Origin: Aquimarina amphilecti
GTDB taxonomy: Bacteria; Bacteroidota; Bacteroidia; Flavobacteriales; Flavobacteriaceae
Reading direction: 5' to 3'
Length of the DNA: 64,000 nucleotides
Assembly: GCF_900109375.1 (NCBI RefSeq)
Contig: NZ_FOAB01000003.1
Span: forward strand, 396,830-460,829
The translations under genes and the position numbers were made by a program. The notes under the pieces are model-generated. The model saw only the letters and a program-made list of their open reading frames with translations. It had not been told where the DNA came from and ran no database searches. Shown here in pieces: positions 1 to 64,000 of the stretch. Numbering within the stretch: the stretch's first letter is position 1; each line of letters starts with the position of its first letter.

Positions 1-1333
1 CAATAGAACGTAATTCGTCTAATTCGTCTAAATAACCATCCGCTATGGAATTACCTTTAAGAATATTTACAGGAGCTTCTTCATTTAGCGTTTCTTTTAT
101 TTTGTTACGCAACAATTCGCAATCATGCAAGGTATCCCCTATTACTTTTAAGGCCTCATTATCACTATTAGTTGCTTGCGCTTTTATGGGAACTATTGCT
201 TCTAAAGAGTTTTTTAATTGAATAATTTCTCTGGGATTGACTTTTCCTGTAGCAACTTTAGAAATCAAACGTTCAATATCTCCAATTTGTTTAATCTGAT
301 GTTGGACCTTCTGGTGTAGCGTTCCATTATCTAAAAGGTATTGAACTACTTCATGACGTTTTTGAATACTAACTACATTTTTAAGTGGTAAAGCTAACCA
401 CCGTTTTAGTGTACGTCCTCCCATCGGAGAGATTGTTTTATCAATAACATCTATTAATGTTACAGCATTGACCGCATTAGGGTTATACAATTCCAAGTTT
501 CGAATTGTAAAACGATCCATCCATATATATTCATCCTCTGCAATACGCTGTACAGAAGTAATATGTTGTAATTTATGATGCTGTGTTTCTCCTAAATAAT
601 GAAGAATTACCCCCGCAGCTATAACACCTTCTTGTAAATGATCTACTCCAAAACCTTTTAGAGATGTCGTCTCGAAATGGGTATTTAGTGTTTCGTTAGC
701 ATAGTCTGTTTTAAAAACCCAATCTTCTAGAAAAAAAGTATGAAAATCATTTCCAAAATCATTTTGAAAAGCCTGTTTTTTAGGTTTAGGAATTAACACC
801 TCACTTGGGCTAAAATTACGTAGTAATTTATCCATCTGTGCTACATCGCCTTGAGCAGTCAGGAACTCTCCTGTAGAAACATCTAAAAATGCAACACCTA
901 ATTCTTTTTTACCATAATGCAGTGCACACAAAAAATTATTAGTTTTACTCTGTAATACCTCATCATTTAGAGCAACTCCAGGAGTTACTAACTCAGTCAC
1001 TCCTCTTTTTACAATCGTTTTTGTCTGCTTAGGATCTTCTAATTGGTCACAGATTGCTACTCTTTCTCCAGCCTTAACTAATTTAGGCAAGTATGTGTTT
1101 AGAGAATGATGCGGAAATCCTGCCAATGCAGTTTCGTGTTCACTTCCATTACCTCTCTTGGTCTGTACAATATTAAGAATCGCTGCTGCTTTAATAGCAT
1201 CTTCTCCAAAAGTCTCATAAAAATCACCCACTCTAAATAGTAATAATGCATCCGGGTATTTAGCCTTAATAGCATTATACTGCTTCATTAGCGGTGTTAC
1301 TTTCTTTTCTTTTTTTACTTTTTTTGGTGCCAA
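1..1333 (-). CDS. mutS: DNA mismatch repair protein MutS (5' part, truncated by window edge)
   Basis: The reverse-strand translation gives about 444 residues of the N-terminal half of MutS. It includes the mismatch-binding start (TPLMKQYNAIKAKYPDA, then FRVGDFYETF with the phenylalanine and glutamate known to contact mismatches), the connector domain and part of the lever/core (PMGGRTLKRWL). MutS recognises mispairs and recruits MutL. The ATPase domain lies beyond base 1. The start is uncertain: TTG at 1333 gives a lysine-rich lead-in like that of other flavobacterial MutS proteins, with an in-frame TAG just upstream, while the first in-frame ATG is at 1288, inside the conserved region. Identity is secure; the start is inferred. 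Confidence 0.95.
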   Translation of the reverse strand, partial: MAPKKVKKEKKVTPLMKQYNAIKAKYPDALLLFRVGDFYETFGEDAIKAAAILNIVQTKRGNGSEHETALAGFPHHSLNTYLPKLVKAGERVAICDQLEDPKQTKTIVKRGVTELVTPGVALNDEVLQSKTNNFLCALHYGKKELGVAFLDVSTGEFLTAQGDVAQMDKLLRNFSPSEVLIPKPKKQAFQNDFGNDFHTFFLEDWVFKTDYANETLNTHFETTSLKGFGVDHLQEGVIAAGVILHYLGETQHHKLQHITSVQRIAEDEYIWMDRFTIRNLELYNPNAVNAVTLIDVIDKTISPMGGRTLKRWLALPLKNVVSIQKRHEVVQYLLDNGTLHQKVQHQIKQIGDIERLISKVATGKVNPREIIQLKNSLEAIVPIKAQATNSDNEALKVIGDTLHDCELLRNKIKETLNEEAPVNILKGNSIADGYLDELDELRSI

Positions 1334-1552
1334 GAGTATCTAATTTTTCTACTGTGGCTAATGTAGGTATTCTCCATTTTTTTTTGAAACCTAACCAACA
1401 GGAGTTATTCATTTTTATTCACAATTTCTCTAAAGGAGAGGGTAGTATTAAGTTTCCAGTTGGCAGCGTAAAACCATATCTAGAGAATAAACATTCAAAA
1501 AAACCTCTTAGTAGTCCAACTAATATTATATAACATACAAAGAAGAAAATTA

Positions 1553-1560
1553 TACCTTTG
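1553..1560 (+). promoter_or_regulatory. TAnnTTTG promoter element (-7 type)
   Basis: TACCTTTG matches the Bacteroidota -7 consensus and lies 19 bases before the ATG of the broken four-helix-bundle gene. No clear upstream TTG box was found at the ideal distance, so this is a partial match. Confidence 0.4.
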
Positions 1561-1579
1561 ACAAAATTTCAAAACAAAT

Positions 1580-1948
1580 ATGGATTTTAAGAATCTACTA
1601 GCGTATAAAAAATCTTTTGATTTAGCCATGAAAATATTTGAGATTACAAAAAACTTCCCAAAAGAGGAAAAATACTCCCTTATTGATCAAATAAGGCGAT
1701 CTTCGAGAAGTGTAACTGCAAATATTTCTGAATCATATAGAAAACGAAAATATCCTAAACACTTTATAAGTAAACTAACAGATTGCGATTCGGAAAATGC
1801 AGAGACTCAGACTTGGCTTGAATTTTCTTTAGCTTGTAAGTAAATTGATCAAAAAACTTTTGACCAACTTACTTCATTAAGTTTAGAAGTAGGGAATCTA
1901 ATAAATTATATGATTAACAATCCCGGAAAGTTTGGCGTCAAAGAATAG
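1580..1948 (+). pseudogene. Four-helix bundle protein (23S rRNA intervening-sequence family), interrupted by an in-frame stop
   Basis: The first 87 codons encode a typical four-helix bundle protein: an LLAYKKSFDLAM-like start, then LIDQIRRSSRSVTANISES, which is the family signature. The frame then meets TAA at 1841-1843. The same frame continues without another stop for 34 codons (IDQKTFDQL...NYMINNPGKFGVKE) to TAG at 1946-1948, giving a full length of about 122 residues, normal for the family. Related proteins usually have a Tyr at about this point (LACKYI), so a TAT/TAC to TAA change is the simplest explanation. The family is small and helical and its molecular role is not established. A sequencing error or readthrough cannot be excluded. 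Confidence 0.8.
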
Positions 1949-2011
1949 ATTAAATCATTAACACAAAACATTTACTGCATATTGCCAACTAGACACTGTA
2001 AACTTTTAGAA

Positions 2012-2548
2012 ATGAATAGAAAACTAAAAAACAGCGAACTTGATCGTAAAACGGTTGCTGAATTCAAAGAAGCAGAAAAAACTCCTTTGATAATCATTCT
2101 AGATAATATTAGAAGTCTCAATAATATTGGATCTGTCTTTAGAACTGCAGATGCTTTTTTAGTTAAAAAGATATATTTATGCGGTATTACTGCTACTCCA
2201 CCACATAAAGACATTCAGAAAACTGCATTAGGAGCTACAGAAACTGTAGATTGGGAACATGTAAAAGAGACTATAGATCTGGTTGCAAAATTACAATCAG
2301 AAAACATAAAAATTCTATCCATTGAACAAGCAGAAAATGCTACTATGTTACATGATTTTAATCCTGAATCTAATCAAACCTACGCGGTGATTTTTGGAAA
2401 TGAAGTAAAAGGTGTTCAACAAGATGTAGTTTCTGCAAGTGATAGTGTTATAGAAATCCCTCAGTATGGTAGTAAACACTCTCTAAACATTTCGGTAAGT
2501 ACTGGAGTAGTAGTTTGGGATTTGTTTTGTAAGTTTAAGGCTCACTAA
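2012..2548 (+). CDS. SpoU/TrmH-family RNA 2'-O-methyltransferase
   Basis: A 178-residue SPOUT methyltransferase showing all three family motifs: SLNNIGSVFRTADAF (the N-x-G-x-x-x-R motif), IFGNEVKGV, and SLNISVSTGVVVWDL. It should transfer a methyl group from S-adenosylmethionine to a ribose 2'-OH in tRNA or rRNA through a trefoil-knot fold. The exact target cannot be read from the sequence. I chose ATG 2012 over the TTG at 1982 because the first ten residues of the longer form (PTRHCKLLE) look like random translation. The gene sits 18 bases before the downstream dipeptidase, so co-transcription is likely. Confidence 0.9.
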   Translation: MNRKLKNSELDRKTVAEFKEAEKTPLIIILDNIRSLNNIGSVFRTADAFLVKKIYLCGITATPPHKDIQKTALGATETVDWEHVKETIDLVAKLQSENIKILSIEQAENATMLHDFNPESNQTYAVIFGNEVKGVQQDVVSASDSVIEIPQYGSKHSLNISVSTGVVVWDLFCKFKAH

Positions 2549-2566
2549 CTCAATTATTATTTCATA

Positions 2567-3880
2567 ATGAAACACATCTCTATACTACTGGTCATCTGTT
2601 TAACTTTAATTGGTTGCAACCAAAAAAAAGAAGAACCTAAAAAAGAAGAATCCATGACAGAGGCGCAACTAATCTCCAAGGCAAAAGAAATACATAAGAA
2701 TGTTATTACATTAGACACTCACTGTGATATTAACATAAAAAACTTTACCGACTCTATTAATTACACGCAAGATTTAAACTCTCAGATTACATTACCTAAA
2801 ATGAAAAAAGGTGGTTTAGATGTAGCTTGGTTTATTGTATACACAGGTCAGGATTCATTAAATACAGAAGGATTTAAAAAAGCCCATGAAATCGCTATGT
2901 CAAAATTTGATGCCATCCATCGATTAGTTGACACTCTAGCTCCTGATCAAATAGCATTAGCAAGGAATTCTGATGATGTACGCAGCATTCATAAATCAGG
3001 TAAAAAAGTGGCTATGATAGGTATTGAAAACGGATATCCTGTCGGAACCGATATCAGTAATATAAAAAGGTTTTATGACCTTGGTGCAAGATATATGTCA
3101 TTATCCCATAATGGTCATAGTCAACTGTGTGATTCTAATACTGGAGAAGCAGACGACGTTTGGCTACATAACGGACTAAGTGATCTTGGAAAAGAAGTTA
3201 TTGTAGAAATGAACAAATGGGGTATTATGATTGATGTATCTCATCCATCAAAAGAATCTATGCGCCAGATGATCAAGCTTTCTAAAGCTCCCATTATAGC
3301 TTCTCACTCCTCGGCTAGAGCATTATGTGATCACAGTAGAAATCTAGATGATGAACAACTACAATGGTTAAAAGAAAATGGCGGTGTTGTTCAGACAGTA
3401 GCTTTTACCTCATATCTTAATACAGAAAAGTTTGAAAAGAGAGTCGTTAAAGAAGTAGAAATCGGTAAACAGATAGCCGATTCTATGGGAGTAACTTGGC
3501 TAGAACGAGAAGAAGTAATGAATCTTAGTTCTGAAGAAAAAGAGACTTACTATGACTTTTTAGGAAAAATGGCGGCGATACGAAGAGCAAAGGTTAAAAA
3601 AATGGACGACCTTCCTCCTGCCGTTGATGTTATCGATTTTGTAAATCATATTGATTATATGGTAGATAAAATTGGTATAGAACACGTAGGTATTAGCTCT
3701 GATTTTGATGGCGGTGGCGGTATAGAAGGCTGGAGTGACGCATCAGAAACTTTTAATGTGACTTTAGAACTAGTAAAACGTGGATATACTGAAGCGCAAA
3801 TAGAAAAACTTTGGAGTGGTAACTTACTTCGCGTTTTAGACGAAGTTCAAAAAGTTGCTAGCGATCTTCAAAAAGGATAA
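2567..3880 (+). CDS. Membrane dipeptidase (peptidase family M19), lipoprotein
   Basis: A 437-residue zinc dipeptidase of the renal dipeptidase family. The N-terminus is a lipoprotein signal with lipobox LIGC (Cys17), so the enzyme should be anchored in the envelope. The HxD metal motif is TLDTHCDI (His52, Asp54). Further family motifs are IGIENGYPVG, SLSHNGHSQLCD, DVSHPS, IIASHSSARALCDHSRNL and GISSDFDGGGG. Members cleave dipeptides, often those with a D-amino acid at the second position. A charged linker (KKEEPKKEE) follows the lipid anchor. The gene ends one base before the stop of the convergent folK-dNK gene; a weak AT-rich palindrome spans the junction. Confidence 0.93.
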   Translation: MKHISILLVICLTLIGCNQKKEEPKKEESMTEAQLISKAKEIHKNVITLDTHCDINIKNFTDSINYTQDLNSQITLPKMKKGGLDVAWFIVYTGQDSLNTEGFKKAHEIAMSKFDAIHRLVDTLAPDQIALARNSDDVRSIHKSGKKVAMIGIENGYPVGTDISNIKRFYDLGARYMSLSHNGHSQLCDSNTGEADDVWLHNGLSDLGKEVIVEMNKWGIMIDVSHPSKESMRQMIKLSKAPIIASHSSARALCDHSRNLDDEQLQWLKENGGVVQTVAFTSYLNTEKFEKRVVKEVEIGKQIADSMGVTWLEREEVMNLSSEEKETYYDFLGKMAAIRRAKVKKMDDLPPAVDVIDFVNHIDYMVDKIGIEHVGISSDFDGGGGIEGWSDASETFNVTLELVKRGYTEAQIEKLWSGNLLRVLDEVQKVASDLQKG

Positions 3881-3881
3881 T

Positions 3882-5057
3882 TTAATCCTTCAATTGATCT
3901 AGAATCCAGATATAATCTAATCTGTTTGAAATAAAATCCCTTTCGGATATATCTATAATCTTAACATTAAGGTGTGACTGTGCTTTTATAAATCGCAAAT
4001 ACCCTTTATTGATTTTATCCAGATATTCGGCAGGGATTTTCTGTTCATAATCACGTCCCCTTTTTTTAATGTTTTCAAGCAAACGCTCTGTATTTTGATA
4101 CAAATATAAATAGAGACCTGGCTTAGGTAAATCTCTGTACATTATATCAAAAACCTTTTTGTACAATTTATATTCATCTTCCTGAAGCGTTACTTGGGCA
4201 AAAATCAGTGATTTAAAAACATCATAATCACTTACAACAAAATCTTTAAAAAGATCAAACTGACCAATATCATCTTGCAATCGCTGATATCGATCGGCTA
4301 GAAAGGACATTTCTAAAGGAAATGCGTATCGCTCCATATCCTCATAAAACTTTGGTAAAAAAGGGTTGTCTGCAAAACGCTCTAACACCAATTTTGCATT
4401 AAACTCTTCTGAAATCAAATGAGCTAAACTTGTTTTACCCGCACCAATATTACCTTCTATGGTCAAATATTGAACTGCAGATAATGAGTATTCATCTTTT
4501 GGATTTAATATAACCTCTTTTACCCTTGTTACCTCGGATGCATCCTGAGTACTCTCTAACAATTGACTCACTGTTTGTTCTAAAATCGGATGTTTATATC
4601 CCTCTGATATTTCTTCCAGAGGTTTAAGCACAAACATCCGATCTTGCATTGATGGATGTGGAACCACGAGCTTTTGAGTTTGTATAATTCCTTCAGAGGA
4701 AAAAACAACGTCTAAGTCTATTGTTCTAGCTTCATAACCTTGTTTATCTGTTCTGTTTCTTCCTAAAGAGTTCTCAATCTCTAATAATTTATCCAAAACT
4801 TCTTCAGTTGTATAAAAAGTCTTTATTAAGACACAAGCATTATAAAAATCATCACTGCTAAAACCCCAGGCTGGAGTTTGATAAACCCCAGAAATTTTCA
4901 CAACATCACCTATAGTATGATAAACAGCTCTTATAGCTTTTTGAAGATAATCTAACCGGTTTCCGATATTACTACCTAATGAAATATGTATATGATTGGG
5001 TGTTTTCAATTTCGGGTTTTTTATATTCTGATAATAACTCCGTATTTTTAAGAGCAA
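3882..5057 (-). CDS. folK: Fused HPPK (FolK) and deoxynucleoside kinase
   Basis: Two enzymes in one chain. Residues about 22-165 are 6-hydroxymethyl-7,8-dihydropterin pyrophosphokinase: SLGSNIGNRLDYLQKAI, the GRNRTDKQGYEARTIDLDVVF region (broken here for length: TIDLDVVF at 112-119) and VVPHPSMQDRMFVLKPL. Residues about 195-391 are a deoxynucleoside kinase: P-loop EGNIGAGKTS near 202-209, ERFADNPFLPKFY, and the LID-like KKRGRDYEQ. The first makes a folate intermediate, the second phosphorylates salvaged deoxynucleosides. This fusion is known in Flavobacteria. The start is doubtful: the longest frame uses TTG at 5057, and another TTG at 5009 would start immediately before the conserved domain. 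The gene is divergent from the YhhQ gene. Confidence 0.92.
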   Translation of the reverse strand: MLLKIRSYYQNIKNPKLKTPNHIHISLGSNIGNRLDYLQKAIRAVYHTIGDVVKISGVYQTPAWGFSSDDFYNACVLIKTFYTTEEVLDKLLEIENSLGRNRTDKQGYEARTIDLDVVFSSEGIIQTQKLVVPHPSMQDRMFVLKPLEEISEGYKHPILEQTVSQLLESTQDASEVTRVKEVILNPKDEYSLSAVQYLTIEGNIGAGKTSLAHLISEEFNAKLVLERFADNPFLPKFYEDMERYAFPLEMSFLADRYQRLQDDIGQFDLFKDFVVSDYDVFKSLIFAQVTLQEDEYKLYKKVFDIMYRDLPKPGLYLYLYQNTERLLENIKKRGRDYEQKIPAEYLDKINKGYLRFIKAQSHLNVKIIDISERDFISNRLDYIWILDQLKD

Positions 5058-5119
5058 ATTAAGGAAAACAAAACCACTTCACCTTATTTTTGCGCGAAGT
5101 ATTATGAACTAATTGTATT

Positions 5120-5827
5120 TTGAATAACACTCCTCTGAATCTAAAAGATAAAATCCTCGCATATAGAATTTACTTAATTCTTGGAGCCTTATTTATTTCA
5201 TCATTAGTAGCCTCAAACCTTATATTTCAGAAGTTTTTTTATTGGGATTTTTTCGGTGTGTATACTTTCGAGATTTCTGTTGGAATATTACCGTATCCTA
5301 TTACTTTTTTAATAACAGATATTATTAGTGAAGTATATGGAAAAAGAAAAGCTAACCAAATAGTTACCGCAGGTATTTTTGCTTCTTTCTTTTCGCTACT
5401 AATTATCTATGCTTCTAAAGAAGTTCCTGCGACCAGTTGGTCACCGATCAATGATGAAACATTTACAGAGGTTTTTGGTGCAACCGCAATAGCTGTTTTT
5501 GCATCGATGATGGCATATCTTTTTGCTCAATATATAGACATTCAGGTTTTTCACTTTTGGAAAAAAGTTACAAAAGGAAAACATCTCTGGATCAGAAATA
5601 ACTTCTCTACATTTTCTTCGCAATTTATAGACACACTTACTGTCCTGGTATTATTATGCTCTACAGGAATCATCGATTGGGATCGTTTTGGAATACTTTT
5701 ACTTAATGGTTTTTTATTTAAAATATTAGTAGCCGCATTAGACACTCCTATTCTTTACCTAAGTGTTTTTATACTAAGAAAAAGGTTCAAATTAAAACAA
5801 GGAGGAGAATTAGCATTAGAAATTTAA
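5120..5827 (+). CDS. yhhQ: Queuosine precursor transporter, YhhQ/VUT family
   Basis: A 235-residue polytopic inner-membrane protein with about six hydrophobic segments. The family pattern VASNLIFQKFF, PYPITFLITDIISEVYGKRKA and the later FSSQFIDTLTVL and FKILVAALDTPILYL are typical of YhhQ proteins, which import queuosine precursors (preQ0/preQ1) for tRNA modification. The start appears to be TTG at 5120 because no ATG lies before the first transmembrane segment. It reads divergently from the folK fusion across about 62 bases, which must hold both promoters. Family assignment is solid; the substrate is inferred from the family. Confidence 0.88.
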   Translation: MNNTPLNLKDKILAYRIYLILGALFISSLVASNLIFQKFFYWDFFGVYTFEISVGILPYPITFLITDIISEVYGKRKANQIVTAGIFASFFSLLIIYASKEVPATSWSPINDETFTEVFGATAIAVFASMMAYLFAQYIDIQVFHFWKKVTKGKHLWIRNNFSTFSSQFIDTLTVLVLLCSTGIIDWDRFGILLLNGFLFKILVAALDTPILYLSVFILRKRFKLKQGGELALEI

Positions 5828-5866
5828 AAAATCTAACAAATAGTTAACTCAAATACCGCAACATTG

Positions 5867-5874
5867 TACCTTTG
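5867..5874 (+). promoter_or_regulatory. TAnnTTTG promoter element upstream of the AsmA-like gene
   Basis: TACCTTTG, 32 bases before the ATG at 5907. The -33 position carries TTA rather than TTG, so the match is partial. Confidence 0.4.
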
Positions 5875-5906
5875 TAAATCGTTACTTTACACAAAAAGCA
5901 ATCATA

Positions 5907-8537
5907 ATGGTTAAAAAAGCCCTCAAAATCTTCGGTATTCTTATAGTTATTCTTGTAATAGCAGTTATTTCTATTCCTTTACTTTTTGGAGGAACCATTA
6001 AAGATAAAATACGATACTTAGCAAACGAACACGTAAATGCAAAAGTCGATTTTGCAGATGTAGACATTAGTTTACTCAGAAGTTTTCCGAAAGCATCTGT
6101 AATCATTGATGAGCTTTCTATTATTAATTTCGCCCCTTTTGAAGGAGATACTTTAGCGTATGCAAAAAAAATATCTTTGGACATGTCGATAAAAGAACTA
6201 TTTAAAGGCGCAGAAGAAGCTATTAGTGTTCAAAAATTCATAATCGATGAAGCTAATATTGCTATAAAAACAGATTCATTAGGAAATTCCAATTTTGATA
6301 TTACTAAAGCATCAGAAGAAACAAACACAACCGACAACGAAGAAGGAGGTTCTTTTACTTTCGAATTAGATCATTACGAAATAAATAACAGTAAGTTATT
6401 GTACAAAGATGATGTAGGAAAGATTGCTTTATTAATGACCAACGTAAACCATAGTGGAGATGGATCCTTATCCGGAGAAAATATATTATTAGACACTGAA
6501 TCTAGTTCTGAAGTCTCTTTTAGCTTAGATGACACTCAATACCTGAATAAAAATGCACTAAAACTTGACGCAGAATTAGAACTAGATCTAGAAAATCAAC
6601 GATACGCTTTTAAAGAAAATAAAGCACTGGTAAATCAATTGCCATTAGAATTCGAGGGATTTGTACAATTATTTGAGAAGTACACCGATGTTGATCTTAG
6701 TTTTAAAACACCAACTTCAGATTTTAAAAACTTCCTAGCGGTTATACCAGAAGTCTATGCTAAAAACCTAGATGGCGTACAAACAACAGGAGATTTTTCG
6801 GTTAATGGTGTTATTAAAGGAAAAGCTGATGATGTATATATCCCAAAAATGGATATCCAAATTGCCTCGCATAATGCATCCTTTAAATATCCTGACCTAC
6901 CAAAAAGTGTTCAGAATATAAATATAGATACACAAATAAAAAATGATACCGGTTTAGCTGATGATATCTATGTCAATATCGGAAATCTTACTTTTAAAAT
7001 TGACCAAGATACTTTTGCTGCCAAAGGAAGTTTACGAAACATCACGACAAATATGATCGTAGACATGGCAGTAAACGGAACCTTGAATCTTGCTAATTTA
7101 GATAAAGCATACCCTTTAGAACTAGAACAACAACTTAATGGAATACTTAAAGCTAACGTAAATACGAAATTTGATATGTTATCTTTGGAAAAAGAACAAT
7201 ATCAAAATGTAAAAAGTACTGGTACCATTAGTTTGGATAAATTCACATATGCATCTCCAGATCTGCCGAGTGAGATAAATATAGAAAAAGCCAATGTCAA
7301 TTTTAAGCCAGAAACTATTACTTTAGACAAAATGGAGGTTACTACAGGAAAATCGGATCTTGCTGCTGAGGGAACTATAAACAACTTAATGGGATTCTTA
7401 TTTTCTAAACAAGATCTTAAAGGAAATTTTGATGTTACATCAGAAGTTTTTGCTGTAAATGATTTTATGGTGGCTGGAAATGAAACAACTGAAGAACAGA
7501 CCCAAGACCAAACAACAAATGACGCTCTTAAAATCCCATCTTTTATTGATGCTACGTTGAATTTTGATGCAAAAAAAGTAATTTATGATAATCTAGAATT
7601 ACGAAATACCAAAGGGAGTGTAAAAATAAATGACGAAACAGCGTATTTACAGAACGTAACATCTAATATTTTTGATGGTGGATTAGCGTTTAATGGGAAA
7701 GTATCTACTAAATCTGAAACTCCGAATTTTGGGATGAATCTAGATCTAAGCAAAATAAATATTGCAAAATCATTTTCAAGCCTAGAGTTATTGCAAGGTT
7801 TAGCACCTATCGCGAAAGCACTAACCGGAGCTTTAACAACACAGATCAACCTAAATGGTAACCTAAATAACGATCTAACTCCTGTTCTTAATTCTGTAAA
7901 AGGAAATGCATTAGCAGAAATATTAGATGCTAAAGTAAACACTGCGCAAACACCACTACTATCTAACTTAGATAGTCAGTTAAATTTTTTAGACCTAGAC
8001 AAGCTAAACTTAAAAGACATTAAGACATCTCTTAGTTTTGATGATGGAAAAATCAATGTAAAGCCATTCGATTTCGATATAGAAGGCATTAAAATAACTG
8101 CAGGAGGAAGTCACAGTTTTGATATGAACATGGATTATAACGTATCATTGGATGTCCCTGCCAAATATTTAGGTAACGAGGTTGGTGGATTACTTTCTAA
8201 ACTTAGCGATCAAGAATCTAAAGACATGAAAGTAGCACTTCCAATTGGAATATCAGGAAACTTTTCGAACCCAAAAATCAATCTTAATACTGGTACAGCA
8301 GTTAAGCAACTTACACAACAAATTATAGACAAGCAAAAAGAAAAAGCAACCGGTAAAATCGTTGATGAAGGCACAAAAGTACTGACCGATTTATTAGGAG
8401 GTTCTAAAAAAGATAAAGACTCTACAAAAACTACCACTGACAAGCCGGAAGACAAATTAAAAGACGCTGCTAAAGATATTTTAGGAGGTTTCTTAGGTAA
8501 GAAAAAGAAAAAAGATACAACAGGAACTAAGAACTAG
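5907..8537 (+). CDS. AsmA family protein (large, inner-membrane anchored)
   Basis: An 876-residue protein with one N-terminal transmembrane helix (about residues 8-30, ILIVILVIAVISIPLLF) followed by a long, mostly beta-strand region. The start (IKDKIRYLANEHVNAKVDFADVDISL, split across the AsmA pattern of repeated DVDISLLRSFP-type strands) and the C-terminal FDIEGIKITAGGSHSFDMNMDYNVSLDVP block match the AsmA/AsmA2 families. Such proteins are bridge-like proteins tied to lipid movement and outer-membrane assembly. The last 50 residues are rich in Lys, Asp and Thr and look disordered. It forms its own transcription unit, with no co-directional gene within 80 bases upstream. Confidence 0.85.
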   Translation: MVKKALKIFGILIVILVIAVISIPLLFGGTIKDKIRYLANEHVNAKVDFADVDISLLRSFPKASVIIDELSIINFAPFEGDTLAYAKKISLDMSIKELFKGAEEAISVQKFIIDEANIAIKTDSLGNSNFDITKASEETNTTDNEEGGSFTFELDHYEINNSKLLYKDDVGKIALLMTNVNHSGDGSLSGENILLDTESSSEVSFSLDDTQYLNKNALKLDAELELDLENQRYAFKENKALVNQLPLEFEGFVQLFEKYTDVDLSFKTPTSDFKNFLAVIPEVYAKNLDGVQTTGDFSVNGVIKGKADDVYIPKMDIQIASHNASFKYPDLPKSVQNINIDTQIKNDTGLADDIYVNIGNLTFKIDQDTFAAKGSLRNITTNMIVDMAVNGTLNLANLDKAYPLELEQQLNGILKANVNTKFDMLSLEKEQYQNVKSTGTISLDKFTYASPDLPSEINIEKANVNFKPETITLDKMEVTTGKSDLAAEGTINNLMGFLFSKQDLKGNFDVTSEVFAVNDFMVAGNETTEEQTQDQTTNDALKIPSFIDATLNFDAKKVIYDNLELRNTKGSVKINDETAYLQNVTSNIFDGGLAFNGKVSTKSETPNFGMNLDLSKINIAKSFSSLELLQGLAPIAKALTGALTTQINLNGNLNNDLTPVLNSVKGNALAEILDAKVNTAQTPLLSNLDSQLNFLDLDKLNLKDIKTSLSFDDGKINVKPFDFDIEGIKITAGGSHSFDMNMDYNVSLDVPAKYLGNEVGGLLSKLSDQESKDMKVALPIGISGNFSNPKINLNTGTAVKQLTQQIIDKQKEKATGKIVDEGTKVLTDLLGGSKKDKDSTKTTTDKPEDKLKDAAKDILGGFLGKKKKKDTTGTKN

Positions 8538-8931
8538 ACCTATTTTAATCTATTGTTTATTAAAGATTCTTGTCATTTTTTTAATTAAAATGAATTAATA
8601 CTTCATTTTGCGCAAAAATCGCTAAAGTAACTACGCATCAATAGTATTTAATTTTTTTTACGTTTATTTCTTAGTACATTAGTACTGGGAAAACTACAAA
8701 AAAAGAACGGGATTTTAATTGGGTATATCAATATTTACAAACCTTTTAAAATCATATTATTAGAACTTCACGAACAATATCTCGTACAATAAAGTGTTAT
8801 TTTACTAAAGAAATAATAGTAGTAACACAATAAATTTATTAAAACTGGATTAACTATTTAGTAAAGTTAGATCCAACACCTCTAACTCTTATAATTATAA
8901 TTTTACCCTAAAATTAAACTCTGCAAAAGTT
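8538..8931 (+). other. Intergenic region, 394 bases, upstream of module copy 1
   Basis: AT-rich, with no convincing ORF. It holds an 8-bp AT-only inverted repeat (8587-8594 with 8602-8609), which is weak as a terminator for the AsmA gene. The last part (8897-8920) contains the string TTTTACCCTAAAATTAAACT, which recurs with small changes at 13134-13154 before module copy 3. No TAnnTTTG box was found. Confidence 0.6.
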
Positions 8932-10200
8932 ATGAAACTAGCTATATTCCCCATTGCTTTTCTTATATTTTTCCCTTCACTCTTATTGTCTCAAAACTCG
9001 ATAAATGACAATCCTCTTCGATGGACGAAAGGATGGACTAATTTTGATCCTAATCACGAAGCATATCCCGAACCTGACAAGGATATTCCAAACATAATTG
9101 ACAGAGATACTTATTTATCCAATGACTTGGTATACCTCCTATCTGGAAATACGTATGTTACTAATGGAGCTACGCTGACAATACAAGAAGGAACAATAAT
9201 AAGATGTGATACAGAAACTTCTACAAGTTTAGTAATTAGCAAAGGATCCCAGTTAATAGCTGGAGGTCTTAAAGGACAACCTATAGTTTTTACATCTAGT
9301 AAATCTCCTAAAGCTAGAAAAAGTGGAGATTGGGGAGGAATAGTTATTGCAGGATCAGGAACTATTAATTCGCCGTCGGAAGCAGGAATTATTGAAGGAG
9401 ATTTTCTTCCTCAATATTCTCTGTATGGAGGAAATGATAACAATGAGATGACTGCAATTATAACTTATGTAAGAATCGAATATGCAGGAAAAAAAATTAA
9501 TCAGTCAAAAGAATTAAATGGGCTATCTCTTTATGCATTGGGGAACAAATCTATTCTTAACAACATTATGATTAGTCATTCTGCAGATGACTCTTTTGAA
9601 TTTTTTGGAGGAACATTGAATACAAACAACTTAATTTCCTATAAAGCAAAAGATGATGATTATGATTTTACTTTAGGATATAGAGGAGAATTATATAATA
9701 TTATAGCAATTAGACATCCCTACATATCAGATGCAAGTGGATCTTATGCAATTGAAATAGATGGATATGATAAAAAGATGGGATTAACATCTAAAAATCC
9801 ATCAGCAGTAAAAATTTCAGAAGCTACCTTAATTAACTTATCTGACAATAGTAATTATCAACATACAACAGCTGCAATTTCTTCTAAAAATTTAGCTAAA
9901 CTAAATTTTCTAGATTCAAAAATATCAGGATTTGCCAATGTGGTGAAATTTGACAACTCTTATAGATCTTATACAGATTTAGCAAATTCATTTTCTTTAG
10001 AAAATAGTATCTTTAACGTACATGATACAAATGTTTTAACCCGATTAGAACCAAAATCAGAAGCGCAAAAATTACTAAAATATAATATGTTTACCACACA
10101 ATTCAGAAATGTCACAGATCTATTTGAAAAACCTTTAGATAACAAAAACCCTGAGTTTACATTAAAGCAATCTCGGGATAGTTACACAGTAATGCAGTAA
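8932..10200 (+). CDS. Secreted beta-helix-like protein, module copy 1 (gene A1)
   Basis: A 422-residue protein with a signal peptide (about residues 1-20, ending LLLSQ). After a short lead with WTKGWTNFDPN it becomes repetitive beta-strand sequence: NTYVTNGATLTIQEGTII, SKGSQLIAGG, PIVFTSSKSP, SGDWGGIVIAGSGTI. This is the pattern of a family of extracytoplasmic right-handed beta-helix proteins common in Bacteroidota. An acidic KDDDYDF stretch and HPYI are shared with the two paralogues downstream, as is the C-terminal end YTVMQ. No type IX secretion C-terminal domain or transmembrane anchor is seen. It pairs with the small gene 36 bases downstream. Function unknown; a ligand-binding or surface role is only an inference. 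Confidence 0.8.
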   Translation: MKLAIFPIAFLIFFPSLLLSQNSINDNPLRWTKGWTNFDPNHEAYPEPDKDIPNIIDRDTYLSNDLVYLLSGNTYVTNGATLTIQEGTIIRCDTETSTSLVISKGSQLIAGGLKGQPIVFTSSKSPKARKSGDWGGIVIAGSGTINSPSEAGIIEGDFLPQYSLYGGNDNNEMTAIITYVRIEYAGKKINQSKELNGLSLYALGNKSILNNIMISHSADDSFEFFGGTLNTNNLISYKAKDDDYDFTLGYRGELYNIIAIRHPYISDASGSYAIEIDGYDKKMGLTSKNPSAVKISEATLINLSDNSNYQHTTAAISSKNLAKLNFLDSKISGFANVVKFDNSYRSYTDLANSFSLENSIFNVHDTNVLTRLEPKSEAQKLLKYNMFTTQFRNVTDLFEKPLDNKNPEFTLKQSRDSYTVMQ

Positions 10201-10236
10201 AATTAAATTTTACTACAATAATTATTTAATAAATTA

Positions 10237-10677
10237 ATGATGAAGTCGATTACCACAGTATTTTTTTTCCTTTTTATAGTTACAGTTAGTTTTTCTCAAA
10301 CCAAAAAAAACATTCTTTTTGATCAAAGTACAATGATCAACAAGTTTCATACTATTGACGAACTAGAAGATTTAAAAAAAGGAGAACTTGTTAAATTATA
10401 TATAGAACGAGCTAATGAGATTATTACCGTACTACCTTATATAGCACTAACTAATGAGGCCAATGTAAGTCTTTCTGATATTGGAATTAAAGAAAACTCT
10501 GATAATCAAAAACTATTAAAAAAGCATCATGAAACTACTACAGATGCTTTTGGTAGTACGAGTAATCTTATAACAGAGTTTGTACCCTATGCGGATACCG
10601 AAAAAATAATATGGTCTATTTTATATTATGAAGAAATGATCAAAAAAATCCGGATAGGAGTTAACGGAAACTTCTAA
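10237..10677 (+). CDS. Small secreted helical protein, module copy 1 (gene B1)
   Basis: A 146-residue protein with a signal peptide (ending TVSFSQ) and a mature part that looks mostly alpha-helical. Features shared with both other copies: KFHTIDELEDLKKGELVKLY, EIITVLPY, LSDIGIKE, the acidic-aromatic VPYADTEKIIW, and YYEEMIKKIRIG. By eye it is about 60% identical to copy 2 over the mature region. No known domain recognised and no cysteines in the mature part. It follows gene A1 by 36 bases and is followed at once by a hairpin terminator, so A1-B1 form a two-gene transcription unit. Confidence 0.75.
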   Translation: MMKSITTVFFFLFIVTVSFSQTKKNILFDQSTMINKFHTIDELEDLKKGELVKLYIERANEIITVLPYIALTNEANVSLSDIGIKENSDNQKLLKKHHETTTDAFGSTSNLITEFVPYADTEKIIWSILYYEEMIKKIRIGVNGNF

Positions 10678-10686
10678 AAAATATTT

Positions 10687-10713
10687 AAAAACAGCCTTCT
10701 GGCTGTTTTTTTT
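10687..10713 (+). terminator. Rho-independent terminator after module copy 1
   Basis: Perfect stem AAAACAGCC / GGCTGTTTT with loop TTCT, followed by a run of T. It ends the A1-B1 transcript. Confidence 0.9.
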
Positions 10714-10963
10714 ATCTCTATATAATAATCTTCACAGTCCTCTGAGACTTATCAAAAAACACAGAGAATTACATCTATAGGAAACACAAACCTAATCCTT
10801 ACCAGCTTATCAATTCTTACAAAAAAATGTTAATAAATCATTTTTCCTGTAATCTTTATTAGGTCTTATCGAACTAAATGGTGTTACTAGTTAACAAATC
10901 TTAATAAAGAAAACTGATCAATTACAAAAGATTCAGCAAAAGTATAACTTAAAAAAAGGAGTT

Positions 10964-12220
10964 ATGAAGACAAGAGAATTACTAAGTTTATTTTTATTTA
11001 TTACAATTTCGGTTTCGGGCTTATCTCAAAATGATTTCAATCCTACTAACATGAAATGGATGAAAGATTGGACTAATTTTTCACCGAACAACACAAATTA
11101 CCCTAGTTACGAAGAACAACTACCAAACATCATTAATAAGGATACTTATCTAAAAAGTGATATTATTTATTTTATGTCTGGTGATGTATATGTAATTAAT
11201 AATGCCACGTTAACCATAGAAGAAGGTACGTTAATAAAAGCAGACACCGAAAAATCCACAAACCTTATTGTTTCTAAAGGAGCTAAACTTATCGCTAACG
11301 GAACAAAAGCTTCACCAATTGTATTTACCTCAAATAAATCTAGAAATTCTAGAAAAAGCGGTGATTGGGGAGGAATAACTATTATTGGATCTGGAAAAGC
11401 TAATACTATAGAAGGAGAAGGAGTTGTAAAAGGAAAATTCAATCCTTTATACACCATATTTGGTGGAAACAAAATGGATGAAGAAACTACTATATTGAAG
11501 TATGTAAGAATCGAATATGCTGGAAAATCCACTAATGGATTATCGTTATATGCACTAGGCAACAAATCCGTTGTAGAAAACATAATGGTAAGTTATTCTG
11601 CGGATGACTCTTATGAATGGCATGGAGGAGCCTCTACCTCAAGAAATCTAATTTCTTATAAATCAAATGACGATGATTTTGATTTCACACAAGGATATAG
11701 AGGAGAGCTTATCAACATACTAGCCATTAAACACCCATATATCACAAGCAACAATGGATCATACGCTATTGAAGTAGATGGATATAATAAAAATTTAGGT
11801 TTTGACAATTCTAAAATACTTTCTAGTATAGATATTACAGGAGCCACATTAATTAGTCTCGCCGATGAAAGTAATTATAATCATACTAGAGCTGCAATTT
11901 CTATAAATAATTTAGGTGAACTTTACCTTAATAACTCCAATATATCTGGATTCTCCGATGTAGTAAAATTAGACAAGACATTTTCAACATTAAGAATGAT
12001 AGAAACAGCTTTCAAATTAGACAATAGCTTTTTTAATGTACATAAGGAAGGCGTAGTCACTCAAAACAATATCCAAGACGACACATTTAATCTTTTAAAG
12101 TACAATAGGTTTACTAAAAAGTTTCAACAACCTCAAGAAATTTTTAGTGATCCGTTAGATAAGGTTAACCCTGATTTTTCTCTAAAAAATTCATTAAACA
12201 ACTACATGGTAGTTCAGTAA
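10964..12220 (+). CDS. Secreted beta-helix-like protein, module copy 2 (gene A2)
   Basis: A 418-residue paralogue of A1. The signal peptide ends about residue 21 (SVSGLSQ), then WMKDWTNFSPN, LPNIINKDTYL, NLIVSKGAKLIANGT, PIVFTSNKS, RKSGDWGGITIIGSG, NGLSLYALGNKSVVENIM, SNDDDFDF, HPYIT and the C-terminal NYMVVQ. It lacks an insertion of about eight residues that A1 has before the GLSLYALG block. An AAAAAAAGGAG tract lies just before the ATG, a possible purine-rich ribosome site, unusual in this phylum. No anchor or known catalytic motif seen. It is followed after 26 bases by gene B2. Confidence 0.8.
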   Translation: MKTRELLSLFLFITISVSGLSQNDFNPTNMKWMKDWTNFSPNNTNYPSYEEQLPNIINKDTYLKSDIIYFMSGDVYVINNATLTIEEGTLIKADTEKSTNLIVSKGAKLIANGTKASPIVFTSNKSRNSRKSGDWGGITIIGSGKANTIEGEGVVKGKFNPLYTIFGGNKMDEETTILKYVRIEYAGKSTNGLSLYALGNKSVVENIMVSYSADDSYEWHGGASTSRNLISYKSNDDDFDFTQGYRGELINILAIKHPYITSNNGSYAIEVDGYNKNLGFDNSKILSSIDITGATLISLADESNYNHTRAAISINNLGELYLNNSNISGFSDVVKLDKTFSTLRMIETAFKLDNSFFNVHKEGVVTQNNIQDDTFNLLKYNRFTKKFQQPQEIFSDPLDKVNPDFSLKNSLNNYMVVQ

Positions 12221-12246
12221 ACGATCCAACCACAAAAAATAAGACC

Positions 12247-12687
12247 ATGAAAAAGACAACCATATTATTACTATTACTACTAACCATAGGTTCCTTAAGC
12301 GCACAAAATAACAAGAAAGGAATTCTCTATGACAATGATAAACTAATTAATAGGTTTCATACTATTGATGAATTACAAGACCTTAATAAAGGTGCATTAA
12401 TAGAATTATATTTAGAACGTACAAGAGAGATTTTTATAGTCTTACCCTACCTATCATTATCCAATCAACCTGGAACTAGCTTAAGTGATATTGGAATTAA
12501 AGAAGACTCTGACAACATTAAAATAGTAGAAAAAAATAACGAAATAGCAGATAGAGCATTCGTTTATACTACAAACACAGTAAAAGAACTAGTACCTTAC
12601 TCTGATACGGATAACATCATATGGGCTATTCTATACTTTGAAGAAATGATCAAAAAAATGAGATTAGGGAAGAATGGAAATATATAA
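12247..12687 (+). CDS. Small secreted helical protein, module copy 2 (gene B2)
   Basis: A 146-residue paralogue of B1 with a signal peptide ending GSLSAQ. It keeps the hallmark segments RFHTIDELQDLNKG, VLPYLSLSN, SLSDIGIKEDSDN, LVPYSDTDNIIWAILYFEE and MIKKMRLG. It has the same length as B1 and aligns without gaps over the mature region. The exact preservation of the A-B pairing and order in all three copies suggests that A and B proteins work together; that is inference. Function unknown. Confidence 0.75.
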   Translation: MKKTTILLLLLLTIGSLSAQNNKKGILYDNDKLINRFHTIDELQDLNKGALIELYLERTREIFIVLPYLSLSNQPGTSLSDIGIKEDSDNIKIVEKNNEIADRAFVYTTNTVKELVPYSDTDNIIWAILYFEEMIKKMRLGKNGNI

Positions 12688-13157
12688 CATATTCTTTGGA
12701 CAAAGAGCTTAAAAAAACATCGACAAAAGGCATAAAAATCACGTTTATAATTCATTTACATAAACGTGATTTCACTTTTCTTATGATATAACATTTCAAT
12801 AAAAAGCAAAATTTCAATAAATCTCAAAAACTTGGAAATATTATAAATACCTAAAAAACAATTATTTATATAATTTTCTATTTTTTGTTTTAATTTAAAT
12901 ACCATCAAATATTTTTTTTGTTTATTTTTTTTACAAAAAAATTAAACAAATCGTAAAATACTGAAAACCAATACTGTAAAACCGTCATAAGTAGGAATAA
13001 TACTCTTAAAGTTTTCATAATTATTGCTATATTAACGACGAACGTACATATTTTACGGTAAACACGTAACCAACTCTACAAAAAGTATAGTAACTTAGTG
13101 ACCCTAAAGTAGAAGAGAGAATTTTCTTCTAAATTTTAACCCCAAAATTAAACTTTT
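12688..13157 (+). other. Intergenic region, 470 bases, between module copies 2 and 3
   Basis: Very AT-rich, with long A and T runs around 12800-12960 and no plausible ORF. It holds the inverted repeat at 12736-12772 and, next to the downstream start, the leader string also found before copy 1 (here 13132-13154). No TAnnTTTG promoter with a matching upstream box was found. Confidence 0.6.
12736..12772. terminator. 13-bp perfect inverted repeat, probable terminator of module copy 2
   Basis: AAATCACGTTTAT at 12736-12748 is exactly complementary to 12760-12772, with an 11-base loop. The following T run is broken (TCACTTTTC), so it is weaker as an intrinsic terminator than the hairpins after copies 1 and 3. 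A protein-binding palindrome is an alternative. Confidence 0.6.
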
Positions 13158-14423
13158 ATGAAACTAAGATGCGCCTTAATTACGTCTATTTTATTATGCA
13201 TTACTATTTTAAATTCTAACGCACAGGATTTCAATACTAATGACAGCAAATGGACAAAAGGTTGGACCAATTTCACACCAAATACTACAAATTATCCCGA
13301 AGCAGAAGAAAAGCTTCCAAATATCATAACAGAAGACACTTACTTAAGCAATAACACAGTATACCTGATGTCTGGTAATGTATATGTTATAGGTAATGCG
13401 ATACTAAGCATCCAAGAAGGAACGGTAATAAGAGGAGATCATGAAAATCCTGCAAATCTTATTATTAGTAAAGGATCTAAATTAATCGCAGTTGGAACAG
13501 AAGCATATCCAATTGTTTTCACCTCTAATAAAGCACCAAAATCAAGGGCAAGCGGAGATTGGGGTGGTATAATAATTGCTGGATCAGGAAATGTGAATTC
13601 GGTTTCTGGAAATGGTATTATCAAAGGAGATTTTAACCCTCAGTACGCTGTATACGGCGGAAACAATCCAGATGAACAAACTACTGTTCTCAGATATGTA
13701 AGAATAGAGTTTTCTGGTAGTAAATCAAAAAGTAGTAGCGGTTTATCATTATTTGGAATAGGAGCAGCATCTATTATAGATCATATAATGGTTAGCTACT
13801 CAGGACAAGATTCATTTAACTGGACTGGAGGTAATAACAATATAAGAAATATGATTTCTTACAAAGCGGAAGATGATGATTTTCAAATATCTGAAGGTTT
13901 TAAAGGAGATCTTGATCAATTAATGGCTGTACGTCATCCGTATATTAATAGTCCAAAGGGTTCATTTGCAATAGAAATAGATGGTTATAACAAAGAACAA
14001 GGATTCTTGAAACCAAACGCAATTACTGATGTAACAATTACTAATTCTACTTTTGTTAATCTATCTGATAATTCTAATTATATGCACACTGCATCTGCAA
14101 TATCTGCAACAAATTCTGCTTTAGTTTATCTACATAATTCCAAGATTTCTGGATTTTCAAATGTTGTAAAATTTGATGAATCGTACACCTCTTTAGCAGT
14201 TCTTGAAAGAGCTTTCAAAATGGATAATAGTTTTTTTAATATTCATGGTGAAGGTGTAGAGGTTAGTTACAAACCAAATGCAGGAGTTTTAAATATTTTA
14301 AAATATAATAGATTTACCAAAGATTTCGTTAGTGTTGACAAATTATTTGAAGACCCAAAAAGTAAATCAGTGCCAAAATTTCAATTGAAGAAAGCCATGA
14401 ATAATTATATGGTAATGCAATAA
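13158..14423 (+). CDS. Secreted beta-helix-like protein, module copy 3 (gene A3)
   Basis: A 421-residue paralogue of A1 and A2. The signal peptide ends about residue 22 (NSNAQ), then WTKGWTNFTPN, LPNIITEDTYL, NLIISKGSKLIAVGT, ASGDWGGIIIAGSGNV, SSGLSLFGIGAASIIDHIM, AEDDDFQISEG, HPYINSPKGSFAIEIDGYNK and the C-terminal NYMVMQ. Compared with A1/A2 it has drifted in the middle: YALGNKS is FGIGAAS, and the acidic stretch ends FQ instead of YDF/FDF. Same family, with no catalytic motif recognised. The gap to B3 is 84 bases, longer than in the other copies (36 and 26). Confidence 0.8.
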   Translation: MKLRCALITSILLCITILNSNAQDFNTNDSKWTKGWTNFTPNTTNYPEAEEKLPNIITEDTYLSNNTVYLMSGNVYVIGNAILSIQEGTVIRGDHENPANLIISKGSKLIAVGTEAYPIVFTSNKAPKSRASGDWGGIIIAGSGNVNSVSGNGIIKGDFNPQYAVYGGNNPDEQTTVLRYVRIEFSGSKSKSSSGLSLFGIGAASIIDHIMVSYSGQDSFNWTGGNNNIRNMISYKAEDDDFQISEGFKGDLDQLMAVRHPYINSPKGSFAIEIDGYNKEQGFLKPNAITDVTITNSTFVNLSDNSNYMHTASAISATNSALVYLHNSKISGFSNVVKFDESYTSLAVLERAFKMDNSFFNIHGEGVEVSYKPNAGVLNILKYNRFTKDFVSVDKLFEDPKSKSVPKFQLKKAMNNYMVMQ

Positions 14424-14507
14424 GATATTACCGCTATTTAAAAATAACACTTTTTTGTCCCAGGTTCCCCAAATCCTGTAAATGAATTTAACACGGCAAT
14501 ATAAATT

Positions 14508-14954
14508 ATGCTTAAATCTAAACTATTAATGAGTTTCATCTTTTTTCTATCAATTCAATATATGAATGGTCAGCAAAAAGATGAAGCCATTTTTTTTAAA
14601 CAAAAAGATCAAATTACTAAATTTCATACGATAGGTGACCTTGAAGATTTAAAAAAAGGGCAACTCATCAAACTTTATCAAGATCGTATAAAAGAAATCA
14701 TAACCGTTCTTCCATTTCTATCTCTTACCAATGAACCAGGAGTTAGACTAAGTGACTTAGGAATTAAGGAAGATTCTGGTCATATAAAATCTCTTAAAAA
14801 AAGCGTAGAAACGAATAAAGAAGCTATAGATGCAACTCAAAATTCTATTGAAGAACTCGTACCCTATGCAGATACCGAGAAAATTATATTAACAATCTTA
14901 TACTTCGAAGAAATCATAAAGAAAATGAGAATCGGGGTTACCAAAAACTTTTAA
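14508..14954 (+). CDS. Small secreted helical protein, module copy 3 (gene B3)
   Basis: A 148-residue paralogue of B1 and B2 with a signal peptide ending about MNGQ. It retains KFHTIGDLEDLKKGQLIKLY, ITVLPFLSLTNEPGV, LSDLGIKEDSG, ELVPYADTEKII, LYFEEIIKKMRIG. The tryptophan present in B1 and B2 after IIIW is replaced (IILTILYFEE). A strong terminator follows. No domain recognised. Confidence 0.75.
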   Translation: MLKSKLLMSFIFFLSIQYMNGQQKDEAIFFKQKDQITKFHTIGDLEDLKKGQLIKLYQDRIKEIITVLPFLSLTNEPGVRLSDLGIKEDSGHIKSLKKSVETNKEAIDATQNSIEELVPYADTEKIILTILYFEEIIKKMRIGVTKNF

Positions 14955-14971
14955 AACAAAAGTTTATATAC

Positions 14972-15014
14972 AAAAAAAGAAAGGACAGTATTGATACTGT
15001 CCTTTCTTTTTTTT
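14972..15014 (+). terminator. Rho-independent terminator after module copy 3
   Basis: Long stem AAAGAAAGGACAGTA / TACTGTCCTTTCTTT with loop TTGA, flanked by A and T runs. It separates the module from the LysE gene. Confidence 0.92.
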
Positions 15015-15074
15015 AAATTCATAAAATATCATATATAACTGTAAGGCTATTTTAGAAATAACTACTAATAAAGC

Positions 15075-15707
15075 ATGATTACATTCTATCTTTTTCTTGG
15101 TATTTTAACTTCAGTCGCTGGAGCACTTCCACTTGGAGCTGTTAACATAGCTGTAATCAATACTACCATTAAAGAAGATACCCAAAAAGCATTTCGTATT
15201 GCGTTAGCTGCCGGTATTGGCGAGGTATTATTGGCACTCTTTGCACTCCATTGCAGTATGGAACTTACAGATTTTTTCGAAAACAATAAATGGATTCAAG
15301 TAGTAATCATTTCCATCTTCCTAATTATAGGAGTTTATTTTTTAGCTCGAAAAAACAAAAAAGAAAATATTAATAAAGTTAAAAAGAATAGACTTCAAAA
15401 ATCTAAATTTTTAACTGGCTTCTCTTTAGCATTTTTAAACCCTCCTGTAATAATATATTGGATAGTAGCAATATCACTAACAAACAAACATCTGTTTGAA
15501 CTTACTCTTTATACGCCATTAATTGCATTATTTCTTTTCTTTTCTGGTATATACTTAGGTAAAATAGGCACTTTGTATTTATACAGCAAATGGGGTAACA
15601 AAATGGCTAATAGATCTGACAATTCTAAGACCAAATTATTTAAGATTATTGGTATCGCTCTAATAGTAATTTCTGTTGTCCAAGGATTAAAATTCTTTAT
15701 AGTCTAG
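15075..15707 (+). CDS. LysE/RhtB family amino-acid exporter
   Basis: A 210-residue inner-membrane protein with about six transmembrane segments. The start ILTSVAGALPLGAVNIAVINTTI carries the LysE/RhtB glycine-proline pattern, and FSLAFLNPPVIIYWIVA is the second conserved block. Members export amino acids or related metabolites. It lies between the module terminator and a PLP decarboxylase gene 97 bases downstream. Substrate unknown. Confidence 0.85.
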   Translation: MITFYLFLGILTSVAGALPLGAVNIAVINTTIKEDTQKAFRIALAAGIGEVLLALFALHCSMELTDFFENNKWIQVVIISIFLIIGVYFLARKNKKENINKVKKNRLQKSKFLTGFSLAFLNPPVIIYWIVAISLTNKHLFELTLYTPLIALFLFFSGIYLGKIGTLYLYSKWGNKMANRSDNSKTKLFKIIGIALIVISVVQGLKFFIV

Positions 15708-15771
15708 AGACACAATTAACATATACATTTTTAAAACTGTTTTATACCTATTTTAATTTTCAAAAACAGTC

Positions 15772-15779
15772 TACATTTG
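15772..15779 (+). promoter_or_regulatory. TAnnTTTG promoter element upstream of the PLP decarboxylase
   Basis: TACATTTG, 25 bases before the ATG at 15805. No good TTG box at the usual distance, so it is a partial match. Confidence 0.4.
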
Positions 15780-15804
15780 CATACGATTTTGATAAAAAGA
15801 TGCA

Positions 15805-17244
15805 ATGAAGGAAAACTACCTAAATCCAGAATTAATATTATCCAAAGATGACATGAAACAATATGGCTATACGATTATAGATCATATAGTGGAACATTTT
15901 GACAACCAAGATTCTAAAAAACCTGTAGCCATAGCTACTCGTGAAGAAATGGATAATTTATTAACAGAAGATATTCCTAATCTTCCTACAGATGCAAATA
16001 AAGTTCTTGATTTTGTAATGAAGGAAATTATTCCGCAAAGTACTATTGTATCACATCCTAAATCATTCTCTTTTGTCCCAGGGCCGAGTAATTATATTAG
16101 CGCGATGGCAGATACAATAGCAACTGGTTTCAATATTTTCTCTGGAGGTTGGGCAGCTTCACCTGCAGCCGCAGAGTTAGAAATTCTTACAATGAATTGG
16201 CTGTTAGAAATTTTTGGATTTGGAACCAAGCAAGGAGGAGGTATTTTTACTAGTGGTGGATCTATGGCCAATTTGACCGCATTGGTCACCGCTAGAAGAA
16301 TTAAATGTGGAGACGATTTCTCTAAAGCGGTGATTTATTTATCTGATCAAGCACATTCTTCTAACATTAAAGCAATTAAAGTAATTGGTTTTAAAAAGAG
16401 TCAAATAAGGATCATACCTACTGACTTAGAATTCAAAATGTCATTAAACAAATTAAAAAATGCCATTGCCAAAGATCGACTTCAAGGATTAGAACCTTTT
16501 TGTATGATCGCTTCTGCGGGAACTACTAACACAGGAACAGTAGATCCGTTAGACGAAATTGCAAAAATTTGTACCAAAGAAAAACTATGGTTCCACATAG
16601 ATGGCGCCTATGGCGGTGCTGCAATATTAGCAGATAACGGAAAAGAGCTACTAAAAGGTATTGAAAAAGCGGATTCTTTGACTGTAGATCCACATAAATG
16701 GTTTTTTCAGCCTTATGAAATGGGGTGCTTACTTGTTAAAAACCACAATTGGTTAAGTGGAACATTTAGTGAAAAACCGGAATATTTAAGGGATGTAGAA
16801 GGAAATGAATCTGAAATCAATTTTTATGACCACGGAATTCAATTAACTCGTCGTTTTCGTGCCTTAAAATTTTATATGTCCTTAAAAACTTTTGGTTTGG
16901 ATTCTTTTAAAAAAGCTATTCAATATAATATAGAATTAGCGGAACAAACTGAAAACACCCTTAGAGAAAGCTCTAAATGGGAAGTCATTTCTCCAGCTAC
17001 GTTAGCGGTTATTAATTTTAGATATCACCCTATTGATAAAAATTTATCTGAAAAGGAGATTGATCTTATTAATCAGAAAATCTCTGAAAAAATAATGAAT
17101 TCTAGAGAGGCACTATTAGTTACTACAGTACTCTTAGGACAAGTAGTATTGAGAATGTGTTTAATTAATCCAAGAACCACTATTAATCATATCACAGAAA
17201 CTATTGAACAATGCCAGTCATATGGTGATGAATTACTTGCTTAG
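15805..17244 (+). CDS. Group II pyridoxal-phosphate amino-acid decarboxylase
   Basis: A 479-residue protein of the aromatic-L-amino-acid/glutamate decarboxylase group. Visible features: HPKSFSFVPGPSN near 84-96, TSGGSMANLTAL (149-160, phosphate binding), His184 in DQAHSSNIKA (stacks on the PLP ring), HIDGAYGGAA with Asp266 (ring nitrogen), and DPHKWFF with the Schiff-base Lys298. It should decarboxylate an amino acid to an amine and CO2. The substrate (aromatic, glutamate, diaminobutyrate-like) cannot be decided from sequence alone. The upstream LysE-type exporter could carry a related compound, but that is only suggested by proximity. Confidence 0.9.
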   Translation: MKENYLNPELILSKDDMKQYGYTIIDHIVEHFDNQDSKKPVAIATREEMDNLLTEDIPNLPTDANKVLDFVMKEIIPQSTIVSHPKSFSFVPGPSNYISAMADTIATGFNIFSGGWAASPAAAELEILTMNWLLEIFGFGTKQGGGIFTSGGSMANLTALVTARRIKCGDDFSKAVIYLSDQAHSSNIKAIKVIGFKKSQIRIIPTDLEFKMSLNKLKNAIAKDRLQGLEPFCMIASAGTTNTGTVDPLDEIAKICTKEKLWFHIDGAYGGAAILADNGKELLKGIEKADSLTVDPHKWFFQPYEMGCLLVKNHNWLSGTFSEKPEYLRDVEGNESEINFYDHGIQLTRRFRALKFYMSLKTFGLDSFKKAIQYNIELAEQTENTLRESSKWEVISPATLAVINFRYHPIDKNLSEKEIDLINQKISEKIMNSREALLVTTVLLGQVVLRMCLINPRTTINHITETIEQCQSYGDELLA

Positions 17245-17254
17245 AATATACTGA

Positions 17255-18049
17255 TTAGATCATAGTTAACTGTACCACATATCCTTCATTATTTCTGACA
17301 TTAAAAACAGTATCGTCATCAAAAATTAAATATTGTCCTTTGATGCCTTTTAAAACACCTGAATATTCTGGTGTTTTCTCTAAATTTAAACTTTTCAATT
17401 TACCAGGGTAATCCAATACTGGGAAATCAAGTTCAGTTTCTTTATTATTCTCAATAAAGTACTCTTTAGCTTCTTCTGGAATGAATTCTCTAAGTTTATC
17501 GCGGTATTCTAATAAGTCCTTATCTTCAATCTCGTTTTTAAGCATTTTACGCCAATTGGTTTTGTCCGCTACGTGGTCTTTAAGAGCTACTTCTGTAATT
17601 CCGGCCAAGTATCTATTTGGAACCTCAACAATTTCTATAGCTTCATGAGCTCCTTGATCAATCCATCTCGTTGGAACTTGAGATTTTCTTGTAACACCTA
17701 CTTTTATATTACTTGAGTTCGCTAAATATACAATGTGAGGCTGAAGCTGTGCCTTCTTTTCATAATCCAAATCTCTATCTTCTATACCTAAATGCGCTTT
17801 ACTCAATTCTGGACGCATTACCCAGTCTCCTACTTGAGGTTGATTATAAAAATCATCATAACAATATCCCTGTCGATATATTTTTTTGTTTTCACCGCAA
17901 GCCAAACATTTATATCCTATAAATTTTATACTTAACTTTTTATTCAATAATTGATTTACATGTATAAAGTCTGAATCAAACACTAAATAGTATTGGATTG
18001 GATTCCCTATCTCCGTCTGCATTTTAGTAAGTACTCCCTGATATTGCAT
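17255..18049 (-). CDS. DUF2797 domain-containing protein
   Basis: A 264-residue protein with a zinc-ribbon-like pair of cysteines (KCLACGENKKIYRQGYC, about residues 48-64) followed by the conserved block HIVYLANSSNIKVGVTRKSQ and VPTRWIDQGAHEAI, typical of DUF2797. That last block resembles the GIY-YIG-like start of small nucleases, but no function is established. No signal peptide, so cytoplasmic. It converges on the decarboxylase gene (10 bases apart) and is divergent from the GH3-family gene. Confidence 0.85.
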   Translation of the reverse strand: MQYQGVLTKMQTEIGNPIQYYLVFDSDFIHVNQLLNKKLSIKFIGYKCLACGENKKIYRQGYCYDDFYNQPQVGDWVMRPELSKAHLGIEDRDLDYEKKAQLQPHIVYLANSSNIKVGVTRKSQVPTRWIDQGAHEAIEIVEVPNRYLAGITEVALKDHVADKTNWRKMLKNEIEDKDLLEYRDKLREFIPEEAKEYFIENNKETELDFPVLDYPGKLKSLNLEKTPEYSGVLKGIKGQYLIFDDDTVFNVRNNEGYVVQLTMI

Positions 18050-18173
18050 AAAAAGTTTAGTTATAAGTTAAATCTATAAAAAGAATATTATTTTTTTTAT
18101 TATTTTAGTTTCCGATGAAAGTCAATCACACAATCATATTAATGCTAATTTCAGCTCAAAGATACATCAAAAA

Positions 18174-19706
18174 ATGCCAATCCCTTTAGTCAATTCTATA
18201 GCTAGTTGGTTCCTAAAAAAGCGTTTTCACCAGATGGAACTCTTTCTTAAGTACCCTAATGAAGTACAGCTTGAATTATTACATGTTTTGCTGGAAACAG
18301 CTAGAAATACCGAGTTTGGCAAAACTTATGATTTTTCATCAATTCATAATTACGAAACTTTCAAAGAACGTATTCCTATAAGATCATATGAAGATTATGA
18401 AGAAATGATCGAACGTAGTAGATTAGGTGAACAAAATATTTATTGGCCAACGCCAATTAAATGGTTCGCGAAATCTAGTGGAACTACGAATGCTAAAAGT
18501 AAATTTATACCTGTTAGTCAAGAATCCTTAGAAGATTGCCATTATGCAGCTGGAAAAGATCTTTTATGTATGTATCTGAATAACAATGAGAACTCCAAGT
18601 TATTTACTGGAAAAAGCCTTCGATTAGGAGGAAGCAAAGAGCTATACAAAGAAAATGGTACATCCTTTGGCGATCTATCCGCTATAATCATTGATAATAT
18701 GCCATTTTGGGCAGAGTATAGTTCTACTCCAAGTAATGAGGTTTCCTTAATGAGTGATTGGGAAACAAAAATGATGGCAATTGTACATGAAACAGTTCAA
18801 GAAAATGTAACAAGTCTAGCTGGAGTTCCTTCTTGGATGTTAGTTTTATTAAATCAAGCACTGGAAACGACAGGACAAGAGCATTTATTTGAAATATGGA
18901 ATAACATCGAAGTTTATTTCCATGGAGGTGTTAGTTTTGAACCATATATAGATCAATACAAAAAAATCTTACCAGGAAATTCCTTTAAATATTATGAAAT
19001 CTATAATGCATCTGAAGGTTTTTTTGCCATTCAAGATCAAAACGAATCCTCTGAACTACTATTAATGCTAGATTATGGAATCTTTTATGAATTCATACCC
19101 ATGCATACATATGGCACAAAAGATGAAAAAGTAATTCCATTAAGTGATGTAGCAATCGGTATAAATTATGCGGTTATTATTACTACCAATGCAGGTTTAT
19201 GGCGATATAAAATAGGAGATACTGTTCGCTTTACTTCTATCAATCCCTATAGAGTTAAAGTATCTGGAAGAACTAAGCATCATATTAATGTATTTGGAGA
19301 AGAATTGATTATAGAAAATGCTGAAGAAGCTTTAAGGAAAACCACAAAAGATACTGATTGTGAAATAGCAGATTACACTGTAGCCCCTATTTTTATGGAA
19401 GGAAAAGAGAAAGGAGCTCATGAATGGATGATCGAATTTAACAAACAACCTAAAGATCTAGTACTATTTGCTAAAGTTTTAGATCAAAACCTTCAGAATA
19501 TTAATAGTGATTATGAAGCCAAAAGATACAACAATACTACTTTAAACATATTAAAAATCAACAAAGCGAGACCACACTTATTTTACGATTGGCTTAAGAA
19601 AAACAATAAATTAGGAGGCCAACATAAAATCCCTAGACTTTCTAATTCTAGAAAATATCTAGATGAATTACTACTACTAAATAAAGTAAACTCTTATACG
19701 GTTTAA
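18174..19706 (+). CDS. GH3 (auxin-responsive promoter) family acyl-adenylate enzyme
   Basis: A 510-residue protein of the ANL superfamily GH3 branch. The motif KWFAKSSGTTNAKSKFIPVS (about 99-118) is the ATP-binding loop; YEIYNASEGFFAIQD and LWRYKIGDTVRFTS are the other family blocks. In plants GH3 enzymes join amino acids to hormones; bacterial members are mostly uncharacterised, so the substrate is unknown. The ATG at 18174 fits the family start (MPIPLVNSIASWFLKKR). Confidence 0.88.
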   Translation: MPIPLVNSIASWFLKKRFHQMELFLKYPNEVQLELLHVLLETARNTEFGKTYDFSSIHNYETFKERIPIRSYEDYEEMIERSRLGEQNIYWPTPIKWFAKSSGTTNAKSKFIPVSQESLEDCHYAAGKDLLCMYLNNNENSKLFTGKSLRLGGSKELYKENGTSFGDLSAIIIDNMPFWAEYSSTPSNEVSLMSDWETKMMAIVHETVQENVTSLAGVPSWMLVLLNQALETTGQEHLFEIWNNIEVYFHGGVSFEPYIDQYKKILPGNSFKYYEIYNASEGFFAIQDQNESSELLLMLDYGIFYEFIPMHTYGTKDEKVIPLSDVAIGINYAVIITTNAGLWRYKIGDTVRFTSINPYRVKVSGRTKHHINVFGEELIIENAEEALRKTTKDTDCEIADYTVAPIFMEGKEKGAHEWMIEFNKQPKDLVLFAKVLDQNLQNINSDYEAKRYNNTTLNILKINKARPHLFYDWLKKNNKLGGQHKIPRLSNSRKYLDELLLLNKVNSYTV

Positions 19707-19869
19707 GAATATCACACAACAAGTCGTTTTTAAGAAAATTTCCCTAAATGAATTAATTAAATTACGGTTTTACCATAAAAAAAATACGCAAGAAATTGTG
19801 TTTTTAATCAAAAAACAAGTAGTTCATCGGTAAAAAAAAACGATTTATCTAAAAAACAAAAAATATCTT

Positions 19870-19898
19870 TTGTACCCCCTGTTTTCGTATTAAATTTG
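19870..19898 (+). promoter_or_regulatory. Bacteroidota-type promoter for the small secreted protein gene
   Basis: TTG at 19870-19872, an 18-base spacer, then TAAATTTG at 19891-19898. This is a near-ideal match, 34 bases before the ATG at 19933. Confidence 0.75.
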
Positions 19899-19932
19899 TT
19901 ACCAGTTAGTTACAAAACAAACGGTCCCAAAT

Positions 19933-20277
19933 ATGAAAAAGTTTTTACTAAGTATTGTTTTTATTTCTTTCTCTATTGCTATAAGTGCACAAGAAAGTAA
20001 CTCTAATAAAAAAATTGAAGAGAATACTATTACTAAAGAACTCCCTTCTATAAATTCTGACGTTTCTATACAAACTAACAATACAACTAAAGAAACTAAA
20101 AACTTAGATAAGGTTTGTTATGGAGAAACTTCTAAAGTTGCTTTTTACGAAGTTTTAATCTCTAAAAACGGATTTGATATAAATCTTAAAAACAGTACGG
20201 ATCTAGTAATAAAAAATACTGAAGAAATTATTTCAAGAAAAATAGAGGAGGTTTTATATTCTGAAGAAGAAGAATAA
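19933..20277 (+). CDS. Small secreted protein of unknown function
   Basis: A 114-residue protein with a clear signal peptide (about 1-20, ending AISAQ). The mature part starts with a Ser/Asn/Thr-rich, probably disordered stretch, then a lysine-rich region with one Cys (VCYGETSKVAF), and ends in an acidic tail (SEEEE). No family recognised. A strong promoter lies upstream and a strong terminator downstream, so it is a monocistronic gene that is probably expressed. Confidence 0.7.
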   Translation: MKKFLLSIVFISFSIAISAQESNSNKKIEENTITKELPSINSDVSIQTNNTTKETKNLDKVCYGETSKVAFYEVLISKNGFDINLKNSTDLVIKNTEEIISRKIEEVLYSEEEE

Positions 20278-20344
20278 TCTATCATATTTAAACCACAATA
20301 TATAGTGTAAAATAAGCCGGTGTTTTTAAAAAATGTCGGTTATA

Positions 20345-20395
20345 ATACCAAAAACAAAAAACTCCTTAAATTAAGGAGTTTTTTGTTTTTGGTAT
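20345..20395. terminator. Bidirectional terminator, 25-bp perfect inverted repeat
   Basis: Bases 20345-20369 are exactly complementary to 20371-20395, with core ACTCCTTAA / TTAAGGAGT and flanking A/T tracts. It lies between the convergent small secreted protein gene and clpX and should terminate both. Confidence 0.92.
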
Positions 20396-20409
20396 ATAAA
20401 GAATCTACA

Positions 20410-21642
20410 TTATGAAACTGCTTTAAGTTTATTGATCGTAGATTTATTTAATTTTTTCTCTGCGTAATCCTTAGTTACTCTCAATTCGGTTTCTTCACTT
20501 TCTGGCAACTCATACATTGCATCTGTAAGAATAGCTTCGCATAATGAACGTAATCCTCTAGCTCCTAACTTATACTCTACTGCCCTCTCTACAATATAAT
20601 CTAAAGCTCCAGCTGTAATTGTGAATTGGATATTATCCATTTCAAAAAGCTTTTTATACTGTTTTATAATAGCATTTTTAGGCTCTGTTAAAATAGCTCT
20701 TAACGTATTATTATCTAATGGATTCATATGAGACAACACAGGAAGACGACCTATAATTTCCGGAATCAATCCAAAATCCTTTAAATCCTTAGGAATTATA
20801 TATTGTAATAAATTATCCTTTTCGATAGTATCTTCAGATTTAGAAGCACTAAAGCCCATTGCCTGCATATTCAATCGTTTTTGAATAGCATTTTCTATAC
20901 CATCAAAAGCTCCACCTGCAATAAAAAGGATATTCTCTGTATTTACCTCAATAAACTTTTGATCTGGATGCTTACGACCACCTTTTGGAGGAACATTAAC
21001 GACTGTTCCTTCCAACAATTTTAATAAAGCCTGTTGTACTCCTTCACCAGAAACATCTCTAGTAATACTAGGATTATCACTCTTACGAGCAATTTTATCA
21101 ATTTCATCAATAAAAACTATTCCTCGTTGTGCTTTCTCTAAATTATAATCAGCAGCCTGTAATAAACGAGTAAGAATACTCTCTACATCTTCACCAACAT
21201 ATCCGGCTTCAGTAAGAACTGTAGCATCTACAATAGCCAATGGTACATTTAACATTTTAGCTATAGTTTTAGCTATTAACGTTTTACCAGTACCAGTTTG
21301 TCCAACCATAATGATATTACTTTTCTGAATTTCAATATCATCATCTGTATTTGGCTGCAATAAACGCTTATAATGATTGTATACAGCAACAGACATCACC
21401 TTTTTAGTGAATTCCTGTCCGATTACGTATTCATCCAAAAACTTTTTGATAGCCATAGGCTTACGAAGCATTAATTCAGAGCTCAGTTCTCCTGTCTCTT
21501 CATCTCTAGCCTCTTCCACAACAATTCCGTGAGCTTGAACAATACAACGATCACATATGTGAGCGTCCAAACCTGCAATCAATAAATTGGTCTCTGGTTT
21601 TTTTCTTCCACAAAACGAGCATTCTAAATCTTCTTTCGGCAT
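20410..21642 (-). CDS. clpX: ClpX, ATP-dependent Clp protease ATP-binding subunit
   Basis: A 410-residue AAA+ unfoldase of normal length. The N-terminal zinc domain has Cys8, Cys11, Cys30 and Cys33 (CSFC...CDRC). Walker A is GQTGTGKT (114-121), Walker B is [14 protein letters not shown], and there is the [16 protein letters not shown] loop. It recognises and unfolds substrates and feeds them to ClpP. It is the last gene of tig-clpP-clpX on this strand, 96 bases after clpP. Confidence 0.97.
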
Positions 21643-21738
21643 AATTATCTATTTCAAAAACTTGCTTATCGTTTAAAATTACGATAAACATTACTAGGGG
21701 CGCAAAATCTAACCTTTGCTATTATTTTTTATTATATA

Positions 21739-22413
21739 TTATTCTCTTGTAAGTATTTCATCAATCATACCATAGTCAAGAGCTTTATCAGCTTTCATCC
21801 AATAATCTCTATCACTATCTTCATATACTTTATCATAAGTCTGACCAGAATGTTTAGCTATTATCTGATATAATTCTTCTTTTAATGTCAATATCTCTCG
21901 AGCCGTTATCTCAATATCACTAGCCTGACCTTGCGCTCCACCTAGTGGCTGATGAATCATCACTCTACTATGTGGCAGACCCGAACGCTTTCCTTTTTCT
22001 CCAGCACACAACAACACCGCTCCCATAGACGCAGCCATTCCTGTACATATAGTAGCTACATCAGGCTTAATAAACTGCATTGTATCATAAATTCCTAAAC
22101 CTGCATACACGCTACCACCAGGAGAATTTATATATATCTGTATATCTTTAGTAGAATCCACACTTTCTAAAAATAAAAGTTGTGCTTGTATAATATTTGC
22201 TACTTGATCATTAATACCAGTACCCAAAAAGATAATACGGTCCATCATTAAACGCGAGAATACATCAAAAATAGCTACATTCATTTGGCGTTCTTCAATA
22301 ATATTAGGAGTCATACCTACTGGATACATACTACTAATAATTTGATCATAGTAATTACTATTGATACCGTGATGTTGCGTAGCGTATTTTTCGAATTCTT
22401 TTCCGTAATTCAT
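21739..22413 (-). CDS. clpP: ClpP, ATP-dependent Clp protease proteolytic subunit
   Basis: A 224-residue serine peptidase of family S14. The catalytic Ser129 lies in CTGMAASMGAVL and His154 in MIHQPLGGAQGQASDI; INSPGGSVYAGLGIYDTM is the conserved beta-strand handle. An N-terminal extension of about 30 residues precedes the family core, plausibly a processed propeptide. It follows tig across a hairpin at 22448-22477. Confidence 0.97.
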   Translation of the reverse strand: MNYGKEFEKYATQHHGINSNYYDQIISSMYPVGMTPNIIEERQMNVAIFDVFSRLMMDRIIFLGTGINDQVANIIQAQLLFLESVDSTKDIQIYINSPGGSVYAGLGIYDTMQFIKPDVATICTGMAASMGAVLLCAGEKGKRSGLPHSRVMIHQPLGGAQGQASDIEITAREILTLKEELYQIIAKHSGQTYDKVYEDSDRDYWMKADKALDYGMIDEILTRE

Positions 22414-22447
22414 ATGTTCTTTTTCTGAAATTTTGTTTTTATAAAAA

Positions 22448-22477
22448 GGGCGTTAACCAAAACTTGGTTTAACGCCC
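22448..22477 (-). terminator. Hairpin between tig and clpP (terminator or attenuator)
   Basis: Read on the minus strand: GGGCGTTAAACCAA, short loop, TTGGTTAACGCCC with one bulged base, then TTTTTAT. It looks like an intrinsic terminator for tig but lies only about 35 bases before the clpP start, leaving little room for a separate promoter. Partial readthrough is therefore likely. Confidence 0.75.
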
Positions 22478-22514
22478 TAAATATAAGTATAAATTCCTTA
22501 TTAGTATGTGTTGA

Positions 22515-23837
22515 TTATTTGTAAACTTCTTTTACAAAATCATCAAAACTTACTTCCTTTTCTTTCAATTTAACATTCTCTTTATAGTATCCAAGTAATT
22601 TCTGGCTCATAAGTTGTTCAGAAATTCTTTTTACTTCATCCTGATTAGATAAAATTCTTGCTGCTATATCTTCTAACTCTTTATCTTCTGGAGACATTTG
22701 ACCAAACTGAGCCATTTGCCCTTTTATTAAGTTTTTTGAAAACTCTTTTAACTCTTCAAAAGTAACCTGAAGATTATTATCGTTAATTAATTTCCCTTCG
22801 ATCAACTGAAAACGTAATCCTTTTTCACTCTTTTCATACTCATCTTTAGCCTGATCCTCCGTCAATGGTTGCTCTCCTGTAGCTTGAATCCACTTTTGCA
22901 AGAACTCTGAAGGCAGATCAAATTTAGTGTTTTCAAGAACACTTTCGGTTACATCATTGAGTAACTGCTGATCCGATTGCTGAACAAACTGACGATCTGC
23001 ATCTTCCTTAATTTTATCTTTAAGTTCAGTTACTGTTTTTACAGCATCCTTACCATAAATCTTGTCGAATAACTCTTGATCCAATTCAGCTAATTCCTGA
23101 TTGTTAATTTCAGAAATAGTGAAATTCACTTCAACTTCTAAATCTTTAACATCATCTTGACTTACTTTCAAGGCATTGACTAAATCCTGATCGTCAGAAA
23201 ATAAACCTTTTGTTTTTAAAGTCAGTACATCACCCACTTTAGAACCAATAAATTTATCTAAATTTCTCTTCCCTTTTATTTTATCTAAAGAAATAGTCGT
23301 TTGATTCTCAATTTCTTTTTCTTCATTCACAAAAGTACCAGCAATTAAATCATCTTTCTCCGCAGCGTCCTTAGGCACTAATTTACCATATTGCTTTTGG
23401 ATAGTTTTAATCTGATTATCAATCATTTCATCACTAGCTACTATCTTATAATGCGTTATTGCTTTTTTACCATTAAGCTTTACATCAAATTTTGGTGCTA
23501 AACCTAATTCAAATTCAAAAGAATAATCATCAGAATCCCAATCAAAGTTTTCCTGTTCTTTAGGTAATGGATTCCCTAATACATCTAATTTCTCTTCTGT
23601 TAGATACTTATTAAGAGCATCTTGTAACAATTTATTTACTTCATCTACTAAAACTGCTTTCCCATATTGCTTTTTAACCAATCCCATAGGAACATGGCCT
23701 TTTCTAAAACCAGGAATATTAGCATTCTTACGATAATCCTTAAGAATGTTTTCTACCTTATCTCTATAATCTGCTTTTGCAATATCTACTGTAACTACAG
23801 CATTTAAATCGTCTAATTGCTCTTTTGAAATATTCAT
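22515..23837 (-). CDS. tig: Trigger factor
   Basis: A 440-residue ribosome-associated chaperone. The N-terminal ribosome-binding signature is IPGFRKGHVPMGLVKKQYG (GFRKGHVP at 43-50). A middle domain of about 90 residues replaces the classical FKBP domain and is poorly conserved, as in other Bacteroidota. The C-terminal region is a long helical segment (LIEGKLINDNNLQVTFEEL). It folds new chains at the ribosome exit. Being first in tig-clpP-clpX fits a shared proteostasis role. Confidence 0.95.
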   Translation of the reverse strand: MNISKEQLDDLNAVVTVDIAKADYRDKVENILKDYRKNANIPGFRKGHVPMGLVKKQYGKAVLVDEVNKLLQDALNKYLTEEKLDVLGNPLPKEQENFDWDSDDYSFEFELGLAPKFDVKLNGKKAITHYKIVASDEMIDNQIKTIQKQYGKLVPKDAAEKDDLIAGTFVNEEKEIENQTTISLDKIKGKRNLDKFIGSKVGDVLTLKTKGLFSDDQDLVNALKVSQDDVKDLEVEVNFTISEINNQELAELDQELFDKIYGKDAVKTVTELKDKIKEDADRQFVQQSDQQLLNDVTESVLENTKFDLPSEFLQKWIQATGEQPLTEDQAKDEYEKSEKGLRFQLIEGKLINDNNLQVTFEELKEFSKNLIKGQMAQFGQMSPEDKELEDIAARILSNQDEVKRISEQLMSQKLLGYYKENVKLKEKEVSFDDFVKEVYK

Positions 23838-23870
23838 TATCTCTACTTTTTTGTACTAAAAATCGGGTTG

Positions 23871-23900
23871 CAAAAGTAATACTTTTTTACAACTCAACAA
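23871..23900 (-). promoter_or_regulatory. Bacteroidota-type promoter for tig
   Basis: On the minus strand TTG (23898-23900), 19-base spacer, TACTTTTG (23871-23878), 33 bases before the tig ATG at 23837. Confidence 0.7.
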
Positions 23901-23923
23901 AGTTTTAACTTCCTGAAAAACAG

Positions 23924-24271
23924 TTAGCTTTTATCTTTCTTCAAAATAGAGTATAATATAGATTGAAACACAGATAATAAAACACTAAATATTAATGCCC
24001 ATAACCAACCATTCACTCCAAAACCTGAAACAAAATGATCTGCTATTAATATTATCGCCGCGTTAATTACCAATAAAAACAATCCTAAAGTAACAATGGT
24101 AACTGGAAGCGTTAAAATAACCAACAAAGGTTTTACGACAGCATTTAGAACTGCCAAAAGTACCGCCACAATAAGAGCACTAACATAACTATCCACATTA
24201 ACTCCCGGTAAAATCTCTGCCAATACCAATACAGCTATTGCACTGAGGATCATTTTTAATAAAAACTTCAT
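23924..24271 (-). CDS. Phage-holin-family small membrane protein (YvlD-like, four helices)
   Basis: About 115 residues and four hydrophobic segments (LILSAIAVLVLAEILPG, ALIVAVLLAVLNAVVKPLLV, TLGLFLLVINAAIILIAD, WLWALIFSVLLSVFQSILY). The NAVVKPLLVILTLPVTIVTLG block is the hallmark of the COG1950 'phage holin family' membrane proteins, which are not proven holins. Two adjacent ATGs at 24274 and 24271 are both possible starts; an upstream in-frame start at 24298 is less likely because its residues (KINLNLY) break the family start. Confidence 0.8.
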   Translation of the reverse strand: MKFLLKMILSAIAVLVLAEILPGVNVDSYVSALIVAVLLAVLNAVVKPLLVILTLPVTIVTLGLFLLVINAAIILIADHFVSGFGVNGWLWALIFSVLLSVFQSILYSILKKDKS

Positions 24272-24322
24272 CATATAAAGATTTAGATTGATTTTCAAAT
24301 TACTAAAAACAACACAATAAAA

Positions 24323-24351
24323 AAACCTGCTATTAAAATAATAACAGGTTT
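24323..24351 (-). terminator. Terminator after the GDSL lipoprotein gene
   Basis: Stem AAACCTGTTATTA / TAATAGCAGGTTT (minus strand, one G-U pair) with loop of three bases, followed by a T run on the minus strand. It ends the FadL-GDSL transcript before the holin-like gene. Confidence 0.85.
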
Positions 24352-24377
24352 CTTTTAATTTATTAAGTATACAAAGA

Positions 24378-25925
24378 TTAATTCACCTCATTACTAAGTG
24401 TAACTGTTCCGTAATCACCAGGATTAACAGAAGGTAAAATTGCTCCATAAGTATCTTCTATTTCTTCTAACATAGCATTCGTTAAGATAGCATGTGCTCT
24501 TGGTGTAGGATGTACTCCATCTAAAGAGAATCCACCACCAGTTACAAACGTAGAAGTTACAACTCCAGAATCAAAAGGAATACCGCTACTCGCAGCCTGA
24601 CTTAAGATTGATTTTACATCTACAAAAGCTAAACCATTAGCAGCCGCTAATGCTCTTATAGTAGCATTAAAAGAATCCTGAGCACTAGCTACAGCAGCTT
24701 GTTCTGCTTCTGTTAACACATCAGCATCTCCTAAAGGAACAGAAACTCCTGTAATTAAAGTACCGTTTCCCGTAAGATCAACACCGATATTGCCTGCTGA
24801 TGTTAATGGAATTAAATCTGAAGAAGTAGCCTGTCTTAATTGACCTAAAAGCCCAGCTGTTTGAGCATCTAAGTTAAAAGGAGCTCCTTGTATTATTGTT
24901 GAGATATCTGTTAATGATTCATCAACTATAGTTACAAAGTTCTGACCAGCAACAAAATTAATTTGTCTACTTGCAGCCTCTTCAGCAGTTATTATACTAA
25001 GTCCAGCCAATCCAGGAAGTATTTGAGTATTATACGCAGCAAATTGAGAATTTAAAAATGCAGCAGTTTGTGCATCCAACGGCACTGCATTAGTTGGCAC
25101 TGTAGTAAAAAACGGAAGTGACGTTACACTTGGTAAATTAAGAACCGCACCTTTTGCACCATTCGCTGTAAGAGCAGCCAATAGATCATTATAAACAGAA
25201 GCAAAAACATTACTATTTGTAATATCACTACTTCCATAAGTAGATGGGTCTATATTTCCAGTAACATTATGATCTTCTCCTACACCACCAGAAGTTGCAT
25301 AACTTAAGATATCATTATTTCCTATCCACAAACTAAAGAAGGTTGGGCTTTGCGCAACAGCATCTGCGATAACTGTAGCGTCTGCAGAAGAAGCAAACCT
25401 TGCAAAATATGGGTTAGCTGCACCAGCAGCAACACCTGCCACATTTCCATATCCGGGAGCGGCTAAGTGAAAACTTTTAGCACCAGGAACACCCATATTA
25501 TTAAAAGAACTACCTAAATTATTAGATATCTCAGTTGTTGGCATAGCTCCTGCATAAATAGAAGGACCTGGATTACCGTCAGCATCAAAAGCTAACACAA
25601 ATCTATTATTTAAAATCTGTGTTCCTCCTAATAAAGCACCTCCAGTATTATCAGCCATTAAAGGTTGAGTGAATTCTCCTCCACCTGCTAAAGCAAATTG
25701 TTGAGACAATATATTTGGATAAGAATTTTCTTGTCCTGTTATATACAATGCGCTATCTGCAAAACCAGCAGTCAACGAATTCCCCAAAGCAACATAATTA
25801 GAGAAATCAGCTTCTCCACTAGAATACACACCTGCTTCATCAATTGGATTATCAAACTCTGGCTCACAAGCTACTAATCCCAATGCCAGAACTGCTAAAT
25901 ATTTTATATTATTTTTCATCTTCAA
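24378..25925 (-). CDS. SGNH/GDSL hydrolase-family lipoprotein
   Basis: A 515-residue lipoprotein (lipobox LVAC, Cys20). Block I is YVALGNSLTAGFADS with the candidate nucleophile Ser50; the GNND motif appears in SLWIGNNDIL, and block V is SLDGVHPTPRAHAIL with the Asp-x-x-His pair. This arrangement is that of SGNH esterases/lipases on the outer membrane. Its start lies one base from the stop of the FadL gene, so the two are translationally close and form an operon. It may process lipids delivered to or from the FadL channel. That is inference from the pair. Confidence 0.87.
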   Translation of the reverse strand: MKMKNNIKYLAVLALGLVACEPEFDNPIDEAGVYSSGEADFSNYVALGNSLTAGFADSALYITGQENSYPNILSQQFALAGGGEFTQPLMADNTGGALLGGTQILNNRFVLAFDADGNPGPSIYAGAMPTTEISNNLGSSFNNMGVPGAKSFHLAAPGYGNVAGVAAGAANPYFARFASSADATVIADAVAQSPTFFSLWIGNNDILSYATSGGVGEDHNVTGNIDPSTYGSSDITNSNVFASVYNDLLAALTANGAKGAVLNLPSVTSLPFFTTVPTNAVPLDAQTAAFLNSQFAAYNTQILPGLAGLSIITAEEAASRQINFVAGQNFVTIVDESLTDISTIIQGAPFNLDAQTAGLLGQLRQATSSDLIPLTSAGNIGVDLTGNGTLITGVSVPLGDADVLTEAEQAAVASAQDSFNATIRALAAANGLAFVDVKSILSQAASSGIPFDSGVVTSTFVTGGGFSLDGVHPTPRAHAILTNAMLEEIEDTYGAILPSVNPGDYGTVTLSNEVN

Positions 25926-25926
25926 A

Positions 25927-27180
25927 TTATAATTTATAAGTTAAACCAAGTCCTGGCGCAAATGCGCTTGATTTATATGTTCCTCCAAATGGAACACTTT
26001 CTCCATTTTCCTGGTAAGAATCATATGATGCATCAACCTCTTCAAACCTTAGGTAAAAGAATGAAGCATCAATCGCTAACTTAGGAGTAATTGCAAAACT
26101 TAAACCTCCTGAAAAACCTTGAGAATCATTTCTAGGTGTCTCTGGAGCAAAAAATCCAGACTGCACAGGAGATTCATCGATATAATAACCCGCTCTTAAA
26201 GAGATCTTAGAAGTCGCATCATACTGTAATCCAAAACGATACACTGAAGAATTCTTATAATTACGTGGGTTAATAGAAGTCGCTCCGTTACCAAATTGAA
26301 GATCTAAAGATTCGTATACATCCCAAAATTGTCTGTTATAATCAAATGCAAACAACCATTTTTTATGGAATTGATAAGAAAGTCCTATTGTTAATTCTGC
26401 CGGCAATGGCAATTCTGCATCAAAAGTAGTAGTCCCATTAGCTGGTACACCAGGAGCAGTAGTAACAGGGAAATTAGAAAAAGTAGCTTCTCCACCTTCA
26501 GCTTCCAGAATAATTTCGCTTCGGTAACTAAATCCTAATCTAAAATTATCAGTAGGATTAAACATAGCACTAACGCTCCAACCCCAATTATTAACTCCAG
26601 AATCATCTATAGTAATGTTAGCACGATTACCATCTATATCTGTAGTTGTTCTATTAGCATTTCTATTAAAGTTCACAGAACCTGTAACATAAATAGGACC
26701 ACCTCCAATACTAAATTGATCAGATAATTTAATAGAAACTACTGGTTGGATATAAATTGCAGCTAACTCTATATTATTTACTAAATGAGAACCAGCCCAA
26801 TCTGTTGGCCAAGTTACTTCACTACCATAAGGTGTATACACACCTAAACCAAGAGCTAACCAATCATTCACTTTATAAGAACCATACAAGTTAAGCGGTG
26901 TACCTACAGAACTATCAGTTTCAGAAGAAGTTCCAAATTCTGAATTTTGATAAATTACATCTGTAAAAATACCACTTGCTCCGACACTCACATTCAGTTT
27001 ATTTTCTAAGTATACAAGACCTGCTGGATTAAAGAATACTAGCTCCGCACTATTCACCACGGCAACACCTGTGTGCCCCATAGCCATAGCTCTCTGTCCT
27101 TGCACACTAACTCTATATCCACCAGCATATGTGACCAACGTCACTAAGGCGAATAGAACTAATAATAGTAGTTTTTTCAT
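25927..27180 (-). CDS. OmpP1/FadL/TodX family outer-membrane transport protein
   Basis: A 417-residue outer-membrane barrel with signal peptide (about 1-19, ALVTLVTYAGG). The mature start YRVSVQGQRAMAMGHTGVAVV and NSAELVFFNPAGLVYL match the FadL hatch region. The rest is alternating beta-strand sequence ending SAFAPGLGLTYKL, a typical C-terminal strand. Members take up long-chain fatty acids or other hydrophobic molecules. Paired with the GDSL lipoprotein. A consensus promoter lies just upstream. Confidence 0.9.
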   Translation of the reverse strand: MKKLLLLVLFALVTLVTYAGGYRVSVQGQRAMAMGHTGVAVVNSAELVFFNPAGLVYLENKLNVSVGASGIFTDVIYQNSEFGTSSETDSSVGTPLNLYGSYKVNDWLALGLGVYTPYGSEVTWPTDWAGSHLVNNIELAAIYIQPVVSIKLSDQFSIGGGPIYVTGSVNFNRNANRTTTDIDGNRANITIDDSGVNNWGWSVSAMFNPTDNFRLGFSYRSEIILEAEGGEATFSNFPVTTAPGVPANGTTTFDAELPLPAELTIGLSYQFHKKWLFAFDYNRQFWDVYESLDLQFGNGATSINPRNYKNSSVYRFGLQYDATSKISLRAGYYIDESPVQSGFFAPETPRNDSQGFSGGLSFAITPKLAIDASFFYLRFEEVDASYDSYQENGESVPFGGTYKSSAFAPGLGLTYKL

Positions 27181-27232
27181 AATAAATTAGAATTGTTTTT
27201 GTTTTTATTAGAATTTTGTAAGAATAAAGCAC

Positions 27233-27262
27233 CAAATTTAGCAGAAAATACCAATTATCCAA
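27233..27262 (-). promoter_or_regulatory. Bacteroidota-type promoter for the FadL-GDSL operon
   Basis: Minus strand: TTG (27260-27262), 19-base spacer, TAAATTTG (27233-27240), about 53 bases before the ATG at 27180. Confidence 0.75.
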
Positions 27263-27302
27263 CTAAATCATTAAAATATTATGCATACATAACATTTTTT
27301 GT

Positions 27303-28070
27303 TCAATTTTTAAGAAATTCCAACAAAGTCATTAAAAACTCAGAAGGATTTTCCGCGTGCAACCAATGTCCAGAATTAGAAATCTCTTTTATTTTTGATT
27401 GAGGAAACTGCCTTTTAATATCAACTATATCATCCTCTATTATATAGTTAGATTTTTCTCCTCTAAGGAAAAGAGTATCTCCAGAATATATGTATTTTTC
27501 AGGTAACGCGACACCTATTTCAGAAGAATTATGAATCAAGCTTTCTAAGTTTATACGCAATCCAAGTTGACCTTTTTCTTTCCAGAATAAATTTTTCATT
27601 AAAAACATACGAACACCAACTTCTCTGACATAAAGCTCTAAAGCTTTATCAACTTCTCCTCTACTTTTTAAAACTTCAAAATCTAACGAACCTAAACCAT
27701 CTAAAATATCCTGATGATGTAATGGATAATATTTAGGACCTATATCAGCCACAATTAATTTATCTATAATATCAGGGTAAGTTGCCGCAAAAAGCATTGC
27801 TGTTTTACCACCCATAGAATGGCCAAGCAATACTATCTTGTTAAGCTCTCTATCCTTACAATACTCTAACAAATCTAGAGCAAGGATTTCATAATTAAAT
27901 TCATCACTATGGGGACTACGTCCGTGATTCCTTTGATCTATCAAATGCATTTGATAACCATGTTCTGAAATTTTCTTAGCCAGAGTTTTCCAATTATCGC
28001 CCATACCAAGAAAGCCGTGCAATATTACAAGTGGAGTTCCTTCTCCAAAAACGTTTGCATGTAACTTCAT
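27303..28070 (-). CDS. Alpha/beta-hydrolase (YbfF-like esterase)
   Basis: A 255-residue alpha/beta-hydrolase: oxyanion region VILHGFLGMGDNW, nucleophile elbow GHSMGG with Ser85, and the catalytic His in SGHWLHAENP near the C-terminus. The IDQRNHGRSPHS motif fits the YbfF/esterase group. Cytoplasmic; natural substrate unknown. It starts eight bases after pdxJ ends, so the two are one transcript. Confidence 0.87.
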   Translation of the reverse strand: MKLHANVFGEGTPLVILHGFLGMGDNWKTLAKKISEHGYQMHLIDQRNHGRSPHSDEFNYEILALDLLEYCKDRELNKIVLLGHSMGGKTAMLFAATYPDIIDKLIVADIGPKYYPLHHQDILDGLGSLDFEVLKSRGEVDKALELYVREVGVRMFLMKNLFWKEKGQLGLRINLESLIHNSSEIGVALPEKYIYSGDTLFLRGEKSNYIIEDDIVDIKRQFPQSKIKEISNSGHWLHAENPSEFLMTLLEFLKN

Positions 28071-28078
28071 CGTTTATT

Positions 28079-28792
28079 CTATTTGAGTTTACGTAAATAC
28101 ATATTTACCACATTCTCTAATCCTAGGTACAAAGATTCACTTATCAAAGCATGACCAATAGAGACCTCAAGTAATCCAGGAACATTATCTTTAAAAAACT
28201 TAATGTTCTCCAATGAAAGATCATGTCCGGCATTTACGCCAATCCCTAAATCCAAAGCCAGTTCAGCACATTCAGCATATGAACGAACAATTTCATCATT
28301 TCCTTTTGCATATTCAGATGCAAAATCTTCTGTATATAACTCTATTCTATCCGCACCCGTTTCTTTAGCTCCTTCAATAATACTTTTAACGGGATCTACA
28401 AAAATCGAAGTTCTTATACCATTCCTTTTAAACTCTGATATCACTTCGGATAAAAAACTTTTATTTTTTATAGTATCCCAACCTGCATTACTTGTAATAG
28501 CGTCTATTGAATCTGGAACTAATGTTACTTGCGTAGGAACAATAGCAGTTACCAATTCGATAAATTTTGGTATTGGGTTTCCTTCAATGTTATACTCCGT
28601 ATGTACAATTGATTTTAAATTATAAGCATCCTGATATCTAATATGCCTCTCATCTGGTCTTGGATGTATTGTAATTCCTTCTCCTCCAAAATCCTGAACA
28701 TCAGCAGCAACTTTAAGTAAATTTGGAGTATCTCCTCCTCTAGAATTACGCAACGTTGCTATTTTATTGATATTAACACTTAACTTTGTCAT
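28079..28792 (-). CDS. pdxJ: Pyridoxine 5'-phosphate synthase PdxJ
   Basis: A 237-residue TIM-barrel enzyme that makes pyridoxine 5'-phosphate from deoxyxylulose 5-phosphate and 3-amino-2-oxopropyl phosphate. Family features: LSVNINKIATLRNSRGG, ITIHPRPDERHI, TLVPD, ELYTEDFA, GHDLSLEN and VSIGHALISESL. The ATG at 28792 is chosen because it gives the family start MTKLSVN; the longer frame from 28822 adds ten unlikely residues. It is divergent from the CBS-domain gene. Confidence 0.95.
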   Translation of the reverse strand: MTKLSVNINKIATLRNSRGGDTPNLLKVAADVQDFGGEGITIHPRPDERHIRYQDAYNLKSIVHTEYNIEGNPIPKFIELVTAIVPTQVTLVPDSIDAITSNAGWDTIKNKSFLSEVISEFKRNGIRTSIFVDPVKSIIEGAKETGADRIELYTEDFASEYAKGNDEIVRSYAECAELALDLGIGVNAGHDLSLENIKFFKDNVPGLLEVSIGHALISESLYLGLENVVNMYLRKLK

Positions 28793-28832
28793 AGTTTTTG
28801 ATATAACTTTAATAAATAACAAAAATACGAAC

Positions 28833-28860
28833 TTGAGAGTGCCTCGGTTACATATTTTTG
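28833..28860 (+). promoter_or_regulatory. Bacteroidota-type promoter for the CBS-nadK pair
   Basis: TTG at 28833-28835, 17-base spacer, TATTTTTG at 28853-28860; the ATG follows at 28889. Confidence 0.7.
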
Positions 28861-28888
28861 ATTATTTTGCATAAAAAGCCCCGGGAAT

Positions 28889-29545
28889 ATGAAGACAAGT
28901 TTATACATAGTAAATGAAATAGCACCACTCGCCGCTTCTGCCAAAGTTGGGGATGCACAGTTATTGTTTAACGAGCTCACTTATACGCATTTTCCTGTTT
29001 TGAAGGACAAAACTTACGTAGGTTGTATTTCTGAAGCGGACGTAAGATGTTTCGAAACCGAAAAAACATTAGAGTCCTATTTATATGCTTTAGAAGGTTT
29101 TTTTGTAAGAACTGACGCTAATTGGCTAGACATATTAGAATCGTTTGCTCAAAAACATTCCAATATTATGCCTGTTCTTGATGATTCCAACAATTATCAA
29201 GGATACTTCGAATTAAGGGATATTATGAATCTCTTTAATGAAACGCCTTTTCTAAGTGAACCGGGAAACATATTAATTGTGGAAAAGGGAGTTTTGGACT
29301 ATTCTTTTAGTGAGGTTTCTCAAATTGTAGAATCTAACAATGCTAAATTACTTGGCCTTTTTATTTCTAACATGGAAAACGATGTGATTCAAATTACCTT
29401 AAAAATAAATGATAGTGACATCAATAATATTGTACAAACTTTTAGGAGGTATAGTTATAATATTGTCTCTAAGCATCATGAGGATTCTTTTCTAAACAAT
29501 CTTAAAGAACGGTCACAATATTTAGAAAAATACCTCAACATATAA
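28889..29545 (+). CDS. CBS-domain protein with ACT-like C-terminus (AcuB-like)
   Basis: A 218-residue cytoplasmic protein. The first 125 residues hold two CBS motifs (LLFNELTYTHFPVLKDKTYVG, and ILESFAQKHSNIMPVLDDSNNYQGYFELRDI split into strand-helix units). Residues about 130-210 (SEVSQIVESNNAKLLGLFIS, VIQITLKINDSDINN) look like an ACT domain. CBS pairs bind adenine nucleotides and ACT domains bind small molecules, so a sensor role is likely. It lies 40 bases before nadK, making a regulatory link to NADP metabolism possible but unproven. Confidence 0.82.
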   Translation: MKTSLYIVNEIAPLAASAKVGDAQLLFNELTYTHFPVLKDKTYVGCISEADVRCFETEKTLESYLYALEGFFVRTDANWLDILESFAQKHSNIMPVLDDSNNYQGYFELRDIMNLFNETPFLSEPGNILIVEKGVLDYSFSEVSQIVESNNAKLLGLFISNMENDVIQITLKINDSDINNIVQTFRRYSYNIVSKHHEDSFLNNLKERSQYLEKYLNI

Positions 29546-29585
29546 AATAAGAATTGAGTAATAATTAAAAACAAATTAAATCATA

Positions 29586-30470
29586 ATGAAGATAGGTATT
29601 TACGGCCAATTCTATCACGAAAAGTCTGGAATATATATCCAACAATTGTTAGAAGCTCTGGACAAAAATAATATCGAAGTAGTTATCGAAAAAAACTTCC
29701 TTGAGTTAATCGACCTTCACGATGATATTGACAAAAGTTACTCCCATTTTAGCACATTTGAAGAATTAGATCACTCTTATGATCTTTTTTTTAGTATTGG
29801 AGGAGATGGAACCATACTTAGAACCATTACTTATGTAAGAGATCTAGGAATTCCAATTGCCGGTATCAATACCGGCAGATTAGGTTTTTTAGCAACTATC
29901 CAAAAAGAAGAAATTAAAGATACTATAGATCTAATTTTAGACAAAAAATATTACATATCACCTAGAACAATCGTAACCATAGACACGGTTCCTCCTTCTG
30001 AAGAATTCGGCGTATTAAATTTTGCCATGAATGAAATTGCTGTCAGTAGAAGAAATACAACCTCTATGATCACCGTACACACAAGTCTTAATGATGAATT
30101 TTTAAACTCATATTGGGCGGATGGATTAATTGTATCGTCACCAACAGGATCTACAGGATACTCTCTGAGCTGTGGTGGCCCTGTTATGATGCCTGATACC
30201 GAAAGCATGGTGCTTACACCAATAGCACCTCACAATCTTAATGCTAGACCATTAGTTATTCCTGATGACAAAGAAATAAAGTTACAAGTTTCTGGAAGAG
30301 AAGACACCTACCTGGTATCTTTAGATTCTAGAACACATACCCTACCAAATGAAACAACTGTTGTTATTAAAAAAGCTCCTTTTAAAATTAATATGGTAGT
30401 TTTGGAAGGCGATAGTTTCCTAAAAACATTAAGAAAAAAAATGCTTTGGGGTGAAGATAAACGCAATTAA
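29586..30470 (+). CDS. nadK: NAD kinase
   Basis: A 294-residue enzyme that phosphorylates NAD to NADP. The signature GGDGT is at 72-76 (FFSIGGDGTILRT), followed by GINTGRLGFLATI, and SPTGSTGYSLSCGGP for the second nucleotide-binding motif. Length is normal. It follows the CBS-domain gene by 40 bases and precedes a consensus promoter for porG. Confidence 0.96.
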   Translation: MKIGIYGQFYHEKSGIYIQQLLEALDKNNIEVVIEKNFLELIDLHDDIDKSYSHFSTFEELDHSYDLFFSIGGDGTILRTITYVRDLGIPIAGINTGRLGFLATIQKEEIKDTIDLILDKKYYISPRTIVTIDTVPPSEEFGVLNFAMNEIAVSRRNTTSMITVHTSLNDEFLNSYWADGLIVSSPTGSTGYSLSCGGPVMMPDTESMVLTPIAPHNLNARPLVIPDDKEIKLQVSGREDTYLVSLDSRTHTLPNETTVVIKKAPFKINMVVLEGDSFLKTLRKKMLWGEDKRN

Positions 30471-30524
30471 ACAATAAAATCTACTAAAAAGTGTTTTTTA
30501 ATTCATACTATTTTACTCAAATTC

Positions 30525-30553
30525 TTGTGTAGTAAAGTTAATTGTTATATTTG
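30525..30553 (+). promoter_or_regulatory. Bacteroidota-type promoter of the porG-uppS-bamA-skp operon
   Basis: TTG at 30525-30527, 18-base spacer, TATATTTG at 30546-30553; ATG at 30571. A close consensus match with a short leader. Confidence 0.8.
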
Positions 30554-30570
30554 CAAACTTTTGAAAATCT

Positions 30571-31254
30571 ATGAGATACTTAGCATCCTTTGTATTAATT
30601 TTGTTTTTTGGACAAACTATCAACTCCCAAACCTATGAGGTTGGACTTATGCTTGGTGGTTCTAATTATATTGGTGATATAGGGTCTTCCTATTATATAG
30701 CACCAAATGCACTTGCTATTGGAGCAATTGGAAAATGGAATCGAAGTAAAAGACATGCCTTTAGAGCATCGTTTTTATACGCTAATATTAAATCTAACGA
30801 TGCCAATGGAGATGACAGAAGGGTTCAGAGAGGCTTTAGTTTTAACAACTCCGTAAAAGAATTTTCTTTAGGTTTAGAATTTAATTTTTGGGATTGGTAT
30901 CTATATGATTCTCAACCACAATTCACTCCATATCTATACACAGGTTTAACAGGTTTTAATTATAGCGCAAAAGCTGTTGACCCTAATAATGGGAATCAGA
31001 TTAGTTCCTATAGCGAAAAATGGAATGCCTCTATTCCTATGGTAGTTGGAATAAAAAAAACAATTGGAAGGCACTGGGTATTAGGTGCAGAAATTGGAGC
31101 AAGATATACATTCACTGACAATTTGGACGGTAGTGATCCAGACAGTGCATTTGGGACAGGATTTGGTAATTTGGATAATAATGATTGGTATGTATTTACC
31201 GGAATAACATTATCCTATACATGGGGAAGAATACCATGTTATTGTGCATTTTAA
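30571..31254 (+). CDS. porG: DUF6089 outer-membrane barrel, PorG-like
   Basis: A 227-residue protein with signal peptide (about 1-19, TINSQ) and a beta-barrel pattern: YEVGLMLGGSNYIGDIG, AFRASFLYANIKS, FNFWDWYLY, FTPYLYTGLTGFNY, WVLGAEIGARYTFTDNLDGS. In Porphyromonas, PorG is a type IX secretion outer-membrane protein and its gene lies upstream of uppS and bamA, as here. Family and gene order support the name; T9SS function in this organism is inferred. Two cysteines near the end (PCYCAF) are notable in an exported protein. Confidence 0.8.
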   Translation: MRYLASFVLILFFGQTINSQTYEVGLMLGGSNYIGDIGSSYYIAPNALAIGAIGKWNRSKRHAFRASFLYANIKSNDANGDDRRVQRGFSFNNSVKEFSLGLEFNFWDWYLYDSQPQFTPYLYTGLTGFNYSAKAVDPNNGNQISSYSEKWNASIPMVVGIKKTIGRHWVLGAEIGARYTFTDNLDGSDPDSAFGTGFGNLDNNDWYVFTGITLSYTWGRIPCYCAF

Positions 31255-31258
31255 AATA

Positions 31259-31996
31259 ATGATTAATAAAGAACAACTTAACTCTAACATTCCAGAACAC
31301 GTAGCCATCATTATGGATGGTAATGGAAGATGGGCTAAAAAGAAAGGACTATTTAGGGCTATAGGTCACGAAAATGGGACGAAAGCGGTTAGAGAAGCGG
31401 TAGAAGGAGCTGCGGAAATAGGCATCAAATATCTTACCTTATATGCATTTTCTACTGAAAATTGGAACAGACCAAAATTAGAAGTAGAGACTTTAATGAA
31501 GCTTTTAGTTAGTTCTTTGAAAAAAGAAATTAAAACGCTACAAAAAAATAACATCCGATTAAATGCGATCGGAAATCTCGAAGCGCTGCCTCAAAAAGCA
31601 AGAAAAGAATTACTGGAAGTTATTGAAAAGACTAAGGATAACAAGCATATGACACTTTCATTAGCACTTAGTTATGGTAGTAGAGAAGAGCTAATAAAAA
31701 CTATTCAAGATATAAGTAATAAAGTTAAAAATAATGTACTTTCGCCACATCTTATAAATGAAGCAGTCATTAATGAGCATTTGTATACCAAAACACTACC
31801 AGATGTAGATTTATTAATACGTACCAGTGGAGAACAACGTATTAGTAATTTCTTATTATGGCAAATTGCGTATGCAGAATTATATTTTACTGAAATATTA
31901 TGGCCTGATTTTAAAAGAACAGATTTGTTCGAGGCCATTTTAAATTATCAACAAAGAGAGAGAAGATTTGGAAAAACTAGTGAGCAGCTTAGTTAA
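31259..31996 (+). CDS. uppS: Isoprenyl transferase (undecaprenyl diphosphate synthase)
   Basis: A 245-residue cis-prenyltransferase that makes the C55 lipid carrier for peptidoglycan and O-antigen. Catalytic Asp20 sits in HVAIIMDGNGRWAKKKG; other motifs are TLYAFSTENWNRP and RTSGEQRISNFLLWQIAYAE. ATG 31259 (MINKEQ) is preferred to 31244, which overlaps porG by 11 bases. It lies four bases after porG and four before bamA. Confidence 0.95.
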   Translation: MINKEQLNSNIPEHVAIIMDGNGRWAKKKGLFRAIGHENGTKAVREAVEGAAEIGIKYLTLYAFSTENWNRPKLEVETLMKLLVSSLKKEIKTLQKNNIRLNAIGNLEALPQKARKELLEVIEKTKDNKHMTLSLALSYGSREELIKTIQDISNKVKNNVLSPHLINEAVINEHLYTKTLPDVDLLIRTSGEQRISNFLLWQIAYAELYFTEILWPDFKRTDLFEAILNYQQRERRFGKTSEQLS

Positions 31997-32000
31997 AAAG

Positions 32001-34631
32001 ATGACAAAAAAATTACCTTTTACGTATTTAGCATTTATTGCGCTTTTATTAAATACAGTATCAATTTCAGCACAAAATTTACCTGGAACTTCTGGAAAAG
32101 AATATATCATTGGCGATATTAAAGTAACAGGAATATCCACTTATAGTGAGAACACTATTATCACCTTCACAGGTCTTAAAAATGGTGAACGAATTGCGCT
32201 ACCAGGTGACAGAATAAGTGCGGTAATAAAAAAATTATGGGATCTTGAATTATTTAGTGATATTAATTTTTACATCACTAAAGTGGAAGGAGAAAAAGCC
32301 TTTCTTGAAATAAACATTCAAGAAGTTCCAGAATTAAATCAAGCACGAATTGAAGGGGTTAGAAAACGTAAAGCAGAGGATTTAATAAGCGACAATAGTC
32401 TTAATCCCGGAGCAAAAGTTACTGAAAACCTCATTACAACAACGCGAAATTTTATTACCAACAAATATCGTAAAGACGGTTTCTTAAATACCAAAGTGCT
32501 CATTAGCACTACAGAGGTAAAAGATACGATCCCTACGAATAAAGTTAATATGTTGGTTCGTATCGACAAAGGTGATCGAGTAAAAGTTGACAAAATCAGA
32601 ATTGAAGGGAACGAACAATTTTCTGATGGTAAGGTTAGATCAGCAATGAAAAACACCAAGCAGAAAAAATTCTGGAGATTCTGGAAACGCTCTAAGTATA
32701 TTAAAAATGATTACCAAGATGACAAGGAAAGTATCATTAGTAAATATAAAGAGAAAGGATATAGAGATGCACGTATTACTTCTGACTCATTAATCGTAGA
32801 AGATGACAATAGCGTTTCATTAAATCTTGCGATAGAAGAAGGAAATAAATATTATTTTGGTAATATTAATTTCTTAGGAAATAGCGTTTATACTGATAAT
32901 CAATTAGCCAGACAATTAGTAATTAAAAAAGGTGATGTTTACAACGGTGTTCTTCTAGAGAAACAGATTGCAGACAATACAAAGCCAGATGCTAATGATC
33001 TTACCAATCTATATCAGAACAATGGATATCTATTCTCTAACATTGATCCGGTAGAGACCAATGTAAAGAATGACACTATAGATTTTGAAATAAGAATTAG
33101 AGAAGGAAAACTGGTTCATTTTGATCACATTACGGTAACTGGGAACGACAAAACTAATGATCATGTAGTTTACAGAATCTTAAGAACAAAACCTGGACAA
33201 ATTTATAGTAAAGACTTAGTTGTAAGAACAGTAAGAGAAATTGGGCAATTAGGATTTTTTGATCCAGAATCGTTAGAACCACAATTTAAAAATGCAGATC
33301 CGCAAGCTGGTACTATAGACATTAACTATCCAGTTGTTGAAAAAGGAGCGAGTCAAATAGAATTACAAGGTGGTTTTGGTGGTGGAGGTTTCGTTGGAAC
33401 CTTAGGATTAGCTTTTAGTAACTTTTCTATCCGAAACATTTTTAACAAAGAAGCTTATAGCCCACTTCCTATGGGAGACGGACAAACACTTCGTGTAAGA
33501 GCTCAAGCTAGTCAATTTTTCCAAACATATAGTTTATCTTTTGTAGAACCATGGTTAGGAGGAAAAAGACCTTTTCAACTTTCTACTTCTTTTTCTCACA
33601 CGATTCAATTCCTTTTTAATAATAGAACGCGTGATGTAAACAGAGACAGTAAGTTCTTAATTACTGGTGGATCTATTGGTATCGCAAAAAGACTGAACTG
33701 GCCTGATAATTATTTTACATTATCTCAAGCCGTAAGTATTCAGCACTACAATCTTAAAAATTATAACACTAGGCTATTTACTTTTGGAAATGGTTCTTCT
33801 AATAACTTAGCATATACTATTGGAATTAATAGAAATAATACTGCTGTAAATCCAATTTTCCCAACAGCCGGATCAGAGTTTAATCTAGTTGCTAAACTTT
33901 CTCTACCATATTCTTTATGGGACGGAACTGATTATGGCGCTTTAGCTGAAGAAAGAAGTGAATTACTTGAAGAACAACAGGATTTAGTAAGTAATGACCC
34001 AACAAACACCAGAATTGGGGAAATCAGTACTGAAATAGGAGAAATTGATCAAGAGCGTTTTGATTGGTTAGAATATTACAAAATTAAGTTTGATGCTACT
34101 TGGTATACAACTTTAACTAAATTAGGTAAACAACCTTTAGTATTAAGAACAAGAGCTGAGTATGGTTTTCTTGGCGCATATAATAATAATCGTGGAAATA
34201 TTCCTTTTGAAAGATTCTTCTTAGGAGGAGATGGTTTAGGAGCGACAGCGCTGGACGGAAGGGAAGTTGTAGCTCTTAGAGGATACCCAAATCAATCACT
34301 TATTCCGCTTAGTAGAGCAAATGATCCAGATTTTGTTGAAGATGGGGCAACAATTTATAATAAATATTCGTTAGAACTTCGTTATCCTATAACTCTAAAA
34401 CCTTCAGCATCTATATATATGCTGGCGTTTTTAGAAGGAGGAGCGTCTTATGATAGCTTTAGAGGATTCAATCCATTTCAATTAAATCGTTCCGCTGGAG
34501 CAGGTTTACGTATCTTTATGCCAGCCTTTGGATTGCTGGGTATTGATTTTGGGTACGGTTTTGACCCAATTCCGGGTACAACAGGAAATAATGGATGGGA
34601 AACTCACTTTATCATTGGACAACAATTTTAA
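32001..34631 (+). CDS. bamA: Outer membrane protein assembly factor BamA
   Basis: An 876-residue Omp85 protein. A signal peptide (TVSISAQ) is followed by POTRA domains: YIIGDIKVTGISTYSENTI, ELNQARIEGVRKRKAEDLI, VKVDKIRIEGNEQF, YYFGNINFLGNSVYTD, and HFDHITVTGNDKTNDHVVYR. The barrel begins near IELQGGFGGGGFVGTLGL and includes VRGYP-like VVALRGYPNQSLIPL; it ends HFIIGQQF with C-terminal Phe. It inserts barrel proteins into the outer membrane. ATG 32001 is chosen over the TTG at 31968, which would overlap uppS by 29 bases. Confidence 0.95.
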   Translation: MTKKLPFTYLAFIALLLNTVSISAQNLPGTSGKEYIIGDIKVTGISTYSENTIITFTGLKNGERIALPGDRISAVIKKLWDLELFSDINFYITKVEGEKAFLEINIQEVPELNQARIEGVRKRKAEDLISDNSLNPGAKVTENLITTTRNFITNKYRKDGFLNTKVLISTTEVKDTIPTNKVNMLVRIDKGDRVKVDKIRIEGNEQFSDGKVRSAMKNTKQKKFWRFWKRSKYIKNDYQDDKESIISKYKEKGYRDARITSDSLIVEDDNSVSLNLAIEEGNKYYFGNINFLGNSVYTDNQLARQLVIKKGDVYNGVLLEKQIADNTKPDANDLTNLYQNNGYLFSNIDPVETNVKNDTIDFEIRIREGKLVHFDHITVTGNDKTNDHVVYRILRTKPGQIYSKDLVVRTVREIGQLGFFDPESLEPQFKNADPQAGTIDINYPVVEKGASQIELQGGFGGGGFVGTLGLAFSNFSIRNIFNKEAYSPLPMGDGQTLRVRAQASQFFQTYSLSFVEPWLGGKRPFQLSTSFSHTIQFLFNNRTRDVNRDSKFLITGGSIGIAKRLNWPDNYFTLSQAVSIQHYNLKNYNTRLFTFGNGSSNNLAYTIGINRNNTAVNPIFPTAGSEFNLVAKLSLPYSLWDGTDYGALAEERSELLEEQQDLVSNDPTNTRIGEISTEIGEIDQERFDWLEYYKIKFDATWYTTLTKLGKQPLVLRTRAEYGFLGAYNNNRGNIPFERFFLGGDGLGATALDGREVVALRGYPNQSLIPLSRANDPDFVEDGATIYNKYSLELRYPITLKPSASIYMLAFLEGGASYDSFRGFNPFQLNRSAGAGLRIFMPAFGLLGIDFGYGFDPIPGTTGNNGWETHFIIGQQF

Positions 34632-34667
34632 TTTTGGCACGATTATTTCTATAAACAAAACAGGATC

Positions 34668-35531
34668 ATGAAAACAAAAGTTCTTTTAGTATTAGCAGCT
34701 ATCCTTTGGTTATCTTTCTCCAATACAGCTGAAGCTCAAAAAGGTATTAGAATCGGATATATAGATATGGATTATATATTAGAAAATGTACCTGAATATA
34801 ATGAAGCTTCTGCAGATTTAGAGACAAAAGTTCAGAAATGGAAAGTAGAAATTGAAGCTGAATTAAAAGAAGTAGAAGAAATGAGAAAAGATCTCAACAA
34901 TGAGCGTGTTCTTCTCACTAAAGAATTAATTGAAGAAAGAGAAGAAGATATATTTTTTAAAGAAAAAGAGATTTTAGAATATCAACAAAAAAGGTTTGGG
35001 CCTAATGGTGATTTGTTTATTCAAAAAAAACGATTAGTTCAACCGGTACAAGATCAAGTTTTTATTGCTGTACAAGAAGTGGCAAAAAACAAAAAATATG
35101 ATTTTATATTTGATAAAACTGCAGACTTAGTAATGCTTTATTCTGCCGATAGACACGACATAAGTGATCAAATATTATTAAGAATCAATAGAGCTTCTAA
35201 AAGGAAGCAGGTAAATAGTAAAAAAGAGAAAAAAGCATTAGAAAGAGCTGAAAAAAGAAACTCGGAACAAGAAAAAGAAGTAACAGATAGAGAAAAAGCA
35301 ACTTCTCAGAAACAAGCCGATAGAGAAAGATTATTAGCAGAAAGAAAAGCGGCAAGAGATTCTATAAGAGCAGCAAAGAAAAAAGAATTTGAAGCAAGAA
35401 GAGCTAAACTCTTAGAAGCGCAGAAAAGAAAAAAAGATTCTATAAAAGCGTTAAAAGAACAATTAAATAATGAAAATCCATCAAGTGATGATGACAATAA
35501 AGATGGAGAAACAAACGATAACGACAATTAG
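34668..35531 (+). CDS. OmpH/Skp family periplasmic chaperone, long form
   Basis: A 287-residue protein: signal peptide (about 1-23, NTAEAQ), then the Skp core IRIGYIDMDYILENVPEYNEA with a long helical arm, followed by a Lys/Glu/Arg-rich coiled-coil and an acidic tail (DDDNKDGETNDNDN). The C-terminal 90 residues are far longer than in the standard Skp. Skp proteins hold unfolded outer-membrane proteins on the way to BamA, encoded directly upstream. It is followed by a second, normal-sized paralogue. Confidence 0.88.
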   Translation: MKTKVLLVLAAILWLSFSNTAEAQKGIRIGYIDMDYILENVPEYNEASADLETKVQKWKVEIEAELKEVEEMRKDLNNERVLLTKELIEEREEDIFFKEKEILEYQQKRFGPNGDLFIQKKRLVQPVQDQVFIAVQEVAKNKKYDFIFDKTADLVMLYSADRHDISDQILLRINRASKRKQVNSKKEKKALERAEKRNSEQEKEVTDREKATSQKQADRERLLAERKAARDSIRAAKKKEFEARRAKLLEAQKRKKDSIKALKEQLNNENPSSDDDNKDGETNDNDN

Positions 35532-35575
35532 AAAAGTTAATTTTTAAATTTATAACACACTTAATATTACTTAAA

Positions 35576-36085
35576 ATGAAAAAGTTTAGAACCCTATTAG
35601 TAGCTTGTGCATTAATCCTTGGAGCATCAAGTTTCGTAAATGCGCAATCCAAAGTAGCTCATATTGCATCACAAGAACTTGTGGAAGCAATGCCTGCTTT
35701 TAAAGCTGCCAAGAGTGAAATTGAAAAACTTAACAAGACATACGAAGCTGAAATCAGAAATATGGTTTTGGAATTACAGAATACAATGAAAAAGTACCAA
35801 GCTGAAGCTCCTTCTAAAACAGAAGAAGAAAATGCTAAGAGAGCTCAAGAAGTTCAGGCTACAGAAAAAAGTATCGGTGATTACAGACAAAATGCTTTAC
35901 AAGATCTTCAGAAAAAAGAAATTGAATTACTTAAGCCTATATACGAAAGTGCTCGTGTTTCTATCCAGAAAGTAGCTAGAGCGCAAGGATTTCAGTATGT
36001 ATTAGATTCTACAACAGGAACAGGAGTTATCCTTGCTGATGGTAAAGATCTAATGGCAGATGTAAAAAAGGATTTAGGTATCTAA
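35576..36085 (+). CDS. OmpH/Skp family periplasmic chaperone
   Basis: A 169-residue Skp-like protein with signal peptide (ending SSFVNAQ), core SKVAHIASQELVEAMPAFKAA, a coiled-coil arm (about 40-110) and a closing beta-strand (FQYVLDSTTGTGVILADG). Shorter relative of the upstream 287-residue protein and a normal length for the family. The operon ends here with a terminator at 36124-36160. Confidence 0.92.
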   Translation: MKKFRTLLVACALILGASSFVNAQSKVAHIASQELVEAMPAFKAAKSEIEKLNKTYEAEIRNMVLELQNTMKKYQAEAPSKTEEENAKRAQEVQATEKSIGDYRQNALQDLQKKEIELLKPIYESARVSIQKVARAQGFQYVLDSTTGTGVILADGKDLMADVKKDLGI

Positions 36086-36123
36086 AACATTACCTTCAAA
36101 ACATTACCTTCAAAACATAAAAC

Positions 36124-36160
36124 AAAAAAACAGTGAGTCCTAATTCTCACTGTTTTTTTT
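36124..36160 (+). terminator. Rho-independent terminator of the porG-skp operon
   Basis: Stem AAAAAACAGTGAG / CTCACTGTTTTTT with an eight-base loop and a T tract. A tandem 15-base repeat (AAAACATTACCTTCA, twice, near 36083-36112) precedes it. TATTTTTG at 36160-36167 overlaps the end and could be the murI -7 box. Confidence 0.9.
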
Positions 36161-36186
36161 ATTTTTGGGAAGTACATTACTATAGA

Positions 36187-36975
36187 ATGGAAAAACAAGC
36201 AATCGGTATTTTTGACTCAGGAATTGGAGGAACATCCATCTGGAAAGAAATTGCAATTGCACTTCCTAATGAAGACACGATTTATTTAGCAGACAGTAAG
36301 TACGCACCATATGGCAAACGAAGCAAGGAAGAGATTGTATCGTTAAGTATTAAAAACACGAAAAAACTCTTAGAGTTAAATTGTAAGATTATTGTTGTAG
36401 CCTGTAATACCGCAACCACAAACGCAATAAAAGTTCTTCGAAAACAATTTGATGTGCCATTTATTGGAATAGAACCAGCTATAAAACCTGCTGCTCTTAA
36501 TACCAAAACTCAAAAAGTTGGCATTCTAGCTACTAAAGGCACTTTATCCAGTGAACTCTTCGCAACGACATCAGATATATATGCTAACAATATAGATGTT
36601 ATAGAAGTCATCGGCACTGGTTTAGTAGAACTTATAGAAGATGGTAAAATATATACTCCAGAGATGTTTACGCTTTTATCATCCTACGTGCGGCCTCTTG
36701 TAGAAAAAGATATTGACTATCTTGTATTAGGCTGTAGTCATTACCCTTATCTAATTCCAGTTCTAGAAAAAATTCTTCCTAAAAATATCATCATAATTGA
36801 TTCTGGTGAAGCCGTAGCGAGACAGACTAAAGTTGTTTTATTGAATAACAACTTACTAAAAACGGGCTCTTCAAAAGGATCACATCTATTCTTTACCAAC
36901 GGAAAACTTTCCATCTTACAAGATATCCTCAAAAAGAGCAATATTTCAACAGATTCCAACCTGTTAGATTTCTAA
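36187..36975 (+). CDS. murI: Glutamate racemase
   Basis: A 262-residue enzyme converting L- to D-glutamate for peptidoglycan. Key motifs: GIFDSGIGGTSIWKEI (Asp10, Ser11), YGKRSKEEI, VVACNTATTNA with the first catalytic Cys, and LGCSHYPYLIP with the second. The start at ATG 36187 places the family motif at residue 7; the longer frame from 36133 would begin inside the terminator. It closes an envelope-biogenesis stretch. Confidence 0.95.
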   Translation: MEKQAIGIFDSGIGGTSIWKEIAIALPNEDTIYLADSKYAPYGKRSKEEIVSLSIKNTKKLLELNCKIIVVACNTATTNAIKVLRKQFDVPFIGIEPAIKPAALNTKTQKVGILATKGTLSSELFATTSDIYANNIDVIEVIGTGLVELIEDGKIYTPEMFTLLSSYVRPLVEKDIDYLVLGCSHYPYLIPVLEKILPKNIIIIDSGEAVARQTKVVLLNNNLLKTGSSKGSHLFFTNGKLSILQDILKKSNISTDSNLLDF

Positions 36976-37155
36976 AAATGCAGGAAATTAACTTCCTATC
37001 TAATAATTTTTGTTAAAAAAAATACATTTTAGCGATTTTTAACACTCCCGATCTTTTTTGAAAATATTTTTTTTCTTTATTTTATAATTTATTGGTTGTT
37101 AAATACTTATAAATAAAAAGATACTAATAAACCTTTTACCCCTAATTCAGTAATT

Positions 37156-37680
37156 ATGAAGAAAAGCATTATAGCGCTTTTTGGATTATTTTGCGTAAGT
37201 ATGTCTATTGCTCAAAATAATGTTAAAATCGACGGAAGACTAAAACCTCATCTAGATAAGTTCTTCGAGTATTGCAAAGAATACAACATTGAATATTATG
37301 ACAAGTTATTCAAACTTAAAAATATTGATGTTGTTGACACTCTAAGTGTTTCTCCCAAAGGATCTACTTTAGGAATGCTAACAAGAGACAAAAACAATAA
37401 AGTAGAAAATATTGTAATTAACTGGATTGCAATGTTAGATCCACAAATACTAATGGTAGTAGCATTCCATGAATTTGCACATTATTTTTTGGAATACAAA
37501 AAACATATTTGTGATGATTGTGGTCAAATTATGGCAGTAATAAACACCAGTTATTTTGACATTATAAAAGATTGGGATAACCAAATAAAAACGTTATTCC
37601 TAGATTCTCCAGCTTATAAGAAAAGAAAAACAGTAGCCTATGTCAATCCATACAATTCAAAGAATAACTTATCCAATTAA
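37156..37680 (+). CDS. Putative secreted zinc metallopeptidase-like protein (HEFAH)
   Basis: A 174-residue protein with signal peptide (ending VSMSIAQ). The HExxH motif VVAFHEFAHYFLEY (His105, Glu106, His109) is the only clear functional signature. The pair CDDC further on (HICDDCGQIM) could add a metal ligand or a disulfide. The family was not recognised, and a third zinc ligand is not certain, so peptidase activity is inference. It stands alone, convergent with the response-regulator gene. Confidence 0.65.
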   Translation: MKKSIIALFGLFCVSMSIAQNNVKIDGRLKPHLDKFFEYCKEYNIEYYDKLFKLKNIDVVDTLSVSPKGSTLGMLTRDKNNKVENIVINWIAMLDPQILMVVAFHEFAHYFLEYKKHICDDCGQIMAVINTSYFDIIKDWDNQIKTLFLDSPAYKKRKTVAYVNPYNSKNNLSN

Positions 37681-37687
37681 TTTAGTT

Positions 37688-38422
37688 TTATTTGAAATAA
37701 TCCAGTAAGGTTCCTTTTTTAGAAGAAGAAACCATAAGTTCTTTTCCCGAAGATAACTGAACACTACCGCCTTTCCCTTTTTTATATTTAACTATAGTAT
37801 TTACATTTACTAAATAGCTCTTATGAATCCTAACAAACCCATGTTCTTTTAAAGAATCTTCAAAATACTTTAATGTTTTACTTACTAGTTTTTGTCCTTG
37901 ATTAAGGAATATCTTTGTGTAATTATCATCCGCTTGACAATATAAAATTTCGGCAACCTTTAACACTTCAAAACCATCCTGTTGAGGAATAGTAATCTTT
38001 CCATCTACAGTAGGGGATATTTTTGGAGTCAGCACTTTATCCTGTAATTCCTTCTCTCTCTCTTTTATATGACCTACATGATCAACCGCTTTTATAAGGT
38101 TATCAATTGCTATAGGTTTTAATAAATAATACGTGGCTTGCGCATTTAAGGCATCTACTGCATAATGATCATAAGCTGTTACAAAAACAGTTTCAAATGT
38201 TCTATCTGGTACTTGCTCTAACAAATCAAAAGCATTACCATAAGGCATTTCTACATCGAGAAATAATAGATCAGGATTATTAGACTCCAAAAGCTTCAAT
38301 GTTTCCTGAACACTAGCTGCCTCCCCTAACACCTTTACAGAAGGACAATATTTATGTAAATAATTTTTCAAAATCGCTCGGCTATTTGCCTCATCATCCA
38401 CTACAATCGCTGTTAAATTCAC
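37688..38422 (-). CDS. LytTR-family response regulator
   Basis: A 244-residue regulator. The receiver domain has the acidic pocket IVVDDE and phospho-acceptor Asp56 (LLFLDVEMPYG), with LLKPI near residue 106. The C-terminal LytTR DNA-binding domain follows (ILYCQADDNYTKIFLNQGQ, GFVRIHKSYLVNVNTIV). It is encoded 51 bases downstream of its sensor kinase and should bind direct repeats in target promoters; targets are unknown. Confidence 0.93.
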   Translation of the reverse strand: MNLTAIVVDDEANSRAILKNYLHKYCPSVKVLGEAASVQETLKLLESNNPDLLFLDVEMPYGNAFDLLEQVPDRTFETVFVTAYDHYAVDALNAQATYYLLKPIAIDNLIKAVDHVGHIKEREKELQDKVLTPKISPTVDGKITIPQQDGFEVLKVAEILYCQADDNYTKIFLNQGQKLVSKTLKYFEDSLKEHGFVRIHKSYLVNVNTIVKYKKGKGGSVQLSSGKELMVSSSKKGTLLDYFK

Positions 38423-38473
38423 AGTTTTTAATTTATTTATTAGTTATTATAATATCCTAAAATAATTATGATA

Positions 38474-40714
38474 TCAATTATCTTTATTAAGCACTAATTT
38501 TACCTGAGTCCCTGCTCCATCTTCCTCACTTGTTAAATCAGAAATAAAGACATCTACTTTATCTTGATACATAGTATTGAGTATATTGATTCTCTTTTTG
38601 ATATTACTCATTCCTTGTGATTTTTGTTTCTTCTGATTTAGTGTTTTTAACTCTTTTGACTTTTCTCTTCCTATACCATTATCAGAAATTATTATTTCGA
38701 TAGTATCGCCATCCATCTTTACAAAATTTATCGACAATAACCCTTTATCAGATTTATATCGCAATCCATGCCAAACAGCATTCTCCACATATGGTTGCAA
38801 TAACATTGGAGGTATCATATATTGTTTAACATCAATTTCTGGGTCGACTTCTATTTTATATTCAAACTTATCCTGAAATCTAAAATGTTCTAATTGAACA
38901 TACAACTCTAATAACTCTATTTCTTTTTCTAAGGGAATAAAATCCTCCTCACTATTTTCCAAAACAGCTCTCATTAACAATGAAAAATCAGTAAGATATC
39001 TATTTGCCGCTCTTTCATCACTGGTAGCTATAAAAGTATTAACAGAATTTAAAGCATTAAAAATAAAATGAGGATTCATCTGAGAACGAAGTGATTTTAG
39101 TGCTAATAAATTATTAGCATATCGCTGTTGCTTAATATTGCGATACATTAAATAAGCAGCAAACAATAACAAAATTGACAAACCTATCAACGAGTATATA
39201 ATAATTTTCTGTTGTCCAGCTAATTCTTGAGATGCAAATGCCAATTGATACTTACTCTCATTAAGCTCTCTGTCTTTTTCTAAAGTTGCTATACGATTCG
39301 CTTTTTGCACAAGTTCTCGATTAAATCTTGTCGCCTGTGATATTTCTTGTTCTTTTTGAATATATAATTTATCAATGATAACTTCATATTCTTCAAAAGC
39401 TTCAGAAGCTTTTTCTAGTTCTCCTTTTTCTCTATATACCTCACCTAACTTCCTTGTAGCATCTTTTTGAACAACTAGATCATTTTCTGAAGCAGCTTTC
39501 TTAATACTTTCTTCTAAATAAGGTATCGCTTCATCGTATTCGGATTGGGCTGCAAATGCATTTGCTATTTTATAATTCTGGACCTGTGAAGTAATTGCCC
39601 TATCTTCAGTAGCATTAGATTCAAGCTCAACGCTATCCTTCGCTATAGGACTAAACGCTTCTTTCTGTTCTATATCCTGAATATCTTCTAAAGCTTCCTT
39701 ACGTAACTGTATTTCTTTATCAAAGCTATTATTCTTATTATAAAAATCCGCAGCTTTTGCTCGTTGTCTGGCTGAAGATTTTTTGCTTCTTTTACTTGCC
39801 AACTGTACAGAATTACCTAGATACTCTTCAGCTCCATCAAGATTCCCCTGAATCTGAAACATTTCTGCCAGTTTAGAATTTAATTCAATCACACTATCTT
39901 CAGCACCATTCTTTTGTGCAAATGATAGCGCTATATTATAATTACTTATCGCGTTTTCATTATCTCCTTTTCCCTTATAACTATCACCCAATCCTTTATA
40001 AACACCAACTCTTTGTGTAGCATTTAGTCTTGATTTTTTTAACTTATTAAAAGTACTTAAGGAAGCTTCATAATTTGGAATTTGTAGTTGAGCATTTCCT
40101 AATTTAATTTCTACATCCGTATTATATTTATTACTTAAACTAGTTACATAGTTTGTTTCTGCTAAATCGGGTTGTTTCCAATGTGCATAAATATCTCCTA
40201 AAGTTTCAAAAAGTTCAGCCTTTTTTTCATCTCCAAAAGTATCATCCTCTTCTATCGTCTCAAGAGCTTTTGTTACATAATCTATACTAGTAGCAGCATC
40301 TTTCTTCATAGAACTCCTAGCAGCAGCAAGATGCACTCCATATGCCGCAGATAACTTCTTTTGTTTCCTGTCATTTCCTCTACTGGACACTTCTGGATCT
40401 TCTTGAACTTTTACATCTATTCTTTCTCCACTACTAATAGTATGATAAACAGTATTAAAATTATCGTGACTAATAATGATCTCATCTCCTATCCTAGCCT
40501 GTATCTTAAAATCTCCTAAACCATCCGTACGATATATTTTACCGCCCACGATCCTAATTTCTACATTTTTTAAAGGCCTAAGAGTTCCATCTTCCTTCAC
40601 AGTACCTCTTATGGTAACTTGTTGGTTATTCTCAAGTCTTCTAGCATCATCCTGAGCTAACCCAACATTAGGGAGAAACCACATTATCAATAAAATAAAA
40701 CAAAATTTATTCAT
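38474..40714 (-). CDS. LytS-type sensor histidine kinase with TPR region
   Basis: About 746 residues. Order: signal peptide (LPNVGLAQ); a carboxypeptidase-like regulatory domain (VTIRGTVKEDGTLRPLKNVEI); TPR repeats roughly 125-470; a coiled coil; one transmembrane helix (IIIYSLIGLSILLLFAAYLMY); then the LytS-type histidine kinase core RSQMNPHFIFNALNS with His549, and an ATP-binding domain with PYVENAVWHGL and ISDNGIGRE. The sensor part is therefore periplasmic. ATG 40714 is preferred because it begins the signal peptide; longer frames add a few residues. Pairs with the LytTR regulator. Confidence 0.92.
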   Translation of the reverse strand: MNKFCFILLIMWFLPNVGLAQDDARRLENNQQVTIRGTVKEDGTLRPLKNVEIRIVGGKIYRTDGLGDFKIQARIGDEIIISHDNFNTVYHTISSGERIDVKVQEDPEVSSRGNDRKQKKLSAAYGVHLAAARSSMKKDAATSIDYVTKALETIEEDDTFGDEKKAELFETLGDIYAHWKQPDLAETNYVTSLSNKYNTDVEIKLGNAQLQIPNYEASLSTFNKLKKSRLNATQRVGVYKGLGDSYKGKGDNENAISNYNIALSFAQKNGAEDSVIELNSKLAEMFQIQGNLDGAEEYLGNSVQLASKRSKKSSARQRAKAADFYNKNNSFDKEIQLRKEALEDIQDIEQKEAFSPIAKDSVELESNATEDRAITSQVQNYKIANAFAAQSEYDEAIPYLEESIKKAASENDLVVQKDATRKLGEVYREKGELEKASEAFEEYEVIIDKLYIQKEQEISQATRFNRELVQKANRIATLEKDRELNESKYQLAFASQELAGQQKIIIYSLIGLSILLLFAAYLMYRNIKQQRYANNLLALKSLRSQMNPHFIFNALNSVNTFIATSDERAANRYLTDFSLLMRAVLENSEEDFIPLEKEIELLELYVQLEHFRFQDKFEYKIEVDPEIDVKQYMIPPMLLQPYVENAVWHGLRYKSDKGLLSINFVKMDGDTIEIIISDNGIGREKSKELKTLNQKKQKSQGMSNIKKRINILNTMYQDKVDVFISDLTSEEDGAGTQVKLVLNKDN

Positions 40715-40932
40715 CATATACGAAATAATCAAGGTAAACTTAATCCAATTTAATGGGATATTAAAATCAGAAAATAACCATATTCTGCATTTCTATTCAT
40801 TTCTATATTCAAAAATAGCACTTCCCTAACTCATTAAGGTTTTTCACTCATTCGTAATGTCCATTAACTCATTCTTGATTTTTATATAAAAAAGTTGATC
40901 ATAGTTTTAACCTAAATAAAAAAGCAATAATT

Positions 40933-42105
40933 ATGAAAACAATATATGTGTGGAGCCTCTTATGTCTACTAATAGTTCCTGTATCCTGTAATGCTAACAA
41001 CAATAACTCTAACCTAGCATTTAAGCCCGAAAAATCTCAGGAGATTTATACAACCAAAACAGATCCAGATACAAGAAACATACAAGTTGCTCTATTACTA
41101 GACACTAGTAATAGTATGGATGGCTTAATTGATCAAGCAAAAGCTCAACTATGGGAAATCGTAAATGAACTATCTTACGCAAAATGTGGTCATTACAACA
41201 TAAAACTTCAAATTGCCTTATATGAATATGGTAATGATCGCTTGCCATCTCAAGAAGGCTATATCAGACAAGTACTTCCCTTCTCTAATGATCTGGATGA
41301 AATTTCTAAAGAACTTTTTGCATTAACTACTAACGGAGGAAATGAATACTGTGGTAAGGTTATTAATACCTCTATAAATCAATTAGACTGGAAAAAAAGT
41401 AATGATCACCTAAAACTAATTTTCATAGCAGGTAATGAACCTTTTACTCAAGGTCCAATAGACTATAAAGATGCCGCTACTGATGCAAAAGAAAAAGATA
41501 TCACTGTAAATACAATATTCTGTGGTAATTACAAACAAGGTATGCAAACCAAATGGAAAGACGGAGCTAATCTTACTAATGGAGAATACAGTGCTATTGA
41601 TCATAATAGAGAAACTATACATATAGCAACACCTTATGATGATATTATCTTACAACTAAATCGAAGACTAAACAACACCTATATCTACTATGGTAACGAA
41701 GGTTCTAAAAAAATTGGGTTACAGGCAGAACAAGATCGTAATGCCAGGTCTTACAGTGCTGCTAATGCAGTTAGTAGAACGATTAGCAAAAGTTCTGGAT
41801 TTTATAAAAACAAAAGCTGGGATCTTGTGGATGCAGCGGAAGATAAAGATTTCGAACTAGAGGAAGTTGAAAAGGAAGAATTACCTCAAGAACTTAAAAA
41901 CAAATCTAAGACAGAATTAAAACAATATGTGGCTAAAAAAAGTAATGAACGAAAAGAAATACAGAAAAAAATACAGGAGCTAAACAAGAAACGTATGGTC
42001 TATATCCAAAATAATAGCAAAAAGGATGATACAAATTTAGAAGCTGCATTAATTAAAGCAATCAAAACTCAGGGAGAAAGAAAATCTTTTAGCTGGAAAA
42101 AATAA
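40933..42105 (+). CDS. von Willebrand A domain lipoprotein
   Basis: A 390-residue lipoprotein (lipobox VPVSC, Cys19). The VWA domain begins NIQVALLLDTSNSMDGLIDQAK, with MIDAS DTSNS at 57-61, and continues through LKLIFIAGNEPFTQGP. The C-terminal third is Lys/Glu-rich and predicted helical (TELKQYVAKKSNERKEIQKKI). VWA domains bind ligands through a metal; partner unknown. It is followed after 14 bases by a rhodanese-domain gene. Confidence 0.83.
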   Translation: MKTIYVWSLLCLLIVPVSCNANNNNSNLAFKPEKSQEIYTTKTDPDTRNIQVALLLDTSNSMDGLIDQAKAQLWEIVNELSYAKCGHYNIKLQIALYEYGNDRLPSQEGYIRQVLPFSNDLDEISKELFALTTNGGNEYCGKVINTSINQLDWKKSNDHLKLIFIAGNEPFTQGPIDYKDAATDAKEKDITVNTIFCGNYKQGMQTKWKDGANLTNGEYSAIDHNRETIHIATPYDDIILQLNRRLNNTYIYYGNEGSKKIGLQAEQDRNARSYSAANAVSRTISKSSGFYKNKSWDLVDAAEDKDFELEEVEKEELPQELKNKSKTELKQYVAKKSNERKEIQKKIQELNKKRMVYIQNNSKKDDTNLEAALIKAIKTQGERKSFSWKK

Positions 42106-42119
42106 AACATATACAACCC

Positions 42120-42623
42120 ATGAAAAAAAGTCTTATCATTTTACTAATTCCCATAACTATGATATCTCAAAAGAAAAACGAATTACAAAATTCAAAAGTT
42201 GATTATAATTCATTTATTGCAATCACAGAAGAAGTTATGGAATACAGACAATCGAGATTAATTCATTTAGATACATTTCTGAATTTTGCTAAGGAAAACA
42301 ACACTATTTTATTAGACACCAGATCCGAAGCTGCTTACAATAAAAAACACCTGAAAGGAGCTGTACATTTAAATTTTTCGGATTTCACGAAAGAAAAACT
42401 TGCAAAACTAATTCCCGATAAGAAAACTAGGATCTTAATCTATTGTAATAATAACATAGATGGAGATGGCATAAATTTTCCTACCAAAAGTCTTTCTTTA
42501 GCGTTGAATATACCAACTTATATAAACCTATATGGGTATGGTTATAAAAACGTTTATGAACTATCATCATTAGTTCCAATAAAGGATAAACGATTAAAAT
42601 TTACAGGAACAAAAGTGAAATAA
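42120..42623 (+). CDS. Secreted rhodanese-domain protein
   Basis: A 167-residue protein with a short hydrophobic N-terminus (SLIILLIPITMIS) likely to be an export signal. The rhodanese domain has LLDTRSEAAYNKKHLKGAVHL and the active-site loop YCNNNIDGDG with Cys109. The loop is unusual in length compared with the common CRxGxRS loop, so sulfur transfer is not certain. It shares a transcript with the VWA lipoprotein; the stop codon lies in the terminator stem. Confidence 0.8.
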   Translation: MKKSLIILLIPITMISQKKNELQNSKVDYNSFIAITEEVMEYRQSRLIHLDTFLNFAKENNTILLDTRSEAAYNKKHLKGAVHLNFSDFTKEKLAKLIPDKKTRILIYCNNNIDGDGINFPTKSLSLALNIPTYINLYGYGYKNVYELSSLVPIKDKRLKFTGTKVK

Positions 42624-42662
42624 ACAATAAATGCAAGCTTTTAAGGCTTGCATTTATTGTTT
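42622..42662. terminator. Bidirectional terminator between the rhodanese and PorP/SprF genes
   Basis: Perfect 17-bp stem AAACAATAAATGCAAGC / GCTTGCATTTATTGTTT with a seven-base loop, between convergent genes. Confidence 0.9.
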
Positions 42663-42682
42663 TATGTTCTAATTATATTTTC

Positions 42683-43705
42683 TTAATTATTAACTGCTGG
42701 GCAATGACAATTCCAACGTTCTTTTCGTTTCCCGAAATCATACCCTAAAGTCAACTGATGAAAGCCACCATTACTTAAAACAACTGAATTGGACTGATAA
42801 CTATAGGTATACCCGACCATCCAATTCTTATAATTTATACCTAAGAAGGGGGTGATATATTGAAGTTTTTGGCTTTCAATCTCTGCTCCTGTCTGGGAAA
42901 ACTCTGCACCATCAAAACTTCTTCTGTAAGACAACCCGCCCCATAAAGTAGCTAATTCACCAAATCTTCTATATACTTTTAGATTACCATCAATAGTACT
43001 TTCTTTTGTTTGATCTGTTGATTGATACAAAACTGAAGGTTCTAAACTCCAAGGACCATTTCCTAATCCAAATACATATCCTACCGAAAAAATATATCTT
43101 CTCTGATTATTTGATTCTTGAATAGTGTTATTAGCATTATCGAAAATTTCTCTTGTGGAAGGTAAAATATTCTTAACCGTAAAATGTGCATACCAATCAA
43201 GATAATGGTAAGACATCCCAACATCTAAATTAAAATACCCACTTTTTTGCTCCCTTCCAATAATTACTGGATCTGGATCTAAAGGGTCATCGAGTCCTCT
43301 CTCATCAACATTAGATTGAATAAAGGCACCACTTATACCAAAGGACAACATATTAAGGTCCGTTCGATCACGAGAAAAAAGCAAATGATATGCAAAGGTT
43401 GTAAATATTCCTGTCTGCGAAAAACGTCCATTTTCATCTCTATATACAATAGCTCCTAGGCCAACTTTATCACCTGTTCTAAAATTAACATTAGCAGATT
43501 GCGTACTTGGAGCATTATCTACATCAAACCATTGTTTTCTTGCTGTAAGTCTTATTTTATTCGCATTAGAGGCTCCTGCCATAGAAGGATGTACCAAATA
43601 TAAATTATCAGAAAGATAATCCGCATAAACTGGAATTCCTTCCTGAGAAAAAATAAATTGTGAGGTCAGTATAGCAAACAACAAATAATATTTCTTCAAA
43701 TTCAT
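42683..43705 (-). CDS. PorP/SprF family type IX secretion membrane protein
   Basis: A 340-residue outer-membrane protein with signal peptide (TSQFIFSQ) and the family start GIPVYADYLSDNLYLVHPSMAGAS, then LTARKQWFDVDNAPSTQSA. Beta-strand pattern continues to the end (ITPFLGINYKNWMVGYTYSY, GGFHQLTLGYDFG). PorP/SprF proteins work with type IX secretion, often next to the gene of a large surface adhesin such as SprB; no such neighbour is seen here. The last residues CHCPAVNN carry two cysteines typical of several family members. Confidence 0.9.
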   Translation of the reverse strand: MNLKKYYLLFAILTSQFIFSQEGIPVYADYLSDNLYLVHPSMAGASNANKIRLTARKQWFDVDNAPSTQSANVNFRTGDKVGLGAIVYRDENGRFSQTGIFTTFAYHLLFSRDRTDLNMLSFGISGAFIQSNVDERGLDDPLDPDPVIIGREQKSGYFNLDVGMSYHYLDWYAHFTVKNILPSTREIFDNANNTIQESNNQRRYIFSVGYVFGLGNGPWSLEPSVLYQSTDQTKESTIDGNLKVYRRFGELATLWGGLSYRRSFDGAEFSQTGAEIESQKLQYITPFLGINYKNWMVGYTYSYQSNSVVLSNGGFHQLTLGYDFGKRKERWNCHCPAVNN

Positions 43706-43954
43706 TAGAGGCTTTAGGTTTAAAAAAAAAGGAAAAACTAGGTTAATTATTTCAATATAAACTATTTAATCCAGCTTATATTGTGGGGCTTTAATATTTC
43801 TTTTCCCAAATTAAAATATTATTTCTTGCCAGCTTCAAATATATAAATTTTTACCAGAACATATCTTTAAAGCCCAGTATTAAAACATTCTTAATCTTAT
43901 AAACCCTACTACCAAGTAGAATTTGTTTTTAGTAAATTTGTCAAAAATTTGATT

Positions 43955-44860
43955 ATGGAAAAGATTTTTGAAATAAAAATAGAACCAACTTCTAATGCTA
44001 GTATTATAAAGTTTGAGGCTAATTATTTTTTAACCCAACATACAAGCTATGAATTTGAAAATATAGATCACGCCAAAAATTCTCCATTGGCGCAACAATT
44101 GTTTTATCTCCCTTTTGTAAAAAGAGTATTTATAGCGCAAAATTTTATTGCGATTGATAAATTTGATATTGTAGAATGGGGTGATGTACAGGATGAAGTT
44201 GCAGAACAAATAAAAACATATCTAAACAGTGGGCAACCAATTATTAACGAAACTTCTTCTACAAAAAAAGTACCTATCACAATATATGCAGAAAGTACTC
44301 CTAACCCTGCTGTACTTAAATTTGTGGCAAATAAAAAACTTGTAACCAGCGGGCACGAGTTTAAGAGTATTGATGACACCAAAGAAGCACCACTCGCAGA
44401 AAAATTATTTCATCTCCCCTTTGTTAAAGAAGTTTATATTGATGAGAATTATATTTCCATCAATAAATACGATATGGCAGACTGGAATGACATTACTTTA
44501 GAAATCAGGGAATTTTTAAGGGAATACCTTGAAGAAGGCAAAGAAGTATTATCGGAAAATGCTACTGCATCAAAAGATCAGGCAGAAAAAGAAGCTGATG
44601 CCGATTTCGAAAAATTAGATGATACCTCTAAAGATATCGTAAATATAATAGAAGAATACATTAAACCCGCAGTAGCAAGTGACGGAGGTAATATAATGTT
44701 TGATTCTTATGATCCGGAAAGTAAAGGAGTAAAAGTTATTTTACAAGGAGCTTGTAGCGGATGTCCTTCCTCTACATTTACATTAAAAAATGGTATAGAA
44801 AATATGCTAAAGGAGATGCTAAAAGACAAAGTAGAGTTTGTAGAAGCTATAAATGGGTAG
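43955..44860 (+). CDS. Nfu/NifU-type iron-sulfur scaffold with duplicated N-terminal domain
   Basis: A 301-residue protein. Two successive Nfu N-terminal domains: IEPTSNASIIKFEANYFL (about 7-95) and YAESTPNPAVLKFVANKKL (about 109-195), sharing LAQQLFYLPFVKRVFIAQNFI / LAEKLFHLPFVKEVYIDENYI (split for length). Then a NifU-like C-terminal domain with DGGNIMFDSYD and the cluster-binding QGACSGCPSSTFTLKNGIE (CxxC). It should carry Fe-S clusters to apo-proteins. ATG 43955 is used; the TTG two codons upstream is unnecessary. Confidence 0.9.
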   Translation: MEKIFEIKIEPTSNASIIKFEANYFLTQHTSYEFENIDHAKNSPLAQQLFYLPFVKRVFIAQNFIAIDKFDIVEWGDVQDEVAEQIKTYLNSGQPIINETSSTKKVPITIYAESTPNPAVLKFVANKKLVTSGHEFKSIDDTKEAPLAEKLFHLPFVKEVYIDENYISINKYDMADWNDITLEIREFLREYLEEGKEVLSENATASKDQAEKEADADFEKLDDTSKDIVNIIEEYIKPAVASDGGNIMFDSYDPESKGVKVILQGACSGCPSSTFTLKNGIENMLKEMLKDKVEFVEAING

Positions 44861-44987
44861 TTCATCGGGTAATCCTTAATCATATCGAAAAAACCATAAA
44901 AATAATAGTGGTAAATATTAAAAAAAGATCAAAGTATCTTGTATATTAGAGACTCTTTTATAAAATATTAACCAAAAAATTATTAAA

Positions 44988-45188
44988 ATGGCAATTGTTA
45001 AAGTAATAGAAGTAATAGCATCATCAGAAAAAGGTTGGGAAGACGCAGCTAGAAATGGTGTAAAAGAAGCTAGTAAAACAGTAAAAAACATTAAATCTGC
45101 ATGGGTTTCTGATCAAAAAATGATTATTGATGGTAACGAAATTAAGGAGTATCGAGTAATCTTAAAGATTTCTTTCGAAATAAACTAA
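44988..45188 (+). CDS. Dodecin family protein
   Basis: A 66-residue protein with the dodecin pattern VKVIEVIASSEKGWEDAARNG and VKNIKSAWVSDQKMIIDG...YRVILKISFEI. Dodecins form dodecamers that bind flavins and act as storage or buffer proteins; the Trp in SAWV is the flavin-stacking residue. Followed by a strong terminator. Confidence 0.92.
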   Translation: MAIVKVIEVIASSEKGWEDAARNGVKEASKTVKNIKSAWVSDQKMIIDGNEIKEYRVILKISFEIN

Positions 45189-45610
45189 AAAGTTACTCTT
45201 TCTATATAAAAAGCATCCCAATAATATTGGGATGCTTTTTATATACAGTATTAAATAGTAGGAAATCTATTTTTCTAATTTTTTTATTGAAAATGTTTTT
45301 TTTGGAAAAAAGCATTATAATCTTTACATCTTTATAAGACACTATCTAACATTTGTTTAGTAAAGAAAATCAAGCTTTTAGCTTTTTAGTTGAAGATTTT
45401 TCGTACAAATTAACAACGTTTTCGTTGCTTTTTTACTGTTTAACCACAGAAAAACGATGCTAATTTTTTAATAAAACTTAATATTTCTAACTAATCAATA
45501 GTCAAAAATGTCATTATATTGATAAATCAATAAAAATATTGTATTAAAACTTATATTTTTGCATTTAATCTTCCGTTTTATTAAGTTTAATTCACCTAAA
45601 TCAATATACC
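45189..45610 (+). other. Intergenic region, 422 bases, between dodecin and a secreted hypothetical
   Basis: Contains the dodecin terminator (45208-45240), then AT-rich sequence with no ORF. TATTTTTG at 45554-45561 is a possible -7 box for the gene starting at 45611, but no TTG lies at a suitable distance. No other structure was seen. Confidence 0.55.
45208..45240 (+). terminator. Rho-independent terminator after the dodecin gene
   Basis: Stem AAAAAGCATCCCAAT / ATTGGGATGCTTTTT with a short loop and a T tail. Confidence 0.92.
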
Positions 45611-46315
45611 GTGAGAAAAATATTACAATTCTTATTTCTAATAATGTCACCGGTTTTATTTGCACAGCTACCGCAATCTTTATTAAAACCGGCCAAAAGG
45701 ATAACTACTTTTGACGAATTCGATGGTACTATATTTAAGACCATGCGATACAAAGATGCAAGTGTCATAGATGAAAAGTCTGGAACTTTTGACACAAAAC
45801 TCCGCTACAATGCCTATAGTGATGCTTTAGAGCTTAAAAAAGGTTCAGATTTATTTGAACTTTTAAAAAGTCCTACTGCCCACGCTAGGATAGATGGAGA
45901 TTATTATTATTACTGCAATTTTAAAACACAAAGAGGTCTAAAAAGGCCGGGGTATTATGTTCTTGTTGAATTAAATGAACAATATAGAATATATAAGAAA
46001 TATAACGTAAAAATTACGGAACCAGATAAAAGAGGATCTGCAAGCGGCACTGCTACTCCCGGAAAAGTTCAGATAAAAACTAAATATTTTTTAGAAGAAC
46101 GTGGAGTTATTATGGAACTTCCCATGAACAAAAAGAAAGTTTTAGCAGCTCTTAGTGATAAGGAAGAAGAGTTAAAAACTTACATGAAAAAAGAAAAAAT
46201 AAAGGTGAGAAAAGAAGAAGATCTTATACGTCTTGTTTCCAGATATAATGCACTAAAAAATATGGATGGGAATCCATCAAGAAGTCTTCTTAGCACTAGG
46301 AGTAGAAGAAATTAG
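45611..46315 (+). CDS. Secreted protein of unknown function
   Basis: A 234-residue protein starting at GTG (the only good start before the signal peptide, MSPVLFAQ). The mature part contains RITTFDEFDGTIFKTMRYKDA, YYYYCNFKTQRGL, and a Lys/Glu-rich helical C-terminus ending with SRSLLSTRSRRN. No family recognised; a similar layout occurs in hypothetical exported proteins of this phylum. It stands between the dodecin and tsaB and has its own terminator. Confidence 0.65.
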   Translation: MRKILQFLFLIMSPVLFAQLPQSLLKPAKRITTFDEFDGTIFKTMRYKDASVIDEKSGTFDTKLRYNAYSDALELKKGSDLFELLKSPTAHARIDGDYYYYCNFKTQRGLKRPGYYVLVELNEQYRIYKKYNVKITEPDKRGSASGTATPGKVQIKTKYFLEERGVIMELPMNKKKVLAALSDKEEELKTYMKKEKIKVRKEEDLIRLVSRYNALKNMDGNPSRSLLSTRSRRN

Positions 46316-46355
46316 ACGGCCTATAAGTAAATGGAATACTTTTAAATTAAACGAC

Positions 46356-46382
46356 AAAAGCTATCTTTCTAAGATGGCTTTT
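46356..46382 (+). terminator. Terminator after the 45611-46315 gene
   Basis: Stem AAAAGCTATCTT / AAGATGGCTTTT (one G-U pair) with loop TCT, before the convergent tsaB gene. Confidence 0.85.
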
Positions 46383-46425
46383 CTATTTATGAACAAAATT
46401 AGAATAATTAAAAAAAGATTTTAAT

Positions 46426-47085
46426 CTAGCCTGCGACAAAGTCTTTTAAATAATAGGGCTCGAAATAACTAACATCCTCAATATCATTTTCTAAAAACTT
46501 AGCATAACCAAGTATTCCCATCTCAATAGAAGATGGCAACTTATCTGTTATAAATATAGCATTCTTGTGATTGCAAATTTCTTCAAACTTAGCAACTCCA
46601 TTACCTATAAAGTATACTGGTTTTTTTTCTAAATATACACTAAAGGAGTCTTCTAATAATACTTCGGCCTCTATACTACGAACTTGTTCATTATCATTTG
46701 AGAAAACCGCAGAATATACCTCCATTCTTCTTGCATCTAGCATAGGAATAATAAAACTTTCTTCGGATTTTACCTGTAGTGCAAGTGATTTTAATGTGCT
46801 AACAGAAATTAAAGGAATATTAAGTCCAAAACAAAGACCTTTTGCCGCAGAAACACCAATCCTTAGACCTGTATATGAACCAGGTCCTTTACTTACTGCA
46901 ATAGCATCGAGGTTGTTTAAAGCTATACCTGCTTCCTTAATAACAATTGTTATAAACTGATGCAGACGCTCTGCGTGAGAATATTTAGTATCGTAATCTT
47001 CTTTAAAAGCGATCACTTTACCATCTTTAGACAAAGCAACAGAACAATTAGTTGTAGAAGTTTCTAAACAAAGAATATAGGCCAT
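46426..47085 (-). CDS. tsaB: TsaB, tRNA N6-threonylcarbamoyladenosine biosynthesis protein
   Basis: A 219-residue ASKHA-fold protein: MAYILCLETSTTNCSVALS, SHAERLHQFI, and AVSKGPGSYTGLRIGVSAAKGL are the family motifs. With TsaD and TsaE it helps make t6A37 in ANN-decoding tRNAs. It follows the export operon by 43 bases, so it may be its last gene. CAAAGATA at 47104-47111 (TATCTTTG on the minus strand) could also give it its own promoter. Confidence 0.95.
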   Translation of the reverse strand: MAYILCLETSTTNCSVALSKDGKVIAFKEDYDTKYSHAERLHQFITIVIKEAGIALNNLDAIAVSKGPGSYTGLRIGVSAAKGLCFGLNIPLISVSTLKSLALQVKSEESFIIPMLDARRMEVYSAVFSNDNEQVRSIEAEVLLEDSFSVYLEKKPVYFIGNGVAKFEEICNHKNAIFITDKLPSSIEMGILGYAKFLENDIEDVSYFEPYYLKDFVAG

Positions 47086-47128
47086 CTTTTAAAAAAATTT
47101 ATGCAAAGATACCCTTAATTATTATATA

Positions 47129-48415
47129 TTACTCTTCTGCTTTCTTATCCTTCTTGTCATCCTTAGAAGTTACTTTATCTCCTGTTTTTAGTGTTTTGGT
47201 CACAACATTATAAGGCCCTATAATTACATCTTCTCCAACTTCTAAACCTTCTGTAATCTCTATATTACTATCGTCTTGAATTCCTGTTTTAATCACCCGT
47301 AATTTAGCGGCTCCTCCATCTTTTACAAATACACATTCGAACTTCTCATCAGATTCCTTCAACTTTTCTTTTGTGTAAGATCTTTTCACAGTGCTAGAAG
47401 TATCACTTTTTATAACTATTGCACTAATAGGAACACCTATAACATTCTCCCTTTTATTAGTAATAACATCTACCGTTGCCGTCATCCCTGGTCTAAAAGG
47501 AGAATAACTCTCTGGTTTATCTTTTATTAAGTCTTTATAAGATTCTTCAAGAATACGAACCTTCACTTTAAAATTAGTAACCTGATCCGCACTTAATGTA
47601 CTTTCTGCAGAGTTTGCTATTTCTGTCACCAATCCTTTAAATTGTTTCTTAAGATACGCATCAACCTCAACAATAGTAGAATCACCTAAAGAAATCTTTA
47701 CAATATCATTTTCATTAACATCTACTTCAACCTCCATATTGCTTAAATTAGCAACTCTCACTATTTCTGTACCAGCCATTTGCTGTGTCCCTACCACTCG
47801 TTCTCCTAATTCTACAGATAATTTAGAAATAGTTCCACTCATAGGAGCATAAATAGTTGTTCTATTAAGATTATCTTTTGCTTCATTTACCGTAGCTTGA
47901 GAACTTTTTACACTATAAAATGCTGATTGTTTTGCTGCTTCTGCAACCTCATATGCAGAAACGGAACTATCCCATTCTGCTTTAGAAATCACTCCTTTAT
48001 TAAATAACTCTTTATTACGATCATAACTTAATTTTGCTTCTTTAAGACTAGCTTCTGCCTGTCGTAAACCTGCTCTAGTGTTTTCTAAAGCTGCCTGAGA
48101 TCGATTTAACCCTGATTGTATAATATCTGGATTAATTCTAACCAATAGGTCTCCTTTGTCTACTTGTTGTCCTTCTTTAATTGGTAAGTCAATTATTTCA
48201 CCAGAAACCTCAGAAGAAAGTTTAACTTCTACCTCTGGTTGAATTTTTCCTGTAGCAGAAACAGTTTCAATAATATCTAATTTTTCAATTGTTGATGTTT
48301 CTACTTCTTTTAAGTTTCCGTCTTTACCAAACAATCCTGCCTTTTTACCAAAGACGAGTCCTACAACTAAAACGACAACAATTATTAATATGATTAGTAA
48401 AGTTTTTCTACTCAT
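47129..48415 (-). CDS. Periplasmic adaptor (MacA/HlyD family), second copy
   Basis: A 428-residue membrane-fusion protein: one N-terminal transmembrane helix (LLIILIIVVVLVVGLVFG), lipoyl-like half (VSGEIIDLPIKEGQQVDKGDLLVRI), a helical hairpin (about 75-165), and beta-barrel domains (GERVVGTQQMAGTEIVRVANL). The C-terminus is a Lys/Asp-rich tail. It links an inner-membrane transporter to TolC. It lies downstream of tolC in the ABC export operon, which already has another adaptor upstream. Confidence 0.9.
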   Translation of the reverse strand: MSRKTLLIILIIVVVLVVGLVFGKKAGLFGKDGNLKEVETSTIEKLDIIETVSATGKIQPEVEVKLSSEVSGEIIDLPIKEGQQVDKGDLLVRINPDIIQSGLNRSQAALENTRAGLRQAEASLKEAKLSYDRNKELFNKGVISKAEWDSSVSAYEVAEAAKQSAFYSVKSSQATVNEAKDNLNRTTIYAPMSGTISKLSVELGERVVGTQQMAGTEIVRVANLSNMEVEVDVNENDIVKISLGDSTIVEVDAYLKKQFKGLVTEIANSAESTLSADQVTNFKVKVRILEESYKDLIKDKPESYSPFRPGMTATVDVITNKRENVIGVPISAIVIKSDTSSTVKRSYTKEKLKESDEKFECVFVKDGGAAKLRVIKTGIQDDSNIEITEGLEVGEDVIIGPYNVVTKTLKTGDKVTSKDDKKDKKAEE

Positions 48416-48492
48416 GGCTTACTTTAAAAAATTAATTCTATTGGATGAAATTACAATCTTTTGGGTAACAGCCCAAATAGACCGTTATTTAT

Positions 48493-49944
48493 TTACAACT
48501 TAATGTCCGCTATTTTTATTCCAAAATAAAGTTCTAACACTTTGATTTTAAAAATATAATCAAATTTTGCTTGTACCTCATTACTTTGAGCATTTTCTAA
48601 TCTAAACTTTGATTGACTAAAATCAAATGCATTAGTTCTCCCTACATCATATCGGTCTTTAGCATACTCATATGCTCTTTCTTGAGCTTTTACTGCAACT
48701 AATGAAGCTTCATACGCTTCTGCAGAACCTTTAGCATCTAAATAAGCTTGATATACATTACTATCTAGATCTAACTCAGCTTGCTCTAATTGAAAAGCTG
48801 TTCGCTTCACATTTATTTTATTTCTTTTCACATTATTCCTTGTAGCGAAACCATTAAAAACAGGAACAGAAAGAGATAACCCATAAGAAAGTGCATCATT
48901 CTGATATAACTGTTTTATAAAAGGTGTTGGACCAGCTTCTCTAATAAGGAAATTAGGACTGTTTTGAAAAACTGCATCTCCCGAATTACCAACAAATCCA
49001 ATTTCTTGAACACTTATTGGGTTATCAGGATCAATCCCTCCATTAACGAATGTATTATTACCAACCTCACTTGTATTATATCCAAAAGAACCACTTAATG
49101 TTGGGTAATAAGCTCCCCTAGCTATTTGCAAATCTTTTTCTGCAATTAATTTATTCTGTTCTGCTATTTGAACTTCATATCTAGCCTCTCTAGCACTAGA
49201 TCTAATTTCTTCAATTGGCTTATTTAATATAGAAGCTGATGGAATCAGATATTCTTGTTCTGCAATATCAAACTTCTCATAATCTTTAATTAACAATGTT
49301 TGAGCTAATCCAACACGAGCGATTAAAACAGCGTTTTCAGCCTGTACAATACGTGTTAATTCATCCGCAGAAGTAGCTTCTATTTCTAATAAATCTCCTT
49401 GTGGTAATACCCCAGCATCAACAAGGTCTTTAGTCCTTTTAAGTTGTTCTAAAGTAATATCGTGTTGCTTCTCTATTACTTTTAATGATTCTTTATTTAA
49501 AAGTACTTGCAAATAACTATTAGCGACAAAAAGTGCAATATCATCCTTTGACTTCCCTAGATTATATTGACTAAGTAATTTGTTCAACTTTGCTCTCTGG
49601 AATTGTTTTACATTTCGTAAACCGTCAAATAAAGTGATCCCTACATTAAGCCCATAAGAAGAACTTCTAAAAGTCTGAGTACTATTGGTATTTGTAATTG
49701 GATCCGTTGCTAAACCTGATCTCCAGAAATTAGAAATAGAACCATTTAAGGAAGGTAAGAAATTACCTAAGGCATCGCTTTTATCGATAGCTGCATTTTC
49801 TACATTAAGTGCAGATTGTTTAATCGTAATATTATTCTCTAAAGCATATTCTACGCACTCTCGTAATGTCCACTTTTTATCTTGCGCTTGCGCAGTGATC
49901 ATCCCAAGAAGGATACAGCAAATAATTGAAATTTTAACTTTCAT
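48493..49944 (-). CDS. TolC-family outer-membrane efflux protein
   Basis: A 483-residue protein with signal peptide (MITAQAQ) and two repeated TolC units of long helices: WTLRECVEYALENNITIKQS, DKSDALGNFLPSLNGSISN, and in the second half RGAYYPTLSGSFGYNTSE. Forms the outer-membrane tunnel for the tripartite exporter encoded around it. It sits between the two adaptor genes on the same strand. Confidence 0.92.
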   Translation of the reverse strand: MKVKISIICCILLGMITAQAQDKKWTLRECVEYALENNITIKQSALNVENAAIDKSDALGNFLPSLNGSISNFWRSGLATDPITNTNSTQTFRSSSYGLNVGITLFDGLRNVKQFQRAKLNKLLSQYNLGKSKDDIALFVANSYLQVLLNKESLKVIEKQHDITLEQLKRTKDLVDAGVLPQGDLLEIEATSADELTRIVQAENAVLIARVGLAQTLLIKDYEKFDIAEQEYLIPSASILNKPIEEIRSSAREARYEVQIAEQNKLIAEKDLQIARGAYYPTLSGSFGYNTSEVGNNTFVNGGIDPDNPISVQEIGFVGNSGDAVFQNSPNFLIREAGPTPFIKQLYQNDALSYGLSLSVPVFNGFATRNNVKRNKINVKRTAFQLEQAELDLDSNVYQAYLDAKGSAEAYEASLVAVKAQERAYEYAKDRYDVGRTNAFDFSQSKFRLENAQSNEVQAKFDYIFKIKVLELYFGIKIADIKL

Positions 49945-50069
49945 CCGTTTTTCTTTATTTTAAGAGGTCAGAATGGAAGCTCACTAAAACAACAAAGTTT
50001 TATAGTTCACTTCACAATACCTATTTGTATACTATTGATTATTATTGTTACACTTTTTGTTAAAAAAAA

Positions 50070-51182
50070 TTAATTTCCAAATTCTGGTTTCTTAATTTGA
50101 TTCCAAACCTTGATCTTATCTTCTTTATCAATTCCACTTTTTACTTCTACATTAATCCCATCACTAACACCTAATTCTACATCTCTATTTTCGAACTCTT
50201 GTTCTCCTACAGCTACCTCTACAAAAGGCTTTTGAGTTTTAGGGTCATATTGGATAAGTGATTCCTTTAAAGCCATCACACTATCTACTTTTGCTAAAAT
50301 TATGGATGCATTAGCACTTAATCCAGCTCTTATAAAAGTTGTATCTTTTTTATTTAAGGTTCCTTTTATTTCAAATTGGATTGCTCCATTTTCTTCTTTC
50401 CCTTTAGGTGCAATATAATCTAAAACTGCATCAAACTTTTTATTCTCTATTGCTCCAACCGTAATTTCTAAAGGTAAATTTTCCTTTATTTTTCCAACTT
50501 CACTTTCGTCTACATTACCTTCAAAAATCATTTGCCCTACATCAGCTACAGCTGCAATAGTAGTTCCATCGTTAAAATTATTAGATTCTATTACCTGATT
50601 TCCCTGCTTAACCGGAACTTCTAATACCATTCCTGTAACTGTAGAACGAATTAATGTATTTGCTGCACTTCCTAAACCTCTTGTTGTTCCTGTTCTTACA
50701 ATTTGGTAATTCTGTTGAGCAGCTTCATAGTTCTGTTTTGATTGCTTGTAAGTAACATCAGCTCCATCAAATTCATTTGCTGATATCACTCCTTTATCAA
50801 ATAGTTCTTTTTGACGATTAAAAACCCTTTCTTGATTGTCTAGATCTATTTTTGCAGTTTGAACAGCATTTTTAGCGCTCTGCAAGGAAGACACATTAGG
50901 AATTACTCTAATCTTAGCAATCAAATCTCCTGAATTAATTTGATCACCAGCCTCTATATATATTTCTTCAATGATTCCAGAAATATTAGGTTTTATTAAA
51001 ACCTCTTCTTTAGGCACTATGCTACCCGTTGCAACCGTTTTTTTTATGATTGTTTCTGTAGTACTCTGCTCTGTTTTATAAGTAACAGGATCTTCTTGGT
51101 TTTTTTGATATAAATAATACAAGGCTCCTCCGAATATAACTACAATGAGAAGCAAAATAATGACAGTGATTGTTTTTTTCAT
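50070..51182 (-). CDS. Periplasmic adaptor (MacA/HlyD family), first copy
   Basis: A 370-residue membrane-fusion protein with an N-terminal transmembrane helix (ITVIILLLIVVIFGGALYYLY), lipoyl-like ISGIIEEIYIEAGDQINSGDLIAKI, a helical hairpin (about 85-145) and a beta-barrel domain. It follows the permease gene by 57 bases. Its C-terminus (DKIKVWNQIKKPEFGN) lacks the basic-acidic tail of the second adaptor. Confidence 0.9.
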   Translation of the reverse strand: MKKTITVIILLLIVVIFGGALYYLYQKNQEDPVTYKTEQSTTETIIKKTVATGSIVPKEEVLIKPNISGIIEEIYIEAGDQINSGDLIAKIRVIPNVSSLQSAKNAVQTAKIDLDNQERVFNRQKELFDKGVISANEFDGADVTYKQSKQNYEAAQQNYQIVRTGTTRGLGSAANTLIRSTVTGMVLEVPVKQGNQVIESNNFNDGTTIAAVADVGQMIFEGNVDESEVGKIKENLPLEITVGAIENKKFDAVLDYIAPKGKEENGAIQFEIKGTLNKKDTTFIRAGLSANASIILAKVDSVMALKESLIQYDPKTQKPFVEVAVGEQEFENRDVELGVSDGINVEVKSGIDKEDKIKVWNQIKKPEFGN

Positions 51183-51239
51183 TTTCAGTATTTATTGATT
51201 TCTTTACTTTTGTAACAGTAAATTTGATTGATTTTACAC

Positions 51240-52505
51240 TTAATCTGCTCTTAAAGCATCTATTGGTTTAGTTCTTATAGCTACTTGAGCTGGTATTAAA
51301 CCGGCTAAAAGTCCACTAGAAATTAAAATTAACAAAGCTACAAAAACCACAGTAAGGTCCACACTAGGATTAGCAAACATGGTTTCATCACTTGCAGGCA
51401 TTCCTTCTAACAGTTTATTTACCAAAAATATAACACCTGTAGAAACAGCAATACCCGTCATTCCAGATATGATTGTTAAAAAAATTGATTCTAATAATAT
51501 TTGCCCTCGCACTGACCAAGGAGAAGCCCCTAGTGCTCTACGAATACCTATTTCTTTAGTCCTTTCTTTTACTACAATAAGCATAATATTACTAATTCCA
51601 ATAATACCAGATAACAACACTAAGGTTCCGACAAAATATGCTACCCCCCTAAGCGCTATAAAAAGCCCATTAATTTTGCTGAATTCTTCATACAAATCAA
51701 AATTTCCAACTGCTCGATTATCTTCTGGGTGAATTGTATGATTGGTTTTTACAACATCAATAATGCTTTTTTTAAGATTTGTAATTGAATTATCATCCTC
51801 CGCAGTAATTGCCATCCAACCGACATTATCTGCACGATTAAATGCTTGTGAAAAAGAAGTAAACGGAACAAATATCTCTTTTTGACCTTGCTCTCGGTCG
51901 CCATTATTGGATTTTTTCATGTAAGTGCCAATAACCATAAAACTTACTCCTTGTATTTTTATATACTCTCCTATTGGCTCTTCCCCAAATTTAAATAGCT
52001 CTTTCTTCACCCCTTCTCCAATTACCGCTACTTTTCGATTATTATCTATATCACCATAGTTAATAAATCTCCCAGAAGTTATTGTTATTGGATCTTGATT
52101 AATTATTTCTGGATAATCACCATATACATTGAATGCACCTGCATTTAGACCTCTAATAACATTGTTTGTTCCCCCAAAACCTCCTAATTGGTTTCGTGGT
52201 GATATATACCTTAATCCAGGAACTTTCTCTCTAATAGAACTAACATCTCCTATCTTAAAATTATATCTTCTTCCTTTTGGCAATCCTTTGTAAGGTTTAG
52301 AAGCTACTTGAGTCCACATAAACATGGTATTAGTAGCTATATCGCCAAAACCACGCTTAACACCATTTTCCAAACCTTTACCTGCTGCTAATAAAATAAC
52401 AAGTATAAAAATACCCCAAAACACTCCAAAAGCGGTAAGTAAAGTTCTAAACCAATTAGCAGTAAGTGCCTCTATAATTTCATTCCATCGATCTCTGTTA
52501 AACAT
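51240..52505 (-). CDS. MacB-like ABC transporter permease, second copy
   Basis: A 421-residue permease with the MacB/FtsX layout: one N-terminal transmembrane segment (TAFGVFWGIFILVILLAAG), a large periplasmic domain (about 45-285), and three C-terminal segments. Family motif ERTKEIGIRRALGASPWSVRGQ is clear. It begins one base after the preceding permease gene ends. Without its own ATPase domain, it must share the ATPase encoded at 53747. Confidence 0.92.
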   Translation of the reverse strand: MFNRDRWNEIIEALTANWFRTLLTAFGVFWGIFILVILLAAGKGLENGVKRGFGDIATNTMFMWTQVASKPYKGLPKGRRYNFKIGDVSSIREKVPGLRYISPRNQLGGFGGTNNVIRGLNAGAFNVYGDYPEIINQDPITITSGRFINYGDIDNNRKVAVIGEGVKKELFKFGEEPIGEYIKIQGVSFMVIGTYMKKSNNGDREQGQKEIFVPFTSFSQAFNRADNVGWMAITAEDDNSITNLKKSIIDVVKTNHTIHPEDNRAVGNFDLYEEFSKINGLFIALRGVAYFVGTLVLLSGIIGISNIMLIVVKERTKEIGIRRALGASPWSVRGQILLESIFLTIISGMTGIAVSTGVIFLVNKLLEGMPASDETMFANPSVDLTVVFVALLILISSGLLAGLIPAQVAIRTKPIDALRAD

Positions 52506-52506
52506 A

Positions 52507-53754
52507 TTATTCGTCTCTAAGTGCTACAATAGGTTTAATTTTTGCTGCTCTCCAAGCCGGAAAAAAACCTGCAATTGCTCCTGCAAAAATCAATATAAAT
52601 ACGGTCGTCAAAGCGACATTAAAATTCACTGACGGACTAGATATAAAATCAGTTTTAATCATTGGTCCTAATAATTCTAACAAGATCAATCCAAAAATTA
52701 ATCCGGTAAAGCCTGCAATTGCAGTTACAAATATTGCTTCGTGTAAGATCATACCTATTATTGAAGAAGGCATTGCTCCAATTGCTTTACGAATACCAAT
52801 TTCTTTGGTTCGCTCTTTAACAATGATAAGCATGATATTACTTACACCTACTACTCCCGCGATAATCGTACATACTCCTACCCACCAAAAGAAAGCTTTA
52901 ATCATAAAAATCAAGCTATAGAACCTTTTTGCCTGTTCTAAAGAATTACCTATCCCAATAGCTCTCTCATCCGTTGGAGCTATTATGTGTTTGTTTTTCA
53001 AATAAGTAGTTATTGCCGCAACGAACTCTTCTGACTTAGCAACTGCCGTTTCGAAATCTTTTTCAGGTTTTAGGGTGTAAGACAGGTTATTAATGTTCTG
53101 CCCTCTATTAAAGACTTGTTGAGCGGTTGTGGATGGAACAGAAACTTGTTCTTCTTCTCGCTCACCTCCTTTATCAATATAAACCCCAACTACTTTAAAA
53201 GGAATATCATTAAGCTTTATATATTTCCCTATTGGATCTTCGTCATTTTTGAACAAAGCTTCTTTTACTTTGTTACCAATGGCTACAATTTTACCTTTTT
53301 CATTAATATCTTGTTGATTAATGAATCTACCAGAAACCATTGATTGGTTTTCTATAAATTGAAAACCAGGAAAAATTCCTTCTATTCTATAATTTCCAGA
53401 TTCCTTTTTATAAGAAATAACTGAATTCCATATTCTAACTCTAGAAGATTCATATTCTATAACATCTTCATTGGTTTTATGAATAAAATCAAAATCCTCA
53501 TTAGTCATACTAAAAAACCTCCCTGGATTTAAACCTTTATACTCAACAGAAGTTGGTCTTGTCCAAACCCAAATACTATTAGATGCATCTCCCTCAAACT
53601 CTTGTGAAATTCCGTTTTGCATACCTTGACCTACTCCAAGAAGAATTACTAGGATGAATATTCCTGAAGCAACAGAAAGTCCCGTCAAAAAAGTACGCAG
53701 TTTATTCTTAGCAATTGTATCAAATATTTCTTGCCAACGCTCTATATTAAACAT
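52507..53754 (-). CDS. MacB-like ABC transporter permease, first copy
   Basis: A 415-residue paralogue of the next gene, with the same topology and motif ERTKEIGIRKAIGAMPSSIIG. The periplasmic domain contains the MacB-type HTIHP-like variable face (KHIIAPTDERAIG). It overlaps the ATPase gene by eight bases, showing translational coupling. The two permeases could form a heterodimer. Confidence 0.92.
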   Translation of the reverse strand: MFNIERWQEIFDTIAKNKLRTFLTGLSVASGIFILVILLGVGQGMQNGISQEFEGDASNSIWVWTRPTSVEYKGLNPGRFFSMTNEDFDFIHKTNEDVIEYESSRVRIWNSVISYKKESGNYRIEGIFPGFQFIENQSMVSGRFINQQDINEKGKIVAIGNKVKEALFKNDEDPIGKYIKLNDIPFKVVGVYIDKGGEREEEQVSVPSTTAQQVFNRGQNINNLSYTLKPEKDFETAVAKSEEFVAAITTYLKNKHIIAPTDERAIGIGNSLEQAKRFYSLIFMIKAFFWWVGVCTIIAGVVGVSNIMLIIVKERTKEIGIRKAIGAMPSSIIGMILHEAIFVTAIAGFTGLIFGLILLELLGPMIKTDFISSPSVNFNVALTTVFILIFAGAIAGFFPAWRAAKIKPIVALRDE

Positions 53755-54448
53755 ATGAATTTGCTCTTACTTGTTCTACTATTCCATCATCAATGATAAG
53801 ACCATCTTTAAGATTAACGATACGCTTACTCATATGAGCTATATCCTCTTCATGTGTTACAATCAGAATGGTTTTTCCTTCATCATTAATACCTTGAATC
53901 AATTCCATTACCTCATAAGAGGTTTTTGTATCAAGGGCACCAGTGGGCTCATCTGCTAATAAAACTTTTGGTTCTGAGGCAAGAGCTCTCGCAATTGCCA
54001 CACGTTGTTTTTGTCCTCCTGATAATTCATTAGGAAGGTGGGTGGCCCAATCTGCTAAACCAACTTTTTCCAAATAGTGAAGTGCTTTATCTGTTCTTTC
54101 TTTTCTTTTAATGCCTTGATAATACAATGGCATTGCTACATTATCTAGTGCATTTTTATAATTAATAAGATTGAATGATTGAAATATAAACCCTAAGAAC
54201 TTATTTCTATACCTAGCTGCTATTTTTTCATTCAAATCTTTAATCGGTATGTTATCCAAAAAATAACTCCCAGTATCTGCTTCATCTAACATTCCAAGAA
54301 TATTAAGCAATGTAGATTTTCCGGAACCCGAAGATCCCATAATAGCTACAAGCTCACCTTCTTTAACGTTGAAATTAATTCCTTTTAGGACATGAAGGGA
54401 ATTGCTTCCCATTTGGTAAGATTTATGCAAGTCTTTGATTTCAATCAT
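53747..54448 (-). CDS. ABC transporter ATP-binding protein (MacB/LolD type)
   Basis: A 233-residue ATPase: Walker A GSSGSGKST (38-46), Q-loop FIFQSFNLI, signature LSGGQKQRVAIARALA, Walker B VLLADEPTGALD and the switch His in LIVTHEED. First gene of the export operon. It powers the two permeases encoded next. Confidence 0.94.
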   Translation of the reverse strand: MIEIKDLHKSYQMGSNSLHVLKGINFNVKEGELVAIMGSSGSGKSTLLNILGMLDEADTGSYFLDNIPIKDLNEKIAARYRNKFLGFIFQSFNLINYKNALDNVAMPLYYQGIKRKERTDKALHYLEKVGLADWATHLPNELSGGQKQRVAIARALASEPKVLLADEPTGALDTKTSYEVMELIQGINDEGKTILIVTHEEDIAHMSKRIVNLKDGLIIDDGIVEQVRANSYV

Positions 54449-54681
54449 AACACAAGATTAAAATTTATTAGACACCTAATTGGTATCCCTGTTTTTTTTA
54501 ACAAGACTTACACTGTATCGTGTAATAAATTCTAGTAGATCAATTTCTAGTTTCCCCTTAGAAATAAATTTAATTGGTTAGTGTAGTCTTATATCATAAG
54601 ACTTCTCCTACATCACATTCGTTACACTTCTATATGTTATGAATATGTTAAAGATTTAAAATCACGAAAATGATTAGGATA

Positions 54682-54906
54682 TTAGACTTTAGCAGGCTTT
54701 TTTTTATTTCGATATATAAAGTATCCTACGACCCCAATAAGTACATAAGGGACAATCATTAAATATACGATTCCATTATTAATTCCTTTGGCTGTTTTTT
54801 GCCCTTCTTCACTTTCTAAGACCGCTCGACACATAGCACATTGAGCATCAACTGGGATTGCAAAGAATAGTAACAAAATTGATATGTAGAATATTTTTGT
54901 TTTCAT
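54682..54906 (-). CDS. Small CxxC membrane protein
   Basis: A 74-residue protein: signal peptide (IPVDAQ), CAMC motif at about 23-26, then one transmembrane helix (YLMIVPYVLIGVVGYFIY) and a basic tail. No named family was assigned. Its place at the end of the oxidase assembly cluster and its exposed CxxC suggest a copper or thiol role, which is inference. A gap of 44 bases separates it from the DUF420 gene. Confidence 0.72.
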   Translation of the reverse strand: MKTKIFYISILLLFFAIPVDAQCAMCRAVLESEEGQKTAKGINNGIVYLMIVPYVLIGVVGYFIYRNKKKPAKV

Positions 54907-54950
54907 TTTTGTATTCTAGTCTACCTTAACAACAAACTAGATTTTTAACA

Positions 54951-55496
54951 TTAATTATAATACGGCGAAATCATCAAGTAAACTATTACTCCTGTTATTG
55001 CAACATATAACCATATAGGAAAGGTGATTTTTGCAATTTTCCGATGTCTATCAAAACTTTTTGCCAAAGCTCTAACATATGTAATCAAAACAAATGGGAT
55101 CACAATAATGGATAAAACTATATGTGTTATTAATATGAAATAGTACACATACCTTATCGCTCCTTCTCCTCCAAACTTCGTAGAATCACTTGTCATATGA
55201 TAAGCAATATACATCACTAAAAACATTACCGAACAGGTAATAGCAAATTTCATTAAGTTCTCGTGTAGTTGTAACTTCTTATTCTTAACAGCCCAAAGCG
55301 CTGCCATAAGAACAACAGCCGTTAATCCATTAATACTTGCATAAATTGGTGGTAAAAAAGTAAGTGGTTCAACATCATAACCCAATTTGCGTAAGTTCAC
55401 ACCAAACAACGCAGCTACAGCTATTGGTATTACAATCGATAAGATAACAATCCACTTATTATATTTCTTTTCTACCTCAGAAGTACTTTTATTCAT
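54951..55496 (-). CDS. DUF420 membrane protein (oxidase-assembly associated)
   Basis: A 181-residue protein with five hydrophobic segments and conserved histidines (AYHMTSDST, ILITHIVLSIIVIPFVL, FDRHRKIAKITFPIWLYVAITGVIVYLM), matching DUF420, often found with cytochrome oxidase genes (related to CtaM). Its start overlaps the SCO gene by eight bases, so the two are coupled. Function not proven. Confidence 0.85.
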   Translation of the reverse strand: MNKSTSEVEKKYNKWIVILSIVIPIAVAALFGVNLRKLGYDVEPLTFLPPIYASINGLTAVVLMAALWAVKNKKLQLHENLMKFAITCSVMFLVMYIAYHMTSDSTKFGGEGAIRYVYYFILITHIVLSIIVIPFVLITYVRALAKSFDRHRKIAKITFPIWLYVAITGVIVYLMISPYYN

Positions 55497-56223
55497 TTTC
55501 TTTTAATAACTTTTTAATATCCTCTAATAGCACTGTAACTTGTTCTTCTTCTCCGTTTTCATCCATCTTTTCTTCAACACCTATTGTACCTCTATAGTAA
55601 ATAATAGGATTACCCGAAGCATCATAACGTGACCTAATATACCCTTCTTGGTCTATAAGTGCAAAATATCCATTATGCTCAAATCCTCCAGGAACCTCCG
55701 GATTTTCTGCTGCATAAATATTAAAACCAGCATTAGCCAATTCATATAAATCTTCTCGCTCTCCTGTAAGCAAGTTCCAATCTGGATTAACTATTCCATA
55801 ATTTTCTGCATATTTTTTAAGAATCCGAGGTGTATCTCTTTTAGGATTAATCGTAAAAGATGCTATTCCAAAATTTTGATAATCTTTAAGTTTATTTTGT
55901 AAATAAACTAGATTACGACTCATTTTAGGGCAGATAGTAGGGCAACTAGTAAAGAAAAAATCCACTACATATACTTTCCCTTTATAATCATGATTAGTAA
56001 TCAATAAACTATCTTGATTTAGAAATGCGAATTCTGGAACTTTTCTAGGTTTGCCATTAATCTTTAAGTATGAAAGTTTTTCATTAGCTACAGGATTATC
56101 AGCACTCATTCTATCATTTTTAACAATAGAAGTATCCTTTACTCTATTTACAATTTTAGGAATAAAAATAATTCCAAAAATCAGAATTACAAATGATATA
56201 CCTACATATGAATATTTTTTCAT
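55489..56223 (-). CDS. SCO1/SenC family copper chaperone
   Basis: A 244-residue thioredoxin-fold protein with an N-terminal transmembrane anchor. The copper site CPTIC (Cys94, Cys98) lies in FFFTSCPTICPKMSRNL, and the third ligand His in FEHNGYFALID. SCO proteins deliver copper to the CuA site of cytochrome oxidase. It starts three bases after the thioredoxin-like gene ends. Confidence 0.93.
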   Translation of the reverse strand: MKKYSYVGISFVILIFGIIFIPKIVNRVKDTSIVKNDRMSADNPVANEKLSYLKINGKPRKVPEFAFLNQDSLLITNHDYKGKVYVVDFFFTSCPTICPKMSRNLVYLQNKLKDYQNFGIASFTINPKRDTPRILKKYAENYGIVNPDWNLLTGEREDLYELANAGFNIYAAENPEVPGGFEHNGYFALIDQEGYIRSRYDASGNPIIYYRGTIGVEEKMDENGEEEQVTVLLEDIKKLLKENE

Positions 56224-56226
56224 CCC

Positions 56227-56880
56227 TTATCTTTCTTTACGATCTGCTTTATATTTTTTCAATGCTAAACGGTATTCAGCTAGGATAACTTTTACATCAT
56301 CTACCATTACGTTGTTTAGATCAGCAACAGAACTAGTATCGTATCCGTAAACCTTTAGTTCATTTTTCGCTTGGTTTTCTTCCCTTCCTCTTAGATTTGC
56401 ATCCTTATCAATAATAAAAACATAATTGGTAGCATTTTTATCATTTAATTCATAAGGTGTTTTAAGTCCTTTAAAAAACCGTTGTATACTCTCTGGAGTA
56501 CCAAAAAGAAACTTCCAACCAGAAACATCAGTAATATCATCTAATTCTTCTAAAAGATCTTTAGCAGCACTTTCACTTCCGTATGGCAATACCATTACTA
56601 ATTGAAAATCCCTAAACTCTTGATTCTTCTTATAAATTTTCTGATTTAGATTAAACGCGTTCCCTTTTTTGTTAGCTACATCTTCCCCAAAAAAACCTAA
56701 AATTGTAATCTTATCTTCTAATGTAATTCGTTCTTTTGTAAGACTTTCAAAATCATCTAAATTTCCTATAGACTTTTCTAGCACAGGAAGTTTAGAAAAA
56801 TTATCAACTGCTGAAGCAAAAAACAAATACATTACTATTGGTAGTATAAATAGTATCCCAAGAACTAAAAATTTTTTCAT
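56227..56880 (-). CDS. Membrane-anchored thioredoxin-like protein without CxxC
   Basis: A 217-residue protein with one N-terminal transmembrane helix (VLGILFILPIVMYLFFASAV). The rest resembles the SCO/thioredoxin fold (ITILGFFGEDVANKKGNAFNL, FQLVMVLPYG, NYVFIIDKDANLRGREE) but has no cysteine at all. It is next to SCO, so a structural or degenerate SCO-like role is likely. This is an inference; no named family was assigned. Confidence 0.75.
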   Translation of the reverse strand: MKKFLVLGILFILPIVMYLFFASAVDNFSKLPVLEKSIGNLDDFESLTKERITLEDKITILGFFGEDVANKKGNAFNLNQKIYKKNQEFRDFQLVMVLPYGSESAAKDLLEELDDITDVSGWKFLFGTPESIQRFFKGLKTPYELNDKNATNYVFIIDKDANLRGREENQAKNELKVYGYDTSSVADLNNVMVDDVKVILAEYRLALKKYKADRKER

Positions 56881-56914
56881 TAAATCATTTACTTTACTTC
56901 GTTTACAAAAATAA

Positions 56915-56942
56915 AAAAGACGGTTGAAAACAACCGTCTTTT
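56915..56942 (-). terminator. Hairpin terminator between oxidase subunit IV and the thioredoxin-like gene
   Basis: Perfect stem AAAAGACGGTTG / CAACCGTCTTTT, loop of four, with T-rich continuation on the minus strand. It splits the cytochrome oxidase genes from the assembly genes, perhaps only partly. Confidence 0.88.
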
Positions 56943-56989
56943 ACTATCTTTTATTATGTTTTTAACTTAAAAACAACGATGGGCTTTAA

Positions 56990-57349
56990 TTAAAAGTCCC
57001 AACTTTTGTGTCCAGCCTTAAATACTTCATAAATGTAATCACCTTCTGTTAATAATATAAATATTAAATAACTAATAAGGAATACTGCCGTCCATACTAC
57101 TGCTCTACGTAAACCTTTAGTTTCACCTTCCATGTGCATAAAAGACCAAGTAATATAATAGGCTTTGTATATAGTAAGAATTATGAAAATCCAATTAAGT
57201 AATTTCATACTAATTACTGTAGTTTCTATTAAAAATGCAGGTTTTATAATACCTAAAATTACTTCTACTATCGTAACTACAGATAATAAAATAAATACTT
57301 TCCAGATTTTAGCCGTATTCGATTCGTGATGTGCTGTATCGTGTGCCAT
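56990..57349 (-). CDS. Cytochrome c oxidase subunit IV
   Basis: A 119-residue protein with three transmembrane segments (VFILLSVVTIVEVILGII, LNWIFIILTIYKAYYITW, AVVWTAVFLISYLIFIL) and the family histidines in SFMHMEGETKG. It matches the bacterial caa3-type subunit IV. It follows the second subunit III gene by 27 bases. Confidence 0.88.
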   Translation of the reverse strand: MAHDTAHHESNTAKIWKVFILLSVVTIVEVILGIIKPAFLIETTVISMKLLNWIFIILTIYKAYYITWSFMHMEGETKGLRRAVVWTAVFLISYLIFILLTEGDYIYEVFKAGHKSWDF

Positions 57350-57376
57350 AATATCTATTATAAATTCTTTTAATTA

Positions 57377-58360
57377 TTAAACTAGGTAGAAGAATGTAAA
57401 TACAAATACCCATACCAAATCGACAAAGTGCCAATAAAGACCTACTTTTTCGACCATCTCATAGTTCTTCCTTCTTTCATAGGTTCCTATTATCACATTA
57501 AAAAATATGATGATATTAATTACAACACCGGATAATACGTGAAATCCGTGAAAACCAGTAATAAAGAAAAAGAAATTAGCAAACAAAGGTGTTCCATATT
57601 CATTATGAACCAAATTAGCTCCTTCTACAACACCAATAGCATCAGTATTCAATCTTCTTAAAGATTCTTCTCTAGTTAATATTGTTTTTTCTCCTTTCTC
57701 GGTAAGAATTTGAGTTCTTATCAAAAGATCGCTTCTTTTAGAAAAACCTGCTCTAATCTCATCAACAGTGTATGTAGGTAGCGTTCCTTCCTTATCGTAC
57801 CAAATACCCATTTTACTTTCATGCTGTAGTCTTTCCTTGTGATTATCTACAACAGCAATATCATGTAATGCTACTCTATGACCATCTTTATCAACAAATT
57901 GTAATATCTGACCACCTTTAGTCTCTATAGCTCCATACTCTCCTTTGATGAAATTTTTCCACTCCCAAGCCTGAGAACCAACGAATATTGCACCTCCAAT
58001 AATAGTAAGAAACATATAAAGAATAACTTTCTTTTGTTTCATTTGATGACCAGCATCTACAGCAAGTACCATTGTCACAGAAGAAAATATCAATATAAAT
58101 GTCATTAATGCCACATAGTACATCGGTGCATCTACGCCATGAAGAAACGGGAAGTGATTAAACACTTCATCCGCTATCGGCCATGAATCAATAAATTTAA
58201 ATCTCGAAAAACCGTAAGCAGCAAGAAACCCAGAGAATGTAAGCGCATCAGATAGGATAAAAAACCACATCATCATCTTACCATAACTCACCTTGAGTGG
58301 CTGATTGCCTCCGCCCCAAGTTTTACCTTCTGTACCTGTATTAGTAACAGTTGTTTCCAT
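57377..58360 (-). CDS. Cytochrome c oxidase subunit III (long form)
   Basis: A 327-residue subunit III with transmembrane segments before and after a soluble insertion of about 100 residues (roughly 140-240: FVDKDGHRVALHDIAVVDNH, ILTEKGEKTILTREESL). The C-terminal part FFFITGFHGFHVLSGVVINI and LYWHFVDLVWVFVFTFFYLV is the family hallmark. It lies next to a shorter subunit III gene, so this operon encodes two. Confidence 0.9.
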   Translation of the reverse strand: METTVTNTGTEGKTWGGGNQPLKVSYGKMMMWFFILSDALTFSGFLAAYGFSRFKFIDSWPIADEVFNHFPFLHGVDAPMYYVALMTFILIFSSVTMVLAVDAGHQMKQKKVILYMFLTIIGGAIFVGSQAWEWKNFIKGEYGAIETKGGQILQFVDKDGHRVALHDIAVVDNHKERLQHESKMGIWYDKEGTLPTYTVDEIRAGFSKRSDLLIRTQILTEKGEKTILTREESLRRLNTDAIGVVEGANLVHNEYGTPLFANFFFFITGFHGFHVLSGVVINIIIFFNVIIGTYERRKNYEMVEKVGLYWHFVDLVWVFVFTFFYLV

Positions 58361-58408
58361 ATAAAGAATTTGGTATTGTTAAATTTTCCACAAAAGTAAT
58401 CAATTTTA

Positions 58409-58990
58409 TTATCTCACAAAATATAAAAATAAAAAGAGATAAACCCACAAAACATCTACGAAATGCCAATACATAGCACCCAGTTCTAAACCAAGGGTTT
58501 GCCCTCTTTTATACTTTTGTTTAAAATGATTATAAATTACGACTAAAAGTACTAGTAGCCCAACAATTACGTGAACTATATGTAATACTACAATGATATA
58601 CAAAAATGTTGGAACAATATTAGCAGATGGCCCTGTAAAATAATAGCCTTGTGACATAATATCTTCAAAACCCTGAAATTGCATAAAAACAAATAATACT
58701 CCTAACCCAAACGTAGTTAACAACAATAATGTTGCTAAACTTCGATTTTGATTATCAATTGCCTTTTTTGAAAGAAAAAACGATATACTACTAGCTATAA
58801 TTACCAAAACACTTAAAATAAAAGCATTCGGAAAAACTAAATCTGTTAACCAATCTTCCCTTGTTTTACTAACTACATAAGCACTTGTAAGACCCGCAAA
58901 CGTCATAGTCATGCTTATCATCGCAAACCACATCATGGTCTTTTTTGCTCTCTTCTGTTTTTCGTTTGTTGTTCCTTGGGTTAAATCCAT
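58409..58990 (-). CDS. Cytochrome c oxidase subunit III (short form)
   Basis: A 193-residue protein with five hydrophobic segments ending AMYWHFVDVLWVYLFLFLYF, and IIVVLHIVHVIVGLLVLLVV. These are heme-copper oxidase subunit III features. Its start overlaps the heme O synthase gene by ten bases, so the two are coupled. Confidence 0.9.
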   Translation of the reverse strand: MDLTQGTTNEKQKRAKKTMMWFAMISMTMTFAGLTSAYVVSKTREDWLTDLVFPNAFILSVLVIIASSISFFLSKKAIDNQNRSLATLLLLTTFGLGVLFVFMQFQGFEDIMSQGYYFTGPSANIVPTFLYIIVVLHIVHVIVGLLVLLVVIYNHFKQKYKRGQTLGLELGAMYWHFVDVLWVYLFLFLYFVR

Positions 58991-59892
58991 GCACGAATAA
59001 ATTTATCTGCTACATATATAATTTGTAACAATGTTATATAAGACACACTAGCCAACATTAATTGTTTAGCTGTTTTAGCATCTCTAACTTTATATAAACG
59101 AATTGCATATCGCAATAAAAAGACTCCTAGTATCAATATTAGAACTCCCGAAATCGGAGTAATGTATAATTTGCCAGTAACACCAAATACTGGTATTAAT
59201 GACGTTGCTACAGTCCACACAGTGTATATTACAATTTGTGTAGCAGTACTTTTATCTCTTTTACCAGTAGGCAACATAAAGAAACCTCCTTTTTTATAAT
59301 CGTCAAATAAAAACCAACCTATTGCCCAAAAATGAGGAAATTGCCAGAAAAACTGTATCATAAACAAGGTACCAGGCTCTATTCCAAAATCATTGGTAGC
59401 TGCAACCCATCCCAACATAAACGGAATAGCACCAGGAATAGCTCCTACAAATACAGATAAAGGTGTTTTTGTTTTTAACGGTGTATACAGGCTAACATAA
59501 ATAAATATAGAAATCGCACCAAACATGGCAGTTTGAGGATTAATAAAATATAAAACAGAAATACCCGAAATAGTAAATACCGCAGCAATAATGAAGGCAG
59601 TGTTTACCGTCATTCTACCAGAAGGAATTGGCCTGTTTTTAGTACGATCCATCAAAACATCAAGATCTCGTTCTATAATTTGATTAAAAGCGTTAGATGC
59701 CCCGACCATAAAATACCCTCCTATTGCCAAAAGCACTAAAGTACTCCAAGAAATAGTGTCTACTCCTAAAAGATAACCAGCTACGGAAGAGAATACTACA
59801 CTTAATGCTAAACGCATTTTAGTGATCTCTTTAAAATCCTGAATAACAGAAACTTTGGCAGTATCGACTTGGGTTATACTCAAATTTTGCAC
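58981..59892 (-). CDS. cyoE: Protoheme IX farnesyltransferase (heme O synthase)
   Basis: A 303-residue UbiA-family prenyltransferase. Motif NAFNQIIERDLDVLMDRTKNRP carries the Asp-rich prenyl-diphosphate site; the second is LFDDYKKGGFFMLP. About eight transmembrane segments. It adds a farnesyl group to heme b for the oxidase encoded downstream. A consensus promoter lies upstream. Confidence 0.95.
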   Translation of the reverse strand: MQNLSITQVDTAKVSVIQDFKEITKMRLALSVVFSSVAGYLLGVDTISWSTLVLLAIGGYFMVGASNAFNQIIERDLDVLMDRTKNRPIPSGRMTVNTAFIIAAVFTISGISVLYFINPQTAMFGAISIFIYVSLYTPLKTKTPLSVFVGAIPGAIPFMLGWVAATNDFGIEPGTLFMIQFFWQFPHFWAIGWFLFDDYKKGGFFMLPTGKRDKSTATQIVIYTVWTVATSLIPVFGVTGKLYITPISGVLILILGVFLLRYAIRLYKVRDAKTAKQLMLASVSYITLLQIIYVADKFIRAWI

Positions 59893-59923
59893 GTTAACTA
59901 AATGTCTTTTTAAAAAAGTTGTG

Positions 59924-59954
59924 CAAAGATATGCCTTAAATGGATTATAGACAA
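59924..59954 (-). promoter_or_regulatory. Bacteroidota-type promoter of the cyoE-oxidase operon
   Basis: Minus strand: TTG (59952-59954), 20-base spacer, TATCTTTG (59924-59931), 31 bases before the cyoE ATG at 59892. Confidence 0.7.
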
Positions 59955-60073
59955 CTTATAACTATTTATAATTCACCTTTTAACAACTGTTTTATCTTAA
60001 AACAGTCATTTAGCTATAATTAAGGGAGCAATAATGAAGTGCAATCAACTTATGGAGAAAACAAACTTTAAAA

Positions 60074-60107
60074 AAAACCCCGATCTATCAAAGACAGATA
60101 GGGTTTT
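60074..60107 (-). terminator. Imperfect hairpin terminator after the last tonB gene
   Basis: AAAACCC and GGGTTTT form the base of an interrupted stem, with ATCTATC / GACAGAT inside, next to T-rich sequence. It lies just beyond the stop at 60114. Confidence 0.6.
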
Positions 60108-60113
60108 AAAAAC

Positions 60114-60854
60114 TTAATTTTGAATTTTAAATGTAATAGGTAAAATATATTTAACCTTCACTGATTCATCACCTATTTTACCAGGCCTCATATTTGAAAA
60201 TTTCTTTACCACTCTTCTAGCTTCTTTTTCCAAAGCAGGATGTGGCGCCCTAACCTTAACGTCATTTATAACCCCATCTTTATCTACTTGAAATTGAACA
60301 TAAATCCTTTGCAATCCTTTAAGACCATACTCAGCACCGAGGTCAGCATTGAACTTTCTTGAAACAATTTGTTTAATTTTACCAGAAAGACATGATATTC
60401 TCTCATCATTAGTGTCTAAATCCTCACATCCTGGATAAATAGGTGCTACGGCAACTTTATCAATATCATAAACAACTTCCTCTGTATTACCTATATCAGG
60501 AATAGAATCTACCGGAACTTCCTTGGACCTTGAATCATCGCCTCCTGTGGTTAGCACCTTTTTAAGATCTTCTAAAGCTGTATTATCATCCACCTCTTTT
60601 GGCTTTGTCCAGTCAGGTTTCTTGGTCATCTTTGTTTTAACAACCTCTTTCTTAGGCTCTTCTTCAACCTTAAACACATCCATCGTAAAACTCACTTCTT
60701 CATTTTCATTAGAAGCAATTTCAGGAGGTTCAACCACAGAAATAGAGGAATACATCTCGAACATTACAAAAGTGAATAATAGGCTAGCTATAAGCCCAAT
60801 TTGAAAACTTACCAATGTACTTTTTCGTACATTAGCATCATGCTTGTTACTCAT
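60114..60854 (-). CDS. TonB-family energy transducer, paralogue 1
   Basis: About 246 residues: N-terminal transmembrane segment (LVSFQIGLIASLLFTFVMFEMY), an acidic/basic periplasmic linker with few prolines (VDDNTALEDLKKVLTTGGDD), and a TonB C-terminal domain (APIYPGCEDLDTNDERISCL, GLKGLQRIYVQFQVDKDGVI, VRAPHPALEKEARRVVKKF). ATG 60854 (MSNKHDANVRK) is chosen because the same start occurs in paralogue 2; the upstream in-frame TTG would begin near the hairpin. It couples the proton-motive force to outer-membrane receptors. Confidence 0.88.
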   Translation of the reverse strand: MSNKHDANVRKSTLVSFQIGLIASLLFTFVMFEMYSSISVVEPPEIASNENEEVSFTMDVFKVEEEPKKEVVKTKMTKKPDWTKPKEVDDNTALEDLKKVLTTGGDDSRSKEVPVDSIPDIGNTEEVVYDIDKVAVAPIYPGCEDLDTNDERISCLSGKIKQIVSRKFNADLGAEYGLKGLQRIYVQFQVDKDGVINDVKVRAPHPALEKEARRVVKKFSNMRPGKIGDESVKVKYILPITFKIQN

Positions 60855-60909
60855 ACTATTTAGTTTTAACGTTACAATTAAAATCTGGATCAACAAGCAT
60901 ACCAAAAAG

Positions 60910-60941
60910 GAATCCCGCTTACGATTATCGTAACGGGATTC
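60910..60941 (-). terminator. Hairpin between tonB paralogues 2 and 1
   Basis: Stem GAATCCCG-TTACGA / TCGTAA-CGGGATTC with one bulged base. It lies just beyond the stop at 60963 and just upstream of the leader of paralogue 1. Confidence 0.8.
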
Positions 60942-60962
60942 TAATATTATATACTATTTCGT

Positions 60963-61706
60963 TTAGTTTTGAATCTTAAACACTATCGGTAATTGATATT
61001 TCACTGTTACTGGTGTCTGGCGCTGTTTACCTGGCGTCATTGTTGGGAATAGACGAATTACTCTTTCTGCTTCCTTTTTTAGTTTTGGATGCGGAGCTCG
61101 TACCTGTATATTCTGTATAGTTCCATCTGCCGCCACATCAAACAATGCATATATCCTTTGCACACCACTAAGGCCATAATCACTTCCAATACCTGTATTA
61201 AATTTTCTAGAAATGATTTTACTAATCTTCTCAGAAAAACATGCTGCTTTTTCCTTGTTAGTCTTTAAACGTTCACACCCAGGAAAAATAGGCACATCCT
61301 CTACTACTGAAAAAGGCACATTATCAGGAATTTCCTCCTCTTCTTTATCCTCTATTGCATCAGGATTAAATGAAGTAGTTTCCTCAGGTTCTTCATTTTT
61401 AAACTCTTCTGTTACATCATCTAGAACCACATCATCTTCTACAACATCAAAATCAGTTGGATCTGGAATGGGAACAGGCTTCTTTTGTGCAACTACCTTT
61501 TGTTCCGGCTCTTGATAAACCTCAAATGCGCCATCCCAAACAAATGACTCATCCTCTAAAACTACTTCTTTATCAGAAGCTTTATTAATGGGTTGTGAGG
61601 TGTACACCTCAAACATCACATAAGTGAATAATAGACTTGCTACAAGTCCAATCTGAAAGTTCACTAATGTGCCTTTTCGCACATTAGCATCATGCTTGTT
61701 ACTCAT
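60963..61706 (-). CDS. TonB-family energy transducer, paralogue 2
   Basis: About 247 residues, start MSNKHDANVRKGTLVNFQIG almost identical to paralogue 1, a transmembrane helix, a Glu/Asp/Val-rich linker (DFDVVEDDVVLDDVTEEFK) and a TonB C-terminal domain (VPIFPGCERLKTNKEKAAC, GLSGVQRIYALFDVAADGTI, MTPGKQRQTPVTVKYQLP). The CxxxC-like pair of cysteines (PGCE...AACF) is kept in all three copies. The linker differs strongly from paralogue 1 while the ends are conserved. Confidence 0.88.
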   Translation of the reverse strand: MSNKHDANVRKGTLVNFQIGLVASLLFTYVMFEVYTSQPINKASDKEVVLEDESFVWDGAFEVYQEPEQKVVAQKKPVPIPDPTDFDVVEDDVVLDDVTEEFKNEEPEETTSFNPDAIEDKEEEEIPDNVPFSVVEDVPIFPGCERLKTNKEKAACFSEKISKIISRKFNTGIGSDYGLSGVQRIYALFDVAADGTIQNIQVRAPHPKLKKEAERVIRLFPTMTPGKQRQTPVTVKYQLPIVFKIQN

Positions 61707-61763
61707 ATTATTTAGTTTTAACGTTACAGTTAATACTAAACACAACAAGCATACCAAAAAAGA

Positions 61764-61791
61764 ATCCCCTTTGTATTATTACAAAGGGGAT
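61764..61791 (-). terminator. Hairpin between tonB paralogues 3 and 2
   Basis: Stem ATCCCCTTTGTA / TACAAAGGGGAT with loop of four; a T run follows on the minus strand. Confidence 0.88.
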
Positions 61792-61816
61792 CAAAATATT
61801 TTAAAAAATACCTTAC

Positions 61817-62542
61817 TTAATCCTGAACTTGGAAAACAATTGGTAAAGAATACAGTACACCTACCGCTTTTCCTCTTTGTTTACCTGGTGTCATTTTAGG
61901 TAACATTTTTATAACTCTTTGAGCTTCTTTTTCTAATCTTGGATGTGGCCCTCTGGCTTGAACACCAACGATTTTACCACTTCTATCAATTTTAAAACGA
62001 ACATAAATCCTGTTCACTCCAGAAAGACCTAATTCACTTCCTAACTCTGTATTAAACTTACGGTTAACAAACTTCTTAACCTTATCACTCATACACTTCT
62101 TTTTTGCAGTGTTTCCAGCCTCTTTTTCACAACCAGGAAAAACCGGTACATTTTCAATTACTGCAAAAGGAACATCAGCAATTTCTTCTTCTTCTTCAAC
62201 ATCTTCTACCTCTTCTACCTCAACTATCTCTTCTTCCTGATTTGTTTCAGTAGATTCGATAATAGTCTCTTCTACCTCTTCCTCATCTTCTACAACATCG
62301 ATAATTTCTGGTGCTGGAGGTGGAGGTGGAGGTGGAGGTGGTGTATTTAAATTCTGAGTAATAGGCACTTCCTCTTCCTCTAATTCATCAAGGTTAACTT
62401 GACCTATATCAATATTACTTCTGTCATAGGTTTTCCACTCTATACTTTGCCAAGTAACAAACAAAACTAAAATTAGTCCAAGTTGTAAAAACAAGGCACT
62501 TTTTTTGGTCAAATCTGCTTTAGGATTTTTCTTCGGTTCCAT
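61817..62542 (-). CDS. TonB-family energy transducer, paralogue 3 (proline-rich)
   Basis: A 241-residue TonB: helix (KSALFLQLGLILVLFVTW), then NLNTPPPPPPPPPAPEIIDV, a long Glu/Val-rich stretch (VEEVEDVEEEEEIADV), and the C-terminal domain (VPVFPGCEKEAGNTAKKKC, GLSGVNRIYVRFKIDRSGKI, MTPGKQRGKAVGVLYSLPIV). The nine-proline run is the classic TonB spacer and is absent from the two paralogues. It is the likely founder copy. Confidence 0.9.
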   Translation of the reverse strand: MEPKKNPKADLTKKSALFLQLGLILVLFVTWQSIEWKTYDRSNIDIGQVNLDELEEEEVPITQNLNTPPPPPPPPPAPEIIDVVEDEEEVEETIIESTETNQEEEIVEVEEVEDVEEEEEIADVPFAVIENVPVFPGCEKEAGNTAKKKCMSDKVKKFVNRKFNTELGSELGLSGVNRIYVRFKIDRSGKIVGVQARGPHPRLEKEAQRVIKMLPKMTPGKQRGKAVGVLYSLPIVFQVQD

Positions 62543-62695
62543 ACTACAATGTTATTATATGATTGCTAAAATAGCTAATTTCTTTTGTAATTTCCAATTA
62601 AACGTAAAAATGTAAACCTAAAAATGCAATTTTTAACTTTTAAAACACACATTTTATCTATCTCATAAAACGTACATAGTTCCATAAATTTAATA

Positions 62696-63088
62696 TTACG
62701 AAACTTTTATTCTAAAGCTAACTAATTTGTTTTTAAGCATTATCATCACTATTACTGCTAAAACAATGCCAGAAGTATTTGCTAAAACGTCATTCCAATC
62801 AGAATTTCTATAGCTAGTTAAGGTATCTTGACAAAATTCCATCAACAACCCAAACAAAAAGGCAAAAACAGCTGAAATTAACAAACTTTTAGAAAAACTC
62901 ATTGACTGTTTTCTCGAAAAAAAGAAAAACAAAAACCAAACTATTGCAAATACAAAATATGCTAAAAAGTGTCCGATTTTATCACTTCCTTCTACCTTAA
63001 TATCAACTGGAATAAGAACTTTTGCTAAAGATAACCAGGTTATCACGCAGGTATACAATACCGCTAGCCAAAGCAAATATCTACGCAC
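62696..63088 (-). CDS. VanZ family membrane protein
   Basis: A 130-residue protein with four transmembrane segments and the VanZ motif [19 protein letters not shown], later [29 protein letters not shown]. VanZ-like proteins are linked to glycopeptide tolerance in some bacteria, but most have unknown roles. It overlaps gcvH by eight bases and sits between gcvH and the tonB gene, a common flavobacterial order. Confidence 0.9.
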
Positions 63089-63461
63089 CTATAAGTTCTT
63101 TGTACCCATCAGCAGATAAAAGCTCATCCACCTGAGAAGCGTCAGCAATTTTAATTTTCACCATCCATCCGTCACCGTATGGGTCTGTATTAACTAGTTC
63201 TGGATCGCTCTCTAAAGTCTCATTGAATTCAGTAATCTCTCCTGTTAATGGAAGGAATAAATCCGAAACTGTTTTTACAGCCTCCACGGTTCCAAAAACT
63301 TCTTCTTGTTCTAATTCTTCTCCAACTGTCTCAACCTCGACATAAACGATATCACCTAATTCTCCTTGCGCAAAATCAGTAATTCCTACCGTAGCTATAT
63401 CTCCATCAATCTTGATCCATTCGTGATCTTTTGTATATTTTAATTCTGAAGGAATATTCAT
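63081..63461 (-). CDS. gcvH: Glycine cleavage system H protein
   Basis: A 126-residue lipoyl carrier: [35 protein letters not shown] is the family start (broken into two strands), lipoyl Lys63 in [12 protein letters not shown], and [16 protein letters not shown] near the end. It shuttles the aminomethyl group of glycine. It lies between sprA and vanZ, coupled to the latter. Confidence 0.96.
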
Positions 63462-63626
63462 CCGAAATAGTATTTAAAATGTTGTTATTATTTTGAAGAC
63501 GAAAATAAATTTATTTTATCAAATTTTAGAAAAACAGATCTAAAATTTATTAAAAATTAATCATTAACGGGTTTAATTAAAAAAAACTAACAAATCTCTT
63601 TTTTAATCAATCACACAAAACCATCA

Positions 63627-64000
63627 CTAATTCCCAAAATTATATCTTAATGTAAAGCCTCCTCTAATCGTAGTTTGTGGAAAAGCTGTTGAAATTGAAT
63701 ACTTGGAAAAAGTATGATCATAAAACAACAAGGCTGTCAAATTTTTACTCAACGCATAATCGGTTGTAAACTTAATCCCATAAATATCCTGTCCAGCTGT
63801 AACTTGCGTATTATCTATATCCAGATACCTAATTATTGTCTCATTTTGACGAAGTGATAAATCAGCTCTAAAATTAAGGTCACTCTTTAAGGTGGTCTTT
63901 TTTCCCGCAATTCTAGTGACAAAAGTCAAATCCTGCACCCTATAACCAAGACCAATGATATATTCATTACCTTGAATCTCTGTTAGCAAATTATTATCAA
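63627..64000 (-). CDS. sprA: SprA (cell-surface/gliding, type IX translocon), C-terminal end
   Basis: The last 123 residues of a larger protein running off the window. Sequence GLGYRVQDLTFVTRIAGKKT, RADLSLRQNETIIRYLDID, FTTDYALSKNLTALLFYDHTF and FPQTTIRGGFTLRYNFGN matches the C-terminus of SprA, the very large type IX secretion translocon barrel (about 2,400 residues in related bacteria). The internal ATG at 63989 is not the start. Its position just before gcvH and vanZ supports the call. Confidence 0.9.
   Translation of the reverse strand, partial: DNNLLTEIQGNEYIIGLGYRVQDLTFVTRIAGKKTTLKSDLNFRADLSLRQNETIIRYLDIDNTQVTAGQDIYGIKFTTDYALSKNLTALLFYDHTFSKYSISTAFPQTTIRGGFTLRYNFGN

Follow-up and report, generated by a model that had tools for sequence, protein, structure and literature searches.

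Three tandem gene pairs homologous to remG and remF, detached from the gliding operon, in Aquimarina amphilecti

The window, a stretch of 64,000 nucleotides of the Aquimarina amphilecti genome (assembly GCF_900109375.1, contig NZ_FOAB01000003.1, positions 396,830 to 460,829 of the forward strand), carries three tandem pairs of genes for secreted proteins, designated A and B. The array stands behind an AsmA-family gene on a contig referred to below as C8, one of 16 in the assembly. Its genes and associated features are as follows, in window positions:

8834 to 8906, plus strand: block upstream of A1, candidate promoter region, kept in 9 Aquimarina genomes
8932 to 10200, plus strand: A1, RemG homologue copy 1, ORF of 422 aa (profile match 586 bits; dN/dS 0.05-0.06), with a signal peptide and a predicted right-handed parallel beta-helix (modelled at pLDDT 64; aligned by VIA-align to beta-helix proteins with Z about 17)
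10237 to 10677, plus strand: B1, RemF homologue copy 1, ORF of 146 aa (dN/dS 0.03-0.06), with a signal peptide and a predicted small all-helical domain (model pLDDT 83; no informative PDB match)
10687 to 10710, plus strand: terminator-like hairpin after B1, 10-bp stem plus T-run, z -6.6
10821 to 10859, plus strand: block upstream of A2, candidate promoter region, kept in 9 Aquimarina genomes
10964 to 12220, plus strand: A2, RemG homologue copy 2, ORF of 418 aa (571 bits; dN/dS 0.04)
12247 to 12687, plus strand: B2, RemF homologue copy 2, ORF of 146 aa (187 bits; dN/dS 0.03-0.05)
12736 to 12772, plus strand: hairpin after B2, 13-bp stem, no T-run, z -2.9 for a 101-nt stretch
13034 to 13072, plus strand: block upstream of A3, candidate promoter region, kept in 8 Aquimarina genomes; includes CGAACGTACAT and ACGTAACC
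13158 to 14423, plus strand: A3, RemG homologue copy 3, ORF of 421 aa (572 bits; dN/dS 0.02-0.06)
14508 to 14954, plus strand: B3, RemF homologue copy 3, ORF of 148 aa (187 bits; dN/dS 0.04-0.10)
14972 to 15013, plus strand: terminator-like hairpin after B3, 19-bp stem, U-rich 3' arm, z -6.9

The array had been described from the sequence as three A-B pairs of similar size, on the same strand and in the same order, and this layout was confirmed, with A proteins of 418-422 aa and B proteins of 146-148 aa. The A copies share 53.6% (A1/A2), 52.0% (A1/A3) and 53.3% (A2/A3) identity, and the B copies 53.4% (B1/B2), 57.5% (B1/B3) and 48.6% (B2/B3); the divergence expected of the B copies was thus found, while the estimate by eye of about 60% for B1 and B2 proved too high. 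The alignment of B1 with B2 scored 416, far beyond chance, the best of 30 shuffles scoring -9. All six proteins were found to bear the signal peptides expected of them, judged by eye to be Sec-type N-termini without a lipobox cysteine. No NCBIfam match to the T9SS sorting domains TIGR04183 or TIGR04131 was obtained for the six proteins at E values up to 1, and searches of A and B against Pfam and NCBIfam matched no model, returning just sub-threshold chance hits. Comparison of this strain with A. latercula or another Aquimarina gave dN/dS values of 0.02-0.10 over all six genes, and purifying selection acts on every one of them. Synonymous divergence from A. latercula (window 2012-18049 against locus L013) is 0.02-0.16 upstream of the AsmA gene and jumps to about 1.0 through the array and on its downstream side, which points to a recent recombination tract with its end near 5907-8932. 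In the same part of the window, the ORF at 3882-5057 looks by eye like a fusion of a FolK-like pterin pyrophosphokinase and a deoxynucleoside kinase.

Structure models were compared with known structures using Foldseek and VIA-align. For A the model is a right-handed parallel beta-helix, with a pLDDT of 64 over the whole chain and 78-96 for the first turns, and it matched lyases, tailspikes, epimerases and the adhesin PfbA with Z of about 15-17; A is thus a generic parallel beta-helix, and no enzyme is singled out. Its conserved residues (Gly, Trp, Pro) seem structural, with no evident catalytic set. The model of B is a small helical protein (pLDDT 83) whose weak matches were to unrelated helical proteins alone, with Z at most 5.6. 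Sequence searches of the PDB with the A and B profiles gave nothing meaningful.

The original prediction had treated the pair as an unnamed module and B as a protein with no described role, and gene order in relatives contradicts both statements. In forty wider loci, three constant genes follow B-A in most genera. The first product, about 480 aa long, bears a T9SS type B sorting domain, the second (SprD) is a PorP/SprF-like barrel that has a long coiled tail, and the third is a giant protein made of repeats. The sampled loci are therefore ordered B-A-sprC-sprD-sprB, and sprF comes next in genome G121, the sole operon read to its end, where the products after B-A are SprC (479 aa, T9SS type B CTD), SprD (820 aa, PorP/SprF-like barrel), SprB (3544 aa) and SprF (355 aa). 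The gliding operon of F. psychrophilum is remF-remG-sprC-sprD-sprB-sprF, THC0290_0021 to 0026 (PMC9723704), and remF and remG are named as gliding-operon genes in both F. johnsoniae and F. psychrophilum (PMC9723704, PMC5350093). Because the two gene orders are the same, B is identified as RemF and A as RemG, an assignment by gene order and size. In most relatives that have the pair, it opens the operon that encodes the surface adhesin SprB and proteins supporting it.

Among 110 genomes with a strong SprD match, 106 have A on the same strand 1530-2040 bases upstream of sprD, a gap that fits one gene, sprC; the four exceptions are one split contig and three Aquimarina-type genomes. The SprD threshold is to be read with the caveat that one Aquimarina SprD is in the profile and raises Aquimarina scores; the SprD proteins of two Aquimarina congeners score 343-365 bits, as against 322 for the best genome lacking remFG. 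A and B without a strong SprD occur in three sampled genomes alone, which are 76-84% complete. Together with the handling of remFG-sprCDBF as one operon in promoter work (PMC9723704), these counts make it very improbable that A-B is a general-purpose pair of secreted proteins with no connection to gliding and an incidental place before sprC, even though no curated domain ties A or B to motility, A lies within a wide DWGG beta-helix superfamily also found beside TonB receptors, and solo copies exist elsewhere. A link to polyphosphate, considered because ppk1 or sixA flanks the pair in some genera, was dropped since these neighbours vary while sprC, sprD and sprB are constant. The "two novel tandem spreading genes" of F. 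collinsii, pep25 and lbp26, are different genes (PMC9950754).

Presence of the family was surveyed in 397 Flavobacteriaceae genomes, with A counted as present above 430 bits. A and B occur in the identical 113 genomes, and 116 of the 124 B genes adjoin A on the same strand, in the order A then B in the Aquimarina type and two other genomes and B then A outside these. A draw of 395 genomes from across the phylum yielded B in the Flavobacteriaceae alone. Eight B and 14 A genes of the 397 genomes stand alone, all of them extra copies beside a pair except in G335, where the pair is split and A stands ahead of sprC without B. The proposal that A and B are kept together is thus upheld by genome content and by adjacency, and the solo copies show that the pairing is not absolute.

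Several of these solo genes have neighbourhoods of their own. Solo A genes at L063:7786-10035, L065:8008-10241, L069:7867-10090 and L070:8055-10303 are preceded not by B but by a secreted protein, conserved and 292-296 aa long, which makes a different partner for an A paralogue. Solo B genes (L051, L052, L054, L055 and L058, at about position 9300) form one clade in a conserved neighbourhood that includes a family of secreted proteins of 388-441 aa, and are candidate RemH orthologues. Longer RemG-like proteins (551 aa) at L064:8158-9813 and L067:8648-10303 also have their own conserved neighbourhood.

In the four Flavobacteriaceae lacking remFG that were read (L106, L107, L108 and L110), the sprC-sprD-sprB operon is of another subtype, in which SprC is larger (about 730-780 aa) and SprD distinct. 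The RemFG pair is therefore probably not needed for gliding as such, and the pattern suggests that it belongs to one sprC-sprD-sprB subtype rather than to gliding in general.

The closest known system is the remFG-sprCDBF operon of F. psychrophilum and F. johnsoniae, in which two secreted genes are likewise held together and, as published, the pair stands directly upstream of sprC-sprD-sprB, the place of the wider A/B family in relatives. Aquimarina differs in that remG comes first, the pair is detached from the operon, and its three diverged copies stand in tandem, each with a conserved upstream region of its own. RemH and RemI are paralogues of RemF and RemG, named alongside them as redundant gliding genes in F. 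johnsoniae. They may be likened to the solo B clade and the solo A genes; these solo copies stem from the operon-type clade, in contrast to the Aquimarina copies, which come in pairs and fall in the other clade. More distant are the DWGG beta-helix lipoproteins of Bacteroidota (such as those at L009-L011, which adjoin TonB-dependent receptors), with which A has the beta-helix superfamily and a GDWGG motif in common. Proteins of the L009-L011 type are 28-34% identical to A, beyond the training set the DWGG lipoproteins score no more than 331 bits, as against 430 or more for RemG, and, unlike A, they have lipoprotein N-termini and no B partner. Distant DWGG lipoproteins are encoded on contig C5 of the source genome.

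In the source genome, all three B copies lie inside the window and all three A copies on C8. The sprC-sprD-sprB-sprF genes are on C5, where a small lipoprotein gene and, further up, an mnmG-like gene come before them and remFG is absent from the upstream side; they encode SprC of 678, SprD of 1157, SprB of about 5000 and SprF of 325 aa (L100-L101), and SprD and SprF match TIGR03519. A second SprB-like protein of 2182 aa comes after sprF (L100:9444-15992). Since sprCDBF on C5 is without remFG and the pairs stand alone on C8, the window copies were filed as homologues or paralogues of RemG and RemF, not as operon members. The three-pair array is present in eight of eight named Aquimarina genomes, A. 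latercula DSM 2041 and A. litoralis among them, with three B copies each and no other B; in L019 it is interrupted by contig ends. The Aquimarina pair is thus detached, reversed in order (A before B) and usually tripled. G351 has a single pair, and G177 has a B-A-B arrangement in which the first B is of the copy-1 type and its A is missing (L022:1501-1944, L087), so a pair can be broken. A literature search on Aquimarina with remF returned no paper on this array; the family and the operon are already known, and the novelty lies in how the Aquimarina genes are arranged and in the exact co-occurrence of A and B.

In the A tree and the B tree alike, the A-then-B pairs (with those of G271 and G084) are split from the operon pairs with support of 100, and copy 1 branches separately from copies 2 and 3. 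Because the two trees mirror each other in duplication order, the pairs were duplicated as units, in agreement with the suggestion that they had been kept together through duplications; judged from the same trees, the duplications predate the split of the sampled array-bearing Aquimarina. The Aquimarina pairs form a separate deep clade on branches of 1.04 (A) and 0.81 (B) changes per site. An operon pair and an A-then-B pair coexist in G084, and the detached type is therefore either an old paralogue or a transferred one. Given the deep clade and this coexistence, the Aquimarina pairs may be paralogues of ancient origin whose role has shifted. The stronger version of this, in which they left gliding for another envelope job such as polysaccharide binding or processing by the beta-helix of A, would fit the deep clade, the presence of both kinds in G084, the lack of linkage to sprCDBF and a fold common to many polysaccharide lyases, epimerases and tailspikes. 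However, the source and eight other Aquimarina genomes have no further B and yet all have sprD, so this reading requires the operon function to have disappeared in just these genomes, and the structural look of the conserved residues of A also tells against it; we regard it as unlikely.

Each copy does have a downstream hairpin of its own, as had been noted, but their terminator character is uneven: those after B1 and B3 have the U-rich 3' arms typical of terminators, and the one after B2, without a T-run, is doubtful as a terminator. The blocks upstream of A1, A2 and A3 are conserved across Aquimarina, yet mutually dissimilar. The housekeeping flavobacterial box TAnnTTTG is absent upstream of the A genes in the window and is not conserved elsewhere, and a sigma-70 promoter scan came out at chance level. 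In F. psychrophilum, the two tested promoters of remFG-sprCDBF are a sigma-54 promoter and an alternative one (PMC9723704). Taken with the dissimilar conserved blocks and the missing TAnnTTTG box, this makes it likely that the three copies would be under separate control.

The copies might instead be purely redundant, a matter of gene dosage in which the work is not divided among them. Rhodes, Pucker and McBride named RemF and RemG in 2011, in a paper whose title classes these F. johnsoniae paralogues among "redundant gliding motility genes", and the Aquimarina copies are alike in size and in selection. Their age and identity of only about 50%, and upstream regions that are each conserved but different, argue for some division instead. 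Pure redundancy, which is otherwise compatible with the explanation preferred below, is a possibility to which we give less than even weight.

Published work links both genes to gliding through operon membership and expression. Expression of remF and remG drops in F. psychrophilum biofilm along with that of sprC, gldJ and gldL/M/N (PMC5350093), and RemF was found in the surface fraction, where both it and SprB are more abundant in gldD and gldG mutants (PMC5682007). The gliding papers cited here assign no mechanism to RemF or RemG. The explanation we prefer, and hold with good confidence, is that the three paralogous RemG-RemF sets serve the SprB gliding system, are partly redundant and are probably differently expressed. 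RemG and RemF, which carry no known T9SS sorting domain, would pass through Sec to the periplasm or outer membrane, RemG being a beta-helical rod and RemF small and helical. The two models and the operon context favour an accessory pair of the SprC-SprD-SprB complex; RemG and RemF, presumably in contact as a matched pair, would assist this adhesin complex as it travels along the surface of the cell. The three Aquimarina pairs would then be partly redundant, separately regulated versions of that accessory pair, and their roles may differ.

More tentatively, RemG and RemF could be an obligate, physically matched pair for one SprC-SprD subtype, of which the three Aquimarina versions tune or switch the gliding complex according to conditions. 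The perfect co-occurrence, the tie to one SprD subtype, and the detachment and triplication in Aquimarina give RemG and RemF the look of a matched pair rather than of two dispensable extras, despite their "redundant" class. Because a single 6-kb array, away from sprCDBF, holds all copies, the pair could be removed without touching the adhesin operon, and Aquimarina would offer a clean genetic test for RemFG.
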